From: Hellea sp. | GTDB taxonomy: Bacteria > Pseudomonadota > Alphaproteobacteria > Caulobacterales > Maricaulaceae | Length of the DNA: 64,000 bases | Direction: 5' to 3' | NCBI GenBank assembly: GCA_013002305.1 | Contig: JABDKG010000043.1 | Location: forward strand, 1-64,000 | Shown here: positions 1-64,000 of the stretch, one piece after another | Layout of the letters: each line of letters opens with the position of its first letter | Position numbering within the stretch: position 1 is the stretch's first letter | Notes under the pieces: generated by a model | Database searches by the model: none | What the model was told of the DNA's origin: nothing | The model's input: only the letters and a program-made list of their open reading frames with translations | Translations under genes and position numbers: made by a program

Positions 1-654
1 ATCTTCGACGGGCGCGCCTTGGCGGTAGCGCCGGATCAGCCCGAAATTGCGCCAGCCCCGGCGCATAAATCCGTCGCGCTCATATTTGGCCGCCGAGCTC
101 GTGATCGCGCCCTTGATGCGCCGCAGCCGCCTTCGCCCTCGCCCGGCAGTTATCGCTTCAATTATTTTAACATCCTCGAACAGGGGCAAATCCGGATAGC
201 CGCCGACCGCCTCATAAAGCGCGCGCGAGATTAGAAGCCCCTGATCGCCATATGGCAAAGCCCAGGCCCGGCTGCGCAGCTGGGCGCAGGCCTCGATGAT
301 CCGCGCCCCGAGGCGCGAACTATCGAGCCGCAGCTTAAAATGACCGGCCTTGTCCGGATTGTTTTGGATATGATCATCGATTAGCGCGCGCCAGTTCTCC
401 GGCAGTCGGCTATCAGCATGGAGAAAGAGCAGCCACTCGGCGTCCAGCGCCAGCCGAACGCCGCGCCGCAATTGCGCCCCGCGCGACGCCGTCCCGATCG
501 CCAGATTAACGCCGAACCCCGCCGCCGCCTTTAGGCTCTCATCGTCTGAAAACCCGTCACTGACAATGATCCGTTCAACACCGCCGGAGAGCTGCGACAA
601 AAGCCGCGCCAGCCCGCCTGCATTATTTAGATTGGGAATGATAACCGTGATCAT
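1..654 (-). CDS. Family 2 glycosyltransferase (TIGR04283-like), 3' end beyond window start
   Basis: Reverse-strand translation from ATG at 654: MITVIIPNLNNAGGLARLLSQLSGGVERIIVSDGFSDDESLKAA...LLFLHADSRLPENW; open to the window edge. Confidence 0.85.
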   Translation of the reverse strand, partial: MITVIIPNLNNAGGLARLLSQLSGGVERIIVSDGFSDDESLKAAAGFGVNLAIGTASRGAQLRRGVRLALDAEWLLFLHADSRLPENWRALIDDHIQNNPDKAGHFKLRLDSSRLGARIIEACAQLRSRAWALPYGDQGLLISRALYEAVGGYPDLPLFEDVKIIEAITAGRGRRRLRRIKGAITSSAAKYERDGFMRRGWRNFGLIRRYRQGAPVED

Positions 655-668
655 AGGTCCAAACCTTA

Positions 669-810
669 CCCCGCATGCGCGGCCGAGCGAAGCGAAATCC
701 GCCGTCCCGTTTCAACCCGGCGGTTGGATGGGCGCCCAAACATTGGAATGGCGGATTACGGACGATGTCCTAATCCGCCCTACGGGCTTGGGTTAATCCG
801 GTGTATTTTA
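669..810. repeat. Degenerate copy of the 177-bp palindromic element
   Basis: Contains cgaagcgaaatccgccgtcccgtttcaa and tccgccctacgggcttgggttaatccggtgta, shared with copies at 2646, 4081 and 5337. Confidence 0.8.
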
Positions 811-819
811 TGCGCGCTT

Positions 820-1818
820 TTATCGCCGGACATCAAGGCTTTCATTGCCCATGGCGTAATAGACGTCATTAATACTGACGAGATTGAAATCACCCCGGAT
901 CGAATGTTTCAGCGCGCTCGCGGCGGCGGCGAATTCGATATTATCCTGACGCGCCATATCGGTTATCAGCCCGTGTAAAAGCCCAACCGCAAAGGCGTCT
1001 CCGCCGCCAATCCGGTCGACAATTCCGGCAACATTATAGGGCCGCGATTCCCAGCGGTCGGTACGGGTTACGAGCTCGGCGGATATACGGTGGTGGTCCA
1101 TCGTTATGGTTTCGCGCGTGGTCGCGGCAAGCGCGCGCAGCTCCGGGAACTCTTTGAGCGCGATTTTAAAAGCCTCGGCGCGGTCTTTAATCGTCTGCCC
1201 CATAACCAGACTAATATCGCGTTCATTAATCAGGGCGAGCGTGGCATAGCTCAGAATTTCGCGAATGATCGCCGGACCGTCGCCCTTCCAGTTTTCCCAC
1301 AGATAGGCTCTGTAATTCCCATCGAACGAGACCTTGACGCCCGCCGCTTTGGCCGCTTTGACCGCGCGCAACGCCGCCTTGGTTCCGTTCTCGCCTATGG
1401 CCGGCGTAATGCCCGACATGTGTAGCCAGGTCGCGCCCTTCAGGACGTCATCCCAGTCAATCGCATCCGCGCCAGCCAGCGCAAAGGCCGAATCTTTGCG
1501 ATCATACTCGATACGCGAAGGCCGAACGGCGGCGCCGAAACTCATAAAATATAAACCCATGCGCCCCGGAACCGAAAGCACCGCACTTGTATCGACATTA
1601 TATTTTCGCAGCTCCGCCAATGCAGCGCGGCCCAGTGCGTTGCTCGGCAATATTGTCGCCATAACGCTGTGATGTCCGAATTGCGCCAAAGACGCGGAAA
1701 CATTGGCTTCGGCGCCGCCGACATGAACATTCAGCTTCCCGGTTTGCAGAAGCTGTTCGCCGTCCGGCGCAGCCAAACGCAATAGAACTTCCCCGAAACA
1801 GACTATTTTATGAGCCAT
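820..1818 (-). CDS. kdgK: PfkB-family sugar kinase, probable 2-keto-3-deoxygluconate kinase
   Basis: MAHKIVCFGEVLLRLAAP...VGGAEANVSASLAQFG...GIVDRIGGGDAFAVGLLHGL (PfkB signature GGGDAF). Confidence 0.85.
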   Translation of the reverse strand: MAHKIVCFGEVLLRLAAPDGEQLLQTGKLNVHVGGAEANVSASLAQFGHHSVMATILPSNALGRAALAELRKYNVDTSAVLSVPGRMGLYFMSFGAAVRPSRIEYDRKDSAFALAGADAIDWDDVLKGATWLHMSGITPAIGENGTKAALRAVKAAKAAGVKVSFDGNYRAYLWENWKGDGPAIIREILSYATLALINERDISLVMGQTIKDRAEAFKIALKEFPELRALAATTRETITMDHHRISAELVTRTDRWESRPYNVAGIVDRIGGGDAFAVGLLHGLITDMARQDNIEFAAAASALKHSIRGDFNLVSINDVYYAMGNESLDVRR

Positions 1819-1893
1819 ATTCGCCCCTCAATCCATTGAAGCAGTCTATCCCGTTACCGCGGATTTTTCAATGGCTGCTGATGCGTCTATCCA

Positions 1894-2107
1894 ACAAGTA
1901 CCCCGGATCAAGTTTCTACCTTACCCCGTAGGGCGGATAGAGCGAAGCGAAATCCGCCGTCCCGTTTCAAATGGTTTTTTCCAAAAAATATCCTCGCCGT
2001 CAGAACGGCGCATTTCGAGCGCGATGCGCTTTCTATACGCCCTACGGGTTTAGGTTAATCCGTGGTACTTGGTTGGTACGGGGTTGGGTTAATCCGTGGT
2101 ACTTGGT
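1894..2107. repeat. 177-bp-type palindromic element with tandemly duplicated right end
   Basis: caagtaccccggatca...ccccgtagggcggat...acgccctacgggtttaggttaatccgtggtacttggt, then a second ggttaatccgtggtacttggt. Confidence 0.85.
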
Positions 2108-2297
2108 GACAGGCCGGTCGGCCGGTCGGTGGCGTCATAGTTGAAGTTAATCCCGCCAATGGATTTAACATTACCGCGGCTGTCATAGGTCAGGCCGCGC
2201 GTGCCGGTCTCGCCTGTATCGACGGACTGGGTGACGCGGTTAAAGTTATTATAGCTCATCGCTATATGGCGCGCGCCATCGATAGTAACGCTAATTT
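2108..2297 (-). pseudogene. Rhs core fragment
   Basis: Reverse translation SVTIDGARHIAMSYNNFNRVTQSVDTGETGTRGLTYDSRGNVKSIGGINFNYDATDRPTGLS matches the Rhs core at 8790-8700 (RGNVTSLGGIDMNYDATDRPTGLS); interrupted by the palindromic element. Confidence 0.85.
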
Positions 2298-2540
2298 CTA
2301 GTTACGCTTATCCTTCAACAGCATAAAGGTAATAAATACCGATCCGACAGAAGCGATTAATATACTTATAAGATTTCGTCTAAAAAATATATCCCACTCC
2401 AACACTTTCCCAGCCTGATCGCAGGCTTGAAAACCGTCACAGAAGAAACGATATCCATTTATCATAGACCAAATAACTCCCATTGCAAAAGTAACGATAA
2501 ACACAGTGCAATAAGTTTTAAAAATAGAACGCTTTGTCAT
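2298..2540 (-). CDS. Small membrane protein, putative immunity protein (paralog of 3585-3845)
   Basis: MTKRSIFKTYCTVFIVTFAMGVIWSMINGYRFFCDGFQACDQAGKVLEWDIFF...; two hydrophobic segments; follows a toxin-tip fragment. Confidence 0.7.
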   Translation of the reverse strand: MTKRSIFKTYCTVFIVTFAMGVIWSMINGYRFFCDGFQACDQAGKVLEWDIFFRRNLISILIASVGSVFITFMLLKDKRN

Positions 2541-2552
2541 ATAGTTACGCCC

Positions 2553-2645
2553 TTACGGTTCTTCATCTATTATCTCAACAGCAGTCCCACCAGCAACTTC
2601 TCCCGATGCTGCACCAAGTGCGGCACCTCCGCTGGAGAGATGTCT
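2553..2645 (-). pseudogene. C-terminal fragment of Gly/Ala-rich tip (paralog of 3853-4080)
   Basis: GRHLSSGGAALGAASGEVAGGTAVEIIDEEP*; truncated at its 5' side by the repeat. Confidence 0.65.
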
Positions 2646-2822
2646 ACCAAGTACCCCGGATCAAAATTCAACCTTACCCCGTAGGGCGGATTAGCGATAG
2701 CGTAATCCGCCGTCCCGTTTCAAATGATTGCTTCCAGAAAAAATTCTCACCGTCAGGATGGCGCATTTCGGGCTTTGCCCTCTATACGCCCTACGGGTTT
2801 GGGTTAATCCGGTGTACTTGGT
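2646..2822. repeat. Intact 177-bp palindromic element
   Basis: accaagtaccccggat...ggtgtacttggt; inner hairpin ggcggattagcgatagcgtaatccgcc. Confidence 0.92.
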
Positions 2823-2893
2823 GGCGATTGACGAGGGTTTTCTCGAGGATATTACCAAGGGATTTATATTTGAATGTGCCGAGGCCGTCCCTG

Positions 2894-3340
2894 TCAAAAC
2901 TTTTTCAAAGAATCATGCTTAATAAAATGATACTCTTTGGTCGCGGGTCCGCTGCATTTCAAAAGTGGGAAAAACTCTTTGGTCTTTTTTGAAACTAACG
3001 ATTCTTCGAAATATTTTTTTCTAACATGCTCACTCGTGGGATCTAGGAACGATGAAATATAATACTCTATGTATTTTTGATCGTGCTCTCCGAGCATTCT
3101 CAATTCACCCGATCTAATACTTGCAGTAAATTCACTTTTCCAGATTGGATCACCCAACCTCATCCAACTGAGAAACCGAAATAAGTTTTCATACACCGTA
3201 GATTTTACAACAGAATCAATCGGGTTTGGATATAACTCTGAAATTTTTTCAAAGTTTTCATTTGAATAATAGGCAGCACTCTTCTTCAAGTTTTTCATTA
3301 TTATAGGTTCGAGCAAATTATATAATAGGTTTTTAAACAT
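2894..3340 (-). CDS. Hypothetical protein, candidate immunity protein
   Basis: ORF open, AT-rich, from ATG (MFKNLLYNLLEPIIMKNLKKSAAYYSNENFEKISELYPN...); starts just after the stop of a tip fragment. Confidence 0.6.
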   Translation of the reverse strand: MFKNLLYNLLEPIIMKNLKKSAAYYSNENFEKISELYPNPIDSVVKSTVYENLFRFLSWMRLGDPIWKSEFTASIRSGELRMLGEHDQKYIEYYISSFLDPTSEHVRKKYFEESLVSKKTKEFFPLLKCSGPATKEYHFIKHDSLKKF

Positions 3341-3348
3341 AATTTTTG

Positions 3349-3513
3349 TTAGTCCCCATGATCTCCCAATGATCTTAAAAATCTTTTTATCCAATTATCG
3401 TTTTGTCTTGCCGCTGATTCCGTATGATCAATAATTCTTTGTATAAGTGGATCGCCTCCGGGATGAGGTGCTTCACCTGGTAAAGTGTTAGGGTCAGGAT
3501 TTGGCCCACATAA
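3349..3513 (-). pseudogene. Polymorphic-toxin tip fragment
   Basis: Open reverse frame CGPNPDPNTLPGEAPHPGGDPLIQRIIDHTESAARQNDNWIKRFLRSLGDHGD*, beginning within the 3491-3596 element. Confidence 0.5.
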
Positions 3514-3596
3514 TTAGTCGTAAAAACAGAGCTTTAGCGTCGAAGTGGGCCACAAGGCACGCTTCGCTTTATCTTGTTAAACAACTAATCTGACCC
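3491..3596. repeat. About 106-bp MITE-like element with inverted termini
   Basis: gggtcaggat...ctaatctgaccc ends; internal ggcccac/gtgggcc and taattagt/aactaat inversions. Confidence 0.6.
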
Positions 3597-3845
3597 ATTT
3601 CCTCCCTTTCCCTTATCCTTCACGAACATAAATGTGATAAAGGCTGACATAGCTACCAACCATAACAAAGTTAAAAGCTCTCGCTTCCAAAACACATCCC
3701 AGCTTAAAACCTGACCAGTGTTATCACACGCTTGGAGGCCGTCACAAAAGTAACGATACCCATTGATGACTGACCAGATTGTGCCGGCAACGAACAGTAT
3801 TAAAAATACTATGAGATAAACTTTAGCGATGTATCGTTTATTCAT
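3585..3845 (-). CDS. Small membrane protein, putative immunity protein (paralog of 2298-2540)
   Basis: MNKRYIAKVYLIVFLILFVAGTIWSVINGYRYFCDGLQACDNTGQVLSWDVFW...; 44/78 identities to the 2298 ORF by hand alignment. Confidence 0.75.
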   Translation of the reverse strand: MNKRYIAKVYLIVFLILFVAGTIWSVINGYRYFCDGLQACDNTGQVLSWDVFWKRELLTLLWLVAMSAFITFMFVKDKGKGGNGSD

Positions 3846-3852
3846 TTTGGCG

Positions 3853-4080
3853 CTACCTTTCCAGCCTGTCGTCTATGACTTCCATGGTAGTTCCGCTGGT
3901 TGCTTCCCCAATAGCGGCACCTAAAGCAGCTCCACCATTAGACAAGTTGCCCGCACCGCCAAAGCCAGAGGCACCCGTTAACGCACGACCCGCAAGGTTG
4001 CCCGCTCCAGCTCCAAGTGCTGCACCAGCTCCGGCTTGCGCACCTGCGGAGACAACTCCCAATCCATCAACTGTTCCTGT
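3853..4080 (-). pseudogene. Gly/Ala-rich polymorphic toxin tip, 5' truncated by repeat
   Basis: TGTVDGLGVVSAGAQAGAGAALGAGAGNLAGRALTGASGFGGAGNLSNGGAALGAAIGEATSGTTMEVIDDRLER*. Confidence 0.65.
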
Positions 4081-4257
4081 ACCAAGTACCCCGGATAAAA
4101 ATACAACCTTACCCCGTAGGGCGGATAGAGCGAAGCGAAATCCGCCGTCCCGTTTCAACCAAGAGGGCGCGACCCAAAACCGCAACAATTGCCCGGCGCA
4201 TTTCGGGCTTTGCCCTCTATACGCCCTACGGGTTTGGATTAATCCGGTGTACTCGGT
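4081..4257. repeat. Intact 177-bp palindromic element
   Basis: accaagtaccccggat...atccggtgtactcggt; one reverse frame is stop-free and in frame with the 3853 tip. Confidence 0.92.
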
Positions 4258-4432
4258 TGACCCCGCGCCGCATTTGCGCCCCGCGTCTCGCGGCCAGGCG
4301 CAAGCTCTCATCGCCGGAGAGGCCATCACTGACAATCACAGAAATATCCGCCCCTGCCAGCTGCGCCAAAAGCCGCGACAGCGCCGCCTCATTATTCAAA
4401 TTAGGGATAATCACCGAAACCATAGGGCCCAA
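4258..4432 (-). pseudogene. Duplicated 5' fragment of the window-start glycosyltransferase
   Basis: MGPMVSVIIPNLNNEAALSRLLAQLAGADISVIVSDGLSGDESLRLAARRGAQMRRGV vs MITVIIPNLNNAGGLARLLSQLSGGVERIIVSDGFSDDESLKAAA...RGAQLRRGV. Confidence 0.85.
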
Positions 4433-4575
4433 CCCTACTCCGCGCGCGCAGTATGGCGAAGCGAAAAACGGTGGGTTGGTTTAATTGGGCGGTTTTGGAC
4501 CAAAACCGCAATATCGGGCCAACGCTGCGCTCTGATTCGCCCTACGATAAGGCATTTATCCAGGGTAGTTTGTAA
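4433..4575. repeat. Degenerate palindromic element upstream of the glycosyltransferase fragment
   Basis: cataggg-cccaaccctactccgcgcgcg...gcgaagcgaaaaacgg...attcgccctacg; mirrors 655-810. Confidence 0.65.
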
Positions 4576-4604
4576 GTGAATGGATGATCCGCTATTACAA
4601 ATAT

Positions 4605-5066
4605 CTAACTTGTTTCGTCCTGATAGAACACGCAGAATACTTCTTCATTTTCTTCAACAATACATTTTACAATAAAATCCCGTTCTGGGAACTCAATGTT
4701 CAACTTGGCCCTCCACATTTTTTCCATAGAAAATCCTAAGTATTTTTGTTTTTGAAAATCCAATTCTTCAAATATGCTATCAATACATACTAGATTCATC
4801 CAAAAGTCTGGGCCCTTGTCGTGCGGTTCGGAAGCAATTGTACTTTCATACTTTTGTATAGAAAATTCATCACTTAAGAATACACGGTCTTTAAATAACA
4901 AAAATTCGGGCCAACAGACTTCAACAAAGGCCAATATAAAGTCGGGGTCTATGGACTGTGTTTTCTGAAGAATATGAACGTAATCGAACACTGAAAAATT
5001 TTTTCCAATGTTAGCGTCATTCCATTTTTCGAGATTTGAAAATGGTGGTAGATTTTTGATATTCAA
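4605..5066 (-). CDS. Putative immunity protein
   Basis: ORF starts TTG 7 nt after AGGAGGTG, directly following the TAA of the preceding tip; MNIKNLPPFSNLEKWNDANIGKNFSVFDYVHILQK... Confidence 0.7.
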   Translation of the reverse strand: MNIKNLPPFSNLEKWNDANIGKNFSVFDYVHILQKTQSIDPDFILAFVEVCWPEFLLFKDRVFLSDEFSIQKYESTIASEPHDKGPDFWMNLVCIDSIFEELDFQKQKYLGFSMEKMWRAKLNIEFPERDFIVKCIVEENEEVFCVFYQDETS

Positions 5067-5336
5067 TTATTCACCTCCTGGGATTTCTTCTGGTAGCGGT
5101 TTTCGCACCGTCGCTTTCCCCGGAAAAGGCGTACCGTCTGGCGCGAAATTCAATTCGTTTTCTTTCACGTTTGGACGAGGTATGTCACCATGAGATTGTC
5201 CAGAGCCGCGATATTGTTTGTAGGTACCGTCTCCATTATGTGTTGTATACTGCCCATTTGGACCTGGCTTTTCGATTATTGTGTGAGGCGCACCTTTTGC
5301 TTCAGGCAGCGGGTCTGGACGACTACTTCTATTCTT
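5067..5336 (-). pseudogene. Polymorphic toxin C-terminal tip (orphan), 5' truncated by repeat
   Basis: GKNRSSRPDPLPEAKGAPHTIIEKPGPNGQYTTHNGDGTYKQYRGSGQSHGDIPRPNVKENELNFAPDGTPFPGKATVRKPLPEEIPGGE*. Confidence 0.75.
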
Positions 5337-5513
5337 ACCAAGTACCCCGGATCAAAATTCAACCTTACCCCGTAGGGCGGATTAGCGATAGCGTAATCCG
5401 CCGTCCCGTTTCAACCGGATGGTTTCGGCCCAAACCCGCAACATCGGCTTGGTGCATTTCGGGCTTCGCCCTCTATACGCCCTACGGGGTTGGACTTAAT
5501 CCGAGTACTTGGT
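5337..5513. repeat. Intact 177-bp palindromic element
   Basis: accaagtaccccggat...ccgagtacttggt. Confidence 0.92.
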
Positions 5514-5613
5514 TACCATCGACACAGCCGCTTCCATTCGCATCAGGTTCCCCATAATTGCGACCTATATCAAAATGAGGTATAGTGAGGCCTCAACTGC
5601 GAAGGGGCGAAAC

Positions 5614-6888
5614 ATGGTCGTAGGAGTGTCAAAAGGTTTTCTAAAGCTTTCCACGGCGATACTCGTAGCGACGAGCCTGGTAGCATGCCCTGATGGCGAC
5701 CAAACCGAAAACGAGGAAAACCCGAACTCTCCGGAATTGACCGCCGCGCAGGCCGCTTGCCAATTGCCGGAACTGCCCGGTCTGGACCGCGCCGGGACAG
5801 TGCCCGATACTGCATATTTTGTGAATGGCCAAAAAGTTAAAAGGGGTCTATCGCTAACCGGTGATACCATCGTGGCCAACCATAAGGACATTTCCCCATA
5901 TTACCTTATATTCAAAAGCGTAGACCCAAACGGTTTCGAAAAGGCGGGATATTCTCTGACTATTATTAGCGAGACCGACGATATTACCCTAGAATCCAGC
6001 GTGCCAATTAATGCCGGAACCCGTCAGATCGATAAAAACAGCACAAATGGCAAAGACGGAGGCCCAATCAAGTTTTTAGCGCCGCAGGGCTCGATTACAA
6101 TTTCAGGAAACATCAACGGCAACAGGGGTAGTATTTTCGGCGGCGATGGCGGCGATATTATCTTTTGTGCCAGAGATAAAATCTCAATCGAGACGGGCGC
6201 TTTTATTGTTGCCGGTCACGGCGGAAGCTACGCCCAAGACGCGAAAAACGACATTACCGAAAAAAATCACACCCTTATCGGACGACGTGGCGGCCGCGGC
6301 GGTAATATTTATTTCATCGGTACCGGACCTGCCCCTGTCACTGTGACGATAAACGGACGGGTCACCGCGGGAAAAGGCGGAGCCGGCGAAGCCGCGGACA
6401 TTACCGGTGGAATAGGCAATCGATCCATAACCGGACATGGCGGGACTGGCGGCGAAGGCGGGACCGCATATTTTGACAACGCGACCGCTACAATTGCAAA
6501 AGCCGAATATTTACGACCGGGCGACGGCGGCAATGGTGGCAACGCCAGCGTCTGGGGGTCGGACGGCGAAAGCGGACCCCCGCCTAGCGACGGCGGCAAC
6601 GCGGTTGCCGAAGGCGGCTGGGGCGGAGCCGCCGGGAAAATACCGCTCAATGGATTTGGTGCTAAACACGGTAACGGCGGAAACGCTCGGGCTTACGCTG
6701 GACGCGGAGGTACGGATCCCGGCGGAACCATAACAGCGGCGTCCGGGTCAGCCTCGGCGTTTGGAGGCGGCAGCGGAACCGGCAAACGAACGAATACAAA
6801 ACCGGTCGAAACGCCCCCTGACCCATCCGGAACCGGAGTTTCTGCGGCCCAAGACGGCGAACCGGGACCCGTACAAAAAACACCGTAG
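5614..6888 (+). CDS. Gly-rich secreted lipoprotein (beta-helix/PGRS-like repeats)
   Basis: MVVGVSKGFLKLSTAILVATSLVAC lipobox; repeated GGxGG turns (GGDGGDI, GGRGGRGGNIYF, GHGGTGGEGGTAYF, GDGGNGGNASVWG). Confidence 0.8.
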   Translation: MVVGVSKGFLKLSTAILVATSLVACPDGDQTENEENPNSPELTAAQAACQLPELPGLDRAGTVPDTAYFVNGQKVKRGLSLTGDTIVANHKDISPYYLIFKSVDPNGFEKAGYSLTIISETDDITLESSVPINAGTRQIDKNSTNGKDGGPIKFLAPQGSITISGNINGNRGSIFGGDGGDIIFCARDKISIETGAFIVAGHGGSYAQDAKNDITEKNHTLIGRRGGRGGNIYFIGTGPAPVTVTINGRVTAGKGGAGEAADITGGIGNRSITGHGGTGGEGGTAYFDNATATIAKAEYLRPGDGGNGGNASVWGSDGESGPPPSDGGNAVAEGGWGGAAGKIPLNGFGAKHGNGGNARAYAGRGGTDPGGTITAASGSASAFGGGSGTGKRTNTKPVETPPDPSGTGVSAAQDGEPGPVQKTP

Positions 6889-7022
6889 CGAGATCGCGCT
6901 CTCTGTCTGCCGTCCCGTTTCAATCAAAAGAACTCGGTCTAAAACCGCAATATCGGCCCGGCGCATTTCGGGCGCTCGCCCTCAATGACACCCCACGGGG
7001 GGTTAATGCACCATACTTAGTA
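6886..7022. repeat. Degenerate palindromic element
   Basis: caccgtagcgagatcgcgctctctgtctgccgtcccgtttcaatc...gcgcatttcgggcgctcgccctc...accatacttagtaac. Confidence 0.7.
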
Positions 7023-7023
7023 A

Positions 7024-7545
7024 CTATTTGACAAAGTCAGACATTAATATTGGTACCGATGTTAATATGACATGTGAATCAGCTTCGTTTTCGTTTTCAC
7101 AATTGAGTGCTATAATAAGCGGCCTAAACCAATATTGATCTTCAAATAAATTTTGCTGATTATATAACCCGCTCAAATCTAACTTTAATCGCGCACGATC
7201 GCCGGGCGTAAAAATTATTGTTTCAACGTCTTCTGATAACACGATCCCAAGAGGCGGTCTTTCTAACCGTCGTCCATCTGTTCCAATTATGTCGGCGTCG
7301 TGACGACGACTAGATTTTCCGTCAATTGCGCTTTTATAAATGCAAATATTTTTCTCAGAGGAATTTTCAAAATTAAGATCGATAATTCCGAGTCCGTCAT
7401 TGTATTTATTGATTTTCTCAACAATCAAAGATTCTATAAGCATTACGTTCTTTTTTGGAAATTCCGGGATATTTGAGTACTTCGAAGTTACGCATGCGAC
7501 CTGACTAATTATCACGAACAAGAGAGCGATCCTATGCCTGGTCAT
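7024..7545 (-). CDS. Lipoprotein, putative immunity protein to Rhs metallopeptidase tip
   Basis: MTRHRIALLFVIISQVACVTSKYS lipobox; start overlaps the Rhs stop by ATGA. Confidence 0.75.
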   Translation of the reverse strand: MTRHRIALLFVIISQVACVTSKYSNIPEFPKKNVMLIESLIVEKINKYNDGLGIIDLNFENSSEKNICIYKSAIDGKSSRRHDADIIGTDGRRLERPPLGIVLSEDVETIIFTPGDRARLKLDLSGLYNQQNLFEDQYWFRPLIIALNCENENEADSHVILTSVPILMSDFVK

Positions 7546-8790
7546 CCGCAATTTCCTCCGAATACTAAACATTGATAATTATCATTGTTGTTCAATGCCA
7601 TGGAGGGGTGTTTTTGTGCAAGATATCTTGCCCCGGATTGACCGTAAGCTTTTCTAATAACATTACCGTTTTGATCAATGAATATTCGATGGCTTGCGAC
7701 ACTAGCGGGCGTATTTGATGGAAGCAATAAATCACTCATACCGATATTGTGGCCAACTTCATGAGATATTGCATACGCATTGGCTTTTAAAGCTGCTGAG
7801 TTGTAACCTGGATGTACCGTAATTTGATCACCATTGAGCGTCGCTGTCATTGCGGCGTTTCCGTATGCTTGATCAGAAAATTTAATCGAGGACCCTTCAC
7901 CTTCAACGCCAATTTGGTCATGTATCTTAACAATTGTATTTGAAACAGACACCAAATTTTCAATCGTTGCAGATCCACTACCAAACATCTCTTCAAATTT
8001 TTGTTTTGTTGAAACTTGAGCAGTAGAAAGTTGCTCACCACTCACCGACGCATCAATTAATTCATCAAGATCTTTCCATTCATTCATCAATTCGGTTCTT
8101 GCGTCGGATGCAGCTTGATGGATCGAAGCACACCGCTCATCTCCTTCGCATTTTAACATACCGGTCGGATCAGTCGCATTAATCGGATTGCCTCCGACAT
8201 ACCCATACCGGTTAAACATCAGGGGCTGTTCAACACTGAACTGTACCGGATCGTGACTCAAAAACCGCCCGATCACCGGATCATAATACCTCGCCTGCAT
8301 ATAAGTCAGGCCGGTGTCGGTGTCTTTAATATGGCCGGTGAAGCCGGCCTGGTTATCGTTAGCGGCGTTGTTGACGAGTGAGATGCCAAAGGGCGTATAT
8401 TGCTCGGTCCAGAGGATAGCGCCAGTGTCATCCGTGCCCGCGACCGCGCTGCCGAGGTGATCATGGTGGAGGTAAGTCACTTCATCTGTGTAGTTCAGCC
8501 TCGTGCCGATAGATTTAACCCGCGCGACGGTTTTCCCGTCCATTTTGATATAATTGGTGACATGGTCATCCGCCGTGCCCGGGGCGAGCTGCACCACATA
8601 GGCCAGGCTGCCGGACGCATCATAAACATTATAGCGGGTTGTGCTCGTGCCATCGCCGTTGGCGATCACGGATTTAACCCGGCGGTTATGACCATCATAG
8701 CGGTAAGCCCCGCTCTCATCGCCTGACAGTCCGGTCGGACGGTCGGTGGCGTCATAATTCATGTCGATACCGCCAAGGGACGTTACATTG
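7542..8790 (-). CDS. Orphan Rhs C-terminus with HExxHxxGxxD metallopeptidase-like tip (5' truncated)
   Basis: RYYDPVIGRFLSHDPVQFSVEQPLMFNRYGYVGGNPINATDPTG (Rhs core end) followed by tip containing AISHEVGHNIGMSD; no N-terminus present. Confidence 0.9.
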
Positions 8791-8864
8791 CCCCGGATCA
8801 AAATTCAACCTTACCCCGTAGGGCGGATTAGCGATAGCGAAATCCGCCGTCCCGTTTCAACCGG
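8791..8864. repeat. Left half of the palindromic element
   Basis: ccccggatcaaaattcaaccttaccccgtagggcggattagcgatagcgaaatccgccgtcccgtttcaacc. Confidence 0.88.
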
Positions 8865-8900
8865 ATCGTTGGGAATATAGCGTCGACATTGGAATAGCGC

Positions 8901-9512
8901 TTAATAGCGGCCGTCGAGGCGGCGTCTGGGCAGGTCGTACCGGCGCTCGAACTGGCGGACGCGGTAGCGCGCATCATCCATTTCGCGCTCCAGACGGCGG
9001 GCCTTATAGCGCAGCCGGTCGCGCTCTTTATCGGTCAGATTTAGCGTCCGGTCATTGAGGCGGGCGCGGACGTGATGGAGCGCTTCGGCCTTGTCATAAT
9101 AGCGATCGACGAGCTGTTTATGCTCGCGTTTAATGGCGTAACGGGCGCGGCCCTCTTCATAACCCGGCGCATATTCGGCCGAAAGTTCGCCCGCGCAAAC
9201 CTGATTATAGGCGCCGCCATTTTCGCCGCGTTCAAAGCCGCGCTGGAAAGTGCAATAGCTGACAACGCCGCGATCATAGCCGGCCCAGTAAGCGCGGTTG
9301 TCGACCGAGGCGCCATATTTGGTACATTTCTCGGCGACCTTTTCGAGGCGGCTCGAGGCCTTGCCATTGGCGCCGTCCTTATAGCCGACCGCTTCCCAAT
9401 TGCCGGCCATGCACGTGTCCTCGGAGATGGTCGAGCAGGCGGACAGGCCAATCAGGGCCGCCGCTAAGCTTGTGAACATTAAGAGTTTTTTCTTGCGCCG
9501 ATAAGTCATCAT
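8901..9512 (-). CDS. DUF2799-like lipoprotein
   Basis: LIGLSACSTISEDTCMAGNWEAVGYKDGANGKASSRLEKVAEKCTKYG...YWAGYDRGVVSYCT. Confidence 0.8.
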   Translation of the reverse strand: MMTYRRKKKLLMFTSLAAALIGLSACSTISEDTCMAGNWEAVGYKDGANGKASSRLEKVAEKCTKYGASVDNRAYWAGYDRGVVSYCTFQRGFERGENGGAYNQVCAGELSAEYAPGYEEGRARYAIKREHKQLVDRYYDKAEALHHVRARLNDRTLNLTDKERDRLRYKARRLEREMDDARYRVRQFERRYDLPRRRLDGRY

Positions 9513-9606
9513 GGGGCCTTTTAGCGCAATCGGCTTGAATAGGGAATGACGCGGCCGTTCATTTTTGCGACAGGATTATCAGAGCGCCGGAGGCGAGCAG
9601 CGGTCA

Positions 9607-9642
9607 TAAAAAAACCCGCTCACGGCCGAGCGGGTTTTAAAT
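9607..9642 (-). terminator. Rho-independent terminator of the 9659-10072 gene
   Basis: taaaaaaacccgctcacggccgagcgggttttaa GC stem with T tract. Confidence 0.75.
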
Positions 9643-9658
9643 TTAACTGCCGGAGCGT

Positions 9659-10072
9659 CTATTTGATCTTGTCTTTGACAACATCTGTGACGGCGTCTTT
9701 CGCCATATCTTTGCCCGCATCAACGGCTTCATCGACGATCACGTCAGCCAGGCTCGTGCCTGTATCGGTGGTGGTGGTTGACGAGGCGTCGGTGACTTCC
9801 GGACGGATTGTGACCGGGTACATACAATATAGGCCGTCATTGAGCTCATCGCCCGGGCACTCGGTAACGCCGAGCTGATTGCCGTCATAAATTTCGTCCT
9901 GATAAGCTTCGTCGCGGATCGGGACCAGGCAATAATCGCTGCCCTTAACTTTGACCATTGTGCCGCCTTCCGAGGTGCATTCCCGGTCATTGGTGATGGC
10001 GCTGGCCGAAGCTGCGAAAAAGGCTGTCGCTGCGATTGATGTTGCAACGGCGCCCAGAATAAATTTAGCCAT
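9659..10072 (-). CDS. Secreted hypothetical protein
   Basis: Signal peptide MAKFILGAVATSIAATAFFAASASA; conserved Cys; dedicated terminator. Confidence 0.65.
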   Translation of the reverse strand: MAKFILGAVATSIAATAFFAASASAITNDRECTSEGGTMVKVKGSDYCLVPIRDEAYQDEIYDGNQLGVTECPGDELNDGLYCMYPVTIRPEVTDASSTTTTDTGTSLADVIVDEAVDAGKDMAKDAVTDVVKDKIK

Positions 10073-10174
10073 TTTATACTCCTACTAAATCTTTGAGCGG
10101 TCTATTAGCAGACCTTTATTGTCTTACAAAGCCTTCAACTGTAAAAACTGCAGGAATCAGGCCATTAATTGCTT

Positions 10175-10774
10175 ATGTCTTTGAAAACACCAGATTTTAC
10201 ATTCGAAGCTCGATATTCAGGGCCCGTTTGCGGCGTCGATGAAGCGGGTCGCGGCCCTTTGGCCGGCCCTGTCGTGGCCGCTGCGGTCATCCTGGATCCA
10301 GCGAATCTGCCCTCTGGTCTCAATGACAGTAAGGTCCTATCGCACGGGGTCCGTGAACTGCTCATGAATGACATATTTGTAATGTCCAGCGTCGGCATTG
10401 GCATCGCTGAGCCGGAGGAAATTGACCGGGCCAATATACTCGGCGCGACCATGATCGCGATGCGCCGCGCGGTCGAAAATCTGCCGGTTAAGCCCGAGGC
10501 GGCTTTGATCGATGGCAATAAAGCGCCGCCGCTTTCCTGCCAGACCCGGACTCTGATCAAAGGCGATGCGCGCTGCCTCTCAATCGCCGCTGCGTCGATC
10601 GTTGCCAAGGTCACCCGCGACCGTCTCATGGTTGAGGCCGATCTGCGCTATCCCGGCTATGGTTTTGCCCGGCATAAGGGCTACGCCACTGAAATTCACC
10701 GCGCCCAGATAAAAGCCCTCGGTCCCTGCCCAATACACCGCCGCAGCTTTATGCCGATTAAGATGATGGTTTAA
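10175..10774 (+). CDS. rnhB: Ribonuclease HII
   Basis: GVDEAGRGPLAGPVVAAAVIL...LNDSKVL...AAASIVAKVTRDRLM...GYGFARHKGY. Confidence 0.96.
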   Translation: MSLKTPDFTFEARYSGPVCGVDEAGRGPLAGPVVAAAVILDPANLPSGLNDSKVLSHGVRELLMNDIFVMSSVGIGIAEPEEIDRANILGATMIAMRRAVENLPVKPEAALIDGNKAPPLSCQTRTLIKGDARCLSIAAASIVAKVTRDRLMVEADLRYPGYGFARHKGYATEIHRAQIKALGPCPIHRRSFMPIKMMV

Positions 10775-11448
10775 GCATCCATGCTGAGCGCCAGAACCCG
10801 GCTGACATAGGAAATATTTTCGCCGCTCTCGTCGGCCCATGCGTTAAACGCGGCTTGAACGTCGCGCTTGGCGGTTTTGGACGTCACCGGCTTGTCGATG
10901 ATGCCGGCATGGATGAGCGCGGCTGTGACGTCCTGTGACAGAATAAAGGCCGGTACGCCGGAAAAGCGCAGCGCGTAACAGGCCGTATTGGCGCCGAGAT
11001 GCGAGCCGTTTTTCTGCAGATAATCCAGAAGTCCGATAAAATCCTCGCTTGGCCAATCGCGGATAAATTTATCGGCGGAGCCGACTTTTGCCGCCATGTT
11101 CAAAATCATTTGCGCGTTTTTGGGCACGGTTTTGATTTTGACGGGATTGCGAACAATGCCCGTATCCGAGGTCAGGCGCTCCATATCATCAAGGTCAATC
11201 GCGGCACATTTTCGGGGATTAAATTTCCAGAACGCTGTCTCAAATCCGTCCCATTTGGCCTCAACCACTTTCCAGCTAAATCCGGCCTGAAATATCCGTT
11301 TGGTAAATTGCGCCAGCCAGCGATCATCGCTCATGTCGGCGAGATTGTAGCGGTAATGCGACAGACCTTCTTCGACTTTGGCAGCCAGCCCGTCTTCGCC
11401 GCCATGTCGTCCGGCGGCCCGATGTAAAATAGTCGCAAATTTTTCCAT
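10771..11448 (-). CDS. DNA-3-methyladenine glycosylase I family protein
   Basis: DDRWLAQFTKRIFQAGFSWKVVEAKWDGFETAFWKFNPRKCA...; Tag-like. Confidence 0.75.
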   Translation of the reverse strand: MEKFATILHRAAGRHGGEDGLAAKVEEGLSHYRYNLADMSDDRWLAQFTKRIFQAGFSWKVVEAKWDGFETAFWKFNPRKCAAIDLDDMERLTSDTGIVRNPVKIKTVPKNAQMILNMAAKVGSADKFIRDWPSEDFIGLLDYLQKNGSHLGANTACYALRFSGVPAFILSQDVTAALIHAGIIDKPVTSKTAKRDVQAAFNAWADESGENISYVSRVLALSMDA

Positions 11449-11451
11449 ATC

Positions 11452-12048
11452 TTACTCTGTCAATCGATCAATCAATGCCAGCGCCTCCGGGCTGCTCCAA
11501 TCGGCTGTGCCTTCAAGGCGGGCAATCTCCTGGCCGTTTCGATTATAAAGGATTGTCACCGGCAGTCCACGGGCGCCGAGTTTCGCCCCGAGGCTGAGGC
11601 TGCCATCATGCCAGTCGGTCAGGTTTTTAAGACCATATTTTTCAAAAAAGGGCGGGATATCTGACGCATCTTTATCGAGGCTTATGGTGATGATTTGAAA
11701 ATCCGCATTGTTCGTCTGAGCGGCCAGACGATCCAATGACGGCATCTCTTGGACGCAGGGCGCGCACCAGGTCGCCCAGGCGTTCATCAGCACATATTGA
11801 CCGCGAAGATCCGAGAGTTTCTGGCTCTGTCCATCGACCGTTTTGAAGCTCAAAACCGGCTGCGGCGGCGGGTTTTGCAGCACATAGAGCTTACTCAGGG
11901 ACTTAACGGCGTAGCTTTGCAAGGCCTTTTGCTCGGAGCTCGATGTCGATTTTGAGGGCTGACAGGATTGCACTATCAAGGCAAATATGGCTATGAGGCC
12001 GATTGCGACCATTAGCTTGATCGCATTTGACAAAGACAGGAATTTCAT
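11452..12048 (-). CDS. TlpA-like thiol:disulfide oxidoreductase (lipoprotein)
   Basis: [22 protein letters not shown] (WCxxC thioredoxin fold); N-terminal hydrophobic segment with QSCQ. Confidence 0.85.
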
Positions 12049-12049
12049 A

Positions 12050-13459
12050 ATGGGCTCCGATAACACAGCCGGTAAGAGCACTAAACAGAAAATGTGGGGC
12101 GGGCGCTTTTCCGCCGCACCGGGCGAGCTGATGCAGGCGATCAATGTCTCGATCGGTTTTGATCAGCGTCTGGCCGCGCAGGATATACGCGGCTCTCTGG
12201 CCCATGCCGCCATGCTGGCCAAAAACGGAATTATCTCCAAACAGGATCTCAAGGACATTCAAGAGGGCCTCGGCGAGATTAAGGCCGAGATTGCGGACGG
12301 GACTTTTCCCTTCTCCGATGAGCTCGAAGATATTCACCTCAATATTGAAGCAAGGCTCAAAGATAAGATCGGCGACGCGGCAGGGCGGCTGCATACGGGC
12401 CGCTCCCGCAATGATCAGGTCGCAACAGATTTCCGGTTATGGGTAAGAGATTATCTTGATCATTTTGACGCTCAGATCACCGACCTGATGACAGCGTTGC
12501 TGACCAAGGCCAGCGATCACACCGACACGATCATGCCGGGCTTCACCCATTTGCAAAACGCGCAGCCCGTGACCTTTGGCCATCATATGCTGGCCTATCT
12601 CGAGATGTTTGCGCGCGATCGGTCACGGATGAAGGATTGCCGCGGACGGATGAATGAAAGCCCGCTCGGCGCCGCCGCGCTTGCCGGAACTCCCTATCCG
12701 ATTGACCGTAAAATGACCGCCAAAGAGCTCGGCTTTGACCGGCCAATGGCAAACTCACTCGACGCTGTATCCGCCCGTGATTTTGCGCTTGAGGCTTTAT
12801 CGGTCGCGTCCATCTGCGCGACGCATCTTTCGCGCCTATCCGAAGAGATTGTGATCTGGACATCGGCGCAGTTTCAGTTCGTCAAACTGACCGACGCCTT
12901 TACGACCGGCAGCTCAATCATGCCGCAAAAGCGAAATCCTGACGCGGCCGAGCTGATCCGCGCTAAAACCGGCCGGATCATGGGCGCCCTAACCTCGCTG
13001 ACCATCGTCATGAAAGGATTGCCGCTGGCCTATTCCAAGGACATGCAGGAAGATAAGGAACCGGTGTTTGACGCTTTTGACGCCTTGTCTCTCGGTCTTG
13101 CCGCTATGACGGGCATGGTCGCCGATATGGAGCCCAATGAAGAGCGCCTGCTCGAGTCGGCATCTGCGGCCTACTCGACAGCAACCGATCTCGCCGATTG
13201 GCTCGTCCGCAAACTGAATATGCCTTTTCGGGATGCCCACCACGTCACCGGCACGATCGTCGCGCTCGCGGAAAAGCAAAATAAAACGCTCGACGCCATG
13301 GCGCTCTATGATTTGCAAACGGTCGAGCCGCGCATCACCGACGATATTTATTCCGTCCTGACCCCGCTGGCCTCTGCCAGCTCGCGCACGTCCTATGGCG
13401 GCACCGCGCCCTCCGAAGTCGCCAAACAGGTCAAGCGCTGGAAAAAGGCACTGGGCTAG
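12050..13459 (+). CDS. argH: Argininosuccinate lyase
   Basis: [33 protein letters not shown]...[14 protein letters not shown]...[18 protein letters not shown]. Confidence 0.97.
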
Positions 13460-13461
13460 TT

Positions 13462-13968
13462 TTGGTCGAGATTTTCAAAGACTTTCTGCCGGACTTCCAT
13501 TTCAAGGATATTGACCGGCTCTTCATGACCGAAATACTGCCGTGGTTCTTTCAGGACACAGTCGTCACCGGCCATAAACATTTCATGTTCTCCCATGTGT
13601 TTATGAATGACGGGAACGTCGTCAATCCGCGCCTGTTTGAGCCCGTTCGCGGCATGATCCCGGAGCTGTTAAAGAAGACGAAATTTATCGGCGTGACCCG
13701 CATTCGTGCCGTGCTCTACACGAACCAAGGCCGGGAAATTATACATCCGACCCATACAGATATCCCGCTCGATTCCGAGTTTTCCGACAAGTTTAAAACC
13801 GCCGTTTATCATGTGAATAGCTGCAACGGCAAAACCGTGATCGGGGATCAGGAAATAATCTCGCAGGCCAATCAGATGATCCTGTTTGATAATATTCCCC
13901 ATTACGGGACAACCCAGACTGACACGGATATACGGGTGGTTTTGAATTTTAATCTGCGCATCGAGTAA
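13462..13968 (+). CDS. 2OG-Fe(II) oxygenase-like protein
   Basis: HPTHTDIPLDSEF...TAVYHVNSCNGKTVIGDQEIISQANQMILFDNIPHYGTTQTDTDIRVVLNF; TTG start assumed. Confidence 0.55.
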   Translation: MVEIFKDFLPDFHFKDIDRLFMTEILPWFFQDTVVTGHKHFMFSHVFMNDGNVVNPRLFEPVRGMIPELLKKTKFIGVTRIRAVLYTNQGREIIHPTHTDIPLDSEFSDKFKTAVYHVNSCNGKTVIGDQEIISQANQMILFDNIPHYGTTQTDTDIRVVLNFNLRIE

Positions 13969-14020
13969 TAGTTGTTGCGAAACTATATGCGCTCAGCCAT
14001 CAGGAGAAAAAGGGGAGTTC

Positions 14021-15436
14021 ATGGCCAAGCGGCAGGTCAGTATTGGCACGAAAACAGCCTATGGCATGGGCAACAGCCTGCTTTCGGTCAAGAACATGCT
14101 GTTTCACTTTTTCTTCCTGTTTTATTTTTCAAATATTCTGGGCGTATCCGAAGGTCTGATACTGCTCGCCACCATGATCGCTTTGATGGTCGACGCTTTC
14201 ACCGATCCGATTATGGGCCAGATAACCGATAATTATCGCTCGGATAGATGGGGTCGACGCCATAAATTCATGCTCTGGGGCATAGTACCAACTGCCATGG
14301 CTTTGGCGCTTCTATTTATGCCGCCCGATGGCCTTGGGCAGGCGGGCCTGTTTGCCTGGATGCTGTTCTTCCTGCTCGCCGTACGACTTGGCCTGACGGT
14401 TTACGGTGTGCCCTATTATTCGCTCGGGGCGGAGCTATCGACCGATTATAATGAGCGCACCAATATTATTTCCGTCCGCGAGTTTTTTAATACGCTGTTT
14501 AATCTATCGGTTTTCTTTTTTGGTCTGGTTGTTTTCTTGCCGCAAACCGAAGCCTATGAAGACGGGATGATGAATGCTGCTGGCTATAAACCGTTCGCGA
14601 TCACTTTTGCGATTGTCGGCGCATTGGGCGCGTTGATCGCCGTCTGGGGCACGCGCAAAAAAATCAAGGCTTTGAACAAAATCGATCACCCTGATCCGTC
14701 GCGCTGGCAAGAGACGTTTAAAGAAATGAGAAAGGCGGCGCAGCTGCCGTCATTCGTCTGGGCCAGCCTCGGCTACGGGGCGGCGTTAGTCCTGTACGGC
14801 ATTGGCAGTGCGCTGAGCTTTTATATGGGAGTCTATCTCTGGCAATTTTCTCAGATTGAAAAGTTTCTCGTCGCTATGACCCCGCTCCTAACGCTGATCC
14901 CGGCCGTAATTCTCGCCTCGGTTTTAGCGGCCAAATATGACAAAAAACCTACGGCGTTGGTGTTTGGTGCGGTTTACTTGCTCTGTAACATCCTGCCTTA
15001 CGGGCTCTATCTAATAGGAGCCTTGCCGGATATCGGGACGCAAGATGTGCTGATCTTAATCTGTGCCTTCAATGCGCTAGGCTTTATGGGTCTGACAGGG
15101 ATGATCGTGATCGCCAATTCCATGCTCGCCGATGTCGCCGATGAGATGGAACTTAGCACGGGCCGGCGACAAGAAGGCATTCTCTATGCTGCTTTTTCCT
15201 TTGCCCAGAAAATGACTTTCGCGCTCGGGACGATGATCGCAATTATATCGCTTATGATCATAAACTTTCCGCAGCAAAAAGAGCGCAGCGATGTCGCGCA
15301 AAACCTGATTGACGGCCTGGCCTGGGTGTCGCTGGTCAATGCTTTGATATTCGGGCTTTTGGCGCTGCTCTGTTTTGCAAGATATCCACTTACGCGAGCC
15401 CGGCATAAGGTTATTCAAGAGGCTCTTTCGTCGTAA
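14021..15436 (+). CDS. MFS transporter (GPH-like)
   Basis: GVSEGLILLATMIALMVDAFTDPIMGQITDNYRSDRWGRRHKFMLWG; about 12 hydrophobic helices. Confidence 0.88.
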   Translation: MAKRQVSIGTKTAYGMGNSLLSVKNMLFHFFFLFYFSNILGVSEGLILLATMIALMVDAFTDPIMGQITDNYRSDRWGRRHKFMLWGIVPTAMALALLFMPPDGLGQAGLFAWMLFFLLAVRLGLTVYGVPYYSLGAELSTDYNERTNIISVREFFNTLFNLSVFFFGLVVFLPQTEAYEDGMMNAAGYKPFAITFAIVGALGALIAVWGTRKKIKALNKIDHPDPSRWQETFKEMRKAAQLPSFVWASLGYGAALVLYGIGSALSFYMGVYLWQFSQIEKFLVAMTPLLTLIPAVILASVLAAKYDKKPTALVFGAVYLLCNILPYGLYLIGALPDIGTQDVLILICAFNALGFMGLTGMIVIANSMLADVADEMELSTGRRQEGILYAAFSFAQKMTFALGTMIAIISLMIINFPQQKERSDVAQNLIDGLAWVSLVNALIFGLLALLCFARYPLTRARHKVIQEALSS

Positions 15437-15442
15437 CAACTG

Positions 15443-15559
15443 CCGCTCATCCCCGTGCAGACGGGGATCTGAACATTTACCAGAATTGACCAGACCTGAG
15501 CGATTGCCTGTCCACGCCCCACCCTGTTTAGTTCCCCGCCTTCGCGGGGATGAGCGGGG
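15443..15559. repeat. Intergenic composite hairpin (CCGCTCATCCC...GGGATGAGCGG)
   Basis: ccgctcatccccgtgcagacgggg ... ccccgccttcgcggggatgagcgg. Confidence 0.8.
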
Positions 15560-15569
15560 TAATGGGGGG

Positions 15570-16475
15570 TTACCCAATCCCGACACGTTTCAAAAATTTC
15601 AGGCTTTGAAATCCGCCATTTGCAAATTCTTCCTGCCCTGTCGGGTCAAGAATTTTATCCATGTTGGCCATGACGTTTTCCGCCGTGCATTCGCCGTCCG
15701 GCAAGGTCACACCAATAGTTTCGTAAACTTTAGTGGCGGCAAAGCCGCGGGCACCGGCGCACATGATCACCCGGTTTGGCGCATCATCACAAACCAGCGG
15801 GATCAGGCCAGCGGTGACCAGTTCCGGTGCAAGGGCATCGAGCGCCGCTTCCGGCATCAGCCCTTCGGTCATGCGCGTCGCCGCAACCGGCGAAAGCGCA
15901 TTAACACGGATATCATATTTGGCGCCTTCGAGGCACAGCGTGTTCATCAGGCCGACAACGCCTGTTTTGGCCGCCCCGTAATTGGCCTGCCCGAAATTGC
16001 CGTAATTACCGGATGACGATGTCGTCACAACAATCCTCCCGAAATTACGCTCTTTCATATGGTTCCAGACCGCTTTGGTGCAGATCGCCGTGCCCATCAG
16101 GTGAACATCAACAACCAGACGAAAATCGGCAATTTCCATTTTGGAAAACGACTTGTCGCGCAATATGCCGGCATTATTGACCAGAATATCGATATGGCCC
16201 CATTTGGCGATCGCCGCATCGACCATGGCCTGAACTTCATCGGCATTGGTCACATTGGCGCCGTTAGCCATAGCTTCTCCGCCAGCGGCTTTGATCTCGG
16301 CGACGACCTGTTCGGCCATGGTTGAGGAACCGCCTTCGCCGTGAACGCTGCCGCCCAGATCATTGACCACGACTTTAACGCCGCGCCTAGCGAGCTCCAG
16401 CGCATGGGTCCGGCCGAGGCCGCCGCCCGCACCCGTGACAATCGCGACGCGATCTTTAAATTCTACTTTACTCAT
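15570..16475 (-). CDS. SDR-family oxidoreductase (3-hydroxyacyl-CoA dehydrogenase-like)
   Basis: MSKVEFKDRVAIVTGAGGGLGRTHALELARRGVKVVVNDLGG...NNAGILRDKSF...YGAAKTGVVGLM. Confidence 0.9.
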   Translation of the reverse strand: MSKVEFKDRVAIVTGAGGGLGRTHALELARRGVKVVVNDLGGSVHGEGGSSTMAEQVVAEIKAAGGEAMANGANVTNADEVQAMVDAAIAKWGHIDILVNNAGILRDKSFSKMEIADFRLVVDVHLMGTAICTKAVWNHMKERNFGRIVVTTSSSGNYGNFGQANYGAAKTGVVGLMNTLCLEGAKYDIRVNALSPVAATRMTEGLMPEAALDALAPELVTAGLIPLVCDDAPNRVIMCAGARGFAATKVYETIGVTLPDGECTAENVMANMDKILDPTGQEEFANGGFQSLKFLKRVGIG

Positions 16476-16503
16476 CTGAAATCCTTGTTTCCTTAGCGTG
16501 GAA

Positions 16504-16523
16504 ATATGCACGAAGTTGCATAT
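16504..16523. promoter_or_regulatory. Palindromic operator candidate ATATGCA-N6-TGCATAT
   Basis: atatgcacgaagttgcatat 29-48 bp upstream of the SDR start; half-sites shared with 39321-39338. Confidence 0.5.
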
Positions 16524-16573
16524 GAGAAAGACGCGCTATGCTCAAGCCGCAATTCGCCGCATCCAGCTTTTAT

Positions 16574-17245
16574 CTACAACTTTTGCTCTAAACGATCAGC
16601 CAAACTTTCGAACCGTGCAAGCACGGCCTCTTCGCGAGACGGGCCGCCTGACGCGCCGCTGAACAGCAGCCCCATCAAATGATCAACAAAACCGTTTATA
16701 TTATCGTCTTGGCGTACAAACATCATCGTCCGCGCCGAATAGTCCATTGCGCCAAAGAACATATCCCGCAGAACCCACAAAGGCGTATCCGGCGCAACCA
16801 GGCCCTGCCCGGCAGCATTCTTGGCGACCCGGTCAAACACGGCGACATAGGCCCGGTTAAGCTTGTAAAGCTCACTGCCTTCATAGCGGTCCATCTGCAT
16901 GTCGATCAGCGGCAACATTTCCAGTACCCGCCAGTCCGCCATGACATTCGTCATGTGGTGGCGCGCCAGAAATTTGAGCTTCGTTCGCGCGCCTTCGCGC
17001 TTATCGACGCCGATTTGCGCTGTTTCTGTTAGCTTGCCGTAAAAATCCGCCAAAACCGCCCGTGCGAGGTCTTCCTTATTCTTGAAATAGAGATAGACCG
17101 TGCCGTCCGCGACCCCGGCCGCGCGCGCAATCCCCGCCATGGTTGTCTTACCGAAGCCCTTATCGTTGAAAATCCCGCGAGCCGCCTGAATAATGGCGAT
17201 TTCCCGGTCTTCAACCCGCTCTCGTCTTGTCTTGGTTTTGGCCAT
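16574..17245 (-). CDS. TetR/AcrR-family regulator (AtuR-like by position)
   Basis: REIAIIQAARGIFNDKGFGKTTMAGIARAAGVADGTVYLYFKNKEDLARAVL. Confidence 0.93.
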   Translation of the reverse strand: MAKTKTRRERVEDREIAIIQAARGIFNDKGFGKTTMAGIARAAGVADGTVYLYFKNKEDLARAVLADFYGKLTETAQIGVDKREGARTKLKFLARHHMTNVMADWRVLEMLPLIDMQMDRYEGSELYKLNRAYVAVFDRVAKNAAGQGLVAPDTPLWVLRDMFFGAMDYSARTMMFVRQDDNINGFVDHLMGLLFSGASGGPSREEAVLARFESLADRLEQKL

Positions 17246-17266
17246 CTATATCTTGACTCTAACTAA

Positions 17267-17285
17267 AACTGAATGATATTCATTA
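17267..17285. promoter_or_regulatory. Palindromic operator candidate (TGAAT-N3-ATTCA)
   Basis: aactgaatgatattcatta in the tetR/atuA divergent promoter; reverse complement matches 28812-28830 at 18/19. Confidence 0.7.
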
Positions 17286-17319
17286 AAACTGAAGATTACT
17301 CATTTATAGGCTATAGTCA

Positions 17320-19101
17320 ATGCGCAAAACCATCCACATCGGCGGCGCGAGCGGTTATTGGGGCGAAAGCGCGATGGCGACCCCGCAGCTTCTGGCTCAT
17401 CCCAAACTTGATTATCTGGTCTACGATTATCTCGCCGAGATCACCATGTCGATCATGGCGCGAATGAAGGCCAAAGATCCCACTAAAGGTTATGCCACGG
17501 ATTTTGTCGATTTTGTCATGAAACCGTTCTTGCCCATGATTGCGGCCAAAGGCGTCAAGGTCATCGCCAATGCCGGCGGCGTTAATCCCGAGAGCTGCGG
17601 TGCATTAGTCCGGGAACTCGTTAAGGAAAAGGGTCTCGATCTGAAGGTCGCGGTCATAACCGGCGACGACTTCATGAAAAACAAAGAGAAAATCGCCAAA
17701 GAAGGCCTGAAAGATATGTTTTCCGGCGCGCCCTTCCCTGAGGTCGACAAGATCATGAGCATTAACGCCTATCTCGGCGCCTTCCCGATTGCCAAAGCGC
17801 TGGACGCAGGGGCGGATATTGTCATCACCGGACGATGCGTCGATAGCGCCGTGACGCTCGGCGCCTGTATCCATGAATTTGGCTGGAAACCGCGCGATCT
17901 GGATCTGCTCGCCAGCGGGTCACTCGCCGGCCATATTCTGGAATGCGGCCCGCAAGCCACGGGCGGAAATTTCACCGACTGGCAGGACAGCGACGACATT
18001 GGCAATGTTGGCTATCCCATTTGTGAAATCTCGCAAGACGGGTCATTCGTTACAACAAAACCCGCGGGCACGGGAGGCATCGTCAATGTCGGGACGGTAT
18101 CCGAGCAAATGCTCTACGAGATCGGTGATCCGCAAGAATATATACTGCCGGACGTGATCTGTGATTTTTCTGACGTCACGATTGAGCAAATAGCCGAGAA
18201 CCGCGTCGAGGTTTCGCCCGCAAAAGGCTATGCCGCGCCCGCCAGCTATAAAACCTGCTTGACCTATATGGATGGCTTCCGCGCCGGGACCTATATGACG
18301 CTCTACGGCGAAAACGCAACGGCCAAAGCGGCCAAACTCGCCGACGCGGGATTTGACCGCGCGCAAAGAACCCTGCGCATGTTTAACCTCGGCGAGTTTA
18401 CCGAAACCAGTATCGAAATATTGGGCGCGGGCAGTCAAAAGGGCGAGTATCGGGATAGCGATGAAGTCGTGCTCAAAATCGCAGCGAAACATCCGGACGC
18501 CAAAGGTGTTGGCATTTTCCTCAAAGAACTCGCCGGACTAGGCCTCGCGACGCCGCCCGGTCTGTCCGGCTTCACGGGTGCAGGACGCGCCCGCCCCTCA
18601 CCGGTTGTCAGGCTTTTTTCCTATCTGACTCCCAAAGGAGATTTGACAGCTACCATCGATATTGATGGAAAGACACAGACTCACAAGGACGCTTTGCCGG
18701 GATCGGCATCCAAACCCGCTGACCATGAAGCACCCGCTTCGGTTTCAGACGCTTCCGTCGAAGTTCCGCTGATCAAACTCGCCTGGGGCCGATCCGGCGA
18801 CAAAGGCAACAAAGCCAATATCGGCATCATTGCTCGCAAGCCTGAATATCTGCCTTACATCTGGGCAGGGCTTGCGGATAAAGTCATCTATGATGCCTAC
18901 GACCACTTTATGGACAACCCTGACGCAATTGAAAAGTTCTTCCTGCCCGGCTCTCATTCCCTCAACATCTTGATCGACAATGTCCTTGGCGGCGGCGGCG
19001 CGGCGAGCCTTCGCAATGATGCACAGGCCAAAGGTTATGCGCAAATCTTGTTGGCCAAACCCATCAAGGTTTCTCAAGCGATTGCGGATGAAGTTTTATG
19101 A
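17320..19101 (+). CDS. atuA: AtuA-family (DUF1446) acyclic terpene utilization protein
   Basis: IHIGGASGYWGESAMATPQLLAHPKLDYLVYDYLAEITMSIMARMKAKDP...NAGGVNPESCGALV...ITGRCVDSAVTLG. Confidence 0.9.
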   Translation: MRKTIHIGGASGYWGESAMATPQLLAHPKLDYLVYDYLAEITMSIMARMKAKDPTKGYATDFVDFVMKPFLPMIAAKGVKVIANAGGVNPESCGALVRELVKEKGLDLKVAVITGDDFMKNKEKIAKEGLKDMFSGAPFPEVDKIMSINAYLGAFPIAKALDAGADIVITGRCVDSAVTLGACIHEFGWKPRDLDLLASGSLAGHILECGPQATGGNFTDWQDSDDIGNVGYPICEISQDGSFVTTKPAGTGGIVNVGTVSEQMLYEIGDPQEYILPDVICDFSDVTIEQIAENRVEVSPAKGYAAPASYKTCLTYMDGFRAGTYMTLYGENATAKAAKLADAGFDRAQRTLRMFNLGEFTETSIEILGAGSQKGEYRDSDEVVLKIAAKHPDAKGVGIFLKELAGLGLATPPGLSGFTGAGRARPSPVVRLFSYLTPKGDLTATIDIDGKTQTHKDALPGSASKPADHEAPASVSDASVEVPLIKLAWGRSGDKGNKANIGIIARKPEYLPYIWAGLADKVIYDAYDHFMDNPDAIEKFFLPGSHSLNILIDNVLGGGGAASLRNDAQAKGYAQILLAKPIKVSQAIADEVL

Positions 19102-19118
19102 TTAAGTCACCCCACTTG

Positions 19119-19232
19119 CCGCTCATCCTCGCGAACGCGGGGATCCATGGAGCTATTAGTTTCGGTTCTGTGATGGTTCCGAATTCTCAACCCAAACATC
19201 ATGGTTCCCCGATCAGGTCGGGGATGAGCGGG
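19119..19232. repeat. Intergenic composite hairpin
   Basis: ccgctcatcctcgcgaacgcggggatcc ... ccccgatcaggtcggggatgagcgg. Confidence 0.75.
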
Positions 19233-19255
19233 ATGGTTAAAGTGGAGTCTCAGTA

Positions 19256-20878
19256 ATGCCTGTCTTCAAATCCAAGATTAACACCGCCTCCGACAGCTAT
19301 GCCGAGAACCGCAAAGATATGCTGGCGCTGGTCGATAAACTGACCGAGCTTAACGCCCGCGCCCCTGCACTCTCGGCCAAAAAGAAAGACAAGTTTGATA
19401 AACGCGGGCAACTTTTGCCGCGCGAACGATTGGCACGGCTACTTGATCCCGGCATGCCCTATTTCGAGATCGGGAATATTGCCGGTTATCTTCAAGATAC
19501 CAAAAAGGAAGAGCGCTCAATCCCCGGCAGCACCATCATGGCGGGCATCGGGTTTATCAAAGGCGTGCGTACAGTTATCGTCACCGATGATAGCGGGATT
19601 AAGGCCGGAGCTCTGACCACCGCAGGCGGTTACCGCTTAATGCGCGCTCAGGACATTGCACTCGAGCAAAACCTGCCCTTCGTCCATCTGGTCGAGAGCG
19701 CGGGCGGAGATTTGATGAATTATACCGTTGGCGGTTTCCTCGAAGGCGGACGGCTGTTCGCCAATCTCGCCAAATTATCCAAAGCTGGCATCCCAGTGCT
19801 TGCGGTTCTGCACGGCTCATCGACAGCGGGCGGGGCCTATATGCCGGGCCTGTCGGACTATGTTGTCGGCGTAAAAGGCCGCGGTAAAGCTTACTTAGCC
19901 GGCCCGCCTCTGCTTAAAGCCGCGACCGGCGAAATTGCGACGGATGAAGAACTGGGCGGAGCTGAAATGCATGCGACCGTCTCCGGCCTAGTCGAATATC
20001 TCGCCGAAAATGACGGCGAGGCCGTGCTGATGATGCGCGAAGTTGTGGATCGATTGGGATGGAATGAGAACTGCCCTGAACCCAAGAAAAAACTCTGGGC
20101 TGAACCGGTTTACGATATTGACGAAATCGCCGGCATCGTCCCGACCAGTTATAAAAAACCCTATGATGTGCGCGAGGTTGTTGCCCGCATCGTTGACGGC
20201 TCTGACTTCTCGGATTTCAAACCGGGTTACGGCGTTTCCACTGTTTGTCTGCAGGCGGAAATCTACGGGCAGAAATGCGGCCTCATCGGCAATAATGGCC
20301 CGATTGATCCGGACGGCGCGACCAAGGCGGCGCAGTTTATCCAGCTTATGGATCAGGCCGATACGCCGCTGATCTTCCTGCAAAACACTACGGGCTATAT
20401 GGTCGGCAAGGCCTATGAACAGGCCGGCATGATCAAGCATGGATCAAAAATGATCCAGGCGGTCATCAATACCTCCGTCCCGCGCCTGACCCTGATGATT
20501 GGCGCGAGTTTCGGCGCTGGCAATTACGGCATGTGCGGCCGCGGCTATGATCCGGACTTTTGCGTTACATGGCCGAACGCCGCGACCGGCGTGATGGGCG
20601 GCGAACAGGCGGCGACGGTGATGGGAATCGTCGCAGAAGCCCAAGCGTCACGCGCCGGCGTCGAAATTGACCCGCAAGTCGCGGCCCAGCAAAAAGCCAT
20701 GCTGACCCATATTTTCGATAGCCAGTCCGGCGCGTTTTACACTTCCGGCCATTGTCTTGATGACGGCATGATTGACCCGCGGGATAGCCGCAAGGTGCTC
20801 GGATTCTTGCTCGCGACAGTCTGGGAAGGTCGCAACCGCCGGGTCAAAGAAAACTCCTTCGGCATAGCGAGGATGTAA
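19256..20878 (+). CDS. Biotin-dependent acyl-CoA carboxylase beta subunit (methylcrotonyl/geranyl-CoA carboxylase type)
   Basis: RGQLLPRERLARLLDPGMPYFEIGNIAGY...VESAGGDLMNYTVGGFLEGGRLF...FLQNTTGYMVGKAYEQAGMIKHGSKMIQAV. Confidence 0.92.
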   Translation: MPVFKSKINTASDSYAENRKDMLALVDKLTELNARAPALSAKKKDKFDKRGQLLPRERLARLLDPGMPYFEIGNIAGYLQDTKKEERSIPGSTIMAGIGFIKGVRTVIVTDDSGIKAGALTTAGGYRLMRAQDIALEQNLPFVHLVESAGGDLMNYTVGGFLEGGRLFANLAKLSKAGIPVLAVLHGSSTAGGAYMPGLSDYVVGVKGRGKAYLAGPPLLKAATGEIATDEELGGAEMHATVSGLVEYLAENDGEAVLMMREVVDRLGWNENCPEPKKKLWAEPVYDIDEIAGIVPTSYKKPYDVREVVARIVDGSDFSDFKPGYGVSTVCLQAEIYGQKCGLIGNNGPIDPDGATKAAQFIQLMDQADTPLIFLQNTTGYMVGKAYEQAGMIKHGSKMIQAVINTSVPRLTLMIGASFGAGNYGMCGRGYDPDFCVTWPNAATGVMGGEQAATVMGIVAEAQASRAGVEIDPQVAAQQKAMLTHIFDSQSGAFYTSGHCLDDGMIDPRDSRKVLGFLLATVWEGRNRRVKENSFGIARM

Positions 20879-21693
20879 TGCCCCAAACAGACCTAAAAAA
20901 TTTCGAGAAAATAATCTGCGAACGTGATGGCGGCTGGATGACCATCTGGTTTAACTCGCCGGATAACCGCAATGCGCTCTCCAAACAGCTGACAACCGAA
21001 TTTATGACAGCGCTTAAGACTATCAAGGATGACCGCACGATTCGCGGCGTCACACTCCGCGGCAAAGGCGGCGTGTTCTGTTCGGGCGGTGACCTCAAGG
21101 GATTTTTCAGCGAGCAATCCGGCGGCGATCCGCGTCCCGGCTTTATCAAAATGAACCGAGAAGCTGGCGACCTGTTCGATCTTGTTATGGGCCTGCCGCA
21201 AGTCGTGCTTGCCTATGTTCAGGGCGCAGCGATTGCGGGCGGGCTCGGCCTGATGTGCTGCGCCGATGTGATTATTGTCGACGAAGACGCCAAGTTCTCG
21301 CTGACAGAAACCATGATCGGGATCGCGCCGGCGCAAATCGCGCCAATTGTGGTAAGCCGCACAGGCCTGCCAATCGCGCGGCGGATCATGCTGACCGGCG
21401 CAAGGTTTCTTGGCAAAGACACGCCGGATTATAATCTTTCGGATTATGTCGTCGATGATGAAGCCGGCTATGACGAGATTTTGCTCGGCCTGAAGAAAGG
21501 CATTTATAAATGCGCGCCTGGCGCGGTTGGTATGACCAAGGAAATCCTGCTCGCCACCGCCCATCTGGATCGTGACGGCCAGAAAGATTTTGCCGCCGAG
21601 AAATTCGCTGATGCGATTACAAGTGATGAAGGCCGCGAAGGCATTGCCAGCTTTGTCCAGAAGCGAAAGCCGAGTTGGGCGGAAGATGTATAA
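20878..21693 (+). CDS. Enoyl-CoA hydratase/isomerase family protein
   Basis: NSPDNRNALSKQL...FCSGGDLKGFF...GAAIAGGLGLMCCADVIIVDEDAKFSLTET. Confidence 0.93.
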   Translation: MPQTDLKNFEKIICERDGGWMTIWFNSPDNRNALSKQLTTEFMTALKTIKDDRTIRGVTLRGKGGVFCSGGDLKGFFSEQSGGDPRPGFIKMNREAGDLFDLVMGLPQVVLAYVQGAAIAGGLGLMCCADVIIVDEDAKFSLTETMIGIAPAQIAPIVVSRTGLPIARRIMLTGARFLGKDTPDYNLSDYVVDDEAGYDEILLGLKKGIYKCAPGAVGMTKEILLATAHLDRDGQKDFAAEKFADAITSDEGREGIASFVQKRKPSWAEDV

Positions 21694-21717
21694 CCTATTT
21701 TCGCTCACCCCTCACCT

Positions 21718-21818
21718 CCGCTCATCCCGGCGAACGCCGGGATCCAGTCTGCCAAGATGGTTTGGCTGGGTGGACAGCCGGAAAACTGGGTCCCGTGTCA
21801 AGCACGGGATGAGCGGGA
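21718..21818. repeat. Intergenic composite hairpin
   Basis: ccgctcatcccggcgaacgccgggatccag ... cccgtgtcaagcacgggatgagcggg. Confidence 0.8.
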
Positions 21819-21849
21819 GTATATGGATATGAGGATGTTTAACCTATTT

Positions 21850-21961
21850 GCGCTCATCCCGCTGCAGAGCGGGATCCACGCCCTAATTGCGAGCATTCCA
21901 GTTTTGAAAATGTATTTGCCTAACCATCGCTTGGATCCCGCTCTGCAGCGGGATGAGCGGG
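21850..21961. repeat. Intergenic composite hairpin (second in tandem)
   Basis: cgctcatcccgctgcagagcgggatcc ... ggatcccgctctgcagcgggatgagcgg. Confidence 0.8.
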
Positions 21962-21968
21962 TATAATT

Positions 21969-23945
21969 ATGACCACCATAAAAACAATCCTGATTGCCAA
22001 TCGCGGCGAGATTGCTTGCCGCGTTATGCGCACGGCCAAAAAAATGCGCATTCGCACGATTGCGGTTTACTCGAATGCTGACGCCAATGCTGTGCATACC
22101 AAAATGGCTGATGACGCTGTTCACATCGGCGCCTCGGCAGTCAATGAGAGCTATCTGGTTATCGACAAGATCATTGATGCGGCCAAACAAAGCGGCGCGG
22201 ACGCGATCCATCCCGGTTATGGCTTCCTGTCCGAGAATGCGGATTTCGCCAAGGCCTGCGACAAGGCAGGTATCATCTTTATTGGGCCGAATACGCTGGC
22301 TATCGACGTCATGGGTGACAAGGCCAAATCCAAGCGCCGCATGATCAAGGCGGGCGTACCCTGCGTGCCCGGCTATCAGGGCGAGAAGCAAGACGACAAA
22401 ACCCTGATCGCGGAAGCGGCCAAGATCGGTTTTCCAGTTATGGTCAAAGCAGCGGCAGGCGGCGGCGGGCGCGGCATGCGCTTTGTTGATGACGCGAAAT
22501 CCCTGCCCGATGCCATCACCGATGCGCGCTCTGAAGCCCTCGGCGCTTTCGGATCGGATATTCTGATCATTGAAAAGGCCGTGCAGAAACCCCGCCATGT
22601 CGAGATACAGGTCTTTGCCGATAAATCCGGCAACACGATCCATCTCGGCGAGCGAGATTGCTCGGTTCAGCGCCGCCATCAAAAGGTCCTCGAAGAAGCG
22701 CCCTGCCCGGTCATGACCCTAGAGCTACGCGAGGCCATGGGCACAGCGGCTGTTAAGGCGGCCAAAGACATAGGCTATGTTGGCGCGGGCACGGTCGAAT
22801 TTATGCTCGATAGCAGCGGCGCGTTTTACTTCCTTGAAATGAATACACGCCTGCAAGTCGAACATCCGGTCACGGAACTCGTGACAGGATTAGATCTGGT
22901 GGAACTGCAAATCCGCGTCGCGCAGGGTGAAGACCTACCGATTACGCAAGATGATATCGCCATAACCGGACACGCCATTGAAGCGCGTCTTTACGCCGAA
23001 GATCCGGCGAATGATTTCCTCCCCGCCACAGGTCGCGCCGAATTGTTCCTGCCGACTTGCGGTGACAGCATACGCGTCGATAGCGGCATTGAAACGGGCA
23101 GCGATATCTCGCCGTTCTATGACCCGATGATCGCCAAGATCATGGCATTTGGATCAACGCGTGAAGAAGCGCGGGCCAAACTCGTCAATGCGCTGAACGA
23201 AACCGCTATATTTGGCGTCAAAACCAACCGCTCTTTTTTGATTAACGCACTGGAAAAGGAAGCGTTTGCCAAAGGCGAAGCCACGACGGCCTTTATCTCC
23301 GAGAATTTTGATGAAGCTTCTTTGGCGGAAACGGAACTTAATTCGTCTAATGCCGCCGTCGCCGCTGTCTTGCAATATGAAGCGGCGCGCGATGCATCCC
23401 TGACCACGGCGCTCGATATGCCCTGCAATTTGCTCGGATGGTCAAGCGCGTCTCGGATCGCTACGCCCTATCAATTCGGCGATATGCGGGTCGAGGTCAC
23501 GCCGAGGTCGGGGCAGGATTATGATATCGCAATTGGCGAGGAAACGCTGTCCGTCAAAGTCATCAATAGAACGAACAATGCGGCGGAGTTGTTAGTCAAT
23601 GATAAGCGAAGCCCGGTGCATTACCTAGCGAAAGGCGCGCACATTCATTTATCATCAGACGGTCTCAATTTTGATCTCACCAATGACAATGAGATTTACA
23701 GCTCTATCGCCGATGAAGGCGGAGCTGGTATCATCACTGCGCCGATGCATGGGGCCGTGATTGATGTCTTTGTCAAAGAGGGCGAAACCGTCACAGCGGG
23801 TCAGCGCCTCGCCATTTTAGAAGCCATGAAAATGCAGCACGAAATCCTCGCGGATATTGACGGCGCGATCGCCAGCGTCAACATTGCCAAAGATACTCAG
23901 ATTGCGGCGGATGCTCTGATGTTTGAGATAGAGGAAAGCGAATGA
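21969..23945 (+). CDS. Biotin-dependent acyl-CoA carboxylase alpha subunit
   Basis: IANRGEIACRVMRTAKKMRIRTIAVYSNADANAVH...LGERDCSVQRRHQKVLEEAP...EAMKMQHEI. Confidence 0.95.
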   Translation: MTTIKTILIANRGEIACRVMRTAKKMRIRTIAVYSNADANAVHTKMADDAVHIGASAVNESYLVIDKIIDAAKQSGADAIHPGYGFLSENADFAKACDKAGIIFIGPNTLAIDVMGDKAKSKRRMIKAGVPCVPGYQGEKQDDKTLIAEAAKIGFPVMVKAAAGGGGRGMRFVDDAKSLPDAITDARSEALGAFGSDILIIEKAVQKPRHVEIQVFADKSGNTIHLGERDCSVQRRHQKVLEEAPCPVMTLELREAMGTAAVKAAKDIGYVGAGTVEFMLDSSGAFYFLEMNTRLQVEHPVTELVTGLDLVELQIRVAQGEDLPITQDDIAITGHAIEARLYAEDPANDFLPATGRAELFLPTCGDSIRVDSGIETGSDISPFYDPMIAKIMAFGSTREEARAKLVNALNETAIFGVKTNRSFLINALEKEAFAKGEATTAFISENFDEASLAETELNSSNAAVAAVLQYEAARDASLTTALDMPCNLLGWSSASRIATPYQFGDMRVEVTPRSGQDYDIAIGEETLSVKVINRTNNAAELLVNDKRSPVHYLAKGAHIHLSSDGLNFDLTNDNEIYSSIADEGGAGIITAPMHGAVIDVFVKEGETVTAGQRLAILEAMKMQHEILADIDGAIASVNIAKDTQIAADALMFEIEESE

Positions 23946-24739
23946 CCCCAGAAGCCCTCGACTTCAAAGACGAATGTGATTCCATCGCCGCCCTGCTGGA
24001 TGGACGCGATGAGGACGTCTTCGCCAAAGAGACCTTATTCAAAGGCTGGACAATCCACGATATAATCGGACATCTCCATCTCTGGAATATTGCCGCTGAT
24101 CAAACTCTCAACGAGCCGGAAAAATTTGGTGAGTTCATTACGATGGCGATGACAGGCTTATTGCAGGGCGGATCACATCAGGCGCTGCAAGATCAATATT
24201 TCGGCGATATGAGCAGCCGCGAAATCTACGATGCCTGGAAAGACTATTACCCCGCTATGGCCGAGCGCTTTCATGCCGCCGATAGCGAAAAGCGCGTTAA
24301 ATGGGCGGGGCCGGATATGTCGGTGAAGTCCTGTATCATTGCGCGGCAGATGGAGCACTGGGCCCATGCGCAAGCGATCTTCGACGTGCTCGGCGTTGAC
24401 CGGGTCAATGGCGACCGTCTCAAAAACGTCGCCCATATCGGCGTCACCACCTATAGCTGGTCGTTTAAAGTCAACCGGATGGAACCGCTCTTGCCCAAAC
24501 CCTATGTCCGCTTGACCGCGCCCTCCGGCGCGATCTGGGAATGGAATGAACCCCAAGCCGATAACCGCGTCGAAGGCCTCGCCGAAGAGTTCGCGCAAGT
24601 CGTCACCCAGTGCCGCAATATCGAGGACACGAACCTCGTCACAACCGGCACCAACGCCACAGAATGGTTGAAAATCGCTCAGACCTTTGCCGGCGGGAAA
24701 GAAACGCCTCCGCCTAAGGGAGCCCGGCGGAAGATATAG
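23942..24739 (+). CDS. TIGR03084-like (DinB/MDMPI fold) protein
   Basis: LFKGWTIHDIIGHLHLWNIAADQTLNEPEKF...CIIARQMEHWAHAQAIFDVLG; 4-bp overlap with upstream gene. Confidence 0.75.
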   Translation: MTPEALDFKDECDSIAALLDGRDEDVFAKETLFKGWTIHDIIGHLHLWNIAADQTLNEPEKFGEFITMAMTGLLQGGSHQALQDQYFGDMSSREIYDAWKDYYPAMAERFHAADSEKRVKWAGPDMSVKSCIIARQMEHWAHAQAIFDVLGVDRVNGDRLKNVAHIGVTTYSWSFKVNRMEPLLPKPYVRLTAPSGAIWEWNEPQADNRVEGLAEEFAQVVTQCRNIEDTNLVTTGTNATEWLKIAQTFAGGKETPPPKGARRKI

Positions 24740-24804
24740 CAATTTAGCTGACACATCTGGCGCGACCCGTTAAAGTTATCTCTAAATAGTAGAATGGAAC
24801 TCTC

Positions 24805-25779
24805 ATGAAAGCTCTCCAGATCACGGAATTTGCGCCTTTTGCCGATCACAAAGTGGTTGAGGTTGACGCGCCGAAAATACGTAATGGTCATGTCCGTCTG
24901 TCGATCAAAGCAGCAGGTGTGAACTTCCCGGATATTCTGATGGTCCAAGGTCAGTATCAGGTCAAACCGCCCTTCCCGTTTATCGCGGGCGCGGAATGCG
25001 CGGGGGTGATTACCGAGATCGGCGAAGGCGTCAAACATCTCAAAGTCGGACAACGGGTGGCGGCCCTACCGGGGGTCGGCTGTTTCGCCGAAGAGGCGGT
25101 TGTGCCCGCCGAAATATGCGTGCCGATTTCGGACAAGATGTCATTTGAAGAAGCGGCCGGTTTTGTCATGGTCTACGCAACCTCATATCACGCGTTAAAA
25201 GACCGCTCCGATATCAAACCGGGCGAGACAATGCTCGTGCTCGGTGCCGCTGGAGGCGTTGGCCTGACAGCTGTCGAGCTTGGCAAGAAAATGGGTTTAA
25301 ACGTGATTGCGGCAGCGAGCACTCAGGAGAAGCTCGACGTTTGCAAAGAATATGGCGCCGATCACGGTATTAATTACACCACCGAAGACCTCAAGGCCCG
25401 CGTCCGCGAAATAACCGGTAAAGGCGCGGATATCTGCTATGATCCGGTCGGCGATAAATTCGCCGAGCCGGCGCTGCGGTCTTTGGCCTGGGGCGGACGT
25501 TACCTCGTAATTGGATTTGCCGGTGGCGACATTCCTAAAGTCGCGTTTAACTGGATGCTCCTCAAAGAGCTCGACGTGCGCGGCATTCACTGGGGCGCCT
25601 GGATTCCGAAAAATCCCAAAGGCCATATGGAAAATATGATGGAGCTTATGGCGATGTATGAAAAAGGCGGGATTAGACCTAGGGTCAGCGGCGCGCACAG
25701 ATTAGAGAATTTTGCCGACGCCATGACCGCCCTGTCGGAGCGCCGCGTGATGGGCAAAGTCGTTCTGACGATGAATTAA
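24805..25779 (+). CDS. NADPH:quinone oxidoreductase family (MDR)
   Basis: VRLSIKAAGVNFPDILMVQGQYQVKPPFPFIAGAECAGVITEIGEGV...LVLGAAGGVGLTAVELGKKMG. Confidence 0.92.
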   Translation: MKALQITEFAPFADHKVVEVDAPKIRNGHVRLSIKAAGVNFPDILMVQGQYQVKPPFPFIAGAECAGVITEIGEGVKHLKVGQRVAALPGVGCFAEEAVVPAEICVPISDKMSFEEAAGFVMVYATSYHALKDRSDIKPGETMLVLGAAGGVGLTAVELGKKMGLNVIAAASTQEKLDVCKEYGADHGINYTTEDLKARVREITGKGADICYDPVGDKFAEPALRSLAWGGRYLVIGFAGGDIPKVAFNWMLLKELDVRGIHWGAWIPKNPKGHMENMMELMAMYEKGGIRPRVSGAHRLENFADAMTALSERRVMGKVVLTMN

Positions 25780-25788
25780 ACACCACCT

Positions 25789-25886
25789 CCGCTCATCCCC
25801 GCGAAGGTGGGGAACCAGGTTTTCAGAAGTTTCCCCAGCCGTTCATCTGTCGCCGACTGGACCCCAGCCTGCGCGGGGGTGAGCGG
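25789..25886. repeat. Intergenic composite hairpin
   Basis: ccgctcatccccgcgaaggtggggaaccagg ... ggaccccagcctgcgcgggggtgagcgg. Confidence 0.75.
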
Positions 25887-25949
25887 AATTTTAAGTGCGG
25901 GATGACAGTATTATTTAATTCGGTTAGATAGGCTTTCAAAGGATCAAAC

Positions 25950-27080
25950 ATGCACAGCTTCCAAACCGTCTCAGACATACGCATAGAGCCCGGCGGGGCG
26001 GCGAAACTTGATCATTATGTTGAAGGGCTCTGCCCGAATAAACGCATTGCGATTGTCACGGATAAAGGCGTACGCGGGCTCGGCCTGCTGGACGCCGGTC
26101 TCGCCTCATTAGAAGAGGCCGGATATGAAGTTTTGGTTTTTGATGATGTGGTCGCCGATCCGCCGGAAGAAATTGTCGTCAAAGGGGCTGAGGCAGTAAA
26201 AACGTTTGGCGCCGGGCTTGTGATTGGATTTGGCGGCGGTAGTCCGATGGATACTGCCAAGGTTATCGCCCATCTGGCCGGATGCGATCAACCGCTCGAG
26301 ACGATGTATGGCGTTGGCCTGGCCAAAGGTCCGACATTGCCGCTGCTTCTCATTCCGACCACATCCGGCACTGGCAGCGAGGTTACTAATGTCGCCATTA
26401 TCACGACCGGAAAAACCGCCAAGAAAGGCGTTGTCGCGGACAGTCTCTATGCTGACCGGGTTTTGCTCGATGCCAATCTGACACTCGGCCTTCCCAAATC
26501 GATCACGGCCGCAACCGGTATCGATGCCATGGTTCACGCGATTGAGGCCTATACCTCCATCCGGCAAAAAAACCCGCTCTCTGATACGCTGGCTTTATCG
26601 GCGCTTCGAAAACTGCGCGGCGCCATTGTCCGCGCCGTTGAAGATGGCAGTGATGTCGAAGCGCGTAATGATATGCTGATCGGGGCCATGCTTGCCGGAC
26701 AGGCTTTTTCCAACGCGCCCTGCGCCGCCGTCCACGCCATGGCCTATCCGCTTGGCGGGTTTTTCCATGTGCCGCACGGGCTGTCTAACTCGCTCGTCCT
26801 GACCGAAGTGATGAAATATAATCAGTCCAAGGCAGATCACTGGTACGGCGAGATTGCGCGCGATCTGGGCGTCGGCCAAACCGGATCGGATCTCATTGAC
26901 GAGATGCTCCGGATTAAAGACGCGACCCATGTGCCTCAGCGTCTGGCCGATGTGAATATCAGCGAGAACGCCATTCCGATGATGGCCGAAGACGCGATGA
27001 ATAAAACACGGCTTCTGATGAATAATCCGCGAGAAATGACCTATGATGCCATGGTCAAAATCTATGAGAATATTTTGTAA
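25950..27080 (+). CDS. Iron-containing alcohol dehydrogenase
   Basis: GFGGGSPMDTAKVIAHLAG...LLLIPTTSGTGSEVTNVAII...HAMAYPLGGFFHVPHGLSNSL. Confidence 0.93.
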   Translation: MHSFQTVSDIRIEPGGAAKLDHYVEGLCPNKRIAIVTDKGVRGLGLLDAGLASLEEAGYEVLVFDDVVADPPEEIVVKGAEAVKTFGAGLVIGFGGGSPMDTAKVIAHLAGCDQPLETMYGVGLAKGPTLPLLLIPTTSGTGSEVTNVAIITTGKTAKKGVVADSLYADRVLLDANLTLGLPKSITAATGIDAMVHAIEAYTSIRQKNPLSDTLALSALRKLRGAIVRAVEDGSDVEARNDMLIGAMLAGQAFSNAPCAAVHAMAYPLGGFFHVPHGLSNSLVLTEVMKYNQSKADHWYGEIARDLGVGQTGSDLIDEMLRIKDATHVPQRLADVNISENAIPMMAEDAMNKTRLLMNNPREMTYDAMVKIYENIL

Positions 27081-27511
27081 TGCGCCCGGCTCCGGAACCC
27101 CGTAGCGCCTACAAGCATTTTCAGGCCATGCCGACGCGCTGGGCCGATAATGATGTTTACGGCCACGTCAATAATTCGGTCTATTATTTTTTCTTCGATA
27201 CGCTGATCAATGAATGGCTGATCAATCAAGGGCTGCTGGAGATTGGCAAAAGCGAGACGGTCGGTTTAGTCGTCGGTACAAGCTGCAATTTCTTCGCGCC
27301 GATAACATTTCCGGATGTCATATATGGCGGTCTCCGCGTCGCCAAAATCGGTAGTAGCTCGGTGACCTATGAGATTGGGCTTTTCAAAAATGACGAGGCT
27401 GAGTGTGCTGCCAAAGGCCATTTCGTCCATGTCTATGTCAACGAGAAAACAAGACGGCCCGCGAAGTTATCGGATGACATGCGGCGCAAGCTGGAAGCAT
27501 TGACCGGGTGA
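27080..27511 (+). CDS. Acyl-CoA thioesterase (4HBT hotdog)
   Basis: MPTRWADNDVYGHVNNSVYYFFFDTLINEWLI; 1-nt overlap with upstream stop. Confidence 0.88.
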   Translation: MRPAPEPRSAYKHFQAMPTRWADNDVYGHVNNSVYYFFFDTLINEWLINQGLLEIGKSETVGLVVGTSCNFFAPITFPDVIYGGLRVAKIGSSSVTYEIGLFKNDEAECAAKGHFVHVYVNEKTRRPAKLSDDMRRKLEALTG

Positions 27512-27540
27512 GCAGGAAGTGATTCAAAAACCGCAATGGG

Positions 27541-27621
27541 AGAGGTCCCCGCCTTCGCGGGGATGACAGCGCTTTTTAACCCGCACCTTAGCTGTCATCC
27601 CGCACTTGATGCGGGACCTCG
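27541..27621. repeat. Intergenic composite hairpin, GACAG type
   Basis: gaggtccccgccttcgcggggatgacag ... ctgtcatcccgcacttgatgcgggacctc. Confidence 0.75.
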
Positions 27622-27652
27622 CTAGTGAAAAATCAAATCACGCCTAATTAAT

Positions 27653-28795
27653 CTAAAGCCCCATCTGCCGGACAGCTAGATCGCGCATGATTTCCTCGCT
27701 ACCGCCGCCGATGGCGAGGACTTTGACCTCACGGTAAATACACTCGACGCGGCAGCCTCGGAGATATCCCGCACCGCCTAATATTTGCATGGCCTCGGAG
27801 GCGACAAATTCTAGCGCTTTGGTCGAGAAAAATTTGGCTTTGGACAGTTCGGCGATCGGGACTTCGCCCTGCTCCATATTCCAGCAGATCACATTCATAT
27901 AGCTCTCGACCGCATCGATCTTGGCGGACATGTCAGCGATCTTGTGGCGGATCACCTGATGTTTGATGAGGGGTTTGCCGAAAGTCTCGCGTTCCTTTGC
28001 CCAGCTTATGCTATCCTCGAGCGCGGCCTTCATCATACCGAGGCACCAGGCGATGATGGTCAGGCGTTCATTGTTAAAATTTTGCATAATGGCGATGAAG
28101 CCATAATCTTCCTGGCCCATCATATTGGTGGCCGGAACGCGAACATCATCAAAATAAAGCGTGGCCTGATTAGAGGCCCACCAGCCCATTTTTTTCTTTA
28201 GGGCCGTGCGGGTGAAACCGGGCGTATCTTTTTCGACGAAAAACAGAGATATCCCGGTCAGGCCCGGCCCGCCGGTCCGCGCACCGACGACAAAATAATC
28301 CGACTCCATGCCGCCCGTGATGAATGTCTTGGAGCCGTTGATGACAAAGTGATTGCCATCGCGTTTGGCTGTTGTCTTAAGGCGCGCCACGTCAGAGCCG
28401 CCGCCCGGTTCAGTGATACACAGGCTTGAGCCCTTGCGGCCCTCGACAATATCTTTGAGAACTCTGTCCCTTATTTCCGGCGCGGCCATTTTCTGGATCG
28501 GGTCAAGCGAAATGCCGCGGCCGCCAATAGCGGCGGGCACGCCGCCAAAGCCGCATTTTCCCATTTCCTCAGACACTATCGCCCGCATAAACGGACAATC
28601 AAAGCCAAGCCCGCCATATTCCTCATCAATGCCAAAACCGAAAATGCCGAGAGCGCCAAGCTTTTCGTGCAGCTCCCAGGGTACAGAACCCGCTTCGTCC
28701 CACTCATGCGCAAAGGGTATAATCTCTTTTTCAACAAATGAACGAATAGATTCGCGAAATGCGGCACGTTCTTCAGTTTCAAATGGATATTTCAT
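27653..28795 (-). CDS. Acyl-CoA dehydrogenase
   Basis: CITEPGGGSDVARLKTTAKRDGNHFVINGSKTFITGG...ERETFGKPLIKHQVIRHKIADM...QILGGAGYLRG. Confidence 0.94.
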   Translation of the reverse strand: MKYPFETEERAAFRESIRSFVEKEIIPFAHEWDEAGSVPWELHEKLGALGIFGFGIDEEYGGLGFDCPFMRAIVSEEMGKCGFGGVPAAIGGRGISLDPIQKMAAPEIRDRVLKDIVEGRKGSSLCITEPGGGSDVARLKTTAKRDGNHFVINGSKTFITGGMESDYFVVGARTGGPGLTGISLFFVEKDTPGFTRTALKKKMGWWASNQATLYFDDVRVPATNMMGQEDYGFIAIMQNFNNERLTIIAWCLGMMKAALEDSISWAKERETFGKPLIKHQVIRHKIADMSAKIDAVESYMNVICWNMEQGEVPIAELSKAKFFSTKALEFVASEAMQILGGAGYLRGCRVECIYREVKVLAIGGGSEEIMRDLAVRQMGL

Positions 28796-28811
28796 GAGGC
28801 ATCCTCAGTAA

Positions 28812-28830
28812 TAATGAATATGATTCAGTT
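28812..28830. promoter_or_regulatory. Palindromic operator candidate (TGAAT-N3-ATTCA)
   Basis: taatgaatatgattcagtt in the divergent acyl-CoA dehydrogenase/HMGR promoter; 18/19 match to reverse complement of 17267-17285. Confidence 0.7.
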
Positions 28831-28901
28831 ACACGGATTTTAAGCCGCTCTCAAGCTTTATAATCCTTGCCCGCCCGTCAACGGGCTTTTATAGATCGGG
28901 A

Positions 28902-30089
28902 ATGTCCGACACGCCAAAATCTATTCCTCGCATCTCTGGCCAAAACTTCGACCCTGATATTATCAAAGCCAGGCAGGATTTTATCACATCCGAGACCGGG
29001 ACCGAAATTCCGCACTTGTCCGCGATGACGATTGATCCCGCGACGCTTAAAGGCAATATCGAGAACCCAATTGGCGCAGGTCAAATACCCATTGGCCTTG
29101 CCGGTCCACTGTTGGTCGACGGCGAATACGCCAAGGGTCATTTTTACGTCCCAATGGCGACGACCGAAGGGACGTTGGTTGCCAGCTATTCCCGCGGAAT
29201 GAGGATTTTGTCTGCCATTGGCGGCGTTAAGACCACAATCGTTGAGCGCTATATGCAGCGCGCGCCCGTGTTTCATTGCCAAGACGCCCGTATGGCGCGC
29301 GAGCTCGGAAAGTGGATAGAGAGCAATTTTAGTACCATCAAGAAAGCCGCCGAAGCGACAACATCAATCGGCAAACTCTCCCATATTGAAGGTTATGGCG
29401 TATCGCGCATGTGGTTTACGCGGTTTAACTTCACCACAGGCGATGCCGCCGGACAGAATATGAGCGGAAAGGCTGCTCAGGCGGCCTGCCAATGGATAAT
29501 GGACAATCTGCCGGCAGATCTGGGCAAAGTGACTTTCACCCTGTCCGGCGCAATCGACACGGATAAAAAACATTCGCACTTGAATACGCTGCACTCGCGC
29601 GGCGCGCGCGTGGTTGTTGAAGCCGTATTACCCCGGGATTTGATGCTATCGATTACGAGAGCCGACACGCGAGACATGTACCGGGCCCGTCAGATATCCA
29701 TGCTTGGCGGCATGCTTGCCGGCACGACCAATAATGGCGTCCATGCCGCCAACGGCATTGCCGCTTTGTTTGTTGCGACCGGTCAAGACGAAGCCAATGT
29801 GGCCGAGAGTCAGGCCGGGCTGACCTATGTCGAGCTGCTGGACAATGATGACCTTTACTGGTCGCTCACCCTGCCCTCTATCATTGCGGCGACTTATGGC
29901 GGCGGTACCGGACTCGCAACCCAGCGCGAATGTCTCGAGATTATGGATTGCTACGGCACCGGCAAAGTCGAAAAGTTCATTGAAATACTGGCCGGAACCG
30001 TTCTTGCCGGAGAAATATCCCTTTCCGCCGCGGTCGTCGCCAATGAATGGGTCGAGAGCCATGACAGGCACGGCAGGAATAGGCCCTGA
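28902..30089 (+). CDS. Hydroxymethylglutaryl-CoA reductase, class I-like
   Basis: ENPIGAGQIPIGLAGPLLVDGEYAKGHFYVPMATTEGTLVASYSRGMR...GTTNNGVHAANGIAALFVATGQD...YGGGTGLATQRECLEIM. Confidence 0.9.
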   Translation: MSDTPKSIPRISGQNFDPDIIKARQDFITSETGTEIPHLSAMTIDPATLKGNIENPIGAGQIPIGLAGPLLVDGEYAKGHFYVPMATTEGTLVASYSRGMRILSAIGGVKTTIVERYMQRAPVFHCQDARMARELGKWIESNFSTIKKAAEATTSIGKLSHIEGYGVSRMWFTRFNFTTGDAAGQNMSGKAAQAACQWIMDNLPADLGKVTFTLSGAIDTDKKHSHLNTLHSRGARVVVEAVLPRDLMLSITRADTRDMYRARQISMLGGMLAGTTNNGVHAANGIAALFVATGQDEANVAESQAGLTYVELLDNDDLYWSLTLPSIIAATYGGGTGLATQRECLEIMDCYGTGKVEKFIEILAGTVLAGEISLSAAVVANEWVESHDRHGRNRP

Positions 30090-30156
30090 ATCTCTGCCAT
30101 TCGGTTGATCTCTGTCACCCCGCGCTGGATGCGGGATGACAGTTTTTTCCAGCCAA

Positions 30157-30564
30157 TCACCACTTGACCAGGACGGCCTTACCGCCATGACGATGATAAT
30201 AATGATTGCGGTGCGGATTGTAAAAGACGCGGACCTTGACAGGGCGATGTGCGTGTATTTGGGGCCTATATTGAGGCCCATGCCATTCCCACGCGCTGGG
30301 CGGGCAATAGGTCACCGCTTCGTCTCTGCGGGACTCGATACGATCGCGAATATCCTCGCGCACATCTCGCGGGCCCCGATCATAGGCCTCGTCAATGCGG
30401 GACTCGCGGCGATCGCGCCAATCTTCCACAAGATCCGGGCATTTAAGCGGGTTTAATTTCCAATATCCTGCCGGCGCTCTATGGGGATGCGCGTGACTGG
30501 TTCCGGCGCTGGCGCATCCTGCAAGGCTGACGATGATAGCCACTGAAATGAGTTTAAGTTTCAT
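30157..30564 (-). CDS. His-rich lipoprotein, hypothetical
   Basis: MKLKLISVAIIVSLAGCASAGTSHAHPH... lipobox; His-rich C-terminus NPHRNHYYHRHGGK. Confidence 0.65.
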   Translation of the reverse strand: MKLKLISVAIIVSLAGCASAGTSHAHPHRAPAGYWKLNPLKCPDLVEDWRDRRESRIDEAYDRGPRDVREDIRDRIESRRDEAVTYCPPSAWEWHGPQYRPQIHAHRPVKVRVFYNPHRNHYYHRHGGKAVLVKW

Positions 30565-30711
30565 GATTTCCTCCTTGTGAACTCATGGCTCTCTCTAATT
30601 GTATAAACGCGGCAGCCGGGATTATCCGTCGTTGGGGCTTCCAGAAATTCAATGCCTATGGACTCTCGGGACCATTCGATTGCATGATGGCGCCGTACAA
30701 AAGGAAAATTC

Positions 30712-32436
30712 ATGAAGAAACTGATTTTATCGGCGGCGGTGCTTGCGCTGACTGCCTGTCAAAGTGAGCCTGCTGAGCAGCATCCGGATGTGACCGTTTT
30801 CCCGGCGGCGAGCGTCGTTACCATGACCGGCGAAGGCGATGTCGCGACAGCGGTAGCGATCCGGCAGGATAAAATCGTTGGCGTTGGCAATCTGGAAAGC
30901 CTGACAGCTGAGTTTTCCGGATCATCGATTGATGAAAGCTTCAAAAATAAGAACATTTTGCCCGGCCTGATTGATCCGCATATGCACACCATGCTGGGCG
31001 GGCTGTTTTACGCTCAGCCATTTGCCCCGCCCTGGCCTATGGCAATGCCGGGTGGCATGACGAACGGATTTGATACGCCGGGGAAATTCCATGCGCGGCT
31101 GGCAGAGATTGTTGCCGCTGCGCCCACGGAACAAGAGGTAATTCTAGCCTATGGTTTTCACAATCTGGTTCAAGGTGATCTGGACCGCAAAATTCTTGAT
31201 CGTATTTCTCCTGACAGGCCTTTGGTGGTTTGGCATTATTCGGGCCATGATTTTTACCTGAACTCCGCCGCGATAGAATTTGTCGGCGTAACACCCGCTC
31301 TGGCCGAGACCTATCACGGCGTAGATTTATATCCGGACGGCGAGTTGACCGGACGGATCTATGAAGATGCCGTCATGAATGTGTTTGACGGCATTGCGCC
31401 CCATGTCTTCCGGCCGCAAGATATTGCGCGAGGCCTGAACACTTATTTCGCGATCATGCGCAATTCCGGGATTACGACAACGGCTGACCTTGGTTACGGG
31501 ATTTTCGGGCGTGAAAACGAGAACGCCACGATTGGCGCATTTTGGTCGATGGAGAAAAATGCGTTCCGGCTCTATCTCATTCCCGAACACCGGGCCTTCA
31601 CGCGCGAGTTTGGCGACGACGCCCCGAAAGTTATCAGTGAGCTGGTGAGCGGCGATCGCCCTGCGCCGGCGCCGGTATTGCCGCGGGTGAAGTTCTTTAC
31701 AGACGGCGCCTTTTATTCTCAGACCATGCGGCTATCTCCGCCCGGTTACCTGGCCGGTCAGTCACAAGGCTCCAAAGGGCTTTGGGTGACCGAGCCGGGC
31801 GAGCTTTACGCGATTATGCGGCCTTACCTTGAGGCGGGGCTCTCTGCGCATGTTCATTCTAATGGCGACGCCGCACAAACAGAAACTTTGAACGCTTTTC
31901 AAGAAGCCCGCGAAGCCGGACTAAATAATGATTTTGTTGTCGAACATGGCGGCCTATTTACAGACGCCCACACAACACAAGCCGCAGACAATGGCGTGAT
32001 GCTCTCGGCCGCCAGTCACTATGTCCACTATATGGGCGAAGCGTATGAAGCGCCGCTCGGCAAGGACCGGGCCGATCGTATCAGCCCGCTTGGTGAGCTG
32101 TCACGGAAAGGCGGGATCGTTACAATTCATTCCGATGCGCCGCTCGCACCGCCTGACCCGTTGCTCGCGGCTTCGCGGCATATCACGCGCAAGACACTGA
32201 GCGGAAGTGCTTATGAACCGGAGCAATCGCTCACGCCTTACGACGCGATGGAAGCGATCACGCTGGATGCCGCCAGGGCGCTCGGCCTATCAAGTGAGCT
32301 CGGCACAATTGAAATCGGCAAGAAGGCTGACTTTACAATTGTCGATACCAACCCCCTCACGATCGACGCCGAAAATTGGGATAGCATCGCGATCTGGGGT
32401 GTTGTTCTGGGCGGTAAGAAACGCCCGCTGAATTAA
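30712..32436 (+). CDS. Amidohydrolase-family lipoprotein (YtcJ-like)
   Basis: LALTACQSEPAEQ lipobox; LPGLIDPHMHTMLGG; ALGLSSELGTIEIGKKADFTIVDTNP. Confidence 0.9.
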   Translation: MKKLILSAAVLALTACQSEPAEQHPDVTVFPAASVVTMTGEGDVATAVAIRQDKIVGVGNLESLTAEFSGSSIDESFKNKNILPGLIDPHMHTMLGGLFYAQPFAPPWPMAMPGGMTNGFDTPGKFHARLAEIVAAAPTEQEVILAYGFHNLVQGDLDRKILDRISPDRPLVVWHYSGHDFYLNSAAIEFVGVTPALAETYHGVDLYPDGELTGRIYEDAVMNVFDGIAPHVFRPQDIARGLNTYFAIMRNSGITTTADLGYGIFGRENENATIGAFWSMEKNAFRLYLIPEHRAFTREFGDDAPKVISELVSGDRPAPAPVLPRVKFFTDGAFYSQTMRLSPPGYLAGQSQGSKGLWVTEPGELYAIMRPYLEAGLSAHVHSNGDAAQTETLNAFQEAREAGLNNDFVVEHGGLFTDAHTTQAADNGVMLSAASHYVHYMGEAYEAPLGKDRADRISPLGELSRKGGIVTIHSDAPLAPPDPLLAASRHITRKTLSGSAYEPEQSLTPYDAMEAITLDAARALGLSSELGTIEIGKKADFTIVDTNPLTIDAENWDSIAIWGVVLGGKKRPLN

Positions 32437-32789
32437 AACGCCCTGGTCGCAGCCTGCACAACTTTTGCTATATTACGATCGCAAGATATTGCGTCGGGGC
32501 TCCTGTCCAACCGTAAACATTTTTATATCACTACTTCCGAGTGTTAGTAAGGTTTGATCAAAATTCAACGATAGGCAGAATTTTCAACTTTATTGCTTGG
32601 TCGTTGATTATCTAATAACACGTGAATTTATTTTGATTTCAGATACTTATGGATTCTCCAGTGGAAGTTTCATTGGTTATGAATGCGACATCGACCAACA
32701 TCTTTGATATCTCAACGACATAAACCCTCACTTTAACCACGTTGCTTTATACAACCTCAACATTATCCCCGCATAAGTAGTATTGTGAA

Positions 32790-33305
32790 ATGGAGGTCAC
32801 TATGAACAATCTAACAAAAAAACTAAATGCCACTCTTTTAGCATCTGGTATGCTGCTAACGGCTATGTCCGGTTCCGCAAACGCCGCGAATAATGACGCG
32901 GATATCACATTTACGGGGGCGGTTCCTGATACGTGCTCTGTGGTTGTTACCCGCGGTGGTGTTATGACAATCAATGCCAATCAGAATATTCTTGACAGCA
33001 CGGGAGCTTCTGGCGTTTCCGGTTTGGCTCAGGTCGCGACAAACAGCGCCGGGTCTACCATCGAGGTTCTATCGCCAGCCGCTTTTACATTGGCACCGGA
33101 AGATGGCGATCTGAATACTACATTTTCGACGATATATTCGCTGGATGGCGGAACGATTGTCGAGAACGTTCAGGGAACCGTCCTTACACCTTTGGGTGTT
33201 GGTGTTACAGATATGGTTGTTGATGCAACGGCAACAAAAAGCGCGGGGACTTTTAATGCTGGCGCTTACTCAATGTTAGTAACGGTCAGATGCGTCACAC
33301 CATAA
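32790..33305 (+). CDS. Secreted beta-rich fimbrial subunit-like protein
   Basis: Signal peptide ...SGSANAANNDADITFTGAVPDTCSVVVTRGG...; Cys near both ends of mature protein. Confidence 0.6.
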   Translation: MEVTMNNLTKKLNATLLASGMLLTAMSGSANAANNDADITFTGAVPDTCSVVVTRGGVMTINANQNILDSTGASGVSGLAQVATNSAGSTIEVLSPAAFTLAPEDGDLNTTFSTIYSLDGGTIVENVQGTVLTPLGVGVTDMVVDATATKSAGTFNAGAYSMLVTVRCVTP

Positions 33306-33712
33306 GACAAATATCTCATATCGCGGCGATTACTATCGGCGCGATTGCAATTCTGTGCCCTGCGTCCGCGCAGGCACAGTTATTGGCACCGATGAAAAAG
33401 GATGTGAGCTCCTTTTCGGAAAACTTTATCGTGAAAGTCATGATCAAAAACCCGTATAAAAGCCCACAGCGCAGTTACGTACAGGTTTATGACGAGAATT
33501 GGAACGAACTGGAAACGGCCGTCCTCTCTCGGAAATTCGCGATTTTAGGCTCAGGTCACGGACTTTCCGTTACGGCTATTGTGCCGTTTGACGGCGAACA
33601 AAAACGACGGATCTATATCTGTCATTCGATAGTGCCGACGACAAACGGCAAGGGCGCATCTTACAGGGGGGAAGTATGCGGAAAATATACCGCCACACGC
33701 TATTCGGTTTAG
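33290..33712 (+). CDS. Secreted protein, possibly chaperone-like beta-sandwich
   Basis: Signal peptide ...LCPASAQAQ; overlaps upstream gene by 16 nt and downstream by 37 nt. Confidence 0.6.
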   Translation: MRHTIRQISHIAAITIGAIAILCPASAQAQLLAPMKKDVSSFSENFIVKVMIKNPYKSPQRSYVQVYDENWNELETAVLSRKFAILGSGHGLSVTAIVPFDGEQKRRIYICHSIVPTTNGKGASYRGEVCGKYTATRYSV

Positions 33713-34290
33713 GACTATTGGGAATTTCGGTTTTGCCTGCACAGGCTCAAAACAATCCTGATCATATCCCTTATTACGTCCCATCGACGTCAAGCTCGTA
33801 TAACCAACAAGGCTTTAACCTTCCGTCATCCCAACGGGTTACCGGACAAGACGTTATTCGCGCACCTGGCGGCCTCAGCTGCCAAACGGCAATTGCCAGT
33901 AACGGACCGACCCTTGATGTTGGAGTTATCGGAACCAATGATATTTACTCACGCGACTCAGCTGCATTTTATGGCCGTGTAACGGTTCCGCTCGGTAAAA
34001 AACCGAAACGTGTGGATTGTAGCCGTTTATACGATCTCGAGATAGAGCGGCTCAAAATGGAGCTGGCGCTGTTGCGCGCTGGCGGGATGGCCAATATGAT
34101 GTATGATCAGGCCCCGCCGCCTATTCAGCAAATGCCAATAAGTCAAAATCCGGATGACGTCACATTATTGAAGCAGACCGAGCCCAGCCAACAGGCGATG
34201 GTTGTCGACCCTAAACCCGACGAACCTATTGCTACCAATACGGTCAAGGTTGCCGAGGTAAGCGAAGATTCAGAACCAGCTGGAGAATAA
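33676..34290 (+). CDS. Secreted hypothetical protein
   Basis: Signal peptide MRKIYRHTLFGLGLLGISVLPAQAQ; GLSCQTAIASNGPTLDVGVIGTND... Confidence 0.65.
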   Translation: MRKIYRHTLFGLGLLGISVLPAQAQNNPDHIPYYVPSTSSSYNQQGFNLPSSQRVTGQDVIRAPGGLSCQTAIASNGPTLDVGVIGTNDIYSRDSAAFYGRVTVPLGKKPKRVDCSRLYDLEIERLKMELALLRAGGMANMMYDQAPPPIQQMPISQNPDDVTLLKQTEPSQQAMVVDPKPDEPIATNTVKVAEVSEDSEPAGE

Positions 34291-34304
34291 GGTCGTCAAC
34301 GCGA

Positions 34305-36293
34305 TTAAGGCCTGACAATTTCAAACCAGAAATCGGGCTCTTCCAGCAGGTCAAAAAAGTCTTTAATTGACTTTTTCTGAAGCAGGCTTCCCTCAACTGA
34401 AATCGCGCCCTCTTGCATAAGCTGCGCGGATGATTTTTGCTTGGTATTGAGCGCAACCAGACCTTCGCTGGAAATATTAAAGGTCGGCGCCTCGTCATCA
34501 CTATGACCCATGCGGTGATGCAGAGTTCCGTTACTGAGGATCAAGAGCGCCTTCTCGCCGGTATCCGTGACGACAAAGTTGATCTTGCGGTTTTTCTTGG
34601 CAGCTTTCGGGCCGTTGACACGTACGGCCATCAAATCAAACATCAAATCAAGAGGCAGAGCCCGCACCATATCAACCGAACTTGTGTTGGGAGTCGGGAA
34701 ATTTCCAACGCCGTTTCGAAGCTCCATAGCGCCGGTCAGATAAAAATTCCGCCACGATCCGCTCTCGGCCATGTAGCCCATTTGCGTATAAATATTTGCG
34801 AGCAGATCGGCGGCTTCCTGATTTCCGGGTTCAGCGAACATGACGTTACTTAAAGCCGACGCGGCAAAACGGTAATCGCCCGCATCATAGTCCTCGCGGG
34901 CTTTCGCGATGACATTGTCTGCGCCGCCCATATAGGCGACAAATTTCTCTCCTGCCTCAACCGGCCCTAACGGATTGAGATTGGCGGGATTGCCATCGAA
35001 ATAACCAAAATAGAGCTGATATTGCGCCTTGGAATTATGACTGACTGTGCCGTAATAATCCCGATTGTAGAAAGATTTGGCGATCGCGTCCGGCAATTCA
35101 AGCGCCTCCGGTATTTCATGCATCGTGTATCCTTGATTGGCGAGATGCAAGGTTTGGTCATGGATATAGCGGTAAAGATCGCGCTGCCCTTCCCAGAACT
35201 CGGTGATATCTTCCGTGCCCCAGGTCGGCCAATGGTGCGAACCAAATGACACATCGGTTTTGTCTGCATACAGGTAAATTGCCTGATCAATATACTGGCT
35301 CCAGAGACGGCCATCGCGCACTTTCGCGCCGCGCGGTGTGTACATGTTATGAAGCGTCCGATTGATAATTTCGGCCTGACAGAAGGCTTTCCATTTTGGT
35401 AGGTAAAACATGAATTCGGCCGGCGCTTCAGCCCCAAGCGTGAGAATGAAGTTCATTTCCACGCCGTCAACAGTTTCCGTTTGTCCGGTTTGATCAACGA
35501 TGATTGTCGGCCGGATCATTCCCGGAAGACCGGTCGAGACAGCCTGCCCTAATCCAACCCCGACTTGCCCGTCGGCCGCCCGGGGTAACATATTGCCAAA
35601 CATATAGGTAACGCGGCGGCTCATCGCATTGCCGGCGAGTACATTCTCACTGACAGTTTCGCGCGTAAAACCGATCGGCGCAATTATCTCGGTGCCGTTG
35701 GCGACGTCCTCATCGCTCACAATCCCGCGCACGCCGCCATAGTGATCAATATGGGAATGGGTATAGACGACGGCCGTGATCGGACGCTCTCCGAGCTCCT
35801 GATTCACAAGATCCAGGGCGCGTTTTGCGGTTTCTTTGGTGATCAGCGGATCAATGACGATCCAGCCTGTGTCTCCCCTGATGAAGGTCACATTTGAGAG
35901 ATCAAAACCGCGCACCTGATAGATGCCATCGACAACTTCGAACAGGCCGTGTTTGGCATTGAGCTGGCTTTGCCGCCATAGGCTTGGATTGACGCTGTCG
36001 GGCCCGTCGCCGTTTAGAAAATCATAGGCGCCGTAATCATAGGCAGGCGTTCCGTCTTCTGATGTAATCACGCCTTCGGGGAAGGTCGCGATAAAGCCGC
36101 GATCCGCCGCCTCGAAATCCGCGCGGTCGTCAAAATCAAGATATTTCTTAACGGCTTCATTGGCTTCGCGCGTCGCATCGGATACCTCAGCTGTCTCGTA
36201 AGCTAGCGGCGCCGTAACCGGCGTTTTGTCCGGCTGTATGTCGGCTTGGCAAGCCGAAAGAACCACGACCATTATGAGCAGAAAATATTTCAT
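34305..36293 (-). CDS. SdsA1/YjcS-like MBL-fold alkylsulfatase, lipoprotein
   Basis: VVLSACQ lipobox; VVYTHSHIDHYGGVRGIV (HxHxDH metal motif); SCP2-like C-terminus. Confidence 0.9.
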   Translation of the reverse strand: MKYFLLIMVVVLSACQADIQPDKTPVTAPLAYETAEVSDATREANEAVKKYLDFDDRADFEAADRGFIATFPEGVITSEDGTPAYDYGAYDFLNGDGPDSVNPSLWRQSQLNAKHGLFEVVDGIYQVRGFDLSNVTFIRGDTGWIVIDPLITKETAKRALDLVNQELGERPITAVVYTHSHIDHYGGVRGIVSDEDVANGTEIIAPIGFTRETVSENVLAGNAMSRRVTYMFGNMLPRAADGQVGVGLGQAVSTGLPGMIRPTIIVDQTGQTETVDGVEMNFILTLGAEAPAEFMFYLPKWKAFCQAEIINRTLHNMYTPRGAKVRDGRLWSQYIDQAIYLYADKTDVSFGSHHWPTWGTEDITEFWEGQRDLYRYIHDQTLHLANQGYTMHEIPEALELPDAIAKSFYNRDYYGTVSHNSKAQYQLYFGYFDGNPANLNPLGPVEAGEKFVAYMGGADNVIAKAREDYDAGDYRFAASALSNVMFAEPGNQEAADLLANIYTQMGYMAESGSWRNFYLTGAMELRNGVGNFPTPNTSSVDMVRALPLDLMFDLMAVRVNGPKAAKKNRKINFVVTDTGEKALLILSNGTLHHRMGHSDDEAPTFNISSEGLVALNTKQKSSAQLMQEGAISVEGSLLQKKSIKDFFDLLEEPDFWFEIVRP

Positions 36294-37891
36294 ACAGCAG
36301 CCCAGTCCTCTTTGATCATATCCGCGCCTTTTTCGGCGATCATAATGGCCGGCGCATTGGTGTTACCGGAATTCACATTCGGCATGATTGAGGCGTCAAT
36401 CACGCGCAGCCCTTTGAGGCCGTGAACGCGCAAGCGATCATCAACAACCGCCATATCATCATGACCCATTTTACACGTGCCAACCGGATGATATTGCGTA
36501 TCGGCTCTGGCGCGTATATCCGCCTTAAGCGCTTCCGTGTCGGTTGTGCCGGCAATATAAAAAGGCTTGCCGCGGATCTCATCAAAAGCAGGGGCTTCTA
36601 AAATTTGCGTCATCATTTTGGCGCCACGGACCAGCGTATCCATATCGCGTTCATCTTTAAGAAACGCCGGATCAATGGCCGGCGGCGCGGACGGGTCAGC
36701 CGATTTCAGCCATAGACTACCGCGGCTTTTAGGCCGCAATACACAAACGTGACAGCTATAGCCATGTCCCCAATGCAGCTTTCGGCCATGATCATCAACG
36801 GCAGCTCTGACCATGACGAGCGAGATGTCCGGGGCCGGTTCGGATCGATCCGTATACAGAAAGCCGCCGCTTTCCGCGAGATTGGAAGAGAGCATACCGG
36901 TGCGGTTCTTTCGATATTTGAAAATCTCGCCGAGCATCCTGAAGCTCCCCATTATGGATACCCCCAGATTATCTTTAACCTTGGCGTTATAGGAGATGAT
37001 GTAATCAATATGGTCCTGCAGATTTTCGCCGACGCCGGGTAGGTCATGGACTTGCGCGATACCGTGGGGCTCGAGCTTATCGTTTGGCCCAATACCGGAC
37101 AAAAGCATCAATTGCGGCGAGCCGAAGGCCCCGCCGGATAAAATCACTTCGCGCCGCGCCGTAATCGTCCGCGGCTTCTTTTTGACCTTACAATTAACGC
37201 CAACCGCCTTTCCGTCTTCGACAATGACTTTTTCAGCCATGGCATGGGTAATGACGGTCAGATTGTGCCGATCCATATGGTCATCCAAAAACGCCCGAGC
37301 CGTATTCCAGCGCTCGCCGTCTTTGTGTGTGACTTCATACATGCCAAGCCCCTCCTGCTGAGCACCATTAAAATCATCAGTTAACGGCATTTGGGTTTGA
37401 CGACCGGCCTCAAGGAACACATCGCTGATCGAACCTGCGCTTCTCAGAGGCTGGACATGGAGAGGGCCATCCTGACCATGATATTCATTGGCACCGGCCG
37501 ATCTATTTTCGCTTTTTTTGAAATAAGGCAGCACGTCTTTGAACGACCAGCCTTTATTTCCAAGCCGCGCCCATTCATCATAATCATATTTGTTGCCGCG
37601 AACATAAATCATGGCGTTAATGCTGGAGGATCCGCCCAGAACCTTGCCGCGAGGCTGATAACCTTGACGACCATTGAGGCCGGCTTGCGGTTCCGTTTCA
37701 AAGCGCCAGTTCCGCTTGCCCAGCACCATATTCCAAATCGTCACGCCGGGCGTAAAAACGCTCCAATGTTTGTGGGTTCCGCCCGCTTCTAAAAGGCAAA
37801 CCGACACATTTGGGTCTTCAGACAAGCGTCCGGCCAAAACGCAGCCCGCACTTCCCGCACCAACAATGACGTAATCAAACTCGTCCGCCAT
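36290..37891 (-). CDS. GMC-family FAD oxidoreductase (alcohol/choline dehydrogenase type)
   Basis: DYVIVGAGSAGCVLAGRLSEDPNVSVCLLEAGG...GKVLGGSSSINAMIYVRGNKYDYDEWA...HPVGTCKMG. Confidence 0.95.
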   Translation of the reverse strand: MADEFDYVIVGAGSAGCVLAGRLSEDPNVSVCLLEAGGTHKHWSVFTPGVTIWNMVLGKRNWRFETEPQAGLNGRQGYQPRGKVLGGSSSINAMIYVRGNKYDYDEWARLGNKGWSFKDVLPYFKKSENRSAGANEYHGQDGPLHVQPLRSAGSISDVFLEAGRQTQMPLTDDFNGAQQEGLGMYEVTHKDGERWNTARAFLDDHMDRHNLTVITHAMAEKVIVEDGKAVGVNCKVKKKPRTITARREVILSGGAFGSPQLMLLSGIGPNDKLEPHGIAQVHDLPGVGENLQDHIDYIISYNAKVKDNLGVSIMGSFRMLGEIFKYRKNRTGMLSSNLAESGGFLYTDRSEPAPDISLVMVRAAVDDHGRKLHWGHGYSCHVCVLRPKSRGSLWLKSADPSAPPAIDPAFLKDERDMDTLVRGAKMMTQILEAPAFDEIRGKPFYIAGTTDTEALKADIRARADTQYHPVGTCKMGHDDMAVVDDRLRVHGLKGLRVIDASIMPNVNSGNTNAPAIMIAEKGADMIKEDWAAV

Positions 37892-37898
37892 TTTCGGT

Positions 37899-39305
37899 CT
37901 ACATAATCTTCTTCATCATTTTCAGCATCTTCTCGGTCTTGGGGCCATAGGGCGGATGCAGCATTTTGCCTTGGCTAAACCGGCTTTGGGTGAACACGCC
38001 TTTGAGATGGGAAAATGTATTAAACCCGGCTTCGCCGTGATAGGCGCCCATACCTGAGGGACCAACGCCGCCAAACGGGATGTCTTCCTGAATGACATGC
38101 CAGGCCACATCATTGACTGAAACACCGCCGGAAATGCTTTCATTCAAAACACGGTTTTCTTTTTTCTTGTTTTTTCCGAACCAATAGAGCGCCAAAGGGC
38201 GTTCGCGTTTTTGGACATAATCGAGCGCGTCATCGAGGCTATCACTGGCGACAACCGGCAGGAGCGGGCCGAAGATTTCTTCCTGCATAATTTTCATATC
38301 CGGCGTCGTATCGGTTACAATCGTCAAAGGCACGCGGCGTTCTTTGGCAAGTTGCTGTTTGTCATCATCGCCGGCCGTGCGGATTTTCGCGCCTTTATTT
38401 TCCGCGTCTTCGAGCAGACCCTGGAGACGCGCATAATGGTTATCCGCAATGATTGAAGTATAGTCCGGATTGCCGGCGACTTTGGGATAGAACTTTTCGG
38501 CTTGCTGGATCATCGCCTCGGAGAAAGCGTTGATTTTTGCGCCCGGCATCAGAACATAATCCGGCGCAACGCAGGTTTGACCCGCATTTAAAAGCTTGCC
38601 ATTGGCAATGCGTGCAACACTGGTATTCATGTCGGCGCTCTCGTCAATAATGGTTGGAGATTTGCCGCCAAGCTCAAGCGTGACTGGCGTCAGATTTTTA
38701 GCAGCAGCCTCGGCCACGATCCGTCCGACATTGGTCGAACCCGTAAACAGCAAATGATCGAAAGGCAGACTGGAAAATTCCTGGGCAACATCGACGCCGC
38801 CAACAGCGACATATACTTCATCTTCTGAGAAAATTCCGGCGAGCACGTCCTTTAACAGCTGCGATAATTTCGGTGTATATTCGCTGGGCTTGATCATGAC
38901 CCGATTACCGGCACCCAGCGCGGCGATGAGCGGCATAATTGCAAGCTGTAGCGGGTAATTCCAAGGGCTGATAATACCAACGACGCCCAGCGGTTGCGGG
39001 ACGATTTTATTGCTTCCGGGCTTGAACTGCATGGCCGTTGGGGCTCGGCGGGTCCGCATCCATTTCGGCGTGTGTTTGAGTGCGTGCGATATACCGCCCT
39101 GAATGACCATCACCTCGGCCAGTGTTGTTTCTACAAATGAACGATTGCCAAAATCCTCGGATATAACGCGCTGAAACTCGGTTTCATGGGTTTTGATCGC
39201 GTTGCCAAGCTTCTTAAGGTTGGCTTTTCGCGTAGCCCAGCCAATATTGGGCGCGCCATTAAAGGCCGATTTTTGTCTATCAAATATGTTCTGAAGATCG
39301 CTCAT
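37899..39305 (-). CDS. Coniferyl aldehyde dehydrogenase-like NAD-aldehyde dehydrogenase
   Basis: QPLGVVGIISPWNYPLQLAIMPLIAALGAGNRVMIKPSE...LELGGKSP...NAGQTCVAPDYVL. Confidence 0.93.
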   Translation of the reverse strand: MSDLQNIFDRQKSAFNGAPNIGWATRKANLKKLGNAIKTHETEFQRVISEDFGNRSFVETTLAEVMVIQGGISHALKHTPKWMRTRRAPTAMQFKPGSNKIVPQPLGVVGIISPWNYPLQLAIMPLIAALGAGNRVMIKPSEYTPKLSQLLKDVLAGIFSEDEVYVAVGGVDVAQEFSSLPFDHLLFTGSTNVGRIVAEAAAKNLTPVTLELGGKSPTIIDESADMNTSVARIANGKLLNAGQTCVAPDYVLMPGAKINAFSEAMIQQAEKFYPKVAGNPDYTSIIADNHYARLQGLLEDAENKGAKIRTAGDDDKQQLAKERRVPLTIVTDTTPDMKIMQEEIFGPLLPVVASDSLDDALDYVQKRERPLALYWFGKNKKKENRVLNESISGGVSVNDVAWHVIQEDIPFGGVGPSGMGAYHGEAGFNTFSHLKGVFTQSRFSQGKMLHPPYGPKTEKMLKMMKKIM

Positions 39306-39320
39306 CACCATTCCCTCACT

Positions 39321-39338
39321 TATGCATGTTTTTGCATA
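39321..39338. promoter_or_regulatory. Palindromic operator candidate TATGCA-N6-TGCATA
   Basis: tatgcatgtttttgcata 16-33 bp upstream of the aldehyde dehydrogenase start; same half-sites and spacing as 16504-16523. Confidence 0.5.
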
Positions 39339-39369
39339 TTATGACGAGGATGAAGGCGCGGCGCAATGG

Positions 39370-40161
39370 CTAAAGACTATAGCGCAGTGAACAGCACGAT
39401 ACGGCCCCGTCAATCTTGGCGACTTCGCTGGTTGGGACCGTAAGGACATCAAAACCCATTGCGCCGAGCATCTTGGCTGTTTCAGGCGCCTCAGCGGACA
39501 TAATGATCTTATCATTGACGCGAATAACATTAGCGCCTTGCGGCTCGTTTTCCGGCGATGTCACAACTTCAAAACCATCAAAACATCCTGACGCGGCCAA
39601 AGATGGCGTGGCTAATGCCGTGCGTTCATCGAGAAGGCTCGAATGGGTTTTAAAATGGAGGATGTCTTTCGGCGTGGTCACAGTCCGAAGCTCATAACCA
39701 AAGTCGTCGACGAGTTTAGCCAGATCATCTGCTCCGGCCTGCGAGGTCCGGTCCGATAGTCCCGCGAAAATCACATCATCAAAGGCCAGAATATCCCCGC
39801 CGTCAATGGGCCCGGTTAGGTCGGTTTGAATTATATTTTTGAAATATTGCGCGCCGTCTTCGACCAGTGCTTTTGGCTCCCCGGCCCGGCTTTCCGCGCC
39901 GGGATTGAGCAGGATGGCGACCCCGTCCAGAACAAGTGCCGCATCTTCGACGAAAACACTATCGGGAAAGTCTTCTTGGGCCGGCATAATATTGACGGTT
40001 ACGCCCGCTGCATTCAACGCCTCAATGTAAATTTTATGTTGCCGTAAAAGCAGCTCCGGGTGCGGGTTTTCGGATAGGTCGAGTCGCAATCCATTTGTCA
40101 CCGAGTTCGCCGGTTCGCGGCAAAGCGCATGGGTGAAGTGATATGATCGATAAACTGACAT
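39370..40161 (-). CDS. Dimethylarginine dimethylaminohydrolase-like amidinotransferase-fold protein
   Basis: FPDSVFVEDAALVLDGVAILLNPGAESRAGEP...GPIDGGDILAFDDVIFAGLSDRTSQAG. Confidence 0.88.
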   Translation of the reverse strand: MSVYRSYHFTHALCREPANSVTNGLRLDLSENPHPELLLRQHKIYIEALNAAGVTVNIMPAQEDFPDSVFVEDAALVLDGVAILLNPGAESRAGEPKALVEDGAQYFKNIIQTDLTGPIDGGDILAFDDVIFAGLSDRTSQAGADDLAKLVDDFGYELRTVTTPKDILHFKTHSSLLDERTALATPSLAASGCFDGFEVVTSPENEPQGANVIRVNDKIIMSAEAPETAKMLGAMGFDVLTVPTSEVAKIDGAVSCCSLRYSL

Positions 40162-40255
40162 GTAATTTAAGCCCTTCTTAGCGAAATTCTTAGCCAAAGG
40201 TTAAGGATTTTTCGCGATAAGAAATTAATTATTTTGCCGAATAAATAGACTTGTT

Positions 40256-43200
40256 ATGCGTAAATATATCCAGAGATTATTCCTCACGCTGTCCGTGGCA
40301 CTTTGCACCGTCGGTAGCGCCTATGCGCATGGCGCGTGGCTGGACATTCCAACAATAAGATATTCAGCAGCGACCGAGGCACAGATTCAGGCCAATATCG
40401 ACGCCGGTAACAGTCCCATCATGCCCGGCGATATCGTAGAGGTTATCTCCGAATTCGGCGTCATAACAGATGGAACATTATCGGGACCCAATGGATATTT
40501 TACCTTTTATATTCCGAACGGTACAACGGTCGTCGGAGCCTCCTATGTCGATGCCAGTGAATCGGACATCCCGGTTCGAACGGCCACCAGCGCAGTATCG
40601 GGGGAAGGTATATCCAAAGGATGGGGGCCCCGTGGCGAACAGAGCTTTGACGTTACCGCAAATGGCTGGAACCCGTCTCCACTGCCGACGCTTTGTACCG
40701 CTAACGGGCTGACCGCCGAAAACTGTAATGCGGGCCTGGCCTATATTTACGGGGATACGGGTATATTTTACTCAACCGATCCCGACACAGCCCTTTATAC
40801 GGGAGACGGTACGGAGGTTGCCAACCTGACCAATGGTTACAGGATTAATCCGACAAATGGCGCCCCGTGGCCCTCAATAGGCGGTACGGGAGACGCGCGC
40901 ATTCACAATAAATGGGACGCCGTTCAATCCAACGCATTTGGGTCGACATCTGCGTTGGCCAATCCCGGATTTTCAGCGCTTGAGAACACATCCATCGCAG
41001 ACGGCAGGGGTACGACGCCATTCAGGACGGGTAGCGTTGTCGCCGGGCCGGATTCCGGCTCGCCTTTGGACCGTTACGGCACAGTCGGGCCTTGGAACCG
41101 TATTTCCTATAGCGGGTCTTGTTTGGCCGGACTGCCTTCGGACGGGCCCGCCAATAGTGCAGGCGCAATATATCCCGAGACCCCGACCGGCGCTAATTCT
41201 GTCGAGGTTTGTGTCCCCACTTCATCCGGCGTGTTACTCAGCGAATCCTCGCCGTTACCGAGCGGGACGACGGCTGTGCGATGGGCGACCGGCGGCGTTA
41301 CGGCCGGCGAAACCCATTACATCAAAATACGATTATCGGTGTCTGATCCAACCTTGATCAAATCGTATAATGCCGAGGCCACCGGCGGCGACTCTACCGA
41401 GGGCGCGGCCAACGGAAACGACAATCCATGGCGATATTATGTCGGCGGAGCGGGGACTCCGGCTCCGGGATTTGCCAACAGAATGGCGATCTCTAAATCC
41501 ATCGTTCAGGTCAATGGCAGCCCCTATACAGCGGGCGCGCCGATTCCGGTGGACGCGACGGTCCGATACCGCATCGGTTACGGTAATACGGGCCTTGCCG
41601 ATCAGACCAATGTCGTGATCAGCGATATATTGCCGCCGGAAACCGTGTCGACGGCGAATTTTACTATCATTAGCGGTCCGGATATTCGTCCCGGCAGTAA
41701 TCCCAGTGGTGGGACTTTTAACTTTCTGACGATCCCGACGCTCACGACGGGCGCGGGCGGCGGTATCGAATTCGATGTCGTAACAGATAGCATTGTCGAT
41801 GACGTCGTGACAAATACAGCGGAAGTTGTCAGCAACGAGATTACCACACCGATCACGTCAAGTGCCAGTGCTGTGGTCATTTATGACGGCCCCGCCGATC
41901 AGAGCGATGCGCCCTTAACCGGAACCAATTATGACAATGCTGTTCACGCCATCGTATCAGGTGTGCAATTGGGCGCCGGGGTCACAGCAGAAAGCGCGCC
42001 TTATGACAGCCCGAATGCTGATGGCGATGTTGATGACGGGATAACTTTTCCAGCTTTAACCCATGGACTTTCAGCAACTTTATCGGCAGAGGTTTCCGGA
42101 TCCGGCGGGTTTCTGCAGGGCTGGATCGACTGGAATGACGATGGAGACTGGGACGACTTCGATGAACAAATTGCCAGCGATTTGCAGGACGGGGACAGCG
42201 ATGGTCAAATATCTATTCCGGTTTCAATTCCTTATTCCGGCACCTCGACTTCGACCATCGCCCGGTTTCGCTGGTCACAGACTGCGGCGCTGAATTCTAC
42301 CCAGTTTGCGGACGCTGGAGAAGTTGAAGATTATCTCGTCAACATTACCTCGGACCCGAATGTAACACCAACCTGTCCGGCCGGATTCACCTACAGTATG
42401 ACTTCCGGAAACGCGGCATCGGTGACAGATCATAGCGGCGCCAGCGATACTGGCAGAGCCCTGGGGGCGATTGCGGCAGCCGGTACATCTCCGGCGGACC
42501 CCATCTCGTCGCTGCTTAACAATACAGGAGAGTACCTAACGGTCGAGCTCGGGCACCTCATGCCCGACGGAGCACAATTGATTCTTTCTCTTGCCCGCGG
42601 GGCCGGCGCGAACGGCGATAATGCGCTCGCGGAAATTTTTGTGTCCGCCGACAATGTCAACTATACGTCCATGGGCACGTATGGCGCCGGCGGCGATTTT
42701 CCGTCGGCCGTTCAGGACACGACCGAGCAGATCGCCTTTTCCGTCCCGAATACCGGCGCCAAATTTGTCCGTTTCGACAATCTCAACGCGGACGAAATTC
42801 TGATCGACGGAGCCGAATATTCTGACGCCTGTATTCCAGATGGTATTGAAGACCATTCCGATGCCCCGCTGACGGGTACGAATTATGGCAATGCCATTCA
42901 CACTTATGACGCACAATATTATATGGGCTATGGTGTGTCGCCCGAAAATGCGCCTTACGATTCGCCTAATGCAGACGGCGATGTTGATGACGGTGTAACC
43001 CTGCCGCCTCTGCAGCAGGATCAGGTTTCGTTTATACCGGTTGACGTCACCGGTGTTGCCGGAAAATTGCAGGCCTGGGCCGACTGGAACGGTGATGGCG
43101 ACTGGGACGACGCCGGCGAACAGCTTATCGTAGATTATGAAGATCTCGATAATGACGGCACTATAAATGTGCCGATCACAGTCCCCGAAAATGCTTCAAC

Positions 43201-44221
43201 ATTCCAAACCTTCATGCGCTATCGCTGGTCAACCACAGGCGGGGCGGATACAACAGAGACCGTCAATGAAGGCGAAGTCGAAGATTACGCAATCACATTT
43301 TCGCCGGCCGGCACAACCGGTGCCCTATCCTGCCCGGCCTCTTATGTGGCAGCGGCGGGGTCCGGCAATGCGACGACTGTATTGACCGATCCGGGTAATG
43401 GCAATCTCGCAACCGGACCGATCGCAGGACAGGGCACCGATGCCGATGGCGTCTCGACAATTATCGAAGACGGGACGACGGCGCTCACACTACAATTGGG
43501 GGATATTGTGCCTGGGGGCGCATTGCTGACGATCTCGATTGCCGTCAAAGAAGGCGATGCCATCAGCGAAATCGAGACCTCTTATCAGGGCTCGACCTAC
43601 ACATCGGTTGCCTATTATACGAGCGATGTTAAAGACGACCTCAACCACCTTTACATTGTCGTTCCGTCAGGTGGTATGGACCATATCCGCTTCACCGGGA
43701 TTGACAAGAAAACCTGGATCGACGGAGTCGAATATTCGGATATTTGCCAGTCTAGCCCGCCGCCCGATCTGAGCGCGGCCAAGACGATTACAGTGTTTGA
43801 TCCCGCCAATGAGGGGCTCTATGCTCTGCCCGGTAATGATGTGATTTACACGATTACAGTGACCAATTCAGGTGCCGGAACGACGGATGATGACAGCTTC
43901 TTCCTGGTCGATTTAATCCCGGCCGAAGTCTCGATTTGGGTCGGCGACATTGATGATGGCGGACCGGACACTTATCCTGGAACGGATCCGGTGGGCTTCC
44001 AGCAATCGACCGGCGCGGGTCTGACCTTTAATTATTCAACCGATGTCGGCTTTAGTACGGACACGGCAGCACCGAGCGACTTCACGGAGTGTAGTCCTCT
44101 GGCCGCGGATGATGCCTACCATCCCGAAATCACCCATATCTGTTTTGCGCCCAAGGGCAAGCTCAATGCTGGGACGCCCGATCCGAATTTCTCGGTCAGC
44201 TTCCGCTCGCAGATCAAGTAG
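40256..44221 (+). CDS. Large secreted GEVED/DUF11-type surface protein
   Basis: Signal peptide; two GEVEDY domains with WxDWNxDGDWDD motifs; DUF11-like NVVISDILPPETV and TVTNSGAGTTDDDSFFLVDLIP. Confidence 0.85.
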   Translation: MRKYIQRLFLTLSVALCTVGSAYAHGAWLDIPTIRYSAATEAQIQANIDAGNSPIMPGDIVEVISEFGVITDGTLSGPNGYFTFYIPNGTTVVGASYVDASESDIPVRTATSAVSGEGISKGWGPRGEQSFDVTANGWNPSPLPTLCTANGLTAENCNAGLAYIYGDTGIFYSTDPDTALYTGDGTEVANLTNGYRINPTNGAPWPSIGGTGDARIHNKWDAVQSNAFGSTSALANPGFSALENTSIADGRGTTPFRTGSVVAGPDSGSPLDRYGTVGPWNRISYSGSCLAGLPSDGPANSAGAIYPETPTGANSVEVCVPTSSGVLLSESSPLPSGTTAVRWATGGVTAGETHYIKIRLSVSDPTLIKSYNAEATGGDSTEGAANGNDNPWRYYVGGAGTPAPGFANRMAISKSIVQVNGSPYTAGAPIPVDATVRYRIGYGNTGLADQTNVVISDILPPETVSTANFTIISGPDIRPGSNPSGGTFNFLTIPTLTTGAGGGIEFDVVTDSIVDDVVTNTAEVVSNEITTPITSSASAVVIYDGPADQSDAPLTGTNYDNAVHAIVSGVQLGAGVTAESAPYDSPNADGDVDDGITFPALTHGLSATLSAEVSGSGGFLQGWIDWNDDGDWDDFDEQIASDLQDGDSDGQISIPVSIPYSGTSTSTIARFRWSQTAALNSTQFADAGEVEDYLVNITSDPNVTPTCPAGFTYSMTSGNAASVTDHSGASDTGRALGAIAAAGTSPADPISSLLNNTGEYLTVELGHLMPDGAQLILSLARGAGANGDNALAEIFVSADNVNYTSMGTYGAGGDFPSAVQDTTEQIAFSVPNTGAKFVRFDNLNADEILIDGAEYSDACIPDGIEDHSDAPLTGTNYGNAIHTYDAQYYMGYGVSPENAPYDSPNADGDVDDGVTLPPLQQDQVSFIPVDVTGVAGKLQAWADWNGDGDWDDAGEQLIVDYEDLDNDGTINVPITVPENASTFQTFMRYRWSTTGGADTTETVNEGEVEDYAITFSPAGTTGALSCPASYVAAAGSGNATTVLTDPGNGNLATGPIAGQGTDADGVSTIIEDGTTALTLQLGDIVPGGALLTISIAVKEGDAISEIETSYQGSTYTSVAYYTSDVKDDLNHLYIVVPSGGMDHIRFTGIDKKTWIDGVEYSDICQSSPPPDLSAAKTITVFDPANEGLYALPGNDVIYTITVTNSGAGTTDDDSFFLVDLIPAEVSIWVGDIDDGGPDTYPGTDPVGFQQSTGAGLTFNYSTDVGFSTDTAAPSDFTECSPLAADDAYHPEITHICFAPKGKLNAGTPDPNFSVSFRSQIK

Positions 44222-44280
44222 CCGCGCGCCGGAACCGAAGCCTATTTGATCTCAGCGCCGCGGCCCTATAGGCTCGGGAC

Positions 44281-44682
44281 ATGACCCAGAGAAATCGCCC
44301 CCAAAACTACCCGGCCATTGCGCCTTATATTTTCGCCAATGACGCGCTCGGCCTTATCCGCTTTATCACCAGCGGGCTTGGCGCGCGCGAGATCGGGCGT
44401 AGCCATATGCCGGACGGAACCATCGCCAATTGCCAGCTCCGGATTGATGACGCCGTTATCATGGTGACCGAAGCGCGCGGGACTTACCGGGCCACACGCG
44501 GTGCCTATTACCTCTATGTCGACGATGTCGATAAGGTGATGAAACGGGCGATTGAAGCCGGCGCGATTCTGAATTTTGAAGCCATGGACATGCCCTATGG
44601 CGACCGTCAGGGCGGGGTTAAAGACCCCGAAGGAAATCTGTGGTGGATCTCGAAACGACTCTCCGATGAACCCTATTTTTGA
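44281..44682 (+). CDS. VOC/PhnB-like glyoxalase-fold protein
   Basis: APYIFANDALGLIRFITSGLGAREIGR...DVDKVMKRAIEAGA...YGDRQGGVKDPEGNLWWIS. Confidence 0.88.
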   Translation: MTQRNRPQNYPAIAPYIFANDALGLIRFITSGLGAREIGRSHMPDGTIANCQLRIDDAVIMVTEARGTYRATRGAYYLYVDDVDKVMKRAIEAGAILNFEAMDMPYGDRQGGVKDPEGNLWWISKRLSDEPYF

Positions 44683-44687
44683 ATATA

Positions 44688-44890
44688 CTGTCATCCGGGC
44701 TTGACCCGGGACCTCGCCAGTTTGAGCGGATATCAAATCGTCGATTCAAAAACCGCAAAGTGAGAGGTCCCGCATCACGTACGGGATGACAACAACATTT
44801 TTTTCCGCCCCAACCACTCCGCTCATCCCGATGAAAATCGGGATCCAGTCTGCGGCCCCGTTGGAAAACAGGATGAGTGGGTTGGTGGGA
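44688..44890. repeat. Two adjacent intergenic composite hairpins (GACAG and CTCAT types)
   Basis: ctgtcatccgggcttgacccgggacctcg...gaggtcccgcatcacgtacgggatgaca; ccgctcatcccgatgaaaatcgggatccagtc. Confidence 0.7.
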
Positions 44891-44921
44891 ATGAGTTAGA
44901 TTTATATTCCAGCCGTCCGCA

Positions 44922-45224
44922 TCACGTGCGGGATAACGAGAATATTTTCTTAAACCCGGTTTTGATCCGCGCGAATACGCCTTTGGGTTTTCTAAGCTCG
45001 GCGCGGGCCTGTTTATATTCCAGATTTTGGAGCGGTTCCATCAATGCAAAATGCTCGGCACAAAACCAGTGCGCGCCGGGCGGGTGGCCGACCATGCGCC
45101 TGTCTTTCATGCGCTGTTTTTTCGCCGCCTGCTCCGGCGTGAGTTTGAAATAAATCAGCCTAAACTTTTCGTCTGGATCAGAATGGTGGTCCTTGCGGCA
45201 CAGATCGCAACTGGGCGGCATCAT
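44922..45224 (-). CDS. Small putative zinc-binding protein
   Basis: CDLCRKDHH...HWFCAEHF (CxxC...CxxH). Confidence 0.6.
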   Translation of the reverse strand: MMPPSCDLCRKDHHSDPDEKFRLIYFKLTPEQAAKKQRMKDRRMVGHPPGAHWFCAEHFALMEPLQNLEYKQARAELRKPKGVFARIKTGFKKIFSLSRT

Positions 45225-45235
45225 AGCGAGCGCCC

Positions 45236-45607
45236 TTAAACGTGCTGATCAATCAAGACCGGATTGCCGTCCGGGTCGAGCATGGTGATGCTGGCCGGAC
45301 CGGAGCCATCCGGATCGCAAGTCGTGGTCAGCTCTATCCCCGCATCTTGCAGTTTTTTCTGAATGGCGCGGACATCCTCAAAGTCCTCCAGCGGCTGAGC
45401 TTTCTTATCCCACCCCGGATTAAAGGTCAGAATATTATCCTCGAACATGTCCTGAAACAGGCCGATGGTCGCATCACCATTGGTCAGGATTGCATAGCCA
45501 TGCTCGGCCATGCTGTGAAAAGTGCTAAAGCCGAGCGCCTCATAAAATTCCATGGATTTATGAAGGTCTTTGACGGCCAGGCTAACTGAAAATGCGCCGA
45601 GTTTCAT
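45236..45607 (-). CDS. VOC family protein
   Basis: FSVSLAVKDLHKSMEFYEALGFSTFHSM...ITMLDPDGNPVLIDQHV. Confidence 0.9.
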   Translation of the reverse strand: MKLGAFSVSLAVKDLHKSMEFYEALGFSTFHSMAEHGYAILTNGDATIGLFQDMFEDNILTFNPGWDKKAQPLEDFEDVRAIQKKLQDAGIELTTTCDPDGSGPASITMLDPDGNPVLIDQHV

Positions 45608-45670
45608 GATGTTCTCCCTTTTGATTGGGACAATATATCACTTTAATTGATCAAGGTCACACTCAAATCA

Positions 45671-45791
45671 TTCCGCTCATTCCTGCGGAGGCAGGAACCC
45701 AGTTAGAGTAAATTCTTTGCAGATTGAAATGCCTTTTCAACTTCACCCTATCACCCCAACTGGATCCCCGCCTTCGCGGGGATGAGCGGAA
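45671..45791. repeat. Intergenic composite hairpin
   Basis: ccgctcattcctgcggaggcaggaacccag ... ctggatccccgccttcgcggggatgagcgg. Confidence 0.75.
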
Positions 45792-45803
45792 TTTTGGGTT
45801 CAG

Positions 45804-46598
45804 CTAAGCCTCCGCCGCCTCACCCGCAGACAATAGCTCGACAAATTTCTCCGCATTGATGGTGACATCGTCCGGACCGATCTGATCGAACGGATCCTCA
45901 AGGTGGATCTGAATATTATCCAATCCCACAAGAATAACCGCAAATAAAAGCGGCATGACATAGGCCAGCGCCGGATGATAACTGCCCGCTTCATGGGCAA
46001 AATAAGGGCCATACAGGATCGGCAGCAGGATAATAAAAAAGTCGCTAAAGGCCCGTAAAGAGCGCGGCGTGCGGTACTGATAGACATGTTTAGCGTGCTC
46101 GAACGACACCACCATTTTTGAAATATACTGGTTGCAGCGCGAGCACTCCCCGCTCGGCAGACCGTCGGCGCGCAGGCGTTTGACAAATTCCGAGAGCTGG
46201 GAAAAGGCGCCGTAAACCCGGGTTTCATTGGTGAACATTTCATATTGGTTGCCTTTGAACAAAGCGCGGATAGATTCGAACAGCTCCTCGAGCACCGCCT
46301 TGGCATGGGCTTCGCGCGCCTCTGATCGCTCCGGTAACCAATCGCGCGCCGCAAAGTATATCGCCCGGCCATGGGCTTTGATCGTGCCGTAATCATCGAG
46401 CGTCACTTCGCGCCGTTTATAAGCATGACCGATCGAAAATACGATCGGGAAAATTACCGCGGTCGAGATGATCGTCAGCGGAAAATCACCCTTGATCTCA
46501 TAGCGCAGACACAGCCAGGTCGCGAGCATTGCAATCGCCGCCAGAACAAATGTTTTCCAATTTATGATCAGACCCAGATAGGATAATTTCTTCAGCAT
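45804..46598 (-). CDS. Bestrophin-like membrane protein
   Basis: Four hydrophobic segments; ...GLDNIQIHLEDPFDQIGPDDVTINAEKF resembles the bestrophin LENPF motif. Confidence 0.65.
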   Translation of the reverse strand: MLKKLSYLGLIINWKTFVLAAIAMLATWLCLRYEIKGDFPLTIISTAVIFPIVFSIGHAYKRREVTLDDYGTIKAHGRAIYFAARDWLPERSEAREAHAKAVLEELFESIRALFKGNQYEMFTNETRVYGAFSQLSEFVKRLRADGLPSGECSRCNQYISKMVVSFEHAKHVYQYRTPRSLRAFSDFFIILLPILYGPYFAHEAGSYHPALAYVMPLLFAVILVGLDNIQIHLEDPFDQIGPDDVTINAEKFVELLSAGEAAEA

Positions 46599-46800
46599 TC
46601 CCGCTCTCCGATTTTGACAAAATCTGTAAGCAAAAAACCTTGGCGAGGCGTTAATGACGGGTCATATTTTCATGGCCCGGCCAAACCGACGATCTCCGCT
46701 CATCCCAAACATTTCGTTCGTTCACCCATCCGGGTCGGCAAAGCAGGCCGGGGAGGATGGAAATTGGGTTAAATAATGAAACCAACCCGTCCCCTAATTT

Positions 46801-46919
46801 CCGCTCATTCCTGCGAAGGCAGGAAACCAGTTAAAGTAAATCTGATTCCAGTTGAATTGCCATTCCAACTTCACCCAACCACTTCAACTGGATCCCAGCC
46901 TTCGCTGGGATGAGCGGAA
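46801..46919. repeat. Intergenic composite hairpin
   Basis: ccgctcattcctgcgaaggcaggaaaccagtt ... aactggatcccagccttcgctgggatgagcgg. Confidence 0.75.
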
Positions 46920-46966
46920 GTATTTGTAGTTGACTCCCGTCCCCATTTCGAAAACACTCACACCCG

Positions 46967-47848
46967 ATGTTTGGGGTGTTTATGCATAAGGAGGATTCGA
47001 TCTATGATGATCTTCCGCATGAGCGTTACCAATTCCCAAAACAATATCTGCGCCGCGCAAAAGAATTTGAAGGTGGCTGGGTGCTGTATTATCAACCCGG
47101 CAGCAAAGCGCGGGTTTATTTCGCCTATGCCAAGGTCGAAAAAATTATCCCCGACCCGACCGCGCCGGATATGTATCTCGCGCTGATCGCGCCCAATAGC
47201 TATGAAGATTTTGATCGCCCCGTTCCGTTTAAACTCGGCGGCGAGCTGATGGAGAAAAGCCTCGCTAACGCAGAGGGAAATTTCGCCGGACGCGCGGTCT
47301 GGGCCGTGCGCCCGATCCCGGCGGACGACTTTAACCGCATCTTTGATTGCGGCATGGCCGAAACTGATTTCCTGTTGCCCCGCACGGATGAAGAGGCAGA
47401 CGTAGCCGAAGATCAAGTCCAGTTTGAGTTCGATCAGGAACGCCAACGCGAATCCATCATGATCAACAAGGCTTTTCGCGACCGGCGCTTTCGCCGCAAA
47501 GTCCTGCGCGCCTATGATGAGCGCTGCGCTTTTACCGGGCTCAAGCTGATCAATGGCGGCGGGCGAGCCGAGGTGCAGGCGGCCCATATCAAACCGGTCG
47601 CCGCCAACGGCCCCGATAGCGTGCGCAACGGCATCGCGCTCTCGGGCACCCTCCACTGGATGTTCGACCGCGGTCTGCTCAGCCTGCAAGACGATCTGGA
47701 GATCATGGTCTCCCGCCATATCAATGACCGAAACAGTATCGACAATTTAATCCGAAAATCCGGCTACGCCGCCAAGCCCGAACACCCCGGGCATGAGCCG
47801 CATCCGGCGTTTTTAGAATGGCATCGGGATGAGGTTTTTAAGGTTTGA
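46967..47848 (+). CDS. HNH endonuclease family protein
   Basis: RRKVLRAYDERCAFTGLKLINGGGRAEVQAAHIKPVAANGPDSVRNGIALSGTLHWMFDRGLLSL. Confidence 0.9.
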   Translation: MFGVFMHKEDSIYDDLPHERYQFPKQYLRRAKEFEGGWVLYYQPGSKARVYFAYAKVEKIIPDPTAPDMYLALIAPNSYEDFDRPVPFKLGGELMEKSLANAEGNFAGRAVWAVRPIPADDFNRIFDCGMAETDFLLPRTDEEADVAEDQVQFEFDQERQRESIMINKAFRDRRFRRKVLRAYDERCAFTGLKLINGGGRAEVQAAHIKPVAANGPDSVRNGIALSGTLHWMFDRGLLSLQDDLEIMVSRHINDRNSIDNLIRKSGYAAKPEHPGHEPHPAFLEWHRDEVFKV

Positions 47849-47884
47849 TAATCCAAGAGCCAGCTTCGAATTATACAAATTCCG

Positions 47885-48172
47885 TCATCTCGGCATTTCT
47901 AAAATCTCGGCTTCGCCGACTATGCCGCCATCCCATAGATAGAATTTACCTGCCTTTTTAAATTCCGGAACTGCTACTTCCGGAACTAAGAATACATAGC
48001 CAAGCTCACGGATGTCGCCCGGTGACATCCATCGATCACCCAATTGCGGGAAACCGCTAAATCCTGACAGGGTCGTGTCGGGTCTAGAAAAGCAAGGACA
48101 ACCATAACCGGGGGCCATAGACCTTGATTTTCCGCCTTGTTCAGTTGGATATAGTGTCAACCGAACCCACAA
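47885..48172 (-). CDS. Small protein with EF-Tu domain III-like motif
   Basis: VRLTLYPTEQGGKSRSMAPGYGCPCF...MSPGDIRELGYVFL resembles the EF-Tu GGR..P...GYRPQF barrel. Confidence 0.5.
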   Translation of the reverse strand: MWVRLTLYPTEQGGKSRSMAPGYGCPCFSRPDTTLSGFSGFPQLGDRWMSPGDIRELGYVFLVPEVAVPEFKKAGKFYLWDGGIVGEAEILEMPR

Positions 48173-48207
48173 GTCCGGGTTCTTGGAATTTATGACATCG
48201 CCTCGAC

Positions 48208-49263
48208 TCAGCCAAATTCCCGCATCAGGTCCTTCATTTTATCCGCCCCCGGATTGAGCTCTTCATACGGATAGGTATTCAGGCCCCGGCCCGGTAATTT
48301 CTTGCGCGTGGCGAAATCCTGCGTCGTTTCGTCGATATAAAGCAGCCCGGTCAAAATCTCATCCGTCTGCTGACTCTCGAGCACTTTACTAAACGCGCTG
48401 GCGCGGTCTGTCGGGTCGTAGCCGGAATCCAGTTTTCGTAGGTTGATCAGGCCGCCGTCGTGGAGCTCGATCGGCATGGTTTTGCCGTCGTCATAGCTGG
48501 CACGGATTTCTGCGCTGGGCGGGACGTAGTCGGCATGCACGGCCTTGTGGTAATATTTATAGGTGTGCTCGTAGGATTTGGTGCTGCCCTTATGGTCGTT
48601 AAAGCTGACGCAGGGGGAGATCACATCGATCAGGGCGAAGCCTTTATGTTTGAGGCCGGCCTTGATCAGGGGGACGAGCTGTTCCTTGTCGCCGGAGAAT
48701 GAGCGCGCCACAAAGGTCGCCCCGACAGAGAGGGCGAGCGCGCACGGGTCTATGGGGGCAAGATTGTTGACCTCGCCTTTTTTGGCGGTGGAGCCTAGAT
48801 CGGCGGCAGCGGAGAACTGCCCTTTGGTGAGGCCGTACACCCCGTTATTTTCCAGCATATAGAGCATGTTGATATTGCGGCGCATGGCGTGGACGAGCTG
48901 CCCCGCGCCGATCGAGAGGCTGTCGCCATCGCCGGAGACGCCGATATAGGTGAAGTGCGGATTGGCGGCCATGGCGCCGGTCGCGACCGAGGGCATGCGG
49001 CCGTGGACGGTGTTATTACCGTGGGCCTCTTTCATGAAATAGGAGGTGGTTTTGGAGGAGCAGCCAATGCCGGAGACTTTGACGGCTTTGTGCGGCCCGA
49101 TCGAGAGCTCGAAAAAGGCCCGGGCCATGGCGGCGGTGACGCTATCATGGCCGCAGCCCGCGCACAGCGTCGACATCACCCCGTCATAATCCGCCCGGAT
49201 CAGGCCGATGTCGTTCTTTTTCTCATTCTTGAGATGGATTTTGGGTTTGGTGAAGGATGGCAT
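48208..49263 (-). CDS. korB: 2-oxoglutarate:ferredoxin oxidoreductase beta subunit
   Basis: TLCAGCGHDSVTAAMARAF...GIGCSSKTTSYFM...YIGVSGDGDSLSIGAGQLVHAMRRNINMLYMLENNGVYGLTKGQ. Confidence 0.95.
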   Translation of the reverse strand: MPSFTKPKIHLKNEKKNDIGLIRADYDGVMSTLCAGCGHDSVTAAMARAFFELSIGPHKAVKVSGIGCSSKTTSYFMKEAHGNNTVHGRMPSVATGAMAANPHFTYIGVSGDGDSLSIGAGQLVHAMRRNINMLYMLENNGVYGLTKGQFSAAADLGSTAKKGEVNNLAPIDPCALALSVGATFVARSFSGDKEQLVPLIKAGLKHKGFALIDVISPCVSFNDHKGSTKSYEHTYKYYHKAVHADYVPPSAEIRASYDDGKTMPIELHDGGLINLRKLDSGYDPTDRASAFSKVLESQQTDEILTGLLYIDETTQDFATRKKLPGRGLNTYPYEELNPGADKMKDLMREFG

Positions 49264-49644
49264 TTAGGTTCGCTTTTTGATTTTTGAGTGACGCGGATCG
49301 TTGCACTGATCTATAATCGGCAAATCGATTACGTTATTATCTGGATGGTCGGTTTGATTGGTAAAACTCAGATCGCCTTCTTTGGTTTTGGAATTTGCGA
49401 CAAAATCTGATTCTGAAGGATTTGTTACTAGATCAATGATTTTGATTTTCGGGTCGGCGCAGAATTCTTCTGCCTCCGCGAGCGCTAAATTATCACGATC
49501 GTGCAAAGAAGCCTCAAAAATATCGAGAGTTTCTTCACTCGAAAAAATACTATGCGAGCCTGTAAAAGTATGTTTAGCGGGATCGACATAGGTTTGTCGG
49601 GGCCTCACCAATTTTACAATAAATTGTCGTATCGCCAGAAACAT
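49264..49644 (-). CDS. Unknown 126-aa protein between korA and korB
   Basis: ORF MFLAIRQFIVKLVRPRQTYVDPAKHTFTGSHS...; TAA abuts korB ATG; starts 2 nt after korA stop; AT-rich. Confidence 0.6.
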   Translation of the reverse strand: MFLAIRQFIVKLVRPRQTYVDPAKHTFTGSHSIFSSEETLDIFEASLHDRDNLALAEAEEFCADPKIKIIDLVTNPSESDFVANSKTKEGDLSFTNQTDHPDNNVIDLPIIDQCNDPRHSKIKKRT

Positions 49645-49646
49645 AT

Positions 49647-51473
49647 CTACGCCGTCTGCCTTTGGTTATTTTGGGCGGTGATCTCGCCCATGACGAATTT
49701 ATAGGAGAGCGGCTCTCCGGCGTAATATTTGACGGAGACGAGCTTGTTCTTGGTGACATTGGTTTCGTTGACCAGGAGGGTCATGAGCTGGGCGTCGCGG
49801 TTTTGCTCGACGACGTAAATGGTGTCGTGCTCGGCCATGAAGTCTTCGACCGCATCTGCAAATGGGAAAGCCCGGACGCGCAGGTAATCAAGGTGTATCC
49901 CTTCGGCCGCGAGGCGTTCCTGCGCTTCGATCACGGCCGGATCGGAACTGCCGATTGCGATGATGCCAGCGGAGGGCTTTTTACCCCCGAACTTGGATGC
50001 CTTGCGCAGGACCGGCTGCGGGCAGGCATGGCGGGAGTTTTGCCATTTGACGATCAGGCGGTCGACGACCTCTTTATATTCGTCGGAGTCTTCCGTGTAT
50101 TTGCCCCATTTATTATGGCCGGAGCCGCGGTTGAAATAAGCGCCTTTGGTTGGGTGGGTGCCGGGCAGTGTGCGGTACGGAATGCCGTCGCCGTCCACAT
50201 CGAGAAATCTGAAAAACTCGAAGCCTTCGTCGAGCTGCTGACGGGTCACGATCTTGCCGCGATCGGGCACGTAACTGTCATCCCATGTCAGCTCATCAAT
50301 CATCCAGTCATTCATGCCGATATCCAGATCCGAGAGCACAAACACAGGCGTCTGGAAACGCTCGGCCAGATCCAGCGCATTGACCGCCATCTCGAAACAT
50401 TCTTTGGGATCGGCCGGATAGAGCACGATATGTTTGGTGTCGCCGTGGCTGCAATAGGCCGTAGTCATAATATCGCATTGCTGGGTCCGGGTCGGCATGC
50501 CTGTACTTGGCCCGACGCGCTGCACATCGAAAAACACCGCCGGGGTTTCGGAGTAATAACCAAAGCCGATAAACTCATTCATCAGGCTGATACCCGCGCC
50601 GGAAGTCGGGGTGAATGCCCGCGCGCCCATCCAGCCCGCACCGAGCGCCTGGCCCGCGGCGGCCAGTTCGTCTTCGGCCTGTATGATCGCGAATTTATGC
50701 TCGCCGGTTTCCTCATCGATCCGCAGCTTGTGGCAATATTTGACAAAGCTATCCATCAGACTGGTCGACGGCGTAATCGGGTACCACGCGCCCACCGTCG
50801 CGCCGCCGTAAACACAGCCAAGCCCGGCGGCCGTATTGCCGTCTATCATGACCTTGCCCTTTGTTTTGTTCATTTTTTCAAGCGTAAAGGGCAGCGGGTG
50901 ATCGATGTTTTCTTTGACGTAATTCAGGCCCAGTTCCAGCGCCTGCATATTGGACGGGATCAGTTTTTGTTTGGAGGCGAACATGTCTTCGACCATGGCT
51001 TTGACCACATGCATATCCATATTGATCAGCGCCGCGACCGCCCCGACATAGGCCATGTTCTTCATCAGAATGCGCGATCGCGCGACCTGAAATGTCTCAT
51101 TGACCATTTGCGACAGCGGCACGCCGATCACGGTGATATCATCGCGCTGCAACATGTGCGGGCGCGGCCATGTACTATCGTAAATCAGATAGCCACCGGG
51201 CGTGACGCAGGCGAGGTCTTTGGCATAGGTCTCGGCGTTCATCGCGATCATGAGGTGGATATCACCGGAGCGGCCCATATAGCCATCGCCATTGACACGG
51301 ATTTCATACCAGGTCGGCAGGCCCTGGATATTGGACGGGAAAACGTTCTTGCCGATACAGGGAATGCCCATGCGGAAAATCGCCTTCATCAAAAGCCCAT
51401 TGGCAGACGCCGAGCCCGTGCCGTTGACATTGCCGACTCTGATGACAAAGTCGTTTAGTGCTGGTCCACTCAT
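49647..51473 (-). CDS. korA: 2-oxoglutarate:ferredoxin oxidoreductase alpha subunit
   Basis: DFVIRVGNVNGTGSASANGLLMKAIFRMGIP...GNTAAGLGCVYGGATVGAWYPITPSTSLMDSF...QRVGPSTGMPTRTQQCD. Confidence 0.95.
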   Translation of the reverse strand: MSGPALNDFVIRVGNVNGTGSASANGLLMKAIFRMGIPCIGKNVFPSNIQGLPTWYEIRVNGDGYMGRSGDIHLMIAMNAETYAKDLACVTPGGYLIYDSTWPRPHMLQRDDITVIGVPLSQMVNETFQVARSRILMKNMAYVGAVAALINMDMHVVKAMVEDMFASKQKLIPSNMQALELGLNYVKENIDHPLPFTLEKMNKTKGKVMIDGNTAAGLGCVYGGATVGAWYPITPSTSLMDSFVKYCHKLRIDEETGEHKFAIIQAEDELAAAGQALGAGWMGARAFTPTSGAGISLMNEFIGFGYYSETPAVFFDVQRVGPSTGMPTRTQQCDIMTTAYCSHGDTKHIVLYPADPKECFEMAVNALDLAERFQTPVFVLSDLDIGMNDWMIDELTWDDSYVPDRGKIVTRQQLDEGFEFFRFLDVDGDGIPYRTLPGTHPTKGAYFNRGSGHNKWGKYTEDSDEYKEVVDRLIVKWQNSRHACPQPVLRKASKFGGKKPSAGIIAIGSSDPAVIEAQERLAAEGIHLDYLRVRAFPFADAVEDFMAEHDTIYVVEQNRDAQLMTLLVNETNVTKNKLVSVKYYAGEPLSYKFVMGEITAQNNQRQTA

Positions 51474-51585
51474 ATTGGCTCTCCCCAGAACCGTCGCAGG
51501 CAAAAATATGCTAGGAGAGGTGCGAAAAGCGTGCCGGACGCACGGTTGAGCGCATCGACGACGCAGATTGAAGTCTGAGACGTGT

Positions 51586-53388
51586 TCACTCGGCAGCCTC
51601 GAAAATTTTGTCTAGCGCGTTCTGATCATCGGCATGCGGAATAGTGATAATCCCCTCCTGCATATCCCAGGCGGCGGTCGGACAGCGCTCGGCGCACAGG
51701 CCGCAATGGAGGCAGACATCCTCATCCTTGATCATGACCCGGCCTGTATAAGGCAGGTCCTCCGAGACATATAGAGCTTGGTCCGGATTGGTTGCGTTGA
51801 CCGCATCGCGCAGCACCGGTTCCTCGGCATTAGGCACAATCGACAGGCACTCGACCGGGCAAATGTCGATACAGGCATCACACTCGGTGCATTTTGGCGC
51901 GTCAAACACGGTCTGGACATCACAGTTCAGACAGCGCTGCACTTCGGTCGCAATTTTCTCCGGGCTAAAGCCGAGCTCGACTTCGGTGCCCAGATTAGAA
52001 AAGCGTTCTGTCAGGGCGACATGGTCCATCTCGCGGCGCTCGCTATCGTCAAAGGCGTTGGAGTATCGCCATTCAAACATGCCCATTTTGGTTGGCTCAA
52101 GTTTGAGCTGATCCGGGCGGCGCTGTGTCAGGCTCTCGCCGTGGCAATATTTATGGATCGAGATCGCGGCCTCGTGGCCATGGCGCACGGCCCAGATAAT
52201 GTTGAGCGGGCCAAAGGCAGCATCGCCGCCAAAGAACACGCCTTTCTGGCTGCTCTCAAATGTGACCTTATCGACAACCGGCACGTCCCATTTGTCAAAT
52301 TCGATCCCGGCGTCTTTTTCGATCCACGGAAAAGCATTGTTCTGCCCGATAGCGAGGATGACATCGGTGCAGGCAATGGTCTTTTCACCCGTCACGCGGC
52401 TATCGGTGATCTTGCCGTTTTCATCGACATCATATTCCATCAGCTCAAACACCATGCCCGTCAGCTTGCCATTTTCATGGACAAAAGCTTTGGGTGAATG
52501 GTTGACCAGAATATCGACATTTTCTTCTTCCGCGTCTTCAAGCTCCCACGGCGAGGCTTTGAAAAAGGCGCGCGGCTTGCGGGCCATGACTTTGACGCTG
52601 TCCGCGCCGAGACGAAGGCTCGTCCGGCAGCAATCCATCGCCGTATTGCCGACCCCGATGATCAGGACTTCTTTGCCGATCTTATCGATATGCTCAAAAG
52701 CCACGCTCTCGAGCCACTCAATCCCAATATGGATATTCGCGTCGGCTTCTTCCCGGCCCGGCAAAGACAGGTTCTTGCCCTTGGGCGCGCCCGTGCCGAC
52801 AAAAACGGCGTCATAGTCTTCCTTGAGCAATTCCTTCATCGAATTGACCGGCGTGCCAAGCTTAAGGTCCACCCCCATATCGAGAATATATCCGATCTCT
52901 TCCATCAGCACATTTTCGGGCAGACGAAAGGCCGGAATATTGGTGCGCATCAAGCCGCCCGGCTTGTCGAACTTTTCGAATATTGTGCACTCATAGCCCA
53001 TTGGGGCGAGATCATTGGCGACGGTGAAGGACGCTGGCCCTGCCCCGATCAGCGCAATTTTCTTGCCATTGGTCTTGGCCGGCTTTTTCGGCAGACGGTC
53101 CGTGATGTCATCCCGGTGATCCGCGGCGACGCGCTTGAGCCGGCAAATTGCTACCGGTTCTTCTTCGACCCGTGTCCGCCGACAGGCGGGCTCACAGGGC
53201 CGATCACAAACGCGGCCCAAAACCCCCGGAAAGACATTGCTCTCGCGGTTGAGCATATAAGCATCGGAATAGCGCCCTTGCGCGATCAATCGGATATAAG
53301 CGGGAACCGGCGTATGGGCGGGACAGGCCCACTGACAGTCGACAACTTTATGAAAATAGTCCGGATCGGACGTGTCGGTCGGTTTCAT
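51586..53388 (-). CDS. GltD-like FAD/NAD(P) oxidoreductase with 4Fe-4S domains
   Basis: VDCQWACPAHTPVPAYIRLIAQGRYSDAYMLNRESNVFPGVLGRVCDRPCEPACRR...CTECDACIDICPVECLS...CLHCGLCAERCPTAAW. Confidence 0.92.
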   Translation of the reverse strand: MKPTDTSDPDYFHKVVDCQWACPAHTPVPAYIRLIAQGRYSDAYMLNRESNVFPGVLGRVCDRPCEPACRRTRVEEEPVAICRLKRVAADHRDDITDRLPKKPAKTNGKKIALIGAGPASFTVANDLAPMGYECTIFEKFDKPGGLMRTNIPAFRLPENVLMEEIGYILDMGVDLKLGTPVNSMKELLKEDYDAVFVGTGAPKGKNLSLPGREEADANIHIGIEWLESVAFEHIDKIGKEVLIIGVGNTAMDCCRTSLRLGADSVKVMARKPRAFFKASPWELEDAEEENVDILVNHSPKAFVHENGKLTGMVFELMEYDVDENGKITDSRVTGEKTIACTDVILAIGQNNAFPWIEKDAGIEFDKWDVPVVDKVTFESSQKGVFFGGDAAFGPLNIIWAVRHGHEAAISIHKYCHGESLTQRRPDQLKLEPTKMGMFEWRYSNAFDDSERREMDHVALTERFSNLGTEVELGFSPEKIATEVQRCLNCDVQTVFDAPKCTECDACIDICPVECLSIVPNAEEPVLRDAVNATNPDQALYVSEDLPYTGRVMIKDEDVCLHCGLCAERCPTAAWDMQEGIITIPHADDQNALDKIFEAAE

Positions 53389-53440
53389 CGAATTCCCTCA
53401 AACAACCTCTAATTCGTTAACGAGGGATTCGAGGAGATTC

Positions 53441-53611
53441 AAGCCAAAATGTCGCAGATATTTAAATCCCGACCCCCCTCCGACTCTCAAGCGCGGCGAG
53501 AGACCCACCTCCCCCGCCCAAGCGGTGGAGGGAAATGTGATGCAGCTTCTCCCTCCACCGCGTAGCGGGGGAGGTGGCCGGAGCGCAGCGTAGGTCGGAG
53601 GGGGCTGCCTA
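53441..53611. repeat. About 170-bp inverted-repeat element, copy 1
   Basis: atgtcgcagatatttaaatcccgacccccctccgactctca...acccacctcccccgccc...gggggaggtggccgg...ggtcggagggggct. Confidence 0.82.
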
Positions 53612-53687
53612 GTTTACCATGATGTGCCCCGTAGGGTCGAAAACGCCGGGTTAACAAGGTCGCTTGGTGGGGACCCCGAGAAGGCGC

Positions 53688-54745
53688 TTATCTGCGATCT
53701 GGCGGGGGACCTCCATCGGGACGGGGTGGACGGCCACCGGGCGGGGGACCGCGCCTGACATTGGCCGACGCATCACAAACTTCGCCGTCTTCCATTGCAC
53801 ATCCGGTTTGGGCCGTATGGCACGGCAGAATGGCATTCGCGCCGGGCGCATTGACATGGTAATGATAGCCTAGATCCTGAATATATGGGCACGGCACATA
53901 TCGAGATCCCGGGGTTCCTGACCATCAGGATTGAAGCGGCTATGCAGGGCTTAGCCGTCCATCGCGATCCCTATTCGCGGCGCGTGATTTTCATTGACGC
54001 GGGTCCCCGTTAAGCAATCGGTGACCGCATGGATGTGATAGCCGACATTTGGATTGATGTGCCCGCCGCAATCGTCAAAAGCGGCAATTGTATAGGCCGC
54101 GAGAATGGCATCAATTGGCGCCGCCGCATCCAGCCTTGCGCCATTGAGCGCAAGACCAACGCCGCCATGGTCGACACGCGGCGCAATTTGTGCGGCGGCC
54201 TGCGGCACAACGGGAATGACATAGGTCGTTGATTGGCCGTCCGGGAGATAGGACATATCGCACTCGACGCAGTGGTTCTGATATTCAGGCGCAACATCGG
54301 GGCGCGCGGCCGCTTCGCAGGATAGTTTTGTGTCCGTCACATTGATCTTCCCGGTTACGGGGTCATAAAGCTGCCAATTATCATCGCCGTAAAATGTCGA
54401 GAGGTTTTTAATAAAAGCACCGTCCGCATCATACATTTTCCCGTCGTTCAACCAAAGCCCGGATTGTTCCGGACCATCGTCTATATGTCTCGGGCAAAAC
54501 GGGCCTATGTCCAGCGATGCCGGCTTTGGCTTCATTGTCAGGGACACGCATTTTGTCTTGGCTCCGCCGGACAAGGTACAATCGACAAGCTCCGGGCCGC
54601 CGATGAGAGATGCGCGGTCAATTTCCTCAGCCCAGGCCGGTAGGTCGGTCGCCGATGCGCCGGGTTGAACCGGATCACTTTGGCAAGCGCCAAGCCATGC
54701 CGCCGCGCCCAGTATGAGGAGGTAATGTTTTTTCTGCATAATCAA
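53688..54745 (-). pseudogene. YHYH-domain lipoprotein pseudogene (in-frame stop plus frameshift)
   Basis: N-part ends ...GYHIHAVTDCL...HAPRIGIAMDG*; same frame continues ALHSRFNPDGQEPRDLDMCRAH, then shifted frame IQDLGYHYHVNAPGANAILPCHTAQTGC. Confidence 0.8.
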
Positions 54746-54794
54746 ATCCTGAAAATTTAAGCAAACCTAACGAAGGTCAGCTAGAATGAAACAT

Positions 54795-55340
54795 CTATCT
54801 TGGCGGTGGGCCATTTCGCCTGCTGCCCCCTTCGCCGCCCCGCTGACCCCGCTCGCTTTGACCGGATTTCCGGTCGCGACCGCGCGGCGCTTCAAAAGCG
54901 ATCAACATTTCACTACGCTCAACCCGGCCATCCTGATTTTTATCCATTGACGCAAATTCTTGGCGTAATCGATCGGAAAACTCTTCGCTCGTAACGACAC
55001 CATTAATATTGGCATCAAAGCTTAGAAAAGTCGGAAACGCATCTGTGGAGCCCAGCGATTTCCGGCTCCAATCGGAAAAATAAGCGGCACTTGGATTTGA
55101 TCCAAAAGCCGACCATTCGGATGGTATGCCTATGGTAAGTTCGTCTTCGGAAAAGACCGTATCGCGATTGGTATCCATCGCGACAAATATCAACCCAACG
55201 GGCTTTACAAAGACGCCGGAGGATTGCGCCGCACCGCGCGCCTGTTGATCCGGCGGCGGACCTCGCCGCTCCGGGGTTGAGGAACAGGCGGCTGTGACCA
55301 GGACAAGCGGCAAGACGAGGGATAATTTTGAAAATTTCAT
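54795..55340 (-). CDS. EF-hand domain lipoprotein
   Basis: VTAACSSTPERR lipobox; AMDTNRDTVFSEDEL, SFDANINGVVTSEEF, SMDKNQDGRVERSEM. Confidence 0.85.
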   Translation of the reverse strand: MKFSKLSLVLPLVLVTAACSSTPERRGPPPDQQARGAAQSSGVFVKPVGLIFVAMDTNRDTVFSEDELTIGIPSEWSAFGSNPSAAYFSDWSRKSLGSTDAFPTFLSFDANINGVVTSEEFSDRLRQEFASMDKNQDGRVERSEMLIAFEAPRGRDRKSGQSERGQRGGEGGSRRNGPPPR

Positions 55341-55438
55341 GGAGGTTGCTTTCGTAAAAAAATTTAAGCCTCATTGCGAGACCAACCATTACCGAAGCGT
55401 GTAGTGCCGATTACAATGGGTTAAGCTTGGGGAATGTG

Positions 55439-55602
55439 TCGCAGATTTTGAAATCCCGACCCCCCCTCCGACTCTCACGCGCCGCGTGAGACCCACCTCC
55501 CCCGCCCAGGCGGGAGAGGGAAAAAGGATGCTGCCTCCCTCCACCGCGCAGCGGGGGAGGTGGCCGAGGCGTTAAGCCGAGGTCGGAGGGGGCTACCAAC
55601 TT
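55439..55602. repeat. About 165-bp inverted-repeat element, copy 2
   Basis: tgtcgcagattttgaaatcccgaccccccctccgactctcacgcgcc...gggggaggtggcc...ggtcggagggggct. Confidence 0.82.
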
Positions 55603-55617
55603 GGCAACTAAGTAATC

Positions 55618-56739
55618 TTATAAAAACCGATCCATCTGCTCGTGGAAATGCACGATGGCGGGTTCGAAATGGCCGAAGGTAAAATGCGTATTGGCGCCGG
55701 AGGCTAGACTTTGCTGGGCGGCCTGAACCACGGCGATGTCTTCGGTTTGGCCGGTCTGGCTGACAAATTCCTGATCTTTTTGGGCGTTGGCGAGCGCTTC
55801 TTTCTTATCGATTTGGCCCTTCGAATGAGTCATCGAGTAGGTCGTGAACCGTGTTCGGGTTTCGTCGATCGGCTCGAGAATGCCCAGATTTGAGTGATGG
55901 GTCAGCTGGGCGATAATGACATTGGGAAAGAGCTGGTAAAGATAGGTCAGGCTTCCGGTGGCGTCGCGTTTCGCGGGCGGAATATCCGCCAGTTTTTCGA
56001 TCCGGCGAAACGGATAGGTCACCCGCGAATGGGCGCCGCACATTTCAATCACATTGAGATTGTCAAAGCCAAAGGGATAGAAGGTTTTGCCGTGAGCGGG
56101 CTTGATATGATAGCCCTCAATAAAGCTCTCCAGAAACAGTTTCCAGTTAGACTCAACAACGAATTCGCCCTGCGCGAAAACATCCTGATCCTTGGTGAAA
56201 AACTGCGGGAGATCGGCGAGCAAAGATTTCGGATCATCCAGACCCGGCTCCTGCACCACATAAATCAGGCCGCCGGTTTCAATGACTTCAACTTCTTTCA
56301 ATCCCAGCTTGGATTTATCCAGATCCGGAAACCCGTCTTCATGGGTAATCCCGAGTAGCGTCCCATCGAGCCCGTAGGACCAGCCATGATAGGGACAAAC
56401 AAAGGCGCCGGCGCAGCCTTTGCCGCTCGCGACCTGCGTGCCGCGGTGGCGGCAGGCATTTTTAAATCCGCGCGCTAGGCCGTCCTTGCCGCGTACAATG
56501 ATAAAGGGCGTGCCGGCGGCCGTATAGGTGATGTAATCCCCATGTTTTGTTAGCGCCGCGCTCGGGCAAATTGGGGTCGGAAAACGGCGGAATAATTGCC
56601 GTTCCTTTTCAAGCCTATCCGGGGAAATATAGTTCTCGACCGGCTCCCGGCGGACGGTTGCACCCCGATCCGTCGTCCCGTTTTTGATATGGGAAAGCAC
56701 GCGGTCAATAACATCGGTATCGGACATAAAGGCAGGCAT
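55618..56739 (-). CDS. Rieske aromatic ring-hydroxylating oxygenase alpha subunit
   Basis: CRHRGTQVASGKGCAGAFVCPYHGWSYGLDG (Rieske CxH/CxxH); NWKLFLESFIEGYHIKPAH. Confidence 0.93.
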   Translation of the reverse strand: MPAFMSDTDVIDRVLSHIKNGTTDRGATVRREPVENYISPDRLEKERQLFRRFPTPICPSAALTKHGDYITYTAAGTPFIIVRGKDGLARGFKNACRHRGTQVASGKGCAGAFVCPYHGWSYGLDGTLLGITHEDGFPDLDKSKLGLKEVEVIETGGLIYVVQEPGLDDPKSLLADLPQFFTKDQDVFAQGEFVVESNWKLFLESFIEGYHIKPAHGKTFYPFGFDNLNVIEMCGAHSRVTYPFRRIEKLADIPPAKRDATGSLTYLYQLFPNVIIAQLTHHSNLGILEPIDETRTRFTTYSMTHSKGQIDKKEALANAQKDQEFVSQTGQTEDIAVVQAAQQSLASGANTHFTFGHFEPAIVHFHEQMDRFL

Positions 56740-56799
56740 AATTGTCTTTAACGGATAAGACGAGTTCGGGAAAGGCGATACTCAATCAATATTATCTGC

Positions 56800-57058
56800 C
56801 GCTCATACCGATGAAAATCGGTATCCAGTTTTACGGGTTCAACACATTTCAATAATTCGTATGTGCCCGTGCCGGGCCGCAGACTGGACCCCGTTTTCCA
56901 ACGGGGTGAGCGGGGTTGGGGGATATTACAAACTTCCGCTCATACCGATGAAAATCGGTATCCAGTTTTACGGGTTCAACAGGTTCTAATATTCCCCACA
57001 AACCCATCCAGAGCCGCAGACTGGACCCCTTTTTCCAACGCGGTGAGCGGGGTTGAAG
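56800..57058. repeat. Two tandem intergenic composite hairpins
   Basis: ccgctcataccgatgaaaatcggtatccagttttacgggttcaaca...actggaccccgttttccaacggggtgagcgggg, repeated. Confidence 0.82.
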
Positions 57059-57060
57059 GG

Positions 57061-57408
57061 TTACACATCCACAACCGGTTCAAACCCGCCATAGGTCATA
57101 CGTTTGCCGTCAAATGGCATCTTGCCAATCCCGGCAGCTTCTATGTCGGGCACCATGGCCTCGTAAGCAACATTGCGGATCTGTTTGGACGGCCACTCGA
57201 TCCAGGAAAATACGACGGCTTCGCCTTCTTCGAGCTTTACCGCCAATGGCATGGACGTCACTTCGCCGTCCGGCACCTCTTCTGCCCAAGTCTCGACCAC
57301 GCGTAGCGCCCCATATTTTTTGAACAGCTCCGCGCTTTTTTGGGCGAAATCTATGAACTCTTCTTTGCGGGCTTCCGATACCGCATAAACAAATCCGTCA
57401 ATATACAT
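57061..57408 (-). CDS. DUF1428-family protein
   Basis: MYIDGFVYAVSEARKEEFIDFAQKSAELFKKYGALRVVETWAEEVPDGEVTSMPLAVK. Confidence 0.88.
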   Translation of the reverse strand: MYIDGFVYAVSEARKEEFIDFAQKSAELFKKYGALRVVETWAEEVPDGEVTSMPLAVKLEEGEAVVFSWIEWPSKQIRNVAYEAMVPDIEAAGIGKMPFDGKRMTYGGFEPVVDV

Positions 57409-57480
57409 GGTGCTCTCCTTGAGCTGAAAGTCTATCACGGGCCGAGCCTAAAAGGAAATGGGCCTTCCCCCTACAAATTT

Positions 57481-57597
57481 CGCTCACTCCGCTACAGAGC
57501 GAGGTCCAAGCTCTGACGATTTTCAATACATATTTGAAACTTGATATTGTCCGAAATCTGGGCGTGGATCCCGCCCTTCGGCGGGATGAGCGGAGTG
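57481..57597. repeat. Intergenic composite hairpin
   Basis: cgctcactccgctacagagcgaggtcca ... gtggatcccgcccttcggcgggatgagcgg. Confidence 0.65.
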
Positions 57598-57622
57598 AGA
57601 GGGCCGCGGCAGAATTGTTTTC

Positions 57623-59908
57623 TTATTGCTGCAGACTATCCAAAAGCCGAACAAGCTGTACAAATTCAGCGCGGTAGCCATGTTCGTCCTCGCCTTTGGC
57701 GCCGTTTGCGAGCTTGATGGCGTCTTTATAGCTAAAGTCAGCAAGCTGAGTATCGCCGCGCAGCTTTTGCCCGACAATCGCAACGGCTGTAGCAAAGCGC
57801 ATGTCGTCGCCGGCCCGTTTCAGACTGCGCTCTTGGGCCTCACCAATCGGGAAGGTCTGGAGCGTACTGGTGTCAGAGTTCGGCAATTTGTGCCGAATTT
57901 TAACAAAGGCAAACTCGTCCGATCCGGTGTCAGTTGTCCGGGCATCCGCACTGACATAGCGCAGATCATCAATCGTGACGGCCTTGGATCCGACCGGGGT
58001 CATTTCATAGATCGCGGTGACCGTGTGGCCGGAATTAATCTCGCCGGCATCGACTTTGTCATTGTTGAAGTCTTCGCGTTTCAGGGCGCGGGTTTCATAG
58101 CCGATCAGGCGGTATTCCGCGATTGTCGCCGGGTTAAATTCGACCTGGATTTTTACGTCTTTAGCGATGGTGAACAGCGCGCCACCGGACTCGTCGGCCA
58201 GCACTTTATTGGCCTCGGACAGACTATCAATATAGGCGGCAACGCCATTGCCGTTTTGCGCCAAAGTCTGCATTAGCTCATCATTATAATTGCCGTTCCC
58301 AAACCCGAGCACTGACAGGAAAATGCCCGACTCGCGCTTTTTTTCGATAAAGCGTTTCATCTCTTCGTTGGAAGAAAAGCCGACATTAAAGTCGCCATCG
58401 GTCGCCAGGATAACCCGGTTGACGCCGTCAGCATCAAAGCTCTCGGCGGCCTTTTGATAGGCCAGCTCAAGCCCGGCGGCCCCGGCGGTTGACCCGCCTG
58501 CGGACAGCCGGTTTAGGGCTTCATTGATTTTGTTTTTGTCGCTGGCCGGGGTCGGCTCAAGCACGGTTCCGGCACTGCCGGCATAGGTCACAATCGAGAC
58601 CGTATCATCATCATCGAGCGTCCCGAGCAGCAGTTTGAAACTATTGATCAGCAGCGGCAGCTTATTGGCCTGGTTCATAGACCCGGACGTATCGATCAGG
58701 AAAACGATATTGCTGCTCTGTCGTTCGCTGGCCGGCGGGACGTAACCTTTTATGCCGATATGCATCAGCTTGGTGTCCGCGTTCCAAGGCGACGGCGTCA
58801 CCGTGACATTGGCTTTAAACGGTTCATCAGCAGACTTTGGCGCTTCGTAATCATAAGGGAAATAATTGATCATTTCTTCAACGCGAATGGCGCTGGGCTG
58901 CGGTATCTGGCCGCGATTGATCGAAGATCGCAAGAAAGAATAGGACGCCGTATCAACATCGATGGAAAACGTCGAGACCGGTGTATCCTTGGCGGATGTC
59001 ACCGGGTTGGGCTTAAAATCCTCGAACCTGTCGCGGTTTTTATAAACTGGCGGAATTGTAACGAGCTCGGTTGTCGCGTCCTGGACGACAATTGTTTCGG
59101 TAATGGTTTTATAACTTCCGTCTTTGTCCAAAATCCGGCGCGTCTCGGTTTTAGTCACTGCTGGAATAGATCGTTCAACCGATTGAGCAGGCTTAGCCAA
59201 AACCCGATCATCATTTCTGGTTTCGCCGGATTCTTGCTCGGCGGGCACATTTCCAAACGCTCGAGCGGCAGATTGACTTTGTTCAGTTCGGAATTTTTGC
59301 TCTCTGGACCTGTTCATAGCCGGAGCTTCAGCATCATTTTTGCCGATATCGGCCATCAGCCCATCGACAGATTGCGGCGCGCCGGGTTTGACGGGTACGG
59401 GCGTTGGACGCTGCATTGCGGGCGCGCTTTCCTGGCGCTTGGTAGACTTTATTGTGATATCGTCTTTTGACTTCGCGTCAGCCACTTCGCTTTGAACCTC
59501 AGCTGAAACCGAAGAATATCCTTCTGAAGAAGTTTGATCCGGGAGCTGATATGGCGTATTTGAGAACACGACCAGCCCGACCATCAGGGCCGCTGTCGCG
59601 CCGCCCATGAACATCGCTGTTTTCTGATTAAAGGCCATTATATTTTTAAATTTCGACATAAGACTGCTCCCTGAAGTCTGCACATGCTTGGTGTATGTGC
59701 TTTGACCTGTTGGACGCGGCTCAGCCGCAATTCCTTGGAAATCGTTCGAAATTTTTTGCTCGGCTGGGTCTAATGCAGTGTCTTTCTGAGCGGCAAATTC
59801 CGTGTCGAAAGCTGCCATCGCGGCGTCCATGCCGCGCTTGCGAGCGGCTTCCGAGGGCTTGATATTTTGCATTTCTGCCGCCAGTTTATTCAGTTCTTCG
59901 TCGCTCAT
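57623..59908 (-). CDS. VWA-domain protein (YfbK-like) with anti-sigma-like cytoplasmic N-terminus
   Basis: NIVFLIDTSGSMNQANKLPLLINSFKLLL (MIDAS DxSxS); single TM segment AMFMGGATAALMVGLVVFS; overlaps sigma gene by 4 bp. Confidence 0.9.
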   Translation of the reverse strand: MSDEELNKLAAEMQNIKPSEAARKRGMDAAMAAFDTEFAAQKDTALDPAEQKISNDFQGIAAEPRPTGQSTYTKHVQTSGSSLMSKFKNIMAFNQKTAMFMGGATAALMVGLVVFSNTPYQLPDQTSSEGYSSVSAEVQSEVADAKSKDDITIKSTKRQESAPAMQRPTPVPVKPGAPQSVDGLMADIGKNDAEAPAMNRSREQKFRTEQSQSAARAFGNVPAEQESGETRNDDRVLAKPAQSVERSIPAVTKTETRRILDKDGSYKTITETIVVQDATTELVTIPPVYKNRDRFEDFKPNPVTSAKDTPVSTFSIDVDTASYSFLRSSINRGQIPQPSAIRVEEMINYFPYDYEAPKSADEPFKANVTVTPSPWNADTKLMHIGIKGYVPPASERQSSNIVFLIDTSGSMNQANKLPLLINSFKLLLGTLDDDDTVSIVTYAGSAGTVLEPTPASDKNKINEALNRLSAGGSTAGAAGLELAYQKAAESFDADGVNRVILATDGDFNVGFSSNEEMKRFIEKKRESGIFLSVLGFGNGNYNDELMQTLAQNGNGVAAYIDSLSEANKVLADESGGALFTIAKDVKIQVEFNPATIAEYRLIGYETRALKREDFNNDKVDAGEINSGHTVTAIYEMTPVGSKAVTIDDLRYVSADARTTDTGSDEFAFVKIRHKLPNSDTSTLQTFPIGEAQERSLKRAGDDMRFATAVAIVGQKLRGDTQLADFSYKDAIKLANGAKGEDEHGYRAEFVQLVRLLDSLQQ

Positions 59909-60468
59909 GCCAAGGCCTCCTTTCCGATACCGCCATCTTTTGAGGCTAATGTTTTTAGCCGTTTTCTAATCTCGCTCATGCGCCAGGCCACAGTCCCTTC
60001 GGCGACCCCCAGACAGTCGGCGGCCTGGGCAAAATTCATCTCTTCCCCCAAAGTTAAAGCGGCCGTTTCGCGCAAATCATCCGACAAGGTTTCGAGCGCC
60101 GCGTGCAGCCATGTCAGACGGTTTTGCCGCTCAAGGCTCTCGGCTCGCGCCATGGCTTCGACCTCGACATAGGTTTCGACCGTTCGGGCCCGCGACGCGC
60201 TGCGGCGCAGCGAGTCTTTGGCCGCGTTCAGCGTAATCCGGTAAAGCCAGCTTGTCAGCTTGGCATCGCCGCGCCATTTTTTGAGCTTCTTTGGCAGGGC
60301 TGCCCAGATCTCTTGGGTGACGTCCTCAGCCTCGCTTTGATTGTGCACGACGCTGTAAACTATGCGAAACACCCGATCATAATGCCGGCCAAGCAAGATC
60401 TTGAAGGCCGCCGCATCCCCTGAAGCGGCCTTTGATGCAAGGCTCTCATCATCGTCATTTTTGCTCAT
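59905..60468 (-). CDS. ECF-type RNA polymerase sigma factor
   Basis: HYDRVFRIVYSVVHNQSEAEDVTQEIWAALPKKLKKWRGDAKLTSWLYRITLNAAKDSLRR...ALTLGEEMNFAQAADCLGVAEGTVAWRMSEIRKRL. Confidence 0.95.
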   Translation of the reverse strand: MSKNDDDESLASKAASGDAAAFKILLGRHYDRVFRIVYSVVHNQSEAEDVTQEIWAALPKKLKKWRGDAKLTSWLYRITLNAAKDSLRRSASRARTVETYVEVEAMARAESLERQNRLTWLHAALETLSDDLRETAALTLGEEMNFAQAADCLGVAEGTVAWRMSEIRKRLKTLASKDGGIGKEALA

Positions 60469-60592
60469 TTCACCTGTTAGACGTACCCAAAACCCTAATC
60501 CTTGGAAATAATTTAATTTTTTTTACGCACCTTAAATACCTTGCATCAATTGCGTCCTTTATTTGCGCTGCAAATTATCTAGAGTTTGATCT

Positions 60593-61744
60593 ATGAAGAT
60601 TTTGATCGCAGGCGCAGGGATTGGCGGGCTTACGGCAGCGCTGTGTTGCACGCGGCGCGGTATGGACGTGCAGGTTTTTGAAAAAGCGCCTGAACTTTCC
60701 GAGGTCGGCGCGGGCATTCAAATTTCGCCCAATGCGATGCGCGTGTTTCAAAAGCTGGGTCTGGACAAGGCCATTATAGCCAAAGGCTTTGTTCCGGGAA
60801 AACTCGAAGCGCGCATGGGACAAAGCGGACGGGTTTTGTTTGCTATCGGCGCCCAATCCTACGGCGCGCCCTATGTTCATATTCACCGCGCCGATTTAAT
60901 CGAAATTTTGAGCGCTGCCCTGCCAAAAGACGTCATCCGTTTGGGAAAAACTGTAACAGGCTATGAGCAATCCAATGACGACGCCTCTTTAACGTTTGCA
61001 GACGGTACAAATGTCAGCGGTGATTATCTGATTGGCGCGGATGGTATCCATTCCATTATCAGGGCGCAGATGATCGGCCCGAGCCAGCCGCGCTTTACCG
61101 GCAATCTGGCTTGGCGGGCGATCGTGCCGACCGAGCGCCTCGGCGACCTAACGCCCGATCCCAATGCCACGGTCTGGATGAGTGATAAGAGCCATGTCGT
61201 GACCTACCGGCTGCGCGGCGGCGCGCTGACCAATTTCGTCGGAATTGTCGAGCGCGATGACTGGCAGCAAGAAAGCTGGACCGAGCGCGGTGATCTTTCG
61301 GACCTCAAATCAGATTTTAAAAACTGGCACCCGATCATCGAGAATGTGATCCAGAATATTGACCCGGATGATCTGTTTAAATGGGCGCTGTTTGACCGCG
61401 GGCCCCTGCCACGCTGGACGGCGGGCCGTGTCACCATGCTCGGCGACGCTGTTCATCCCATGCTGCCTTTCATGGCACAGGGCGCGGCGATGGCAATAGA
61501 AGATGGCTATGTGCTGGCGGACTGCCTGGCGCGCGGCAAGCTCGATGAATATCACCGGCTTCGGCTCGCCCGGACGTCGCGGATACAAGCCCAAAGCCGC
61601 GCCAATATGACAACTTTCCACCGCAGCCGCGGGCTCGGCAGGCTCTCCTATGTCCCAATGTGGCTAGCCGGTCGCATTGCGCCGCCTCTGGTAAGCCGGC
61701 GCTTTAACTGGATATACGGATTTGACGCGACCAAACAGATTTAA
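60593..61744 (+). CDS. FAD-dependent monooxygenase (salicylate hydroxylase-like)
   Basis: KILIAGAGIGGLTAALCCTRRGMDVQVFEKAPELSEVGAGIQISPNAMRVF...MLGDAVHPMLPFMAQGAAMAIEDGYVLA. Confidence 0.93.
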   Translation: MKILIAGAGIGGLTAALCCTRRGMDVQVFEKAPELSEVGAGIQISPNAMRVFQKLGLDKAIIAKGFVPGKLEARMGQSGRVLFAIGAQSYGAPYVHIHRADLIEILSAALPKDVIRLGKTVTGYEQSNDDASLTFADGTNVSGDYLIGADGIHSIIRAQMIGPSQPRFTGNLAWRAIVPTERLGDLTPDPNATVWMSDKSHVVTYRLRGGALTNFVGIVERDDWQQESWTERGDLSDLKSDFKNWHPIIENVIQNIDPDDLFKWALFDRGPLPRWTAGRVTMLGDAVHPMLPFMAQGAAMAIEDGYVLADCLARGKLDEYHRLRLARTSRIQAQSRANMTTFHRSRGLGRLSYVPMWLAGRIAPPLVSRRFNWIYGFDATKQI

Positions 61745-61785
61745 TGGAATTCCCGGCGCACTTCCGGCTCTCTTGCGCGGATGAG

Positions 61786-62994
61786 CTAGCGGCCGAGTGC
61801 GGCCAGATACCAGTTCAGGAAACTTTGCTGGAAATGCTCCATTTGCGAGAGAGGTCCCGGCTTGTAATAGCGCGAATTCACGCCCGCCTGATTTCGCCGG
61901 ATAATGGTTTTATCGGCCTCTGTGGTCACATCCCAAAGCCAGGTTAGCGGCTCCAGATCATAATCCTGTCCGGCCCGGGCGCTGTCTCTGACGAACCAAT
62001 AAATATCGCAGACGCAGCGATCTATGGCTGTTGGCCGAAAACGATAGCCAACCATGTGGTCATCATAAATGAGGAAATACATAAACGGTCCCAACATGAG
62101 TTCGGAGGCGCCGCCTGTATAGGCCTCTATGCGGCCCAAAAACGGCGCTAACGGCGTGCCATCTTTCGATCCTGTCTGGCACCCTTCAAGCAGTGGATTG
62201 CGGCCATATTGAAACCCTTCTGCGCCGGGCTCTGCTAAATCAAAATATCCGTTTTTCTCCGACATGATGCCGCCGCTTGGCATGGTCTTTTCATATTCTG
62301 ATTTCAGCGCCTTAAACCGCGGCAAGTCGCGGGCCATGGCATGGATTTGCGCGAATTCTTTATGGGCCGGCGCGCAGTGATAACATTCCTGATAATTCTC
62401 CACGGCCAGTTTCCAGTTCGCCTCAATTTCGTAGGATTTCATCTCGGCCAGTTGAAGGTTTTCTGTCTCAAATATAGGCAAAATGTCCCCCAGCGCATTT
62501 TTCATAGGCGCAAGAGACAGCGGCGCATCGGCCAGTGAAATCAGCAAAAACCCATGAATATTTTCAACCTGTACCGCGCGCAAACTATAGGCTGTTTTAT
62601 CAAAGCCCGCTTCCATTTGCCCGGCCGCGATAAGATTTCCCCGCAGGTCATATGCCCAAGCGTGATAGGGACAAGTGAAGCTTTTGGCGTGACCGCTTTT
62701 TTCCAAACAAATCCGCGAGCCCCGGTGACGACAGACATTCATATGGGCGGAAAATTCAGTCGCTTCGGTACGCGTGACAATGATGGATTCCGTATCAAAC
62801 TCTACCAGAATATAATTGCCAATATTAGGTATTTGCGACACATGGCCAGCAAAAAGCCAGTGCCGGCCAAACAGGGTCTGCATCTCGGCTTCATAAATAT
62901 CCGGGTCTTTGTAAAACCCGCGAAGGAGCGCGTGACCTTTTGGCTGGGCCTTTACCAAAGCCTTGATTTTTGTTGCACTGTACCCGTCCTGCAT
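61786..62994 (-). CDS. Rieske ring-hydroxylating oxygenase alpha subunit
   Basis: CRHRGSRICLEKSGHAKSFTCPYHAWAYDLRG; NWKLAVENYQECYHCAPAH. Confidence 0.94.
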   Translation of the reverse strand: MQDGYSATKIKALVKAQPKGHALLRGFYKDPDIYEAEMQTLFGRHWLFAGHVSQIPNIGNYILVEFDTESIIVTRTEATEFSAHMNVCRHRGSRICLEKSGHAKSFTCPYHAWAYDLRGNLIAAGQMEAGFDKTAYSLRAVQVENIHGFLLISLADAPLSLAPMKNALGDILPIFETENLQLAEMKSYEIEANWKLAVENYQECYHCAPAHKEFAQIHAMARDLPRFKALKSEYEKTMPSGGIMSEKNGYFDLAEPGAEGFQYGRNPLLEGCQTGSKDGTPLAPFLGRIEAYTGGASELMLGPFMYFLIYDDHMVGYRFRPTAIDRCVCDIYWFVRDSARAGQDYDLEPLTWLWDVTTEADKTIIRRNQAGVNSRYYKPGPLSQMEHFQQSFLNWYLAALGR

Positions 62995-63082
62995 AAATTC
63001 GGTTTAAGCACTCTCTAGCAATTTTTTCTATAGCATTCCTGTGTTGGGCCTTACCCAAACCAAATACGGGGATTTTGTAGGA

Positions 63083-64000
63083 TTAATGAAAATCCCGCGA
63101 GGGAAATAGTTTCTTGGCCTGCTCTCTGGGATGCCGGGCACCGCTGCTGGCATAATATTTGGTTATGGTGCCGGGCTGATGTTTAGGCTCGGGGTGTTTG
63201 GGCACCGGCGGGCGGGCGGATTTATCGGTCATGGGTTTGCTCGAGAGCGGTATCGGGTTTTTGGCTTCGTCAGCATTATTACGGGTCGGCTCTATTGTGT
63301 CGCCGTAAATATCCGGATCGGCCAGCGTATCGAGCAGATAAGACAGATCCTCAATCCGGTTTGCGATCAAATGGGTGACAATGCCTTCGCGCTGCAGCCG
63401 CCCCGTTACCTTGATCAGACGTCCGCCCATAACGATCTTGCGGTGGGTTTCAAACGTGTTCGGCCAGACCACCACATTGGCGACCCCGCCCTCATCCTCA
63501 AGGGTCAGAAAGATCACCCCGCTGGCCGTGCCCGGACGTTGGCGTGTGATCACCAGTCCCGAGACACTGATCCAGCTGCCATCAGGCCTATCCCGCAAGC
63601 TCTCGCTCTTGGCGCGTTTTCCGATCGCGTCCGACAAAAGCGCCACTGGATGTTCGCGCAGGCTCAGCCGGGTGGAGACATAATCGGCAAACACATGTTC
63701 AGACAGGCTCATCTCGGGCAGGTTCGCCGGCAGCTCATCATGGCCCTCGCCTCTTTGTTCAAACAGGGGCAGCGGCTTTTCACCGCCAAGGCCTTTGACG
63801 GCCCAGAGCGCGTCACGGCGGGACAGACCATAGCTGTTAAACGCATCGGCCTCGGCCAGCTTGGACAGGGCCCGGCGGCCAAGGCCGGCCCGCCGCCAGA
63901 TCGCGTCAACCGACCGGTAGCCATTGCCTCGGGCCGCGCCCATCCACAAACCATCTTCTTCCTTGAAACCCTTAATCTGGCGAAAGCCGAGACGCACGGC
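63083..64000 (-). CDS. dnaE2: Error-prone DNA polymerase DnaE2, C-terminal part (5' beyond window)
   Basis: RLGFRQIKGFKEEDG...LSKLAEADAFNSYGLSRRDALWAVKGL...GSWISVSGLVITRQRPGTASGVIFLTLEDEGGVANVVVWPNTFETHR. Confidence 0.92.
   Translation of the reverse strand, partial: AVRLGFRQIKGFKEEDGLWMGAARGNGYRSVDAIWRRAGLGRRALSKLAEADAFNSYGLSRRDALWAVKGLGGEKPLPLFEQRGEGHDELPANLPEMSLSEHVFADYVSTRLSLREHPVALLSDAIGKRAKSESLRDRPDGSWISVSGLVITRQRPGTASGVIFLTLEDEGGVANVVVWPNTFETHRKIVMGGRLIKVTGRLQREGIVTHLIANRIEDLSYLLDTLADPDIYGDTIEPTRNNADEAKNPIPLSSKPMTDKSARPPVPKHPEPKHQPGTITKYYASSGARHPREQAKKLFPSRDFH

Follow-up and report, generated by a model that had tools for sequence, protein, structure and literature searches.

The window, by which we mean the whole 64,000 nt stretch analysed here, contains a degraded rhs locus at about 1.9-8.9 kb on the negative strand, in which pieces of the Rhs core occur together with five or more tip/immunity modules. 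Orphan tip fragments, each paired with a small gene, are found at about 5336-4605, 4079-3585, 3513-2894 and 2645-2298 (Table 1). Two of these pairs, module 1 (2645-2298) and module 2 (4079-3585), encode the end of a Gly/Ala-rich (GA) tip followed by a small membrane protein with the motif NGYRxFCDGxQACD, here called the NGYR protein. They are separated by the unrelated module at about 2894-3513, and as their setting is a wrecked rhs locus with further modules, we regard the NGYR modules as two among the at least five.

Table 1. Features of the degraded rhs locus in the window.
Feature	Position	Strand	Description and basis
Repeat copy	1893..2107	.	Cuts Rhs core fragment
Rhs core fragment	2090..2297	-	46/57 identical to 1646-aa Rhs protein on contig C87 of the same genome
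NGYR protein 1, putative immunity gene of module 1	2298..2540	-	80 aa, two-helix; ORF, alignment, AF2
Tip fragment 1	2553..2645	-	Last ~30 aa of Gly/Ala-rich Rhs tip, LSSGGAALGAASGEVAGGTAVEIIDEEP, then stop; translation, shuffle test, codon-position pattern
Repeat copy	2646..2822	.	~180 bp, inverted ends; cuts tip fragment 1
Small soluble putative immunity gene of intervening module	2894..3340	-	ORF, ATG about 3340; no Pfam match; role proposed from position
Unrelated Rhs-type tip end, fragment	3349..3513	-	Contains NPDPNTLPGEAPHPGGDPLIQRI, runs to stop; translation; putative, assigned by position
NGYR protein 2, putative immunity gene of module 2	3585..3845	-	86 aa, two-helix; ORF, alignment
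Tip fragment 2	about 3853..4079	-	Last ~76 aa of Gly/Ala-rich Rhs tip, ending LSNGGAALGAAIGEATSGTTMEVIDDRLER, then stop; homology to Rhs C-terminus in G098
Repeat copy	4081..4257	.	~180 bp, inverted ends; cuts tip fragment 2
Putative immunity gene of another orphan module	4605..5066	-	ORF; no family match; putative role
Putative orphan tip fragment	5075..5336	-	Contains DPLPEAKGAPHTIIEKPGPNGQYTTHNGDGTYKQYRGSGQSHGDIPRPNVKE; translation; assigned from form and position
Repeat copy	5337..5516	.	At boundary of another orphan module
Lipoprotein-like putative immunity gene for the 7542-8801 tip	7024..7572	-	ORF; role proposed from position
5'-truncated Rhs gene, core end and M35-like metallopeptidase tip	7542..8801	-	TIGR03696 E 2.7e-24; PF14521 E 1.2e-5, below its cut-off; 186/228 identical to C87 core
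Partial repeat copy	8791..8870		

The stretch at 4226-4432 (negative strand) resembles the N-terminus of the glycosyltransferase encoded at 1-654 (negative strand), as if the array flank had been copied inward. An ORF at 5605-6888 on the positive strand, opposite to the array, encodes a Gly-rich product of about 427 aa that begins like a lipoprotein and has no Pfam match. Three small genes with lipoprotein-like products, each close to a repeat or an rhs tip, are found at 7024-7572 (negative strand) in the window, at 2082-2603 (positive strand) in locus L032 and at 3411-3839 (positive strand) in locus L034; they are alike in form, with only 16-20% identity. The main 1646-aa Rhs gene of the genome, at 2224-7164 of locus L052 (G000:C87:63000-70658), has a signal-peptide-like start and a different tip.

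Both NGYR ORFs are intact. They lie where the first-pass annotation had placed an ~80-aa membrane protein in each module, and its hand count of 44 identical residues in 78 ungapped positions is exact. Hydropathy and an AF2 model of the 80-aa protein (helices at 3-34 and 49-79, mean pLDDT 71) predict a small protein with two transmembrane (TM) helices. Over the 78 codons the pair differs at 24, 21 and 46 first, second and third positions, respectively; Ka is 0.37 and Ks is saturated. Searches of Pfam, NCBIfam, PHROGs and PADLOC gave no family match, in line with the earlier remark that no named family with this motif was known. No match was found among PDB sequences either, and a fold search with the NGYR hairpin gave chance matches only. 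A promoter scan returned consensus matches only and was uninformative.

The tip fragments end 12 nt (module 1) and 7 nt (module 2) before the start of the NGYR ORF. That the two modules have a GA-rich C-terminus in common, as had been proposed, is borne out by a similarity score of 89 between tips 1 and 2, compared with at most 51 among 2000 shuffles that preserve composition. The 26 aligned codons differ at 8, 3 and 22 first, second and third positions, respectively. The codon-position patterns of the tip and membrane-protein frames indicate that both frames evolved as protein, with selection acting on them. Nucleotide identity between the modules is only 58-61%, and we therefore regard them as old homologues; of the "duplicated module" in the first-pass annotation the homology stands, but not a recent tandem duplication. 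Both tip fragments lack a start, their 5' sides being cut by the repeat that begins at 2646 and 4081. No core homology or DPxG junction is retained upstream of either tip; the ~180-bp repeat stands there. Neither a strong hydrophobic 19-mer nor a strong transmembrane segment is present in tip fragment 2, and its predicted fold when modelled alone is helical, at low confidence.

The repeat has inverted ends, ACCAAGTACMCCGGAT. Of its 23 matches in the genome, roughly half fall within the window array and a similar array on contig C72, which also holds an Rhs core fragment. In addition to C72, copies are found on contigs C47, C62, C80 and C41. The repeat is often located exactly at module boundaries of the rhs orphan arrays, and its copies are not flanked by any visible target-site duplication. 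It has the appearance of a small mobile repeat, non-coding, whose copies have gathered in rhs orphan arrays. Contig C87 ends within about 70 nt of a repeat-end copy, just after an immunity-type gene.

A search with tip fragment 2, taken as positions 3856-4080, found an Rhs protein in genome G098, from another genus of the family (E 2e-4). The match is to the extreme C-terminus of a protein with an Rhs core and a ~190-aa Gly/Ala-rich tip, and its score beats all of 3000 shuffles of the fragment. With the full G098 tip as query, a pair of further tips in G112 and a single one in G115 came up, 53-70% identical to it; for tip fragment 2 itself the similarity is strongly significant against the G098 tip only, that to the other three being of marginal significance. 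None of the four Rhs genes, all from genera of the family other than that of the window, encodes another domain after the GA stretch, which ends at the stop codon. Within 2 nt of the end of each tip comes the next gene, whose product has 80-100 aa and two hydrophobic segments, and in three of the four the stop codon of the tip overlaps the ATG. One of the tips ends an Rhs ORF of ~1557 aa with a signal-peptide-like start. The full tips contain three to five moderately hydrophobic segments. They gave no match in Pfam or NCBIfam, a tip profile gave none among PDB sequences at E <= 1, and the immunity candidates beside them have no Pfam match. The tips hold 6-12 GxxxG motifs each, barely above what composition gives (shuffle p 0.03-0.31), so that the label "glycine-zipper-like" is not secure. 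No full GA tip was found on plasmids, nor outside the family in the order and class samples (the class search had no positive control). Matches to the tip in G068 and G063 (E 0.005-0.007) were rejected as due to composition only, one lying in a polyprenyl-synthase-like frame and the other in another GA-rich frame. In locus L078 (G098:C4), in the reversed locus at about 5.3-6.6 kb, a signal-peptide-like start, MAFIKPIILTILTLFISTGPWG, is repeated before an orphan GA-rich tip and an Rhs core fragment, as if module capture duplicated the 5' end of the rhs gene.

We found a third NGYR protein, of 89 aa and 40% identical to the 86-aa copy, in the same-genus genome G035. Its neighbourhood agrees with the linkage seen in the window: it directly follows an orphan tip fragment ending GDGSAAIGQEMLDEDPKPNDD in an rhs locus, where an Rhs core+tip gene and the immunity-type gene belonging to it lie further upstream. 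This fragment aligns in register with the tips of the window, though the similarity is weak. Samples of the family, order, class and phylum contained no further credible relative, none was found on plasmids or phages, and a scan of a genome-contig collection with two sequences found none. A weak match in G112:C14 (E 5e-4) was rejected, as it has an internal stop and overlies unrelated genes. Among the genomes sampled, none yielded a full-length Rhs gene partnered by an NGYR protein, and the distribution of the NGYR family and the GA tip given here is that of these genomes. Homology of the NGYR family to the immunity candidates of the four fuller tips is not supported: the two groups share size and topology, but the comparison detected no sequence similarity.

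The homology of the modules, their gene order, the linkage of tip and membrane protein, the rhs context and the past selection on both frames are seen directly, and from these sequence features we consider the window modules to be, very probably, orphan Rhs-CT/RhsI remnants. Orphan rhs-CT/rhsI and cdiA-CT/cdiI modules are start-less CT fragments with a small immunity ORF, found in rhs loci with core fragments, and transposable sequences may interrupt them (PMC3150448). The window modules likewise lie in an rhs locus with core fragments, their CT is homologous to a longer Rhs C-terminus (tip 1 through tip 2), and the candidate immunity ORF is directly downstream. Core or junction sequence upstream is usual in orphan modules but not always present, and modules without upstream homology have also been reported (PMC3150448); the window tips have the ~180-bp repeat there instead. 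The first-pass annotation took the tip for an effector in its own right, which we replace by C-terminal remnants of Rhs proteins in an rhs orphan array. Its proposal that a hydrophobic GA tip goes together with an immunity protein in the membrane gains support from independent loci, the four Rhs genes in other genera and the NGYR locus of G035. The hydrophobic tip is overstated for the window fragment, which is without a strong transmembrane segment.

Rhs proteins are large toxins deployed by bacteria against one another, and the layout is of a known kind. Tse5 of P. aeruginosa is an Rhs pore-former guarded by the two-TM protein Tsi5 (PMC9637101), and the present loci resemble it in the Rhs shell, the C-terminal and putatively membrane-active tip and the small immunity protein, predicted here to have two TM helices. 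Unlike Tse5/Tsi5, the fuller Rhs genes begin with a signal-peptide-like segment and have no recognised PAAR domain, and there was no sequence match in the PDB searches. The immunity proteins of CDI ionophores are two-helix hairpins of 72-100 aa that diverge strongly among pairs and guard against helical hydrophobic toxins (PMC11630599), which recalls the NGYR proteins and GA tips; the carrier here is Rhs and not CdiA, and the five-helix bundle is a CDI feature, not one shown here. The Imm17 and Imm-CdiI families also have two TM helices and provide immunity in polymorphic toxin loci (PMC3482391), whereas neither the NGYR proteins nor the immunity candidates of the four fuller tips match Imm17 or other curated immunity families in Pfam or NCBIfam. 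EsxX and TelE, glycine-zipper depolarising toxins (PMC12744356), share a Gly-rich C-terminal toxin and a membrane-bound immunity protein, but their carrier is LXG with type VII secretion, and zipper spacing in the GA tips is not clearly beyond composition. The tip and immunity families appear to be unnamed in the libraries searched.

The GA-rich stretch of Rhs proteins might serve only as a linker or in translocation, with some other, real toxin being what the membrane protein protects from. This would fit the hydrophilic C-terminus of tip 2 and the GA-rich stretches that precede other tips in Rhs proteins of this genus (e.g. L058, L072). As the stretch reaches the stop codon with no domain beyond it in four Rhs genes, and the partner of these four tips is always a membrane protein, we consider this quite improbable. 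We also judge it very hard to credit that the membrane protein is itself a toxic or holin-like element and not an immunity protein. Small two-helix membrane proteins can be toxic, and neighbours of related tips give weak, sub-threshold holin-like matches, but a gene immediately 3' to an Rhs tip, its start overlapping the stop of the tip, holds the position typical of immunity genes, and other small ORFs occupy that position after other Rhs tips in this genus.

The tip and the membrane protein could both be genomic debris, functionless now, as might be thought from the repeat-cut, start-less tips and the many fragments in the array. For the membrane proteins we find this unlikely: both ORFs are intact and orphan CdiI immunity genes have been found to be expressed and functional (PMC3150448), while the codon-position pattern speaks of long past selection, which is no proof of present function. 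The toxin parts in the window, on the other hand, are truncated and probably silent.

We therefore return to orphan Rhs modules as the preferred reading, and suggest that the window modules probably retain intact two-helix immunity genes directed against a membrane-active Rhs tip. Since the putative guard is a predicted integral membrane protein, as in Tse5/Tsi5 and the CDI ionophores, the toxin most likely acts in the membrane and would thus be depolarising; by this analogy we lean towards membrane depolarisation as the most likely action of the tip. In brief, an rhs gene would have encoded a protein ending in a Gly/Ala-rich, membrane-active tip, with a two-helix inner-membrane immunity gene next to it, and each window module would be the 3' end broken off such a gene. 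In the fuller form, found in related genomes, an Rhs shell bears the ~190-aa hydrophobic Gly/Ala-rich tip. We infer that this GA-tip system would be expressed, delivered and toxic: the tip may insert into the cytoplasmic membrane of a neighbour cell and dissipate its membrane potential. The immunity hairpin, with both ends predicted in the cytoplasm and a cysteine-containing loop outside, would neutralise the tip by blocking it within the membrane. The immunity genes remaining in the window could then guard against kin or rivals that carry the full toxin.

More tentatively, we speculate that these loci represent a new family of Rhs-delivered depolarising tips with highly polymorphic two-helix immunity proteins, of which NGYRxFCDGxQACD, with its cysteine-bearing outer loop, would be one lineage, and that the small repeat with inverted termini, set between the modules, contributes to their shuffling or disarming, so that immunity genes are left standing alone in arrays. 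Taken as a whole, we hold this proposal to be doubtful.

An unnamed Rhs toxin-tip and immunity family would join the short list of membrane-active Rhs toxins, and the fuller loci in G098, G112 and G115, together with the stranded immunity genes, offer material for its study. Should the NGYR proteins prove protective against full GA-tip toxins, they would provide a clear example of immunity genes outlasting the excised toxin.

Follow-up and report, generated by a model that had tools for sequence, protein, structure and literature searches.

A probable REPIN/BIME family crowded into decayed Rhs arrays of Hellea sp.

The palindromic element found at 2646–2822, 4081–4257 and 5337–5513 of the window, which is the whole 64,000-nucleotide stretch of DNA analysed here, very probably belongs to the REPIN/BIME class. 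GTAG-tagged REP hairpins stand head to head around a variable spacer and are enclosed by short inverted ends, and the element would be copied in trans by a RAYT and accumulate in Rhs arrays. It is apparently a new, species-specific REPIN family within a well-known class of bacterial repeats. Its sole unusual trait is the crowding of its copies in decayed Rhs arrays, whose breakpoints they form.

Copies, length and anatomy of the element

The genome (G000) comprises 2.94 Mb in 102 contigs, with the window on contig C97. A 177-position profile was built from the four best window copies, and all eight window copies were significant against it; the three copies of 177 bp gave E values of 1e-55 to 1e-60 against this profile, which was built from those same copies. 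Exact matches to CGTAGGGNGNAT numbered 36 in the genome and 2 for the reversed control, and the element is therefore far above chance. A genome-wide DNA search returned 31 matches on C97, C72, C47, C62, C41, C87 and C80, some of which represent one copy detected on both strands, and the copy number in the genome is about 20–25, mostly in a few clusters. The original prediction of three copies of exactly 177 bp, each with inverted ends and inner CCCGTAGGGCG arms, was confirmed, while its strict 177-bp length did not hold genome-wide. The other complete copies measure 174, 174, 175, 181 and 185 bp, so that 177 bp is the modal length within a range of 174–185 bp. The length differences are located in a hairpin loop (+4), in the spacer and in an 8-bp insertion beside the right REP.

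All eight window copies lie on the plus strand. Of the further five, the copy at 1893–2106, previously taken as partial or degenerate, consists of an essentially complete element (1893–2073, 181 bp) followed by a partial duplication of the right end (2074–2106). The remaining partial or degenerate copies proved to be real. They are located at 649–808 (left terminal repeat lost, E 2e-22), 4430–4570 (highly degenerate, E 3e-7), 6885–7020 (degenerate, E 3e-16) and 8789–8901, where the left half of an element is joined by its terminal repeat to Rhs core sequence (E 3e-27).

From the outside inward, the element is composed of a 16-bp terminal inverted repeat ACCAAGTACnCCGGAT, a link of 10–20 bp, CCC-GTAG, a hairpin and the spacer, after which the same parts follow in reverse order. 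In the copy at 2646–2822, the left terminal inverted repeat ACCAAGTACCCCGGAT (2646–2661, plus strand) is followed by the left REP with GTAG and the hairpin GGCGGATTA/TAATCCGCC (2681–2711, plus strand) and by the divergent spacer (2712–2759, plus strand). The right REP is inverse, with GTAG and the hairpin GGCGTAT/ATGCGCC with inner GGGC/GCCC (2760–2794, minus strand), and the right terminal inverted repeat reads ACCAAGTACACCGGAT on the minus strand (2807–2822). The GTAG tetranucleotide lies directly 5' of the hairpin on both arms, and the two REPs are arranged head to head around the less conserved spacer. Across the copies, the left arm folds into GGCGGATTA/TAATCCGCC or a variant of this hairpin, and the right hairpin is either GGCGTAT/ATGCGCC with inner GGGC/GCCC or GGCGGAT/ATCCGCC with GGAC/GTCC. 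Averaged over pairs of copies, the left terminal 16 bp are 96% identical, the right terminal repeat 80%, the REPs about 80% and the spacer core 46%, in agreement with the predicted strong divergence of the centre.

Covariation was assessed on 15 sequences, a set that takes in two GGTGCAT pairs at C23 and C41. In this set 93% of cells are paired, compared with 34–43% for slid structures, and 6 pairs and 17 cells are changed on both sides, compared with 4.4 cells in shuffles. The covariation score is 0.121 (0.058 in shuffles). A good part of the two-sided changes is supplied by the GGTGCAT pairs, and pair 127–137 varies among the core copies too. Both strands fold strongly, with z values of −6.1 and −4.5. 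No Rfam model matched the element copies within positions 1–10000 at E values up to 1. The length of 177 bp had also been read as 3 × 59; no coding meaning of this frame is evident, and most toxin-sense frames through the element hold stops. An in-frame coding role and a Rickettsia-like palindromic insert in genes were both rejected on the grounds of these stops and the variable lengths. One antisense frame is open in most copies and was not counted as coding evidence.

Candidate transposase and class assignment

A genome-wide search with Y1_Tnp and NF047646 found a single Y1 transposase, a RAYT at C23:2–361 (minus strand) that scores 133 bits against NF047646 (cut-off 80) and carries the HUH motif PEHLHCIW. 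The gene is incomplete at the contig edge: the part on C23 reaches model position 117 of the 146, so that the catalytic tyrosine is not visible. It resembles RAYT/TnpA-REP, the Y1 HUH transposases (NF047646, PMC8266576), in its equivalog match, in the HLH motif at the expected place and in the adjoining REP pair, and differs in being cut at the contig edge. The REP pair just upstream (C23:391–520, equal to L048:391–520) matches the element profile with an E value of 1e-9. It has the GTAGGG tag in common with the element, and the stretch after it is identical to the right link of the element at 15 of 18 positions. As to the RAYT with matching ends proposed for a search, one RAYT, a related REP pair beside it, and the common tag and right link were found, whereas the stems of the pair are GGTGCAT, not GGCGGAT. 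The C23 pair may serve a sister family. REPs with GGTGCAT stems represent a second type in the genome, with pairs at L048:391–520 beside the RAYT and at L034:3979–4083 on C41, and a single REP of this type at L048:11118–11148, at the opposite end of the RAYT contig.

Both the RAYT and the element occur in one of the ten genus genomes, namely the source genome, the exception being G001, where one REP gave a short match. The terminal motif ACCAAGTACNCCGGAT occurs 15 times in the source genome and 0 times in 397 other genomes of the order. A search with the end pattern gave one match in genome_contigs (Alteromonadaceae Bs31), as expected at chance level and in different surroundings, and none in viral_contigs; in the literature, the REP core letters matched nothing but primers, by chance. 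For the wider family, four RAYT-positive loci (L064–L067) were inspected. The RAYT homologues of L065 and L067 are 60% and 54% identical to the C23 RAYT, and both are adjoined by head-to-head GTAGGGTGGATTAG...TAATCCACC REP pairs with the stems GGTGGATTAG. L064 and L066 contain only single GTAGGG REPs (GTAGGGCGGGT), and no alignment to the C23 RAYT was obtained for these two loci.

The suggestion that the element is non-autonomous and REP-BIME-like is upheld by the GTAG tags, the covarying hairpins, the head-to-head pair and the RAYT elsewhere in the genome with its adjoining related REP pair. GTAG-tagged REPs form head-head (HH) dimers in which GTAG lies outside both hairpins (Di Nocera et al., 2013, PMC3733652). 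Like the HH dimers, the element is a heterodimer of two stem/loop types with a spacer of 20–100 bp, is mostly intergenic and coexists with a RAYT in the genome; unlike them, it is bounded outside the REPs by conserved inverted ends of 16 bp and occupies few clustered loci (PMC3733652). A high, dispersed copy number, which is typical of REPINs but not strictly defining, is not seen here. Clustering is the exception among GTAG REPs, as in GTAG-23 of T. roseum, and because such clustered families have been described, the low and clustered copy number is not disqualifying (PMC3733652).

The element also resembles the REPINs of Pseudomonas fluorescens SBW25 in its inverted REP doublet, conserved arms, compensatory changes and RAYT with an adjacent REP pair, which here is of a related type (Bertels and Rainey, 2011, PMC3116915). 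In SBW25 the REPIN spacer is divergent, and length and the capacity to form a hairpin were stated to be the critical features (PMC3116915). Of the length or structure constraint originally proposed, a strict length is not supported genome-wide, although REPINs of nearly constant length whose spacers diverge yet can fold have been published (PMC3116915). Differences from the SBW25 REPINs are the low copy number and the total length of about 177 bp (in GI doublets, the two 16-mers have their first residues 71 bp apart; PMC3116915). The outer 16-bp inverted ends fall outside the standard REPIN definition.

The decayed Rhs arrays

The array in the window is a decayed Rhs locus, which the original prediction missed and which is more informative than the element itself. 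An intact rhs gene is present at C87:65223–70163 (L035:3224–8164; 1646 aa, TIGR03696), and half an element lies about 430 bp past its stop, at the contig end of C87. The intact gene has a variable C-terminal tip and is followed by a small lipoprotein-like ORF. Outside this gene, seven Rhs core fragments were located, five by the whole-genome search and the other two by local BLAST, which covered ten contigs: C97:8167–8796, 2108–2271 and 2834–2889; C72:1848–1899, 3901–4029 and 4227–4282; and C47:7750–7796. The distance from each fragment to an element copy is at most about 45 bp, and sequence within 50 bp of an element copy makes up roughly 0.2% of the genome.

The Rhs-related features of the window given below are on the minus strand. 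A 5'-truncated rhs gene at 7542–8801 (TIGR03696) consists of core sequence (rhs 3732–4361) and a C-terminal toxin tip with a HEVGH metallopeptidase motif; the tip scores 26 bits against Aspzincin_M35, below the cut-off. The small lipoprotein-like ORF at 7024–7572 is, from its position and size, presumed to be the immunity gene of this tip. The core fragment at 2834–2889 (rhs 3577–3632) lies 11 bp from the right end of the copy at 2646, and that at 2108–2271 (rhs 3640–3803) abuts the element at 1893–2106. At the left end of each 177-bp copy lies a truncated toxin tip, recognized from its translation, and past the tip comes a small ORF. The orphan tips at 2541–2645, 3853–4080 and 5067–5336 start at the left ends of the copies at 2646, 4081 and 5337, respectively. 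Beyond the first two lie orphan immunity-like membrane proteins of 80 aa (2298–2540) and 86 aa (3585–3845) that are 56% identical to each other, and beyond the third is a presumed orphan immunity gene of 153 aa (4605–5066), so regarded from its position and size. The assignment of the small ORFs as immunity genes and of the tips as toxins is presumptive, being drawn from where they lie, how large they are and the Rhs context; four small ORFs were scanned, among them those at 7024–7572 and 4605–5066, and had no Pfam match.

Several other sequences adjoin the elements. Positions 4258–4432 of the window hold a 5' fragment of a glycosyltransferase-like gene; the fragment and the gene at the left edge (1–661) are about 75% identical, and a degenerate element follows the glycosyltransferase-like sequence at both places. 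A plus-strand glycine-rich lipoprotein-like gene with no Pfam match (5613–6888) lies inside the minus-strand Rhs array. On C47, a short duplicated stretch of a ParB-like gene is joined to an element end at L032:4293–4400 and L032:8250, and on C41 repeated fragments of a WD40/PD40-like gene adjoin degenerate elements (L034:5044–5283 and L034:6779–7007).

The copies share one orientation within every multi-copy contig (8, 5, 7, 2 and 4 copies). This orientation is opposite to the Rhs sense where Rhs is present, with the C87 call and one C47 call being marginal, and no p-value is given because the copies are not independent. Array duplication and strand-biased insertion could each account for the uniform orientation. 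Comparison of GC skew with replication-strand orientation showed agreement for C97, C87 and C47, weak agreement for C62 and C72, and disagreement for C41. The assembly is fragmented, and several arrays end at contig edges.

The arrays resemble, in decayed form, the orphan toxin-immunity loci that have been described for Rhs, CDI and T6SS (PMC3150448, PMC5361080). Intact rhs, core fragments, tips and immunity-like ORFs are shared with the portrayed Rhs orphan arrays (Poole et al., 2011, PMC3150448) and T6SS immunity arrays (PMC5361080). The joints differ: here they are REP-pair elements, whereas PMC3150448 and PMC5361080 report IS or transposon debris or homologous recombination. No report of REPs at Rhs-array joints was found in the portions of the literature searched.

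Spread of the copies and alternative readings

The copies at 4081 and C72:1888 are 94–99% identical in the left arm and spacer, but their flanks show no similarity within 200 bp, a pattern in keeping with the element having moved, or been converted, by itself. The copy at 2646 is a mosaic: 78 of 78 left-arm bases are identical to the copy at 5337, while its spacer agrees with that at 1893 in 27 of 36 positions and with that at 5337 in 18 of 36. A PHI-like test gave p 0.0008, a value that may be inflated by an alternative hairpin-loop block adding linked sites. Such mosaics, together with the clustering near Rhs debris and the uniform orientation, would suit a dead REP-pair repeat without present-day transposition that owes its spread chiefly to duplication and gene conversion inside the Rhs arrays. 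We regard this as unlikely, since near-identical copies with both flanks unrelated, and copies lying apart from Rhs (C41, C80, and C62 beside panD), need the element to have moved on its own in the past. No relative yielded an empty site; the neighboring KDG kinase gene, through which one was sought, has no orthologue in the genus, only paralogues of 38%.

Eight of the nine complete copies lack a flanking direct repeat of at least 3 bp and the ninth has one 3-bp off-register match, so that no convincing target-site duplication was observed. This near-absence is more in keeping with HUH/Y1 chemistry than with a DDE transposon. The MITE half of the original prediction, if taken as a non-autonomous DDE-transposon derivative moved via its ACCAAGTAC terminal inverted repeats, is consequently improbable. 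The sharp, nearly invariant and species-restricted 16-bp ends outside the REPs would be in its favor, and the GTAG-tagged covarying hairpins and the RAYT would be left unexplained. Integron attC sites have the core sites RYYYAAC ... GTTRRRY and are accompanied by an integron integrase. An integron-like recombination-site cassette, in which element, toxin tip and immunity gene move as one unit, is most improbable: the three window copies directly 5' of a toxin tip, the uniform orientation opposite to Rhs and the Rhs fragments (3577–3642 and about 3633–3807) flanking one element-tip-immunity block speak for it, but the element truncates tips at differing points, the Rhs cores are also cut at many positions (about rhs 3550, 3642, 3731, 3807 and 4094), some copies (C41, C80) lie apart from Rhs, and the ends ACCAAGTAC ... 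GTACTTGGT lack, by eye, the attC core GTTRRRY.

For the REPIN/BIME reading, we infer by analogy that the RAYT mobilizes the element. This is based on the biochemistry of TnpA-REP of E. coli, Stenotrophomonas and Marinomonas (PMC8266576). The RAYT (TnpA-REP), as a Y1 HUH single-strand nuclease for GTAG and hairpin on single-stranded DNA, would copy the non-coding element in trans, and the copies would accumulate in decayed Rhs toxin-immunity arrays. Insertion of the element or recombination between its copies would then set the boundaries between modules and cut Rhs cores and toxin tips at element ends, with the immunity-like ORFs staying open, and recombination between copies probably rearranged the arrays. 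A stronger proposal, that the REP pairs are dedicated Rhs joints at which RAYT or REP recombination swaps or disarms tips, spares immunity genes and drives the growth of orphan-immunity arrays, is doubtful.

The present analysis adds an apparently species-specific REP-pair family with sharp outer ends, a candidate partner transposase and a link to Rhs-array joints. Should it be borne out in strains, this would provide a concrete mechanism for cutting off displaced toxin tips while immunity genes persist.
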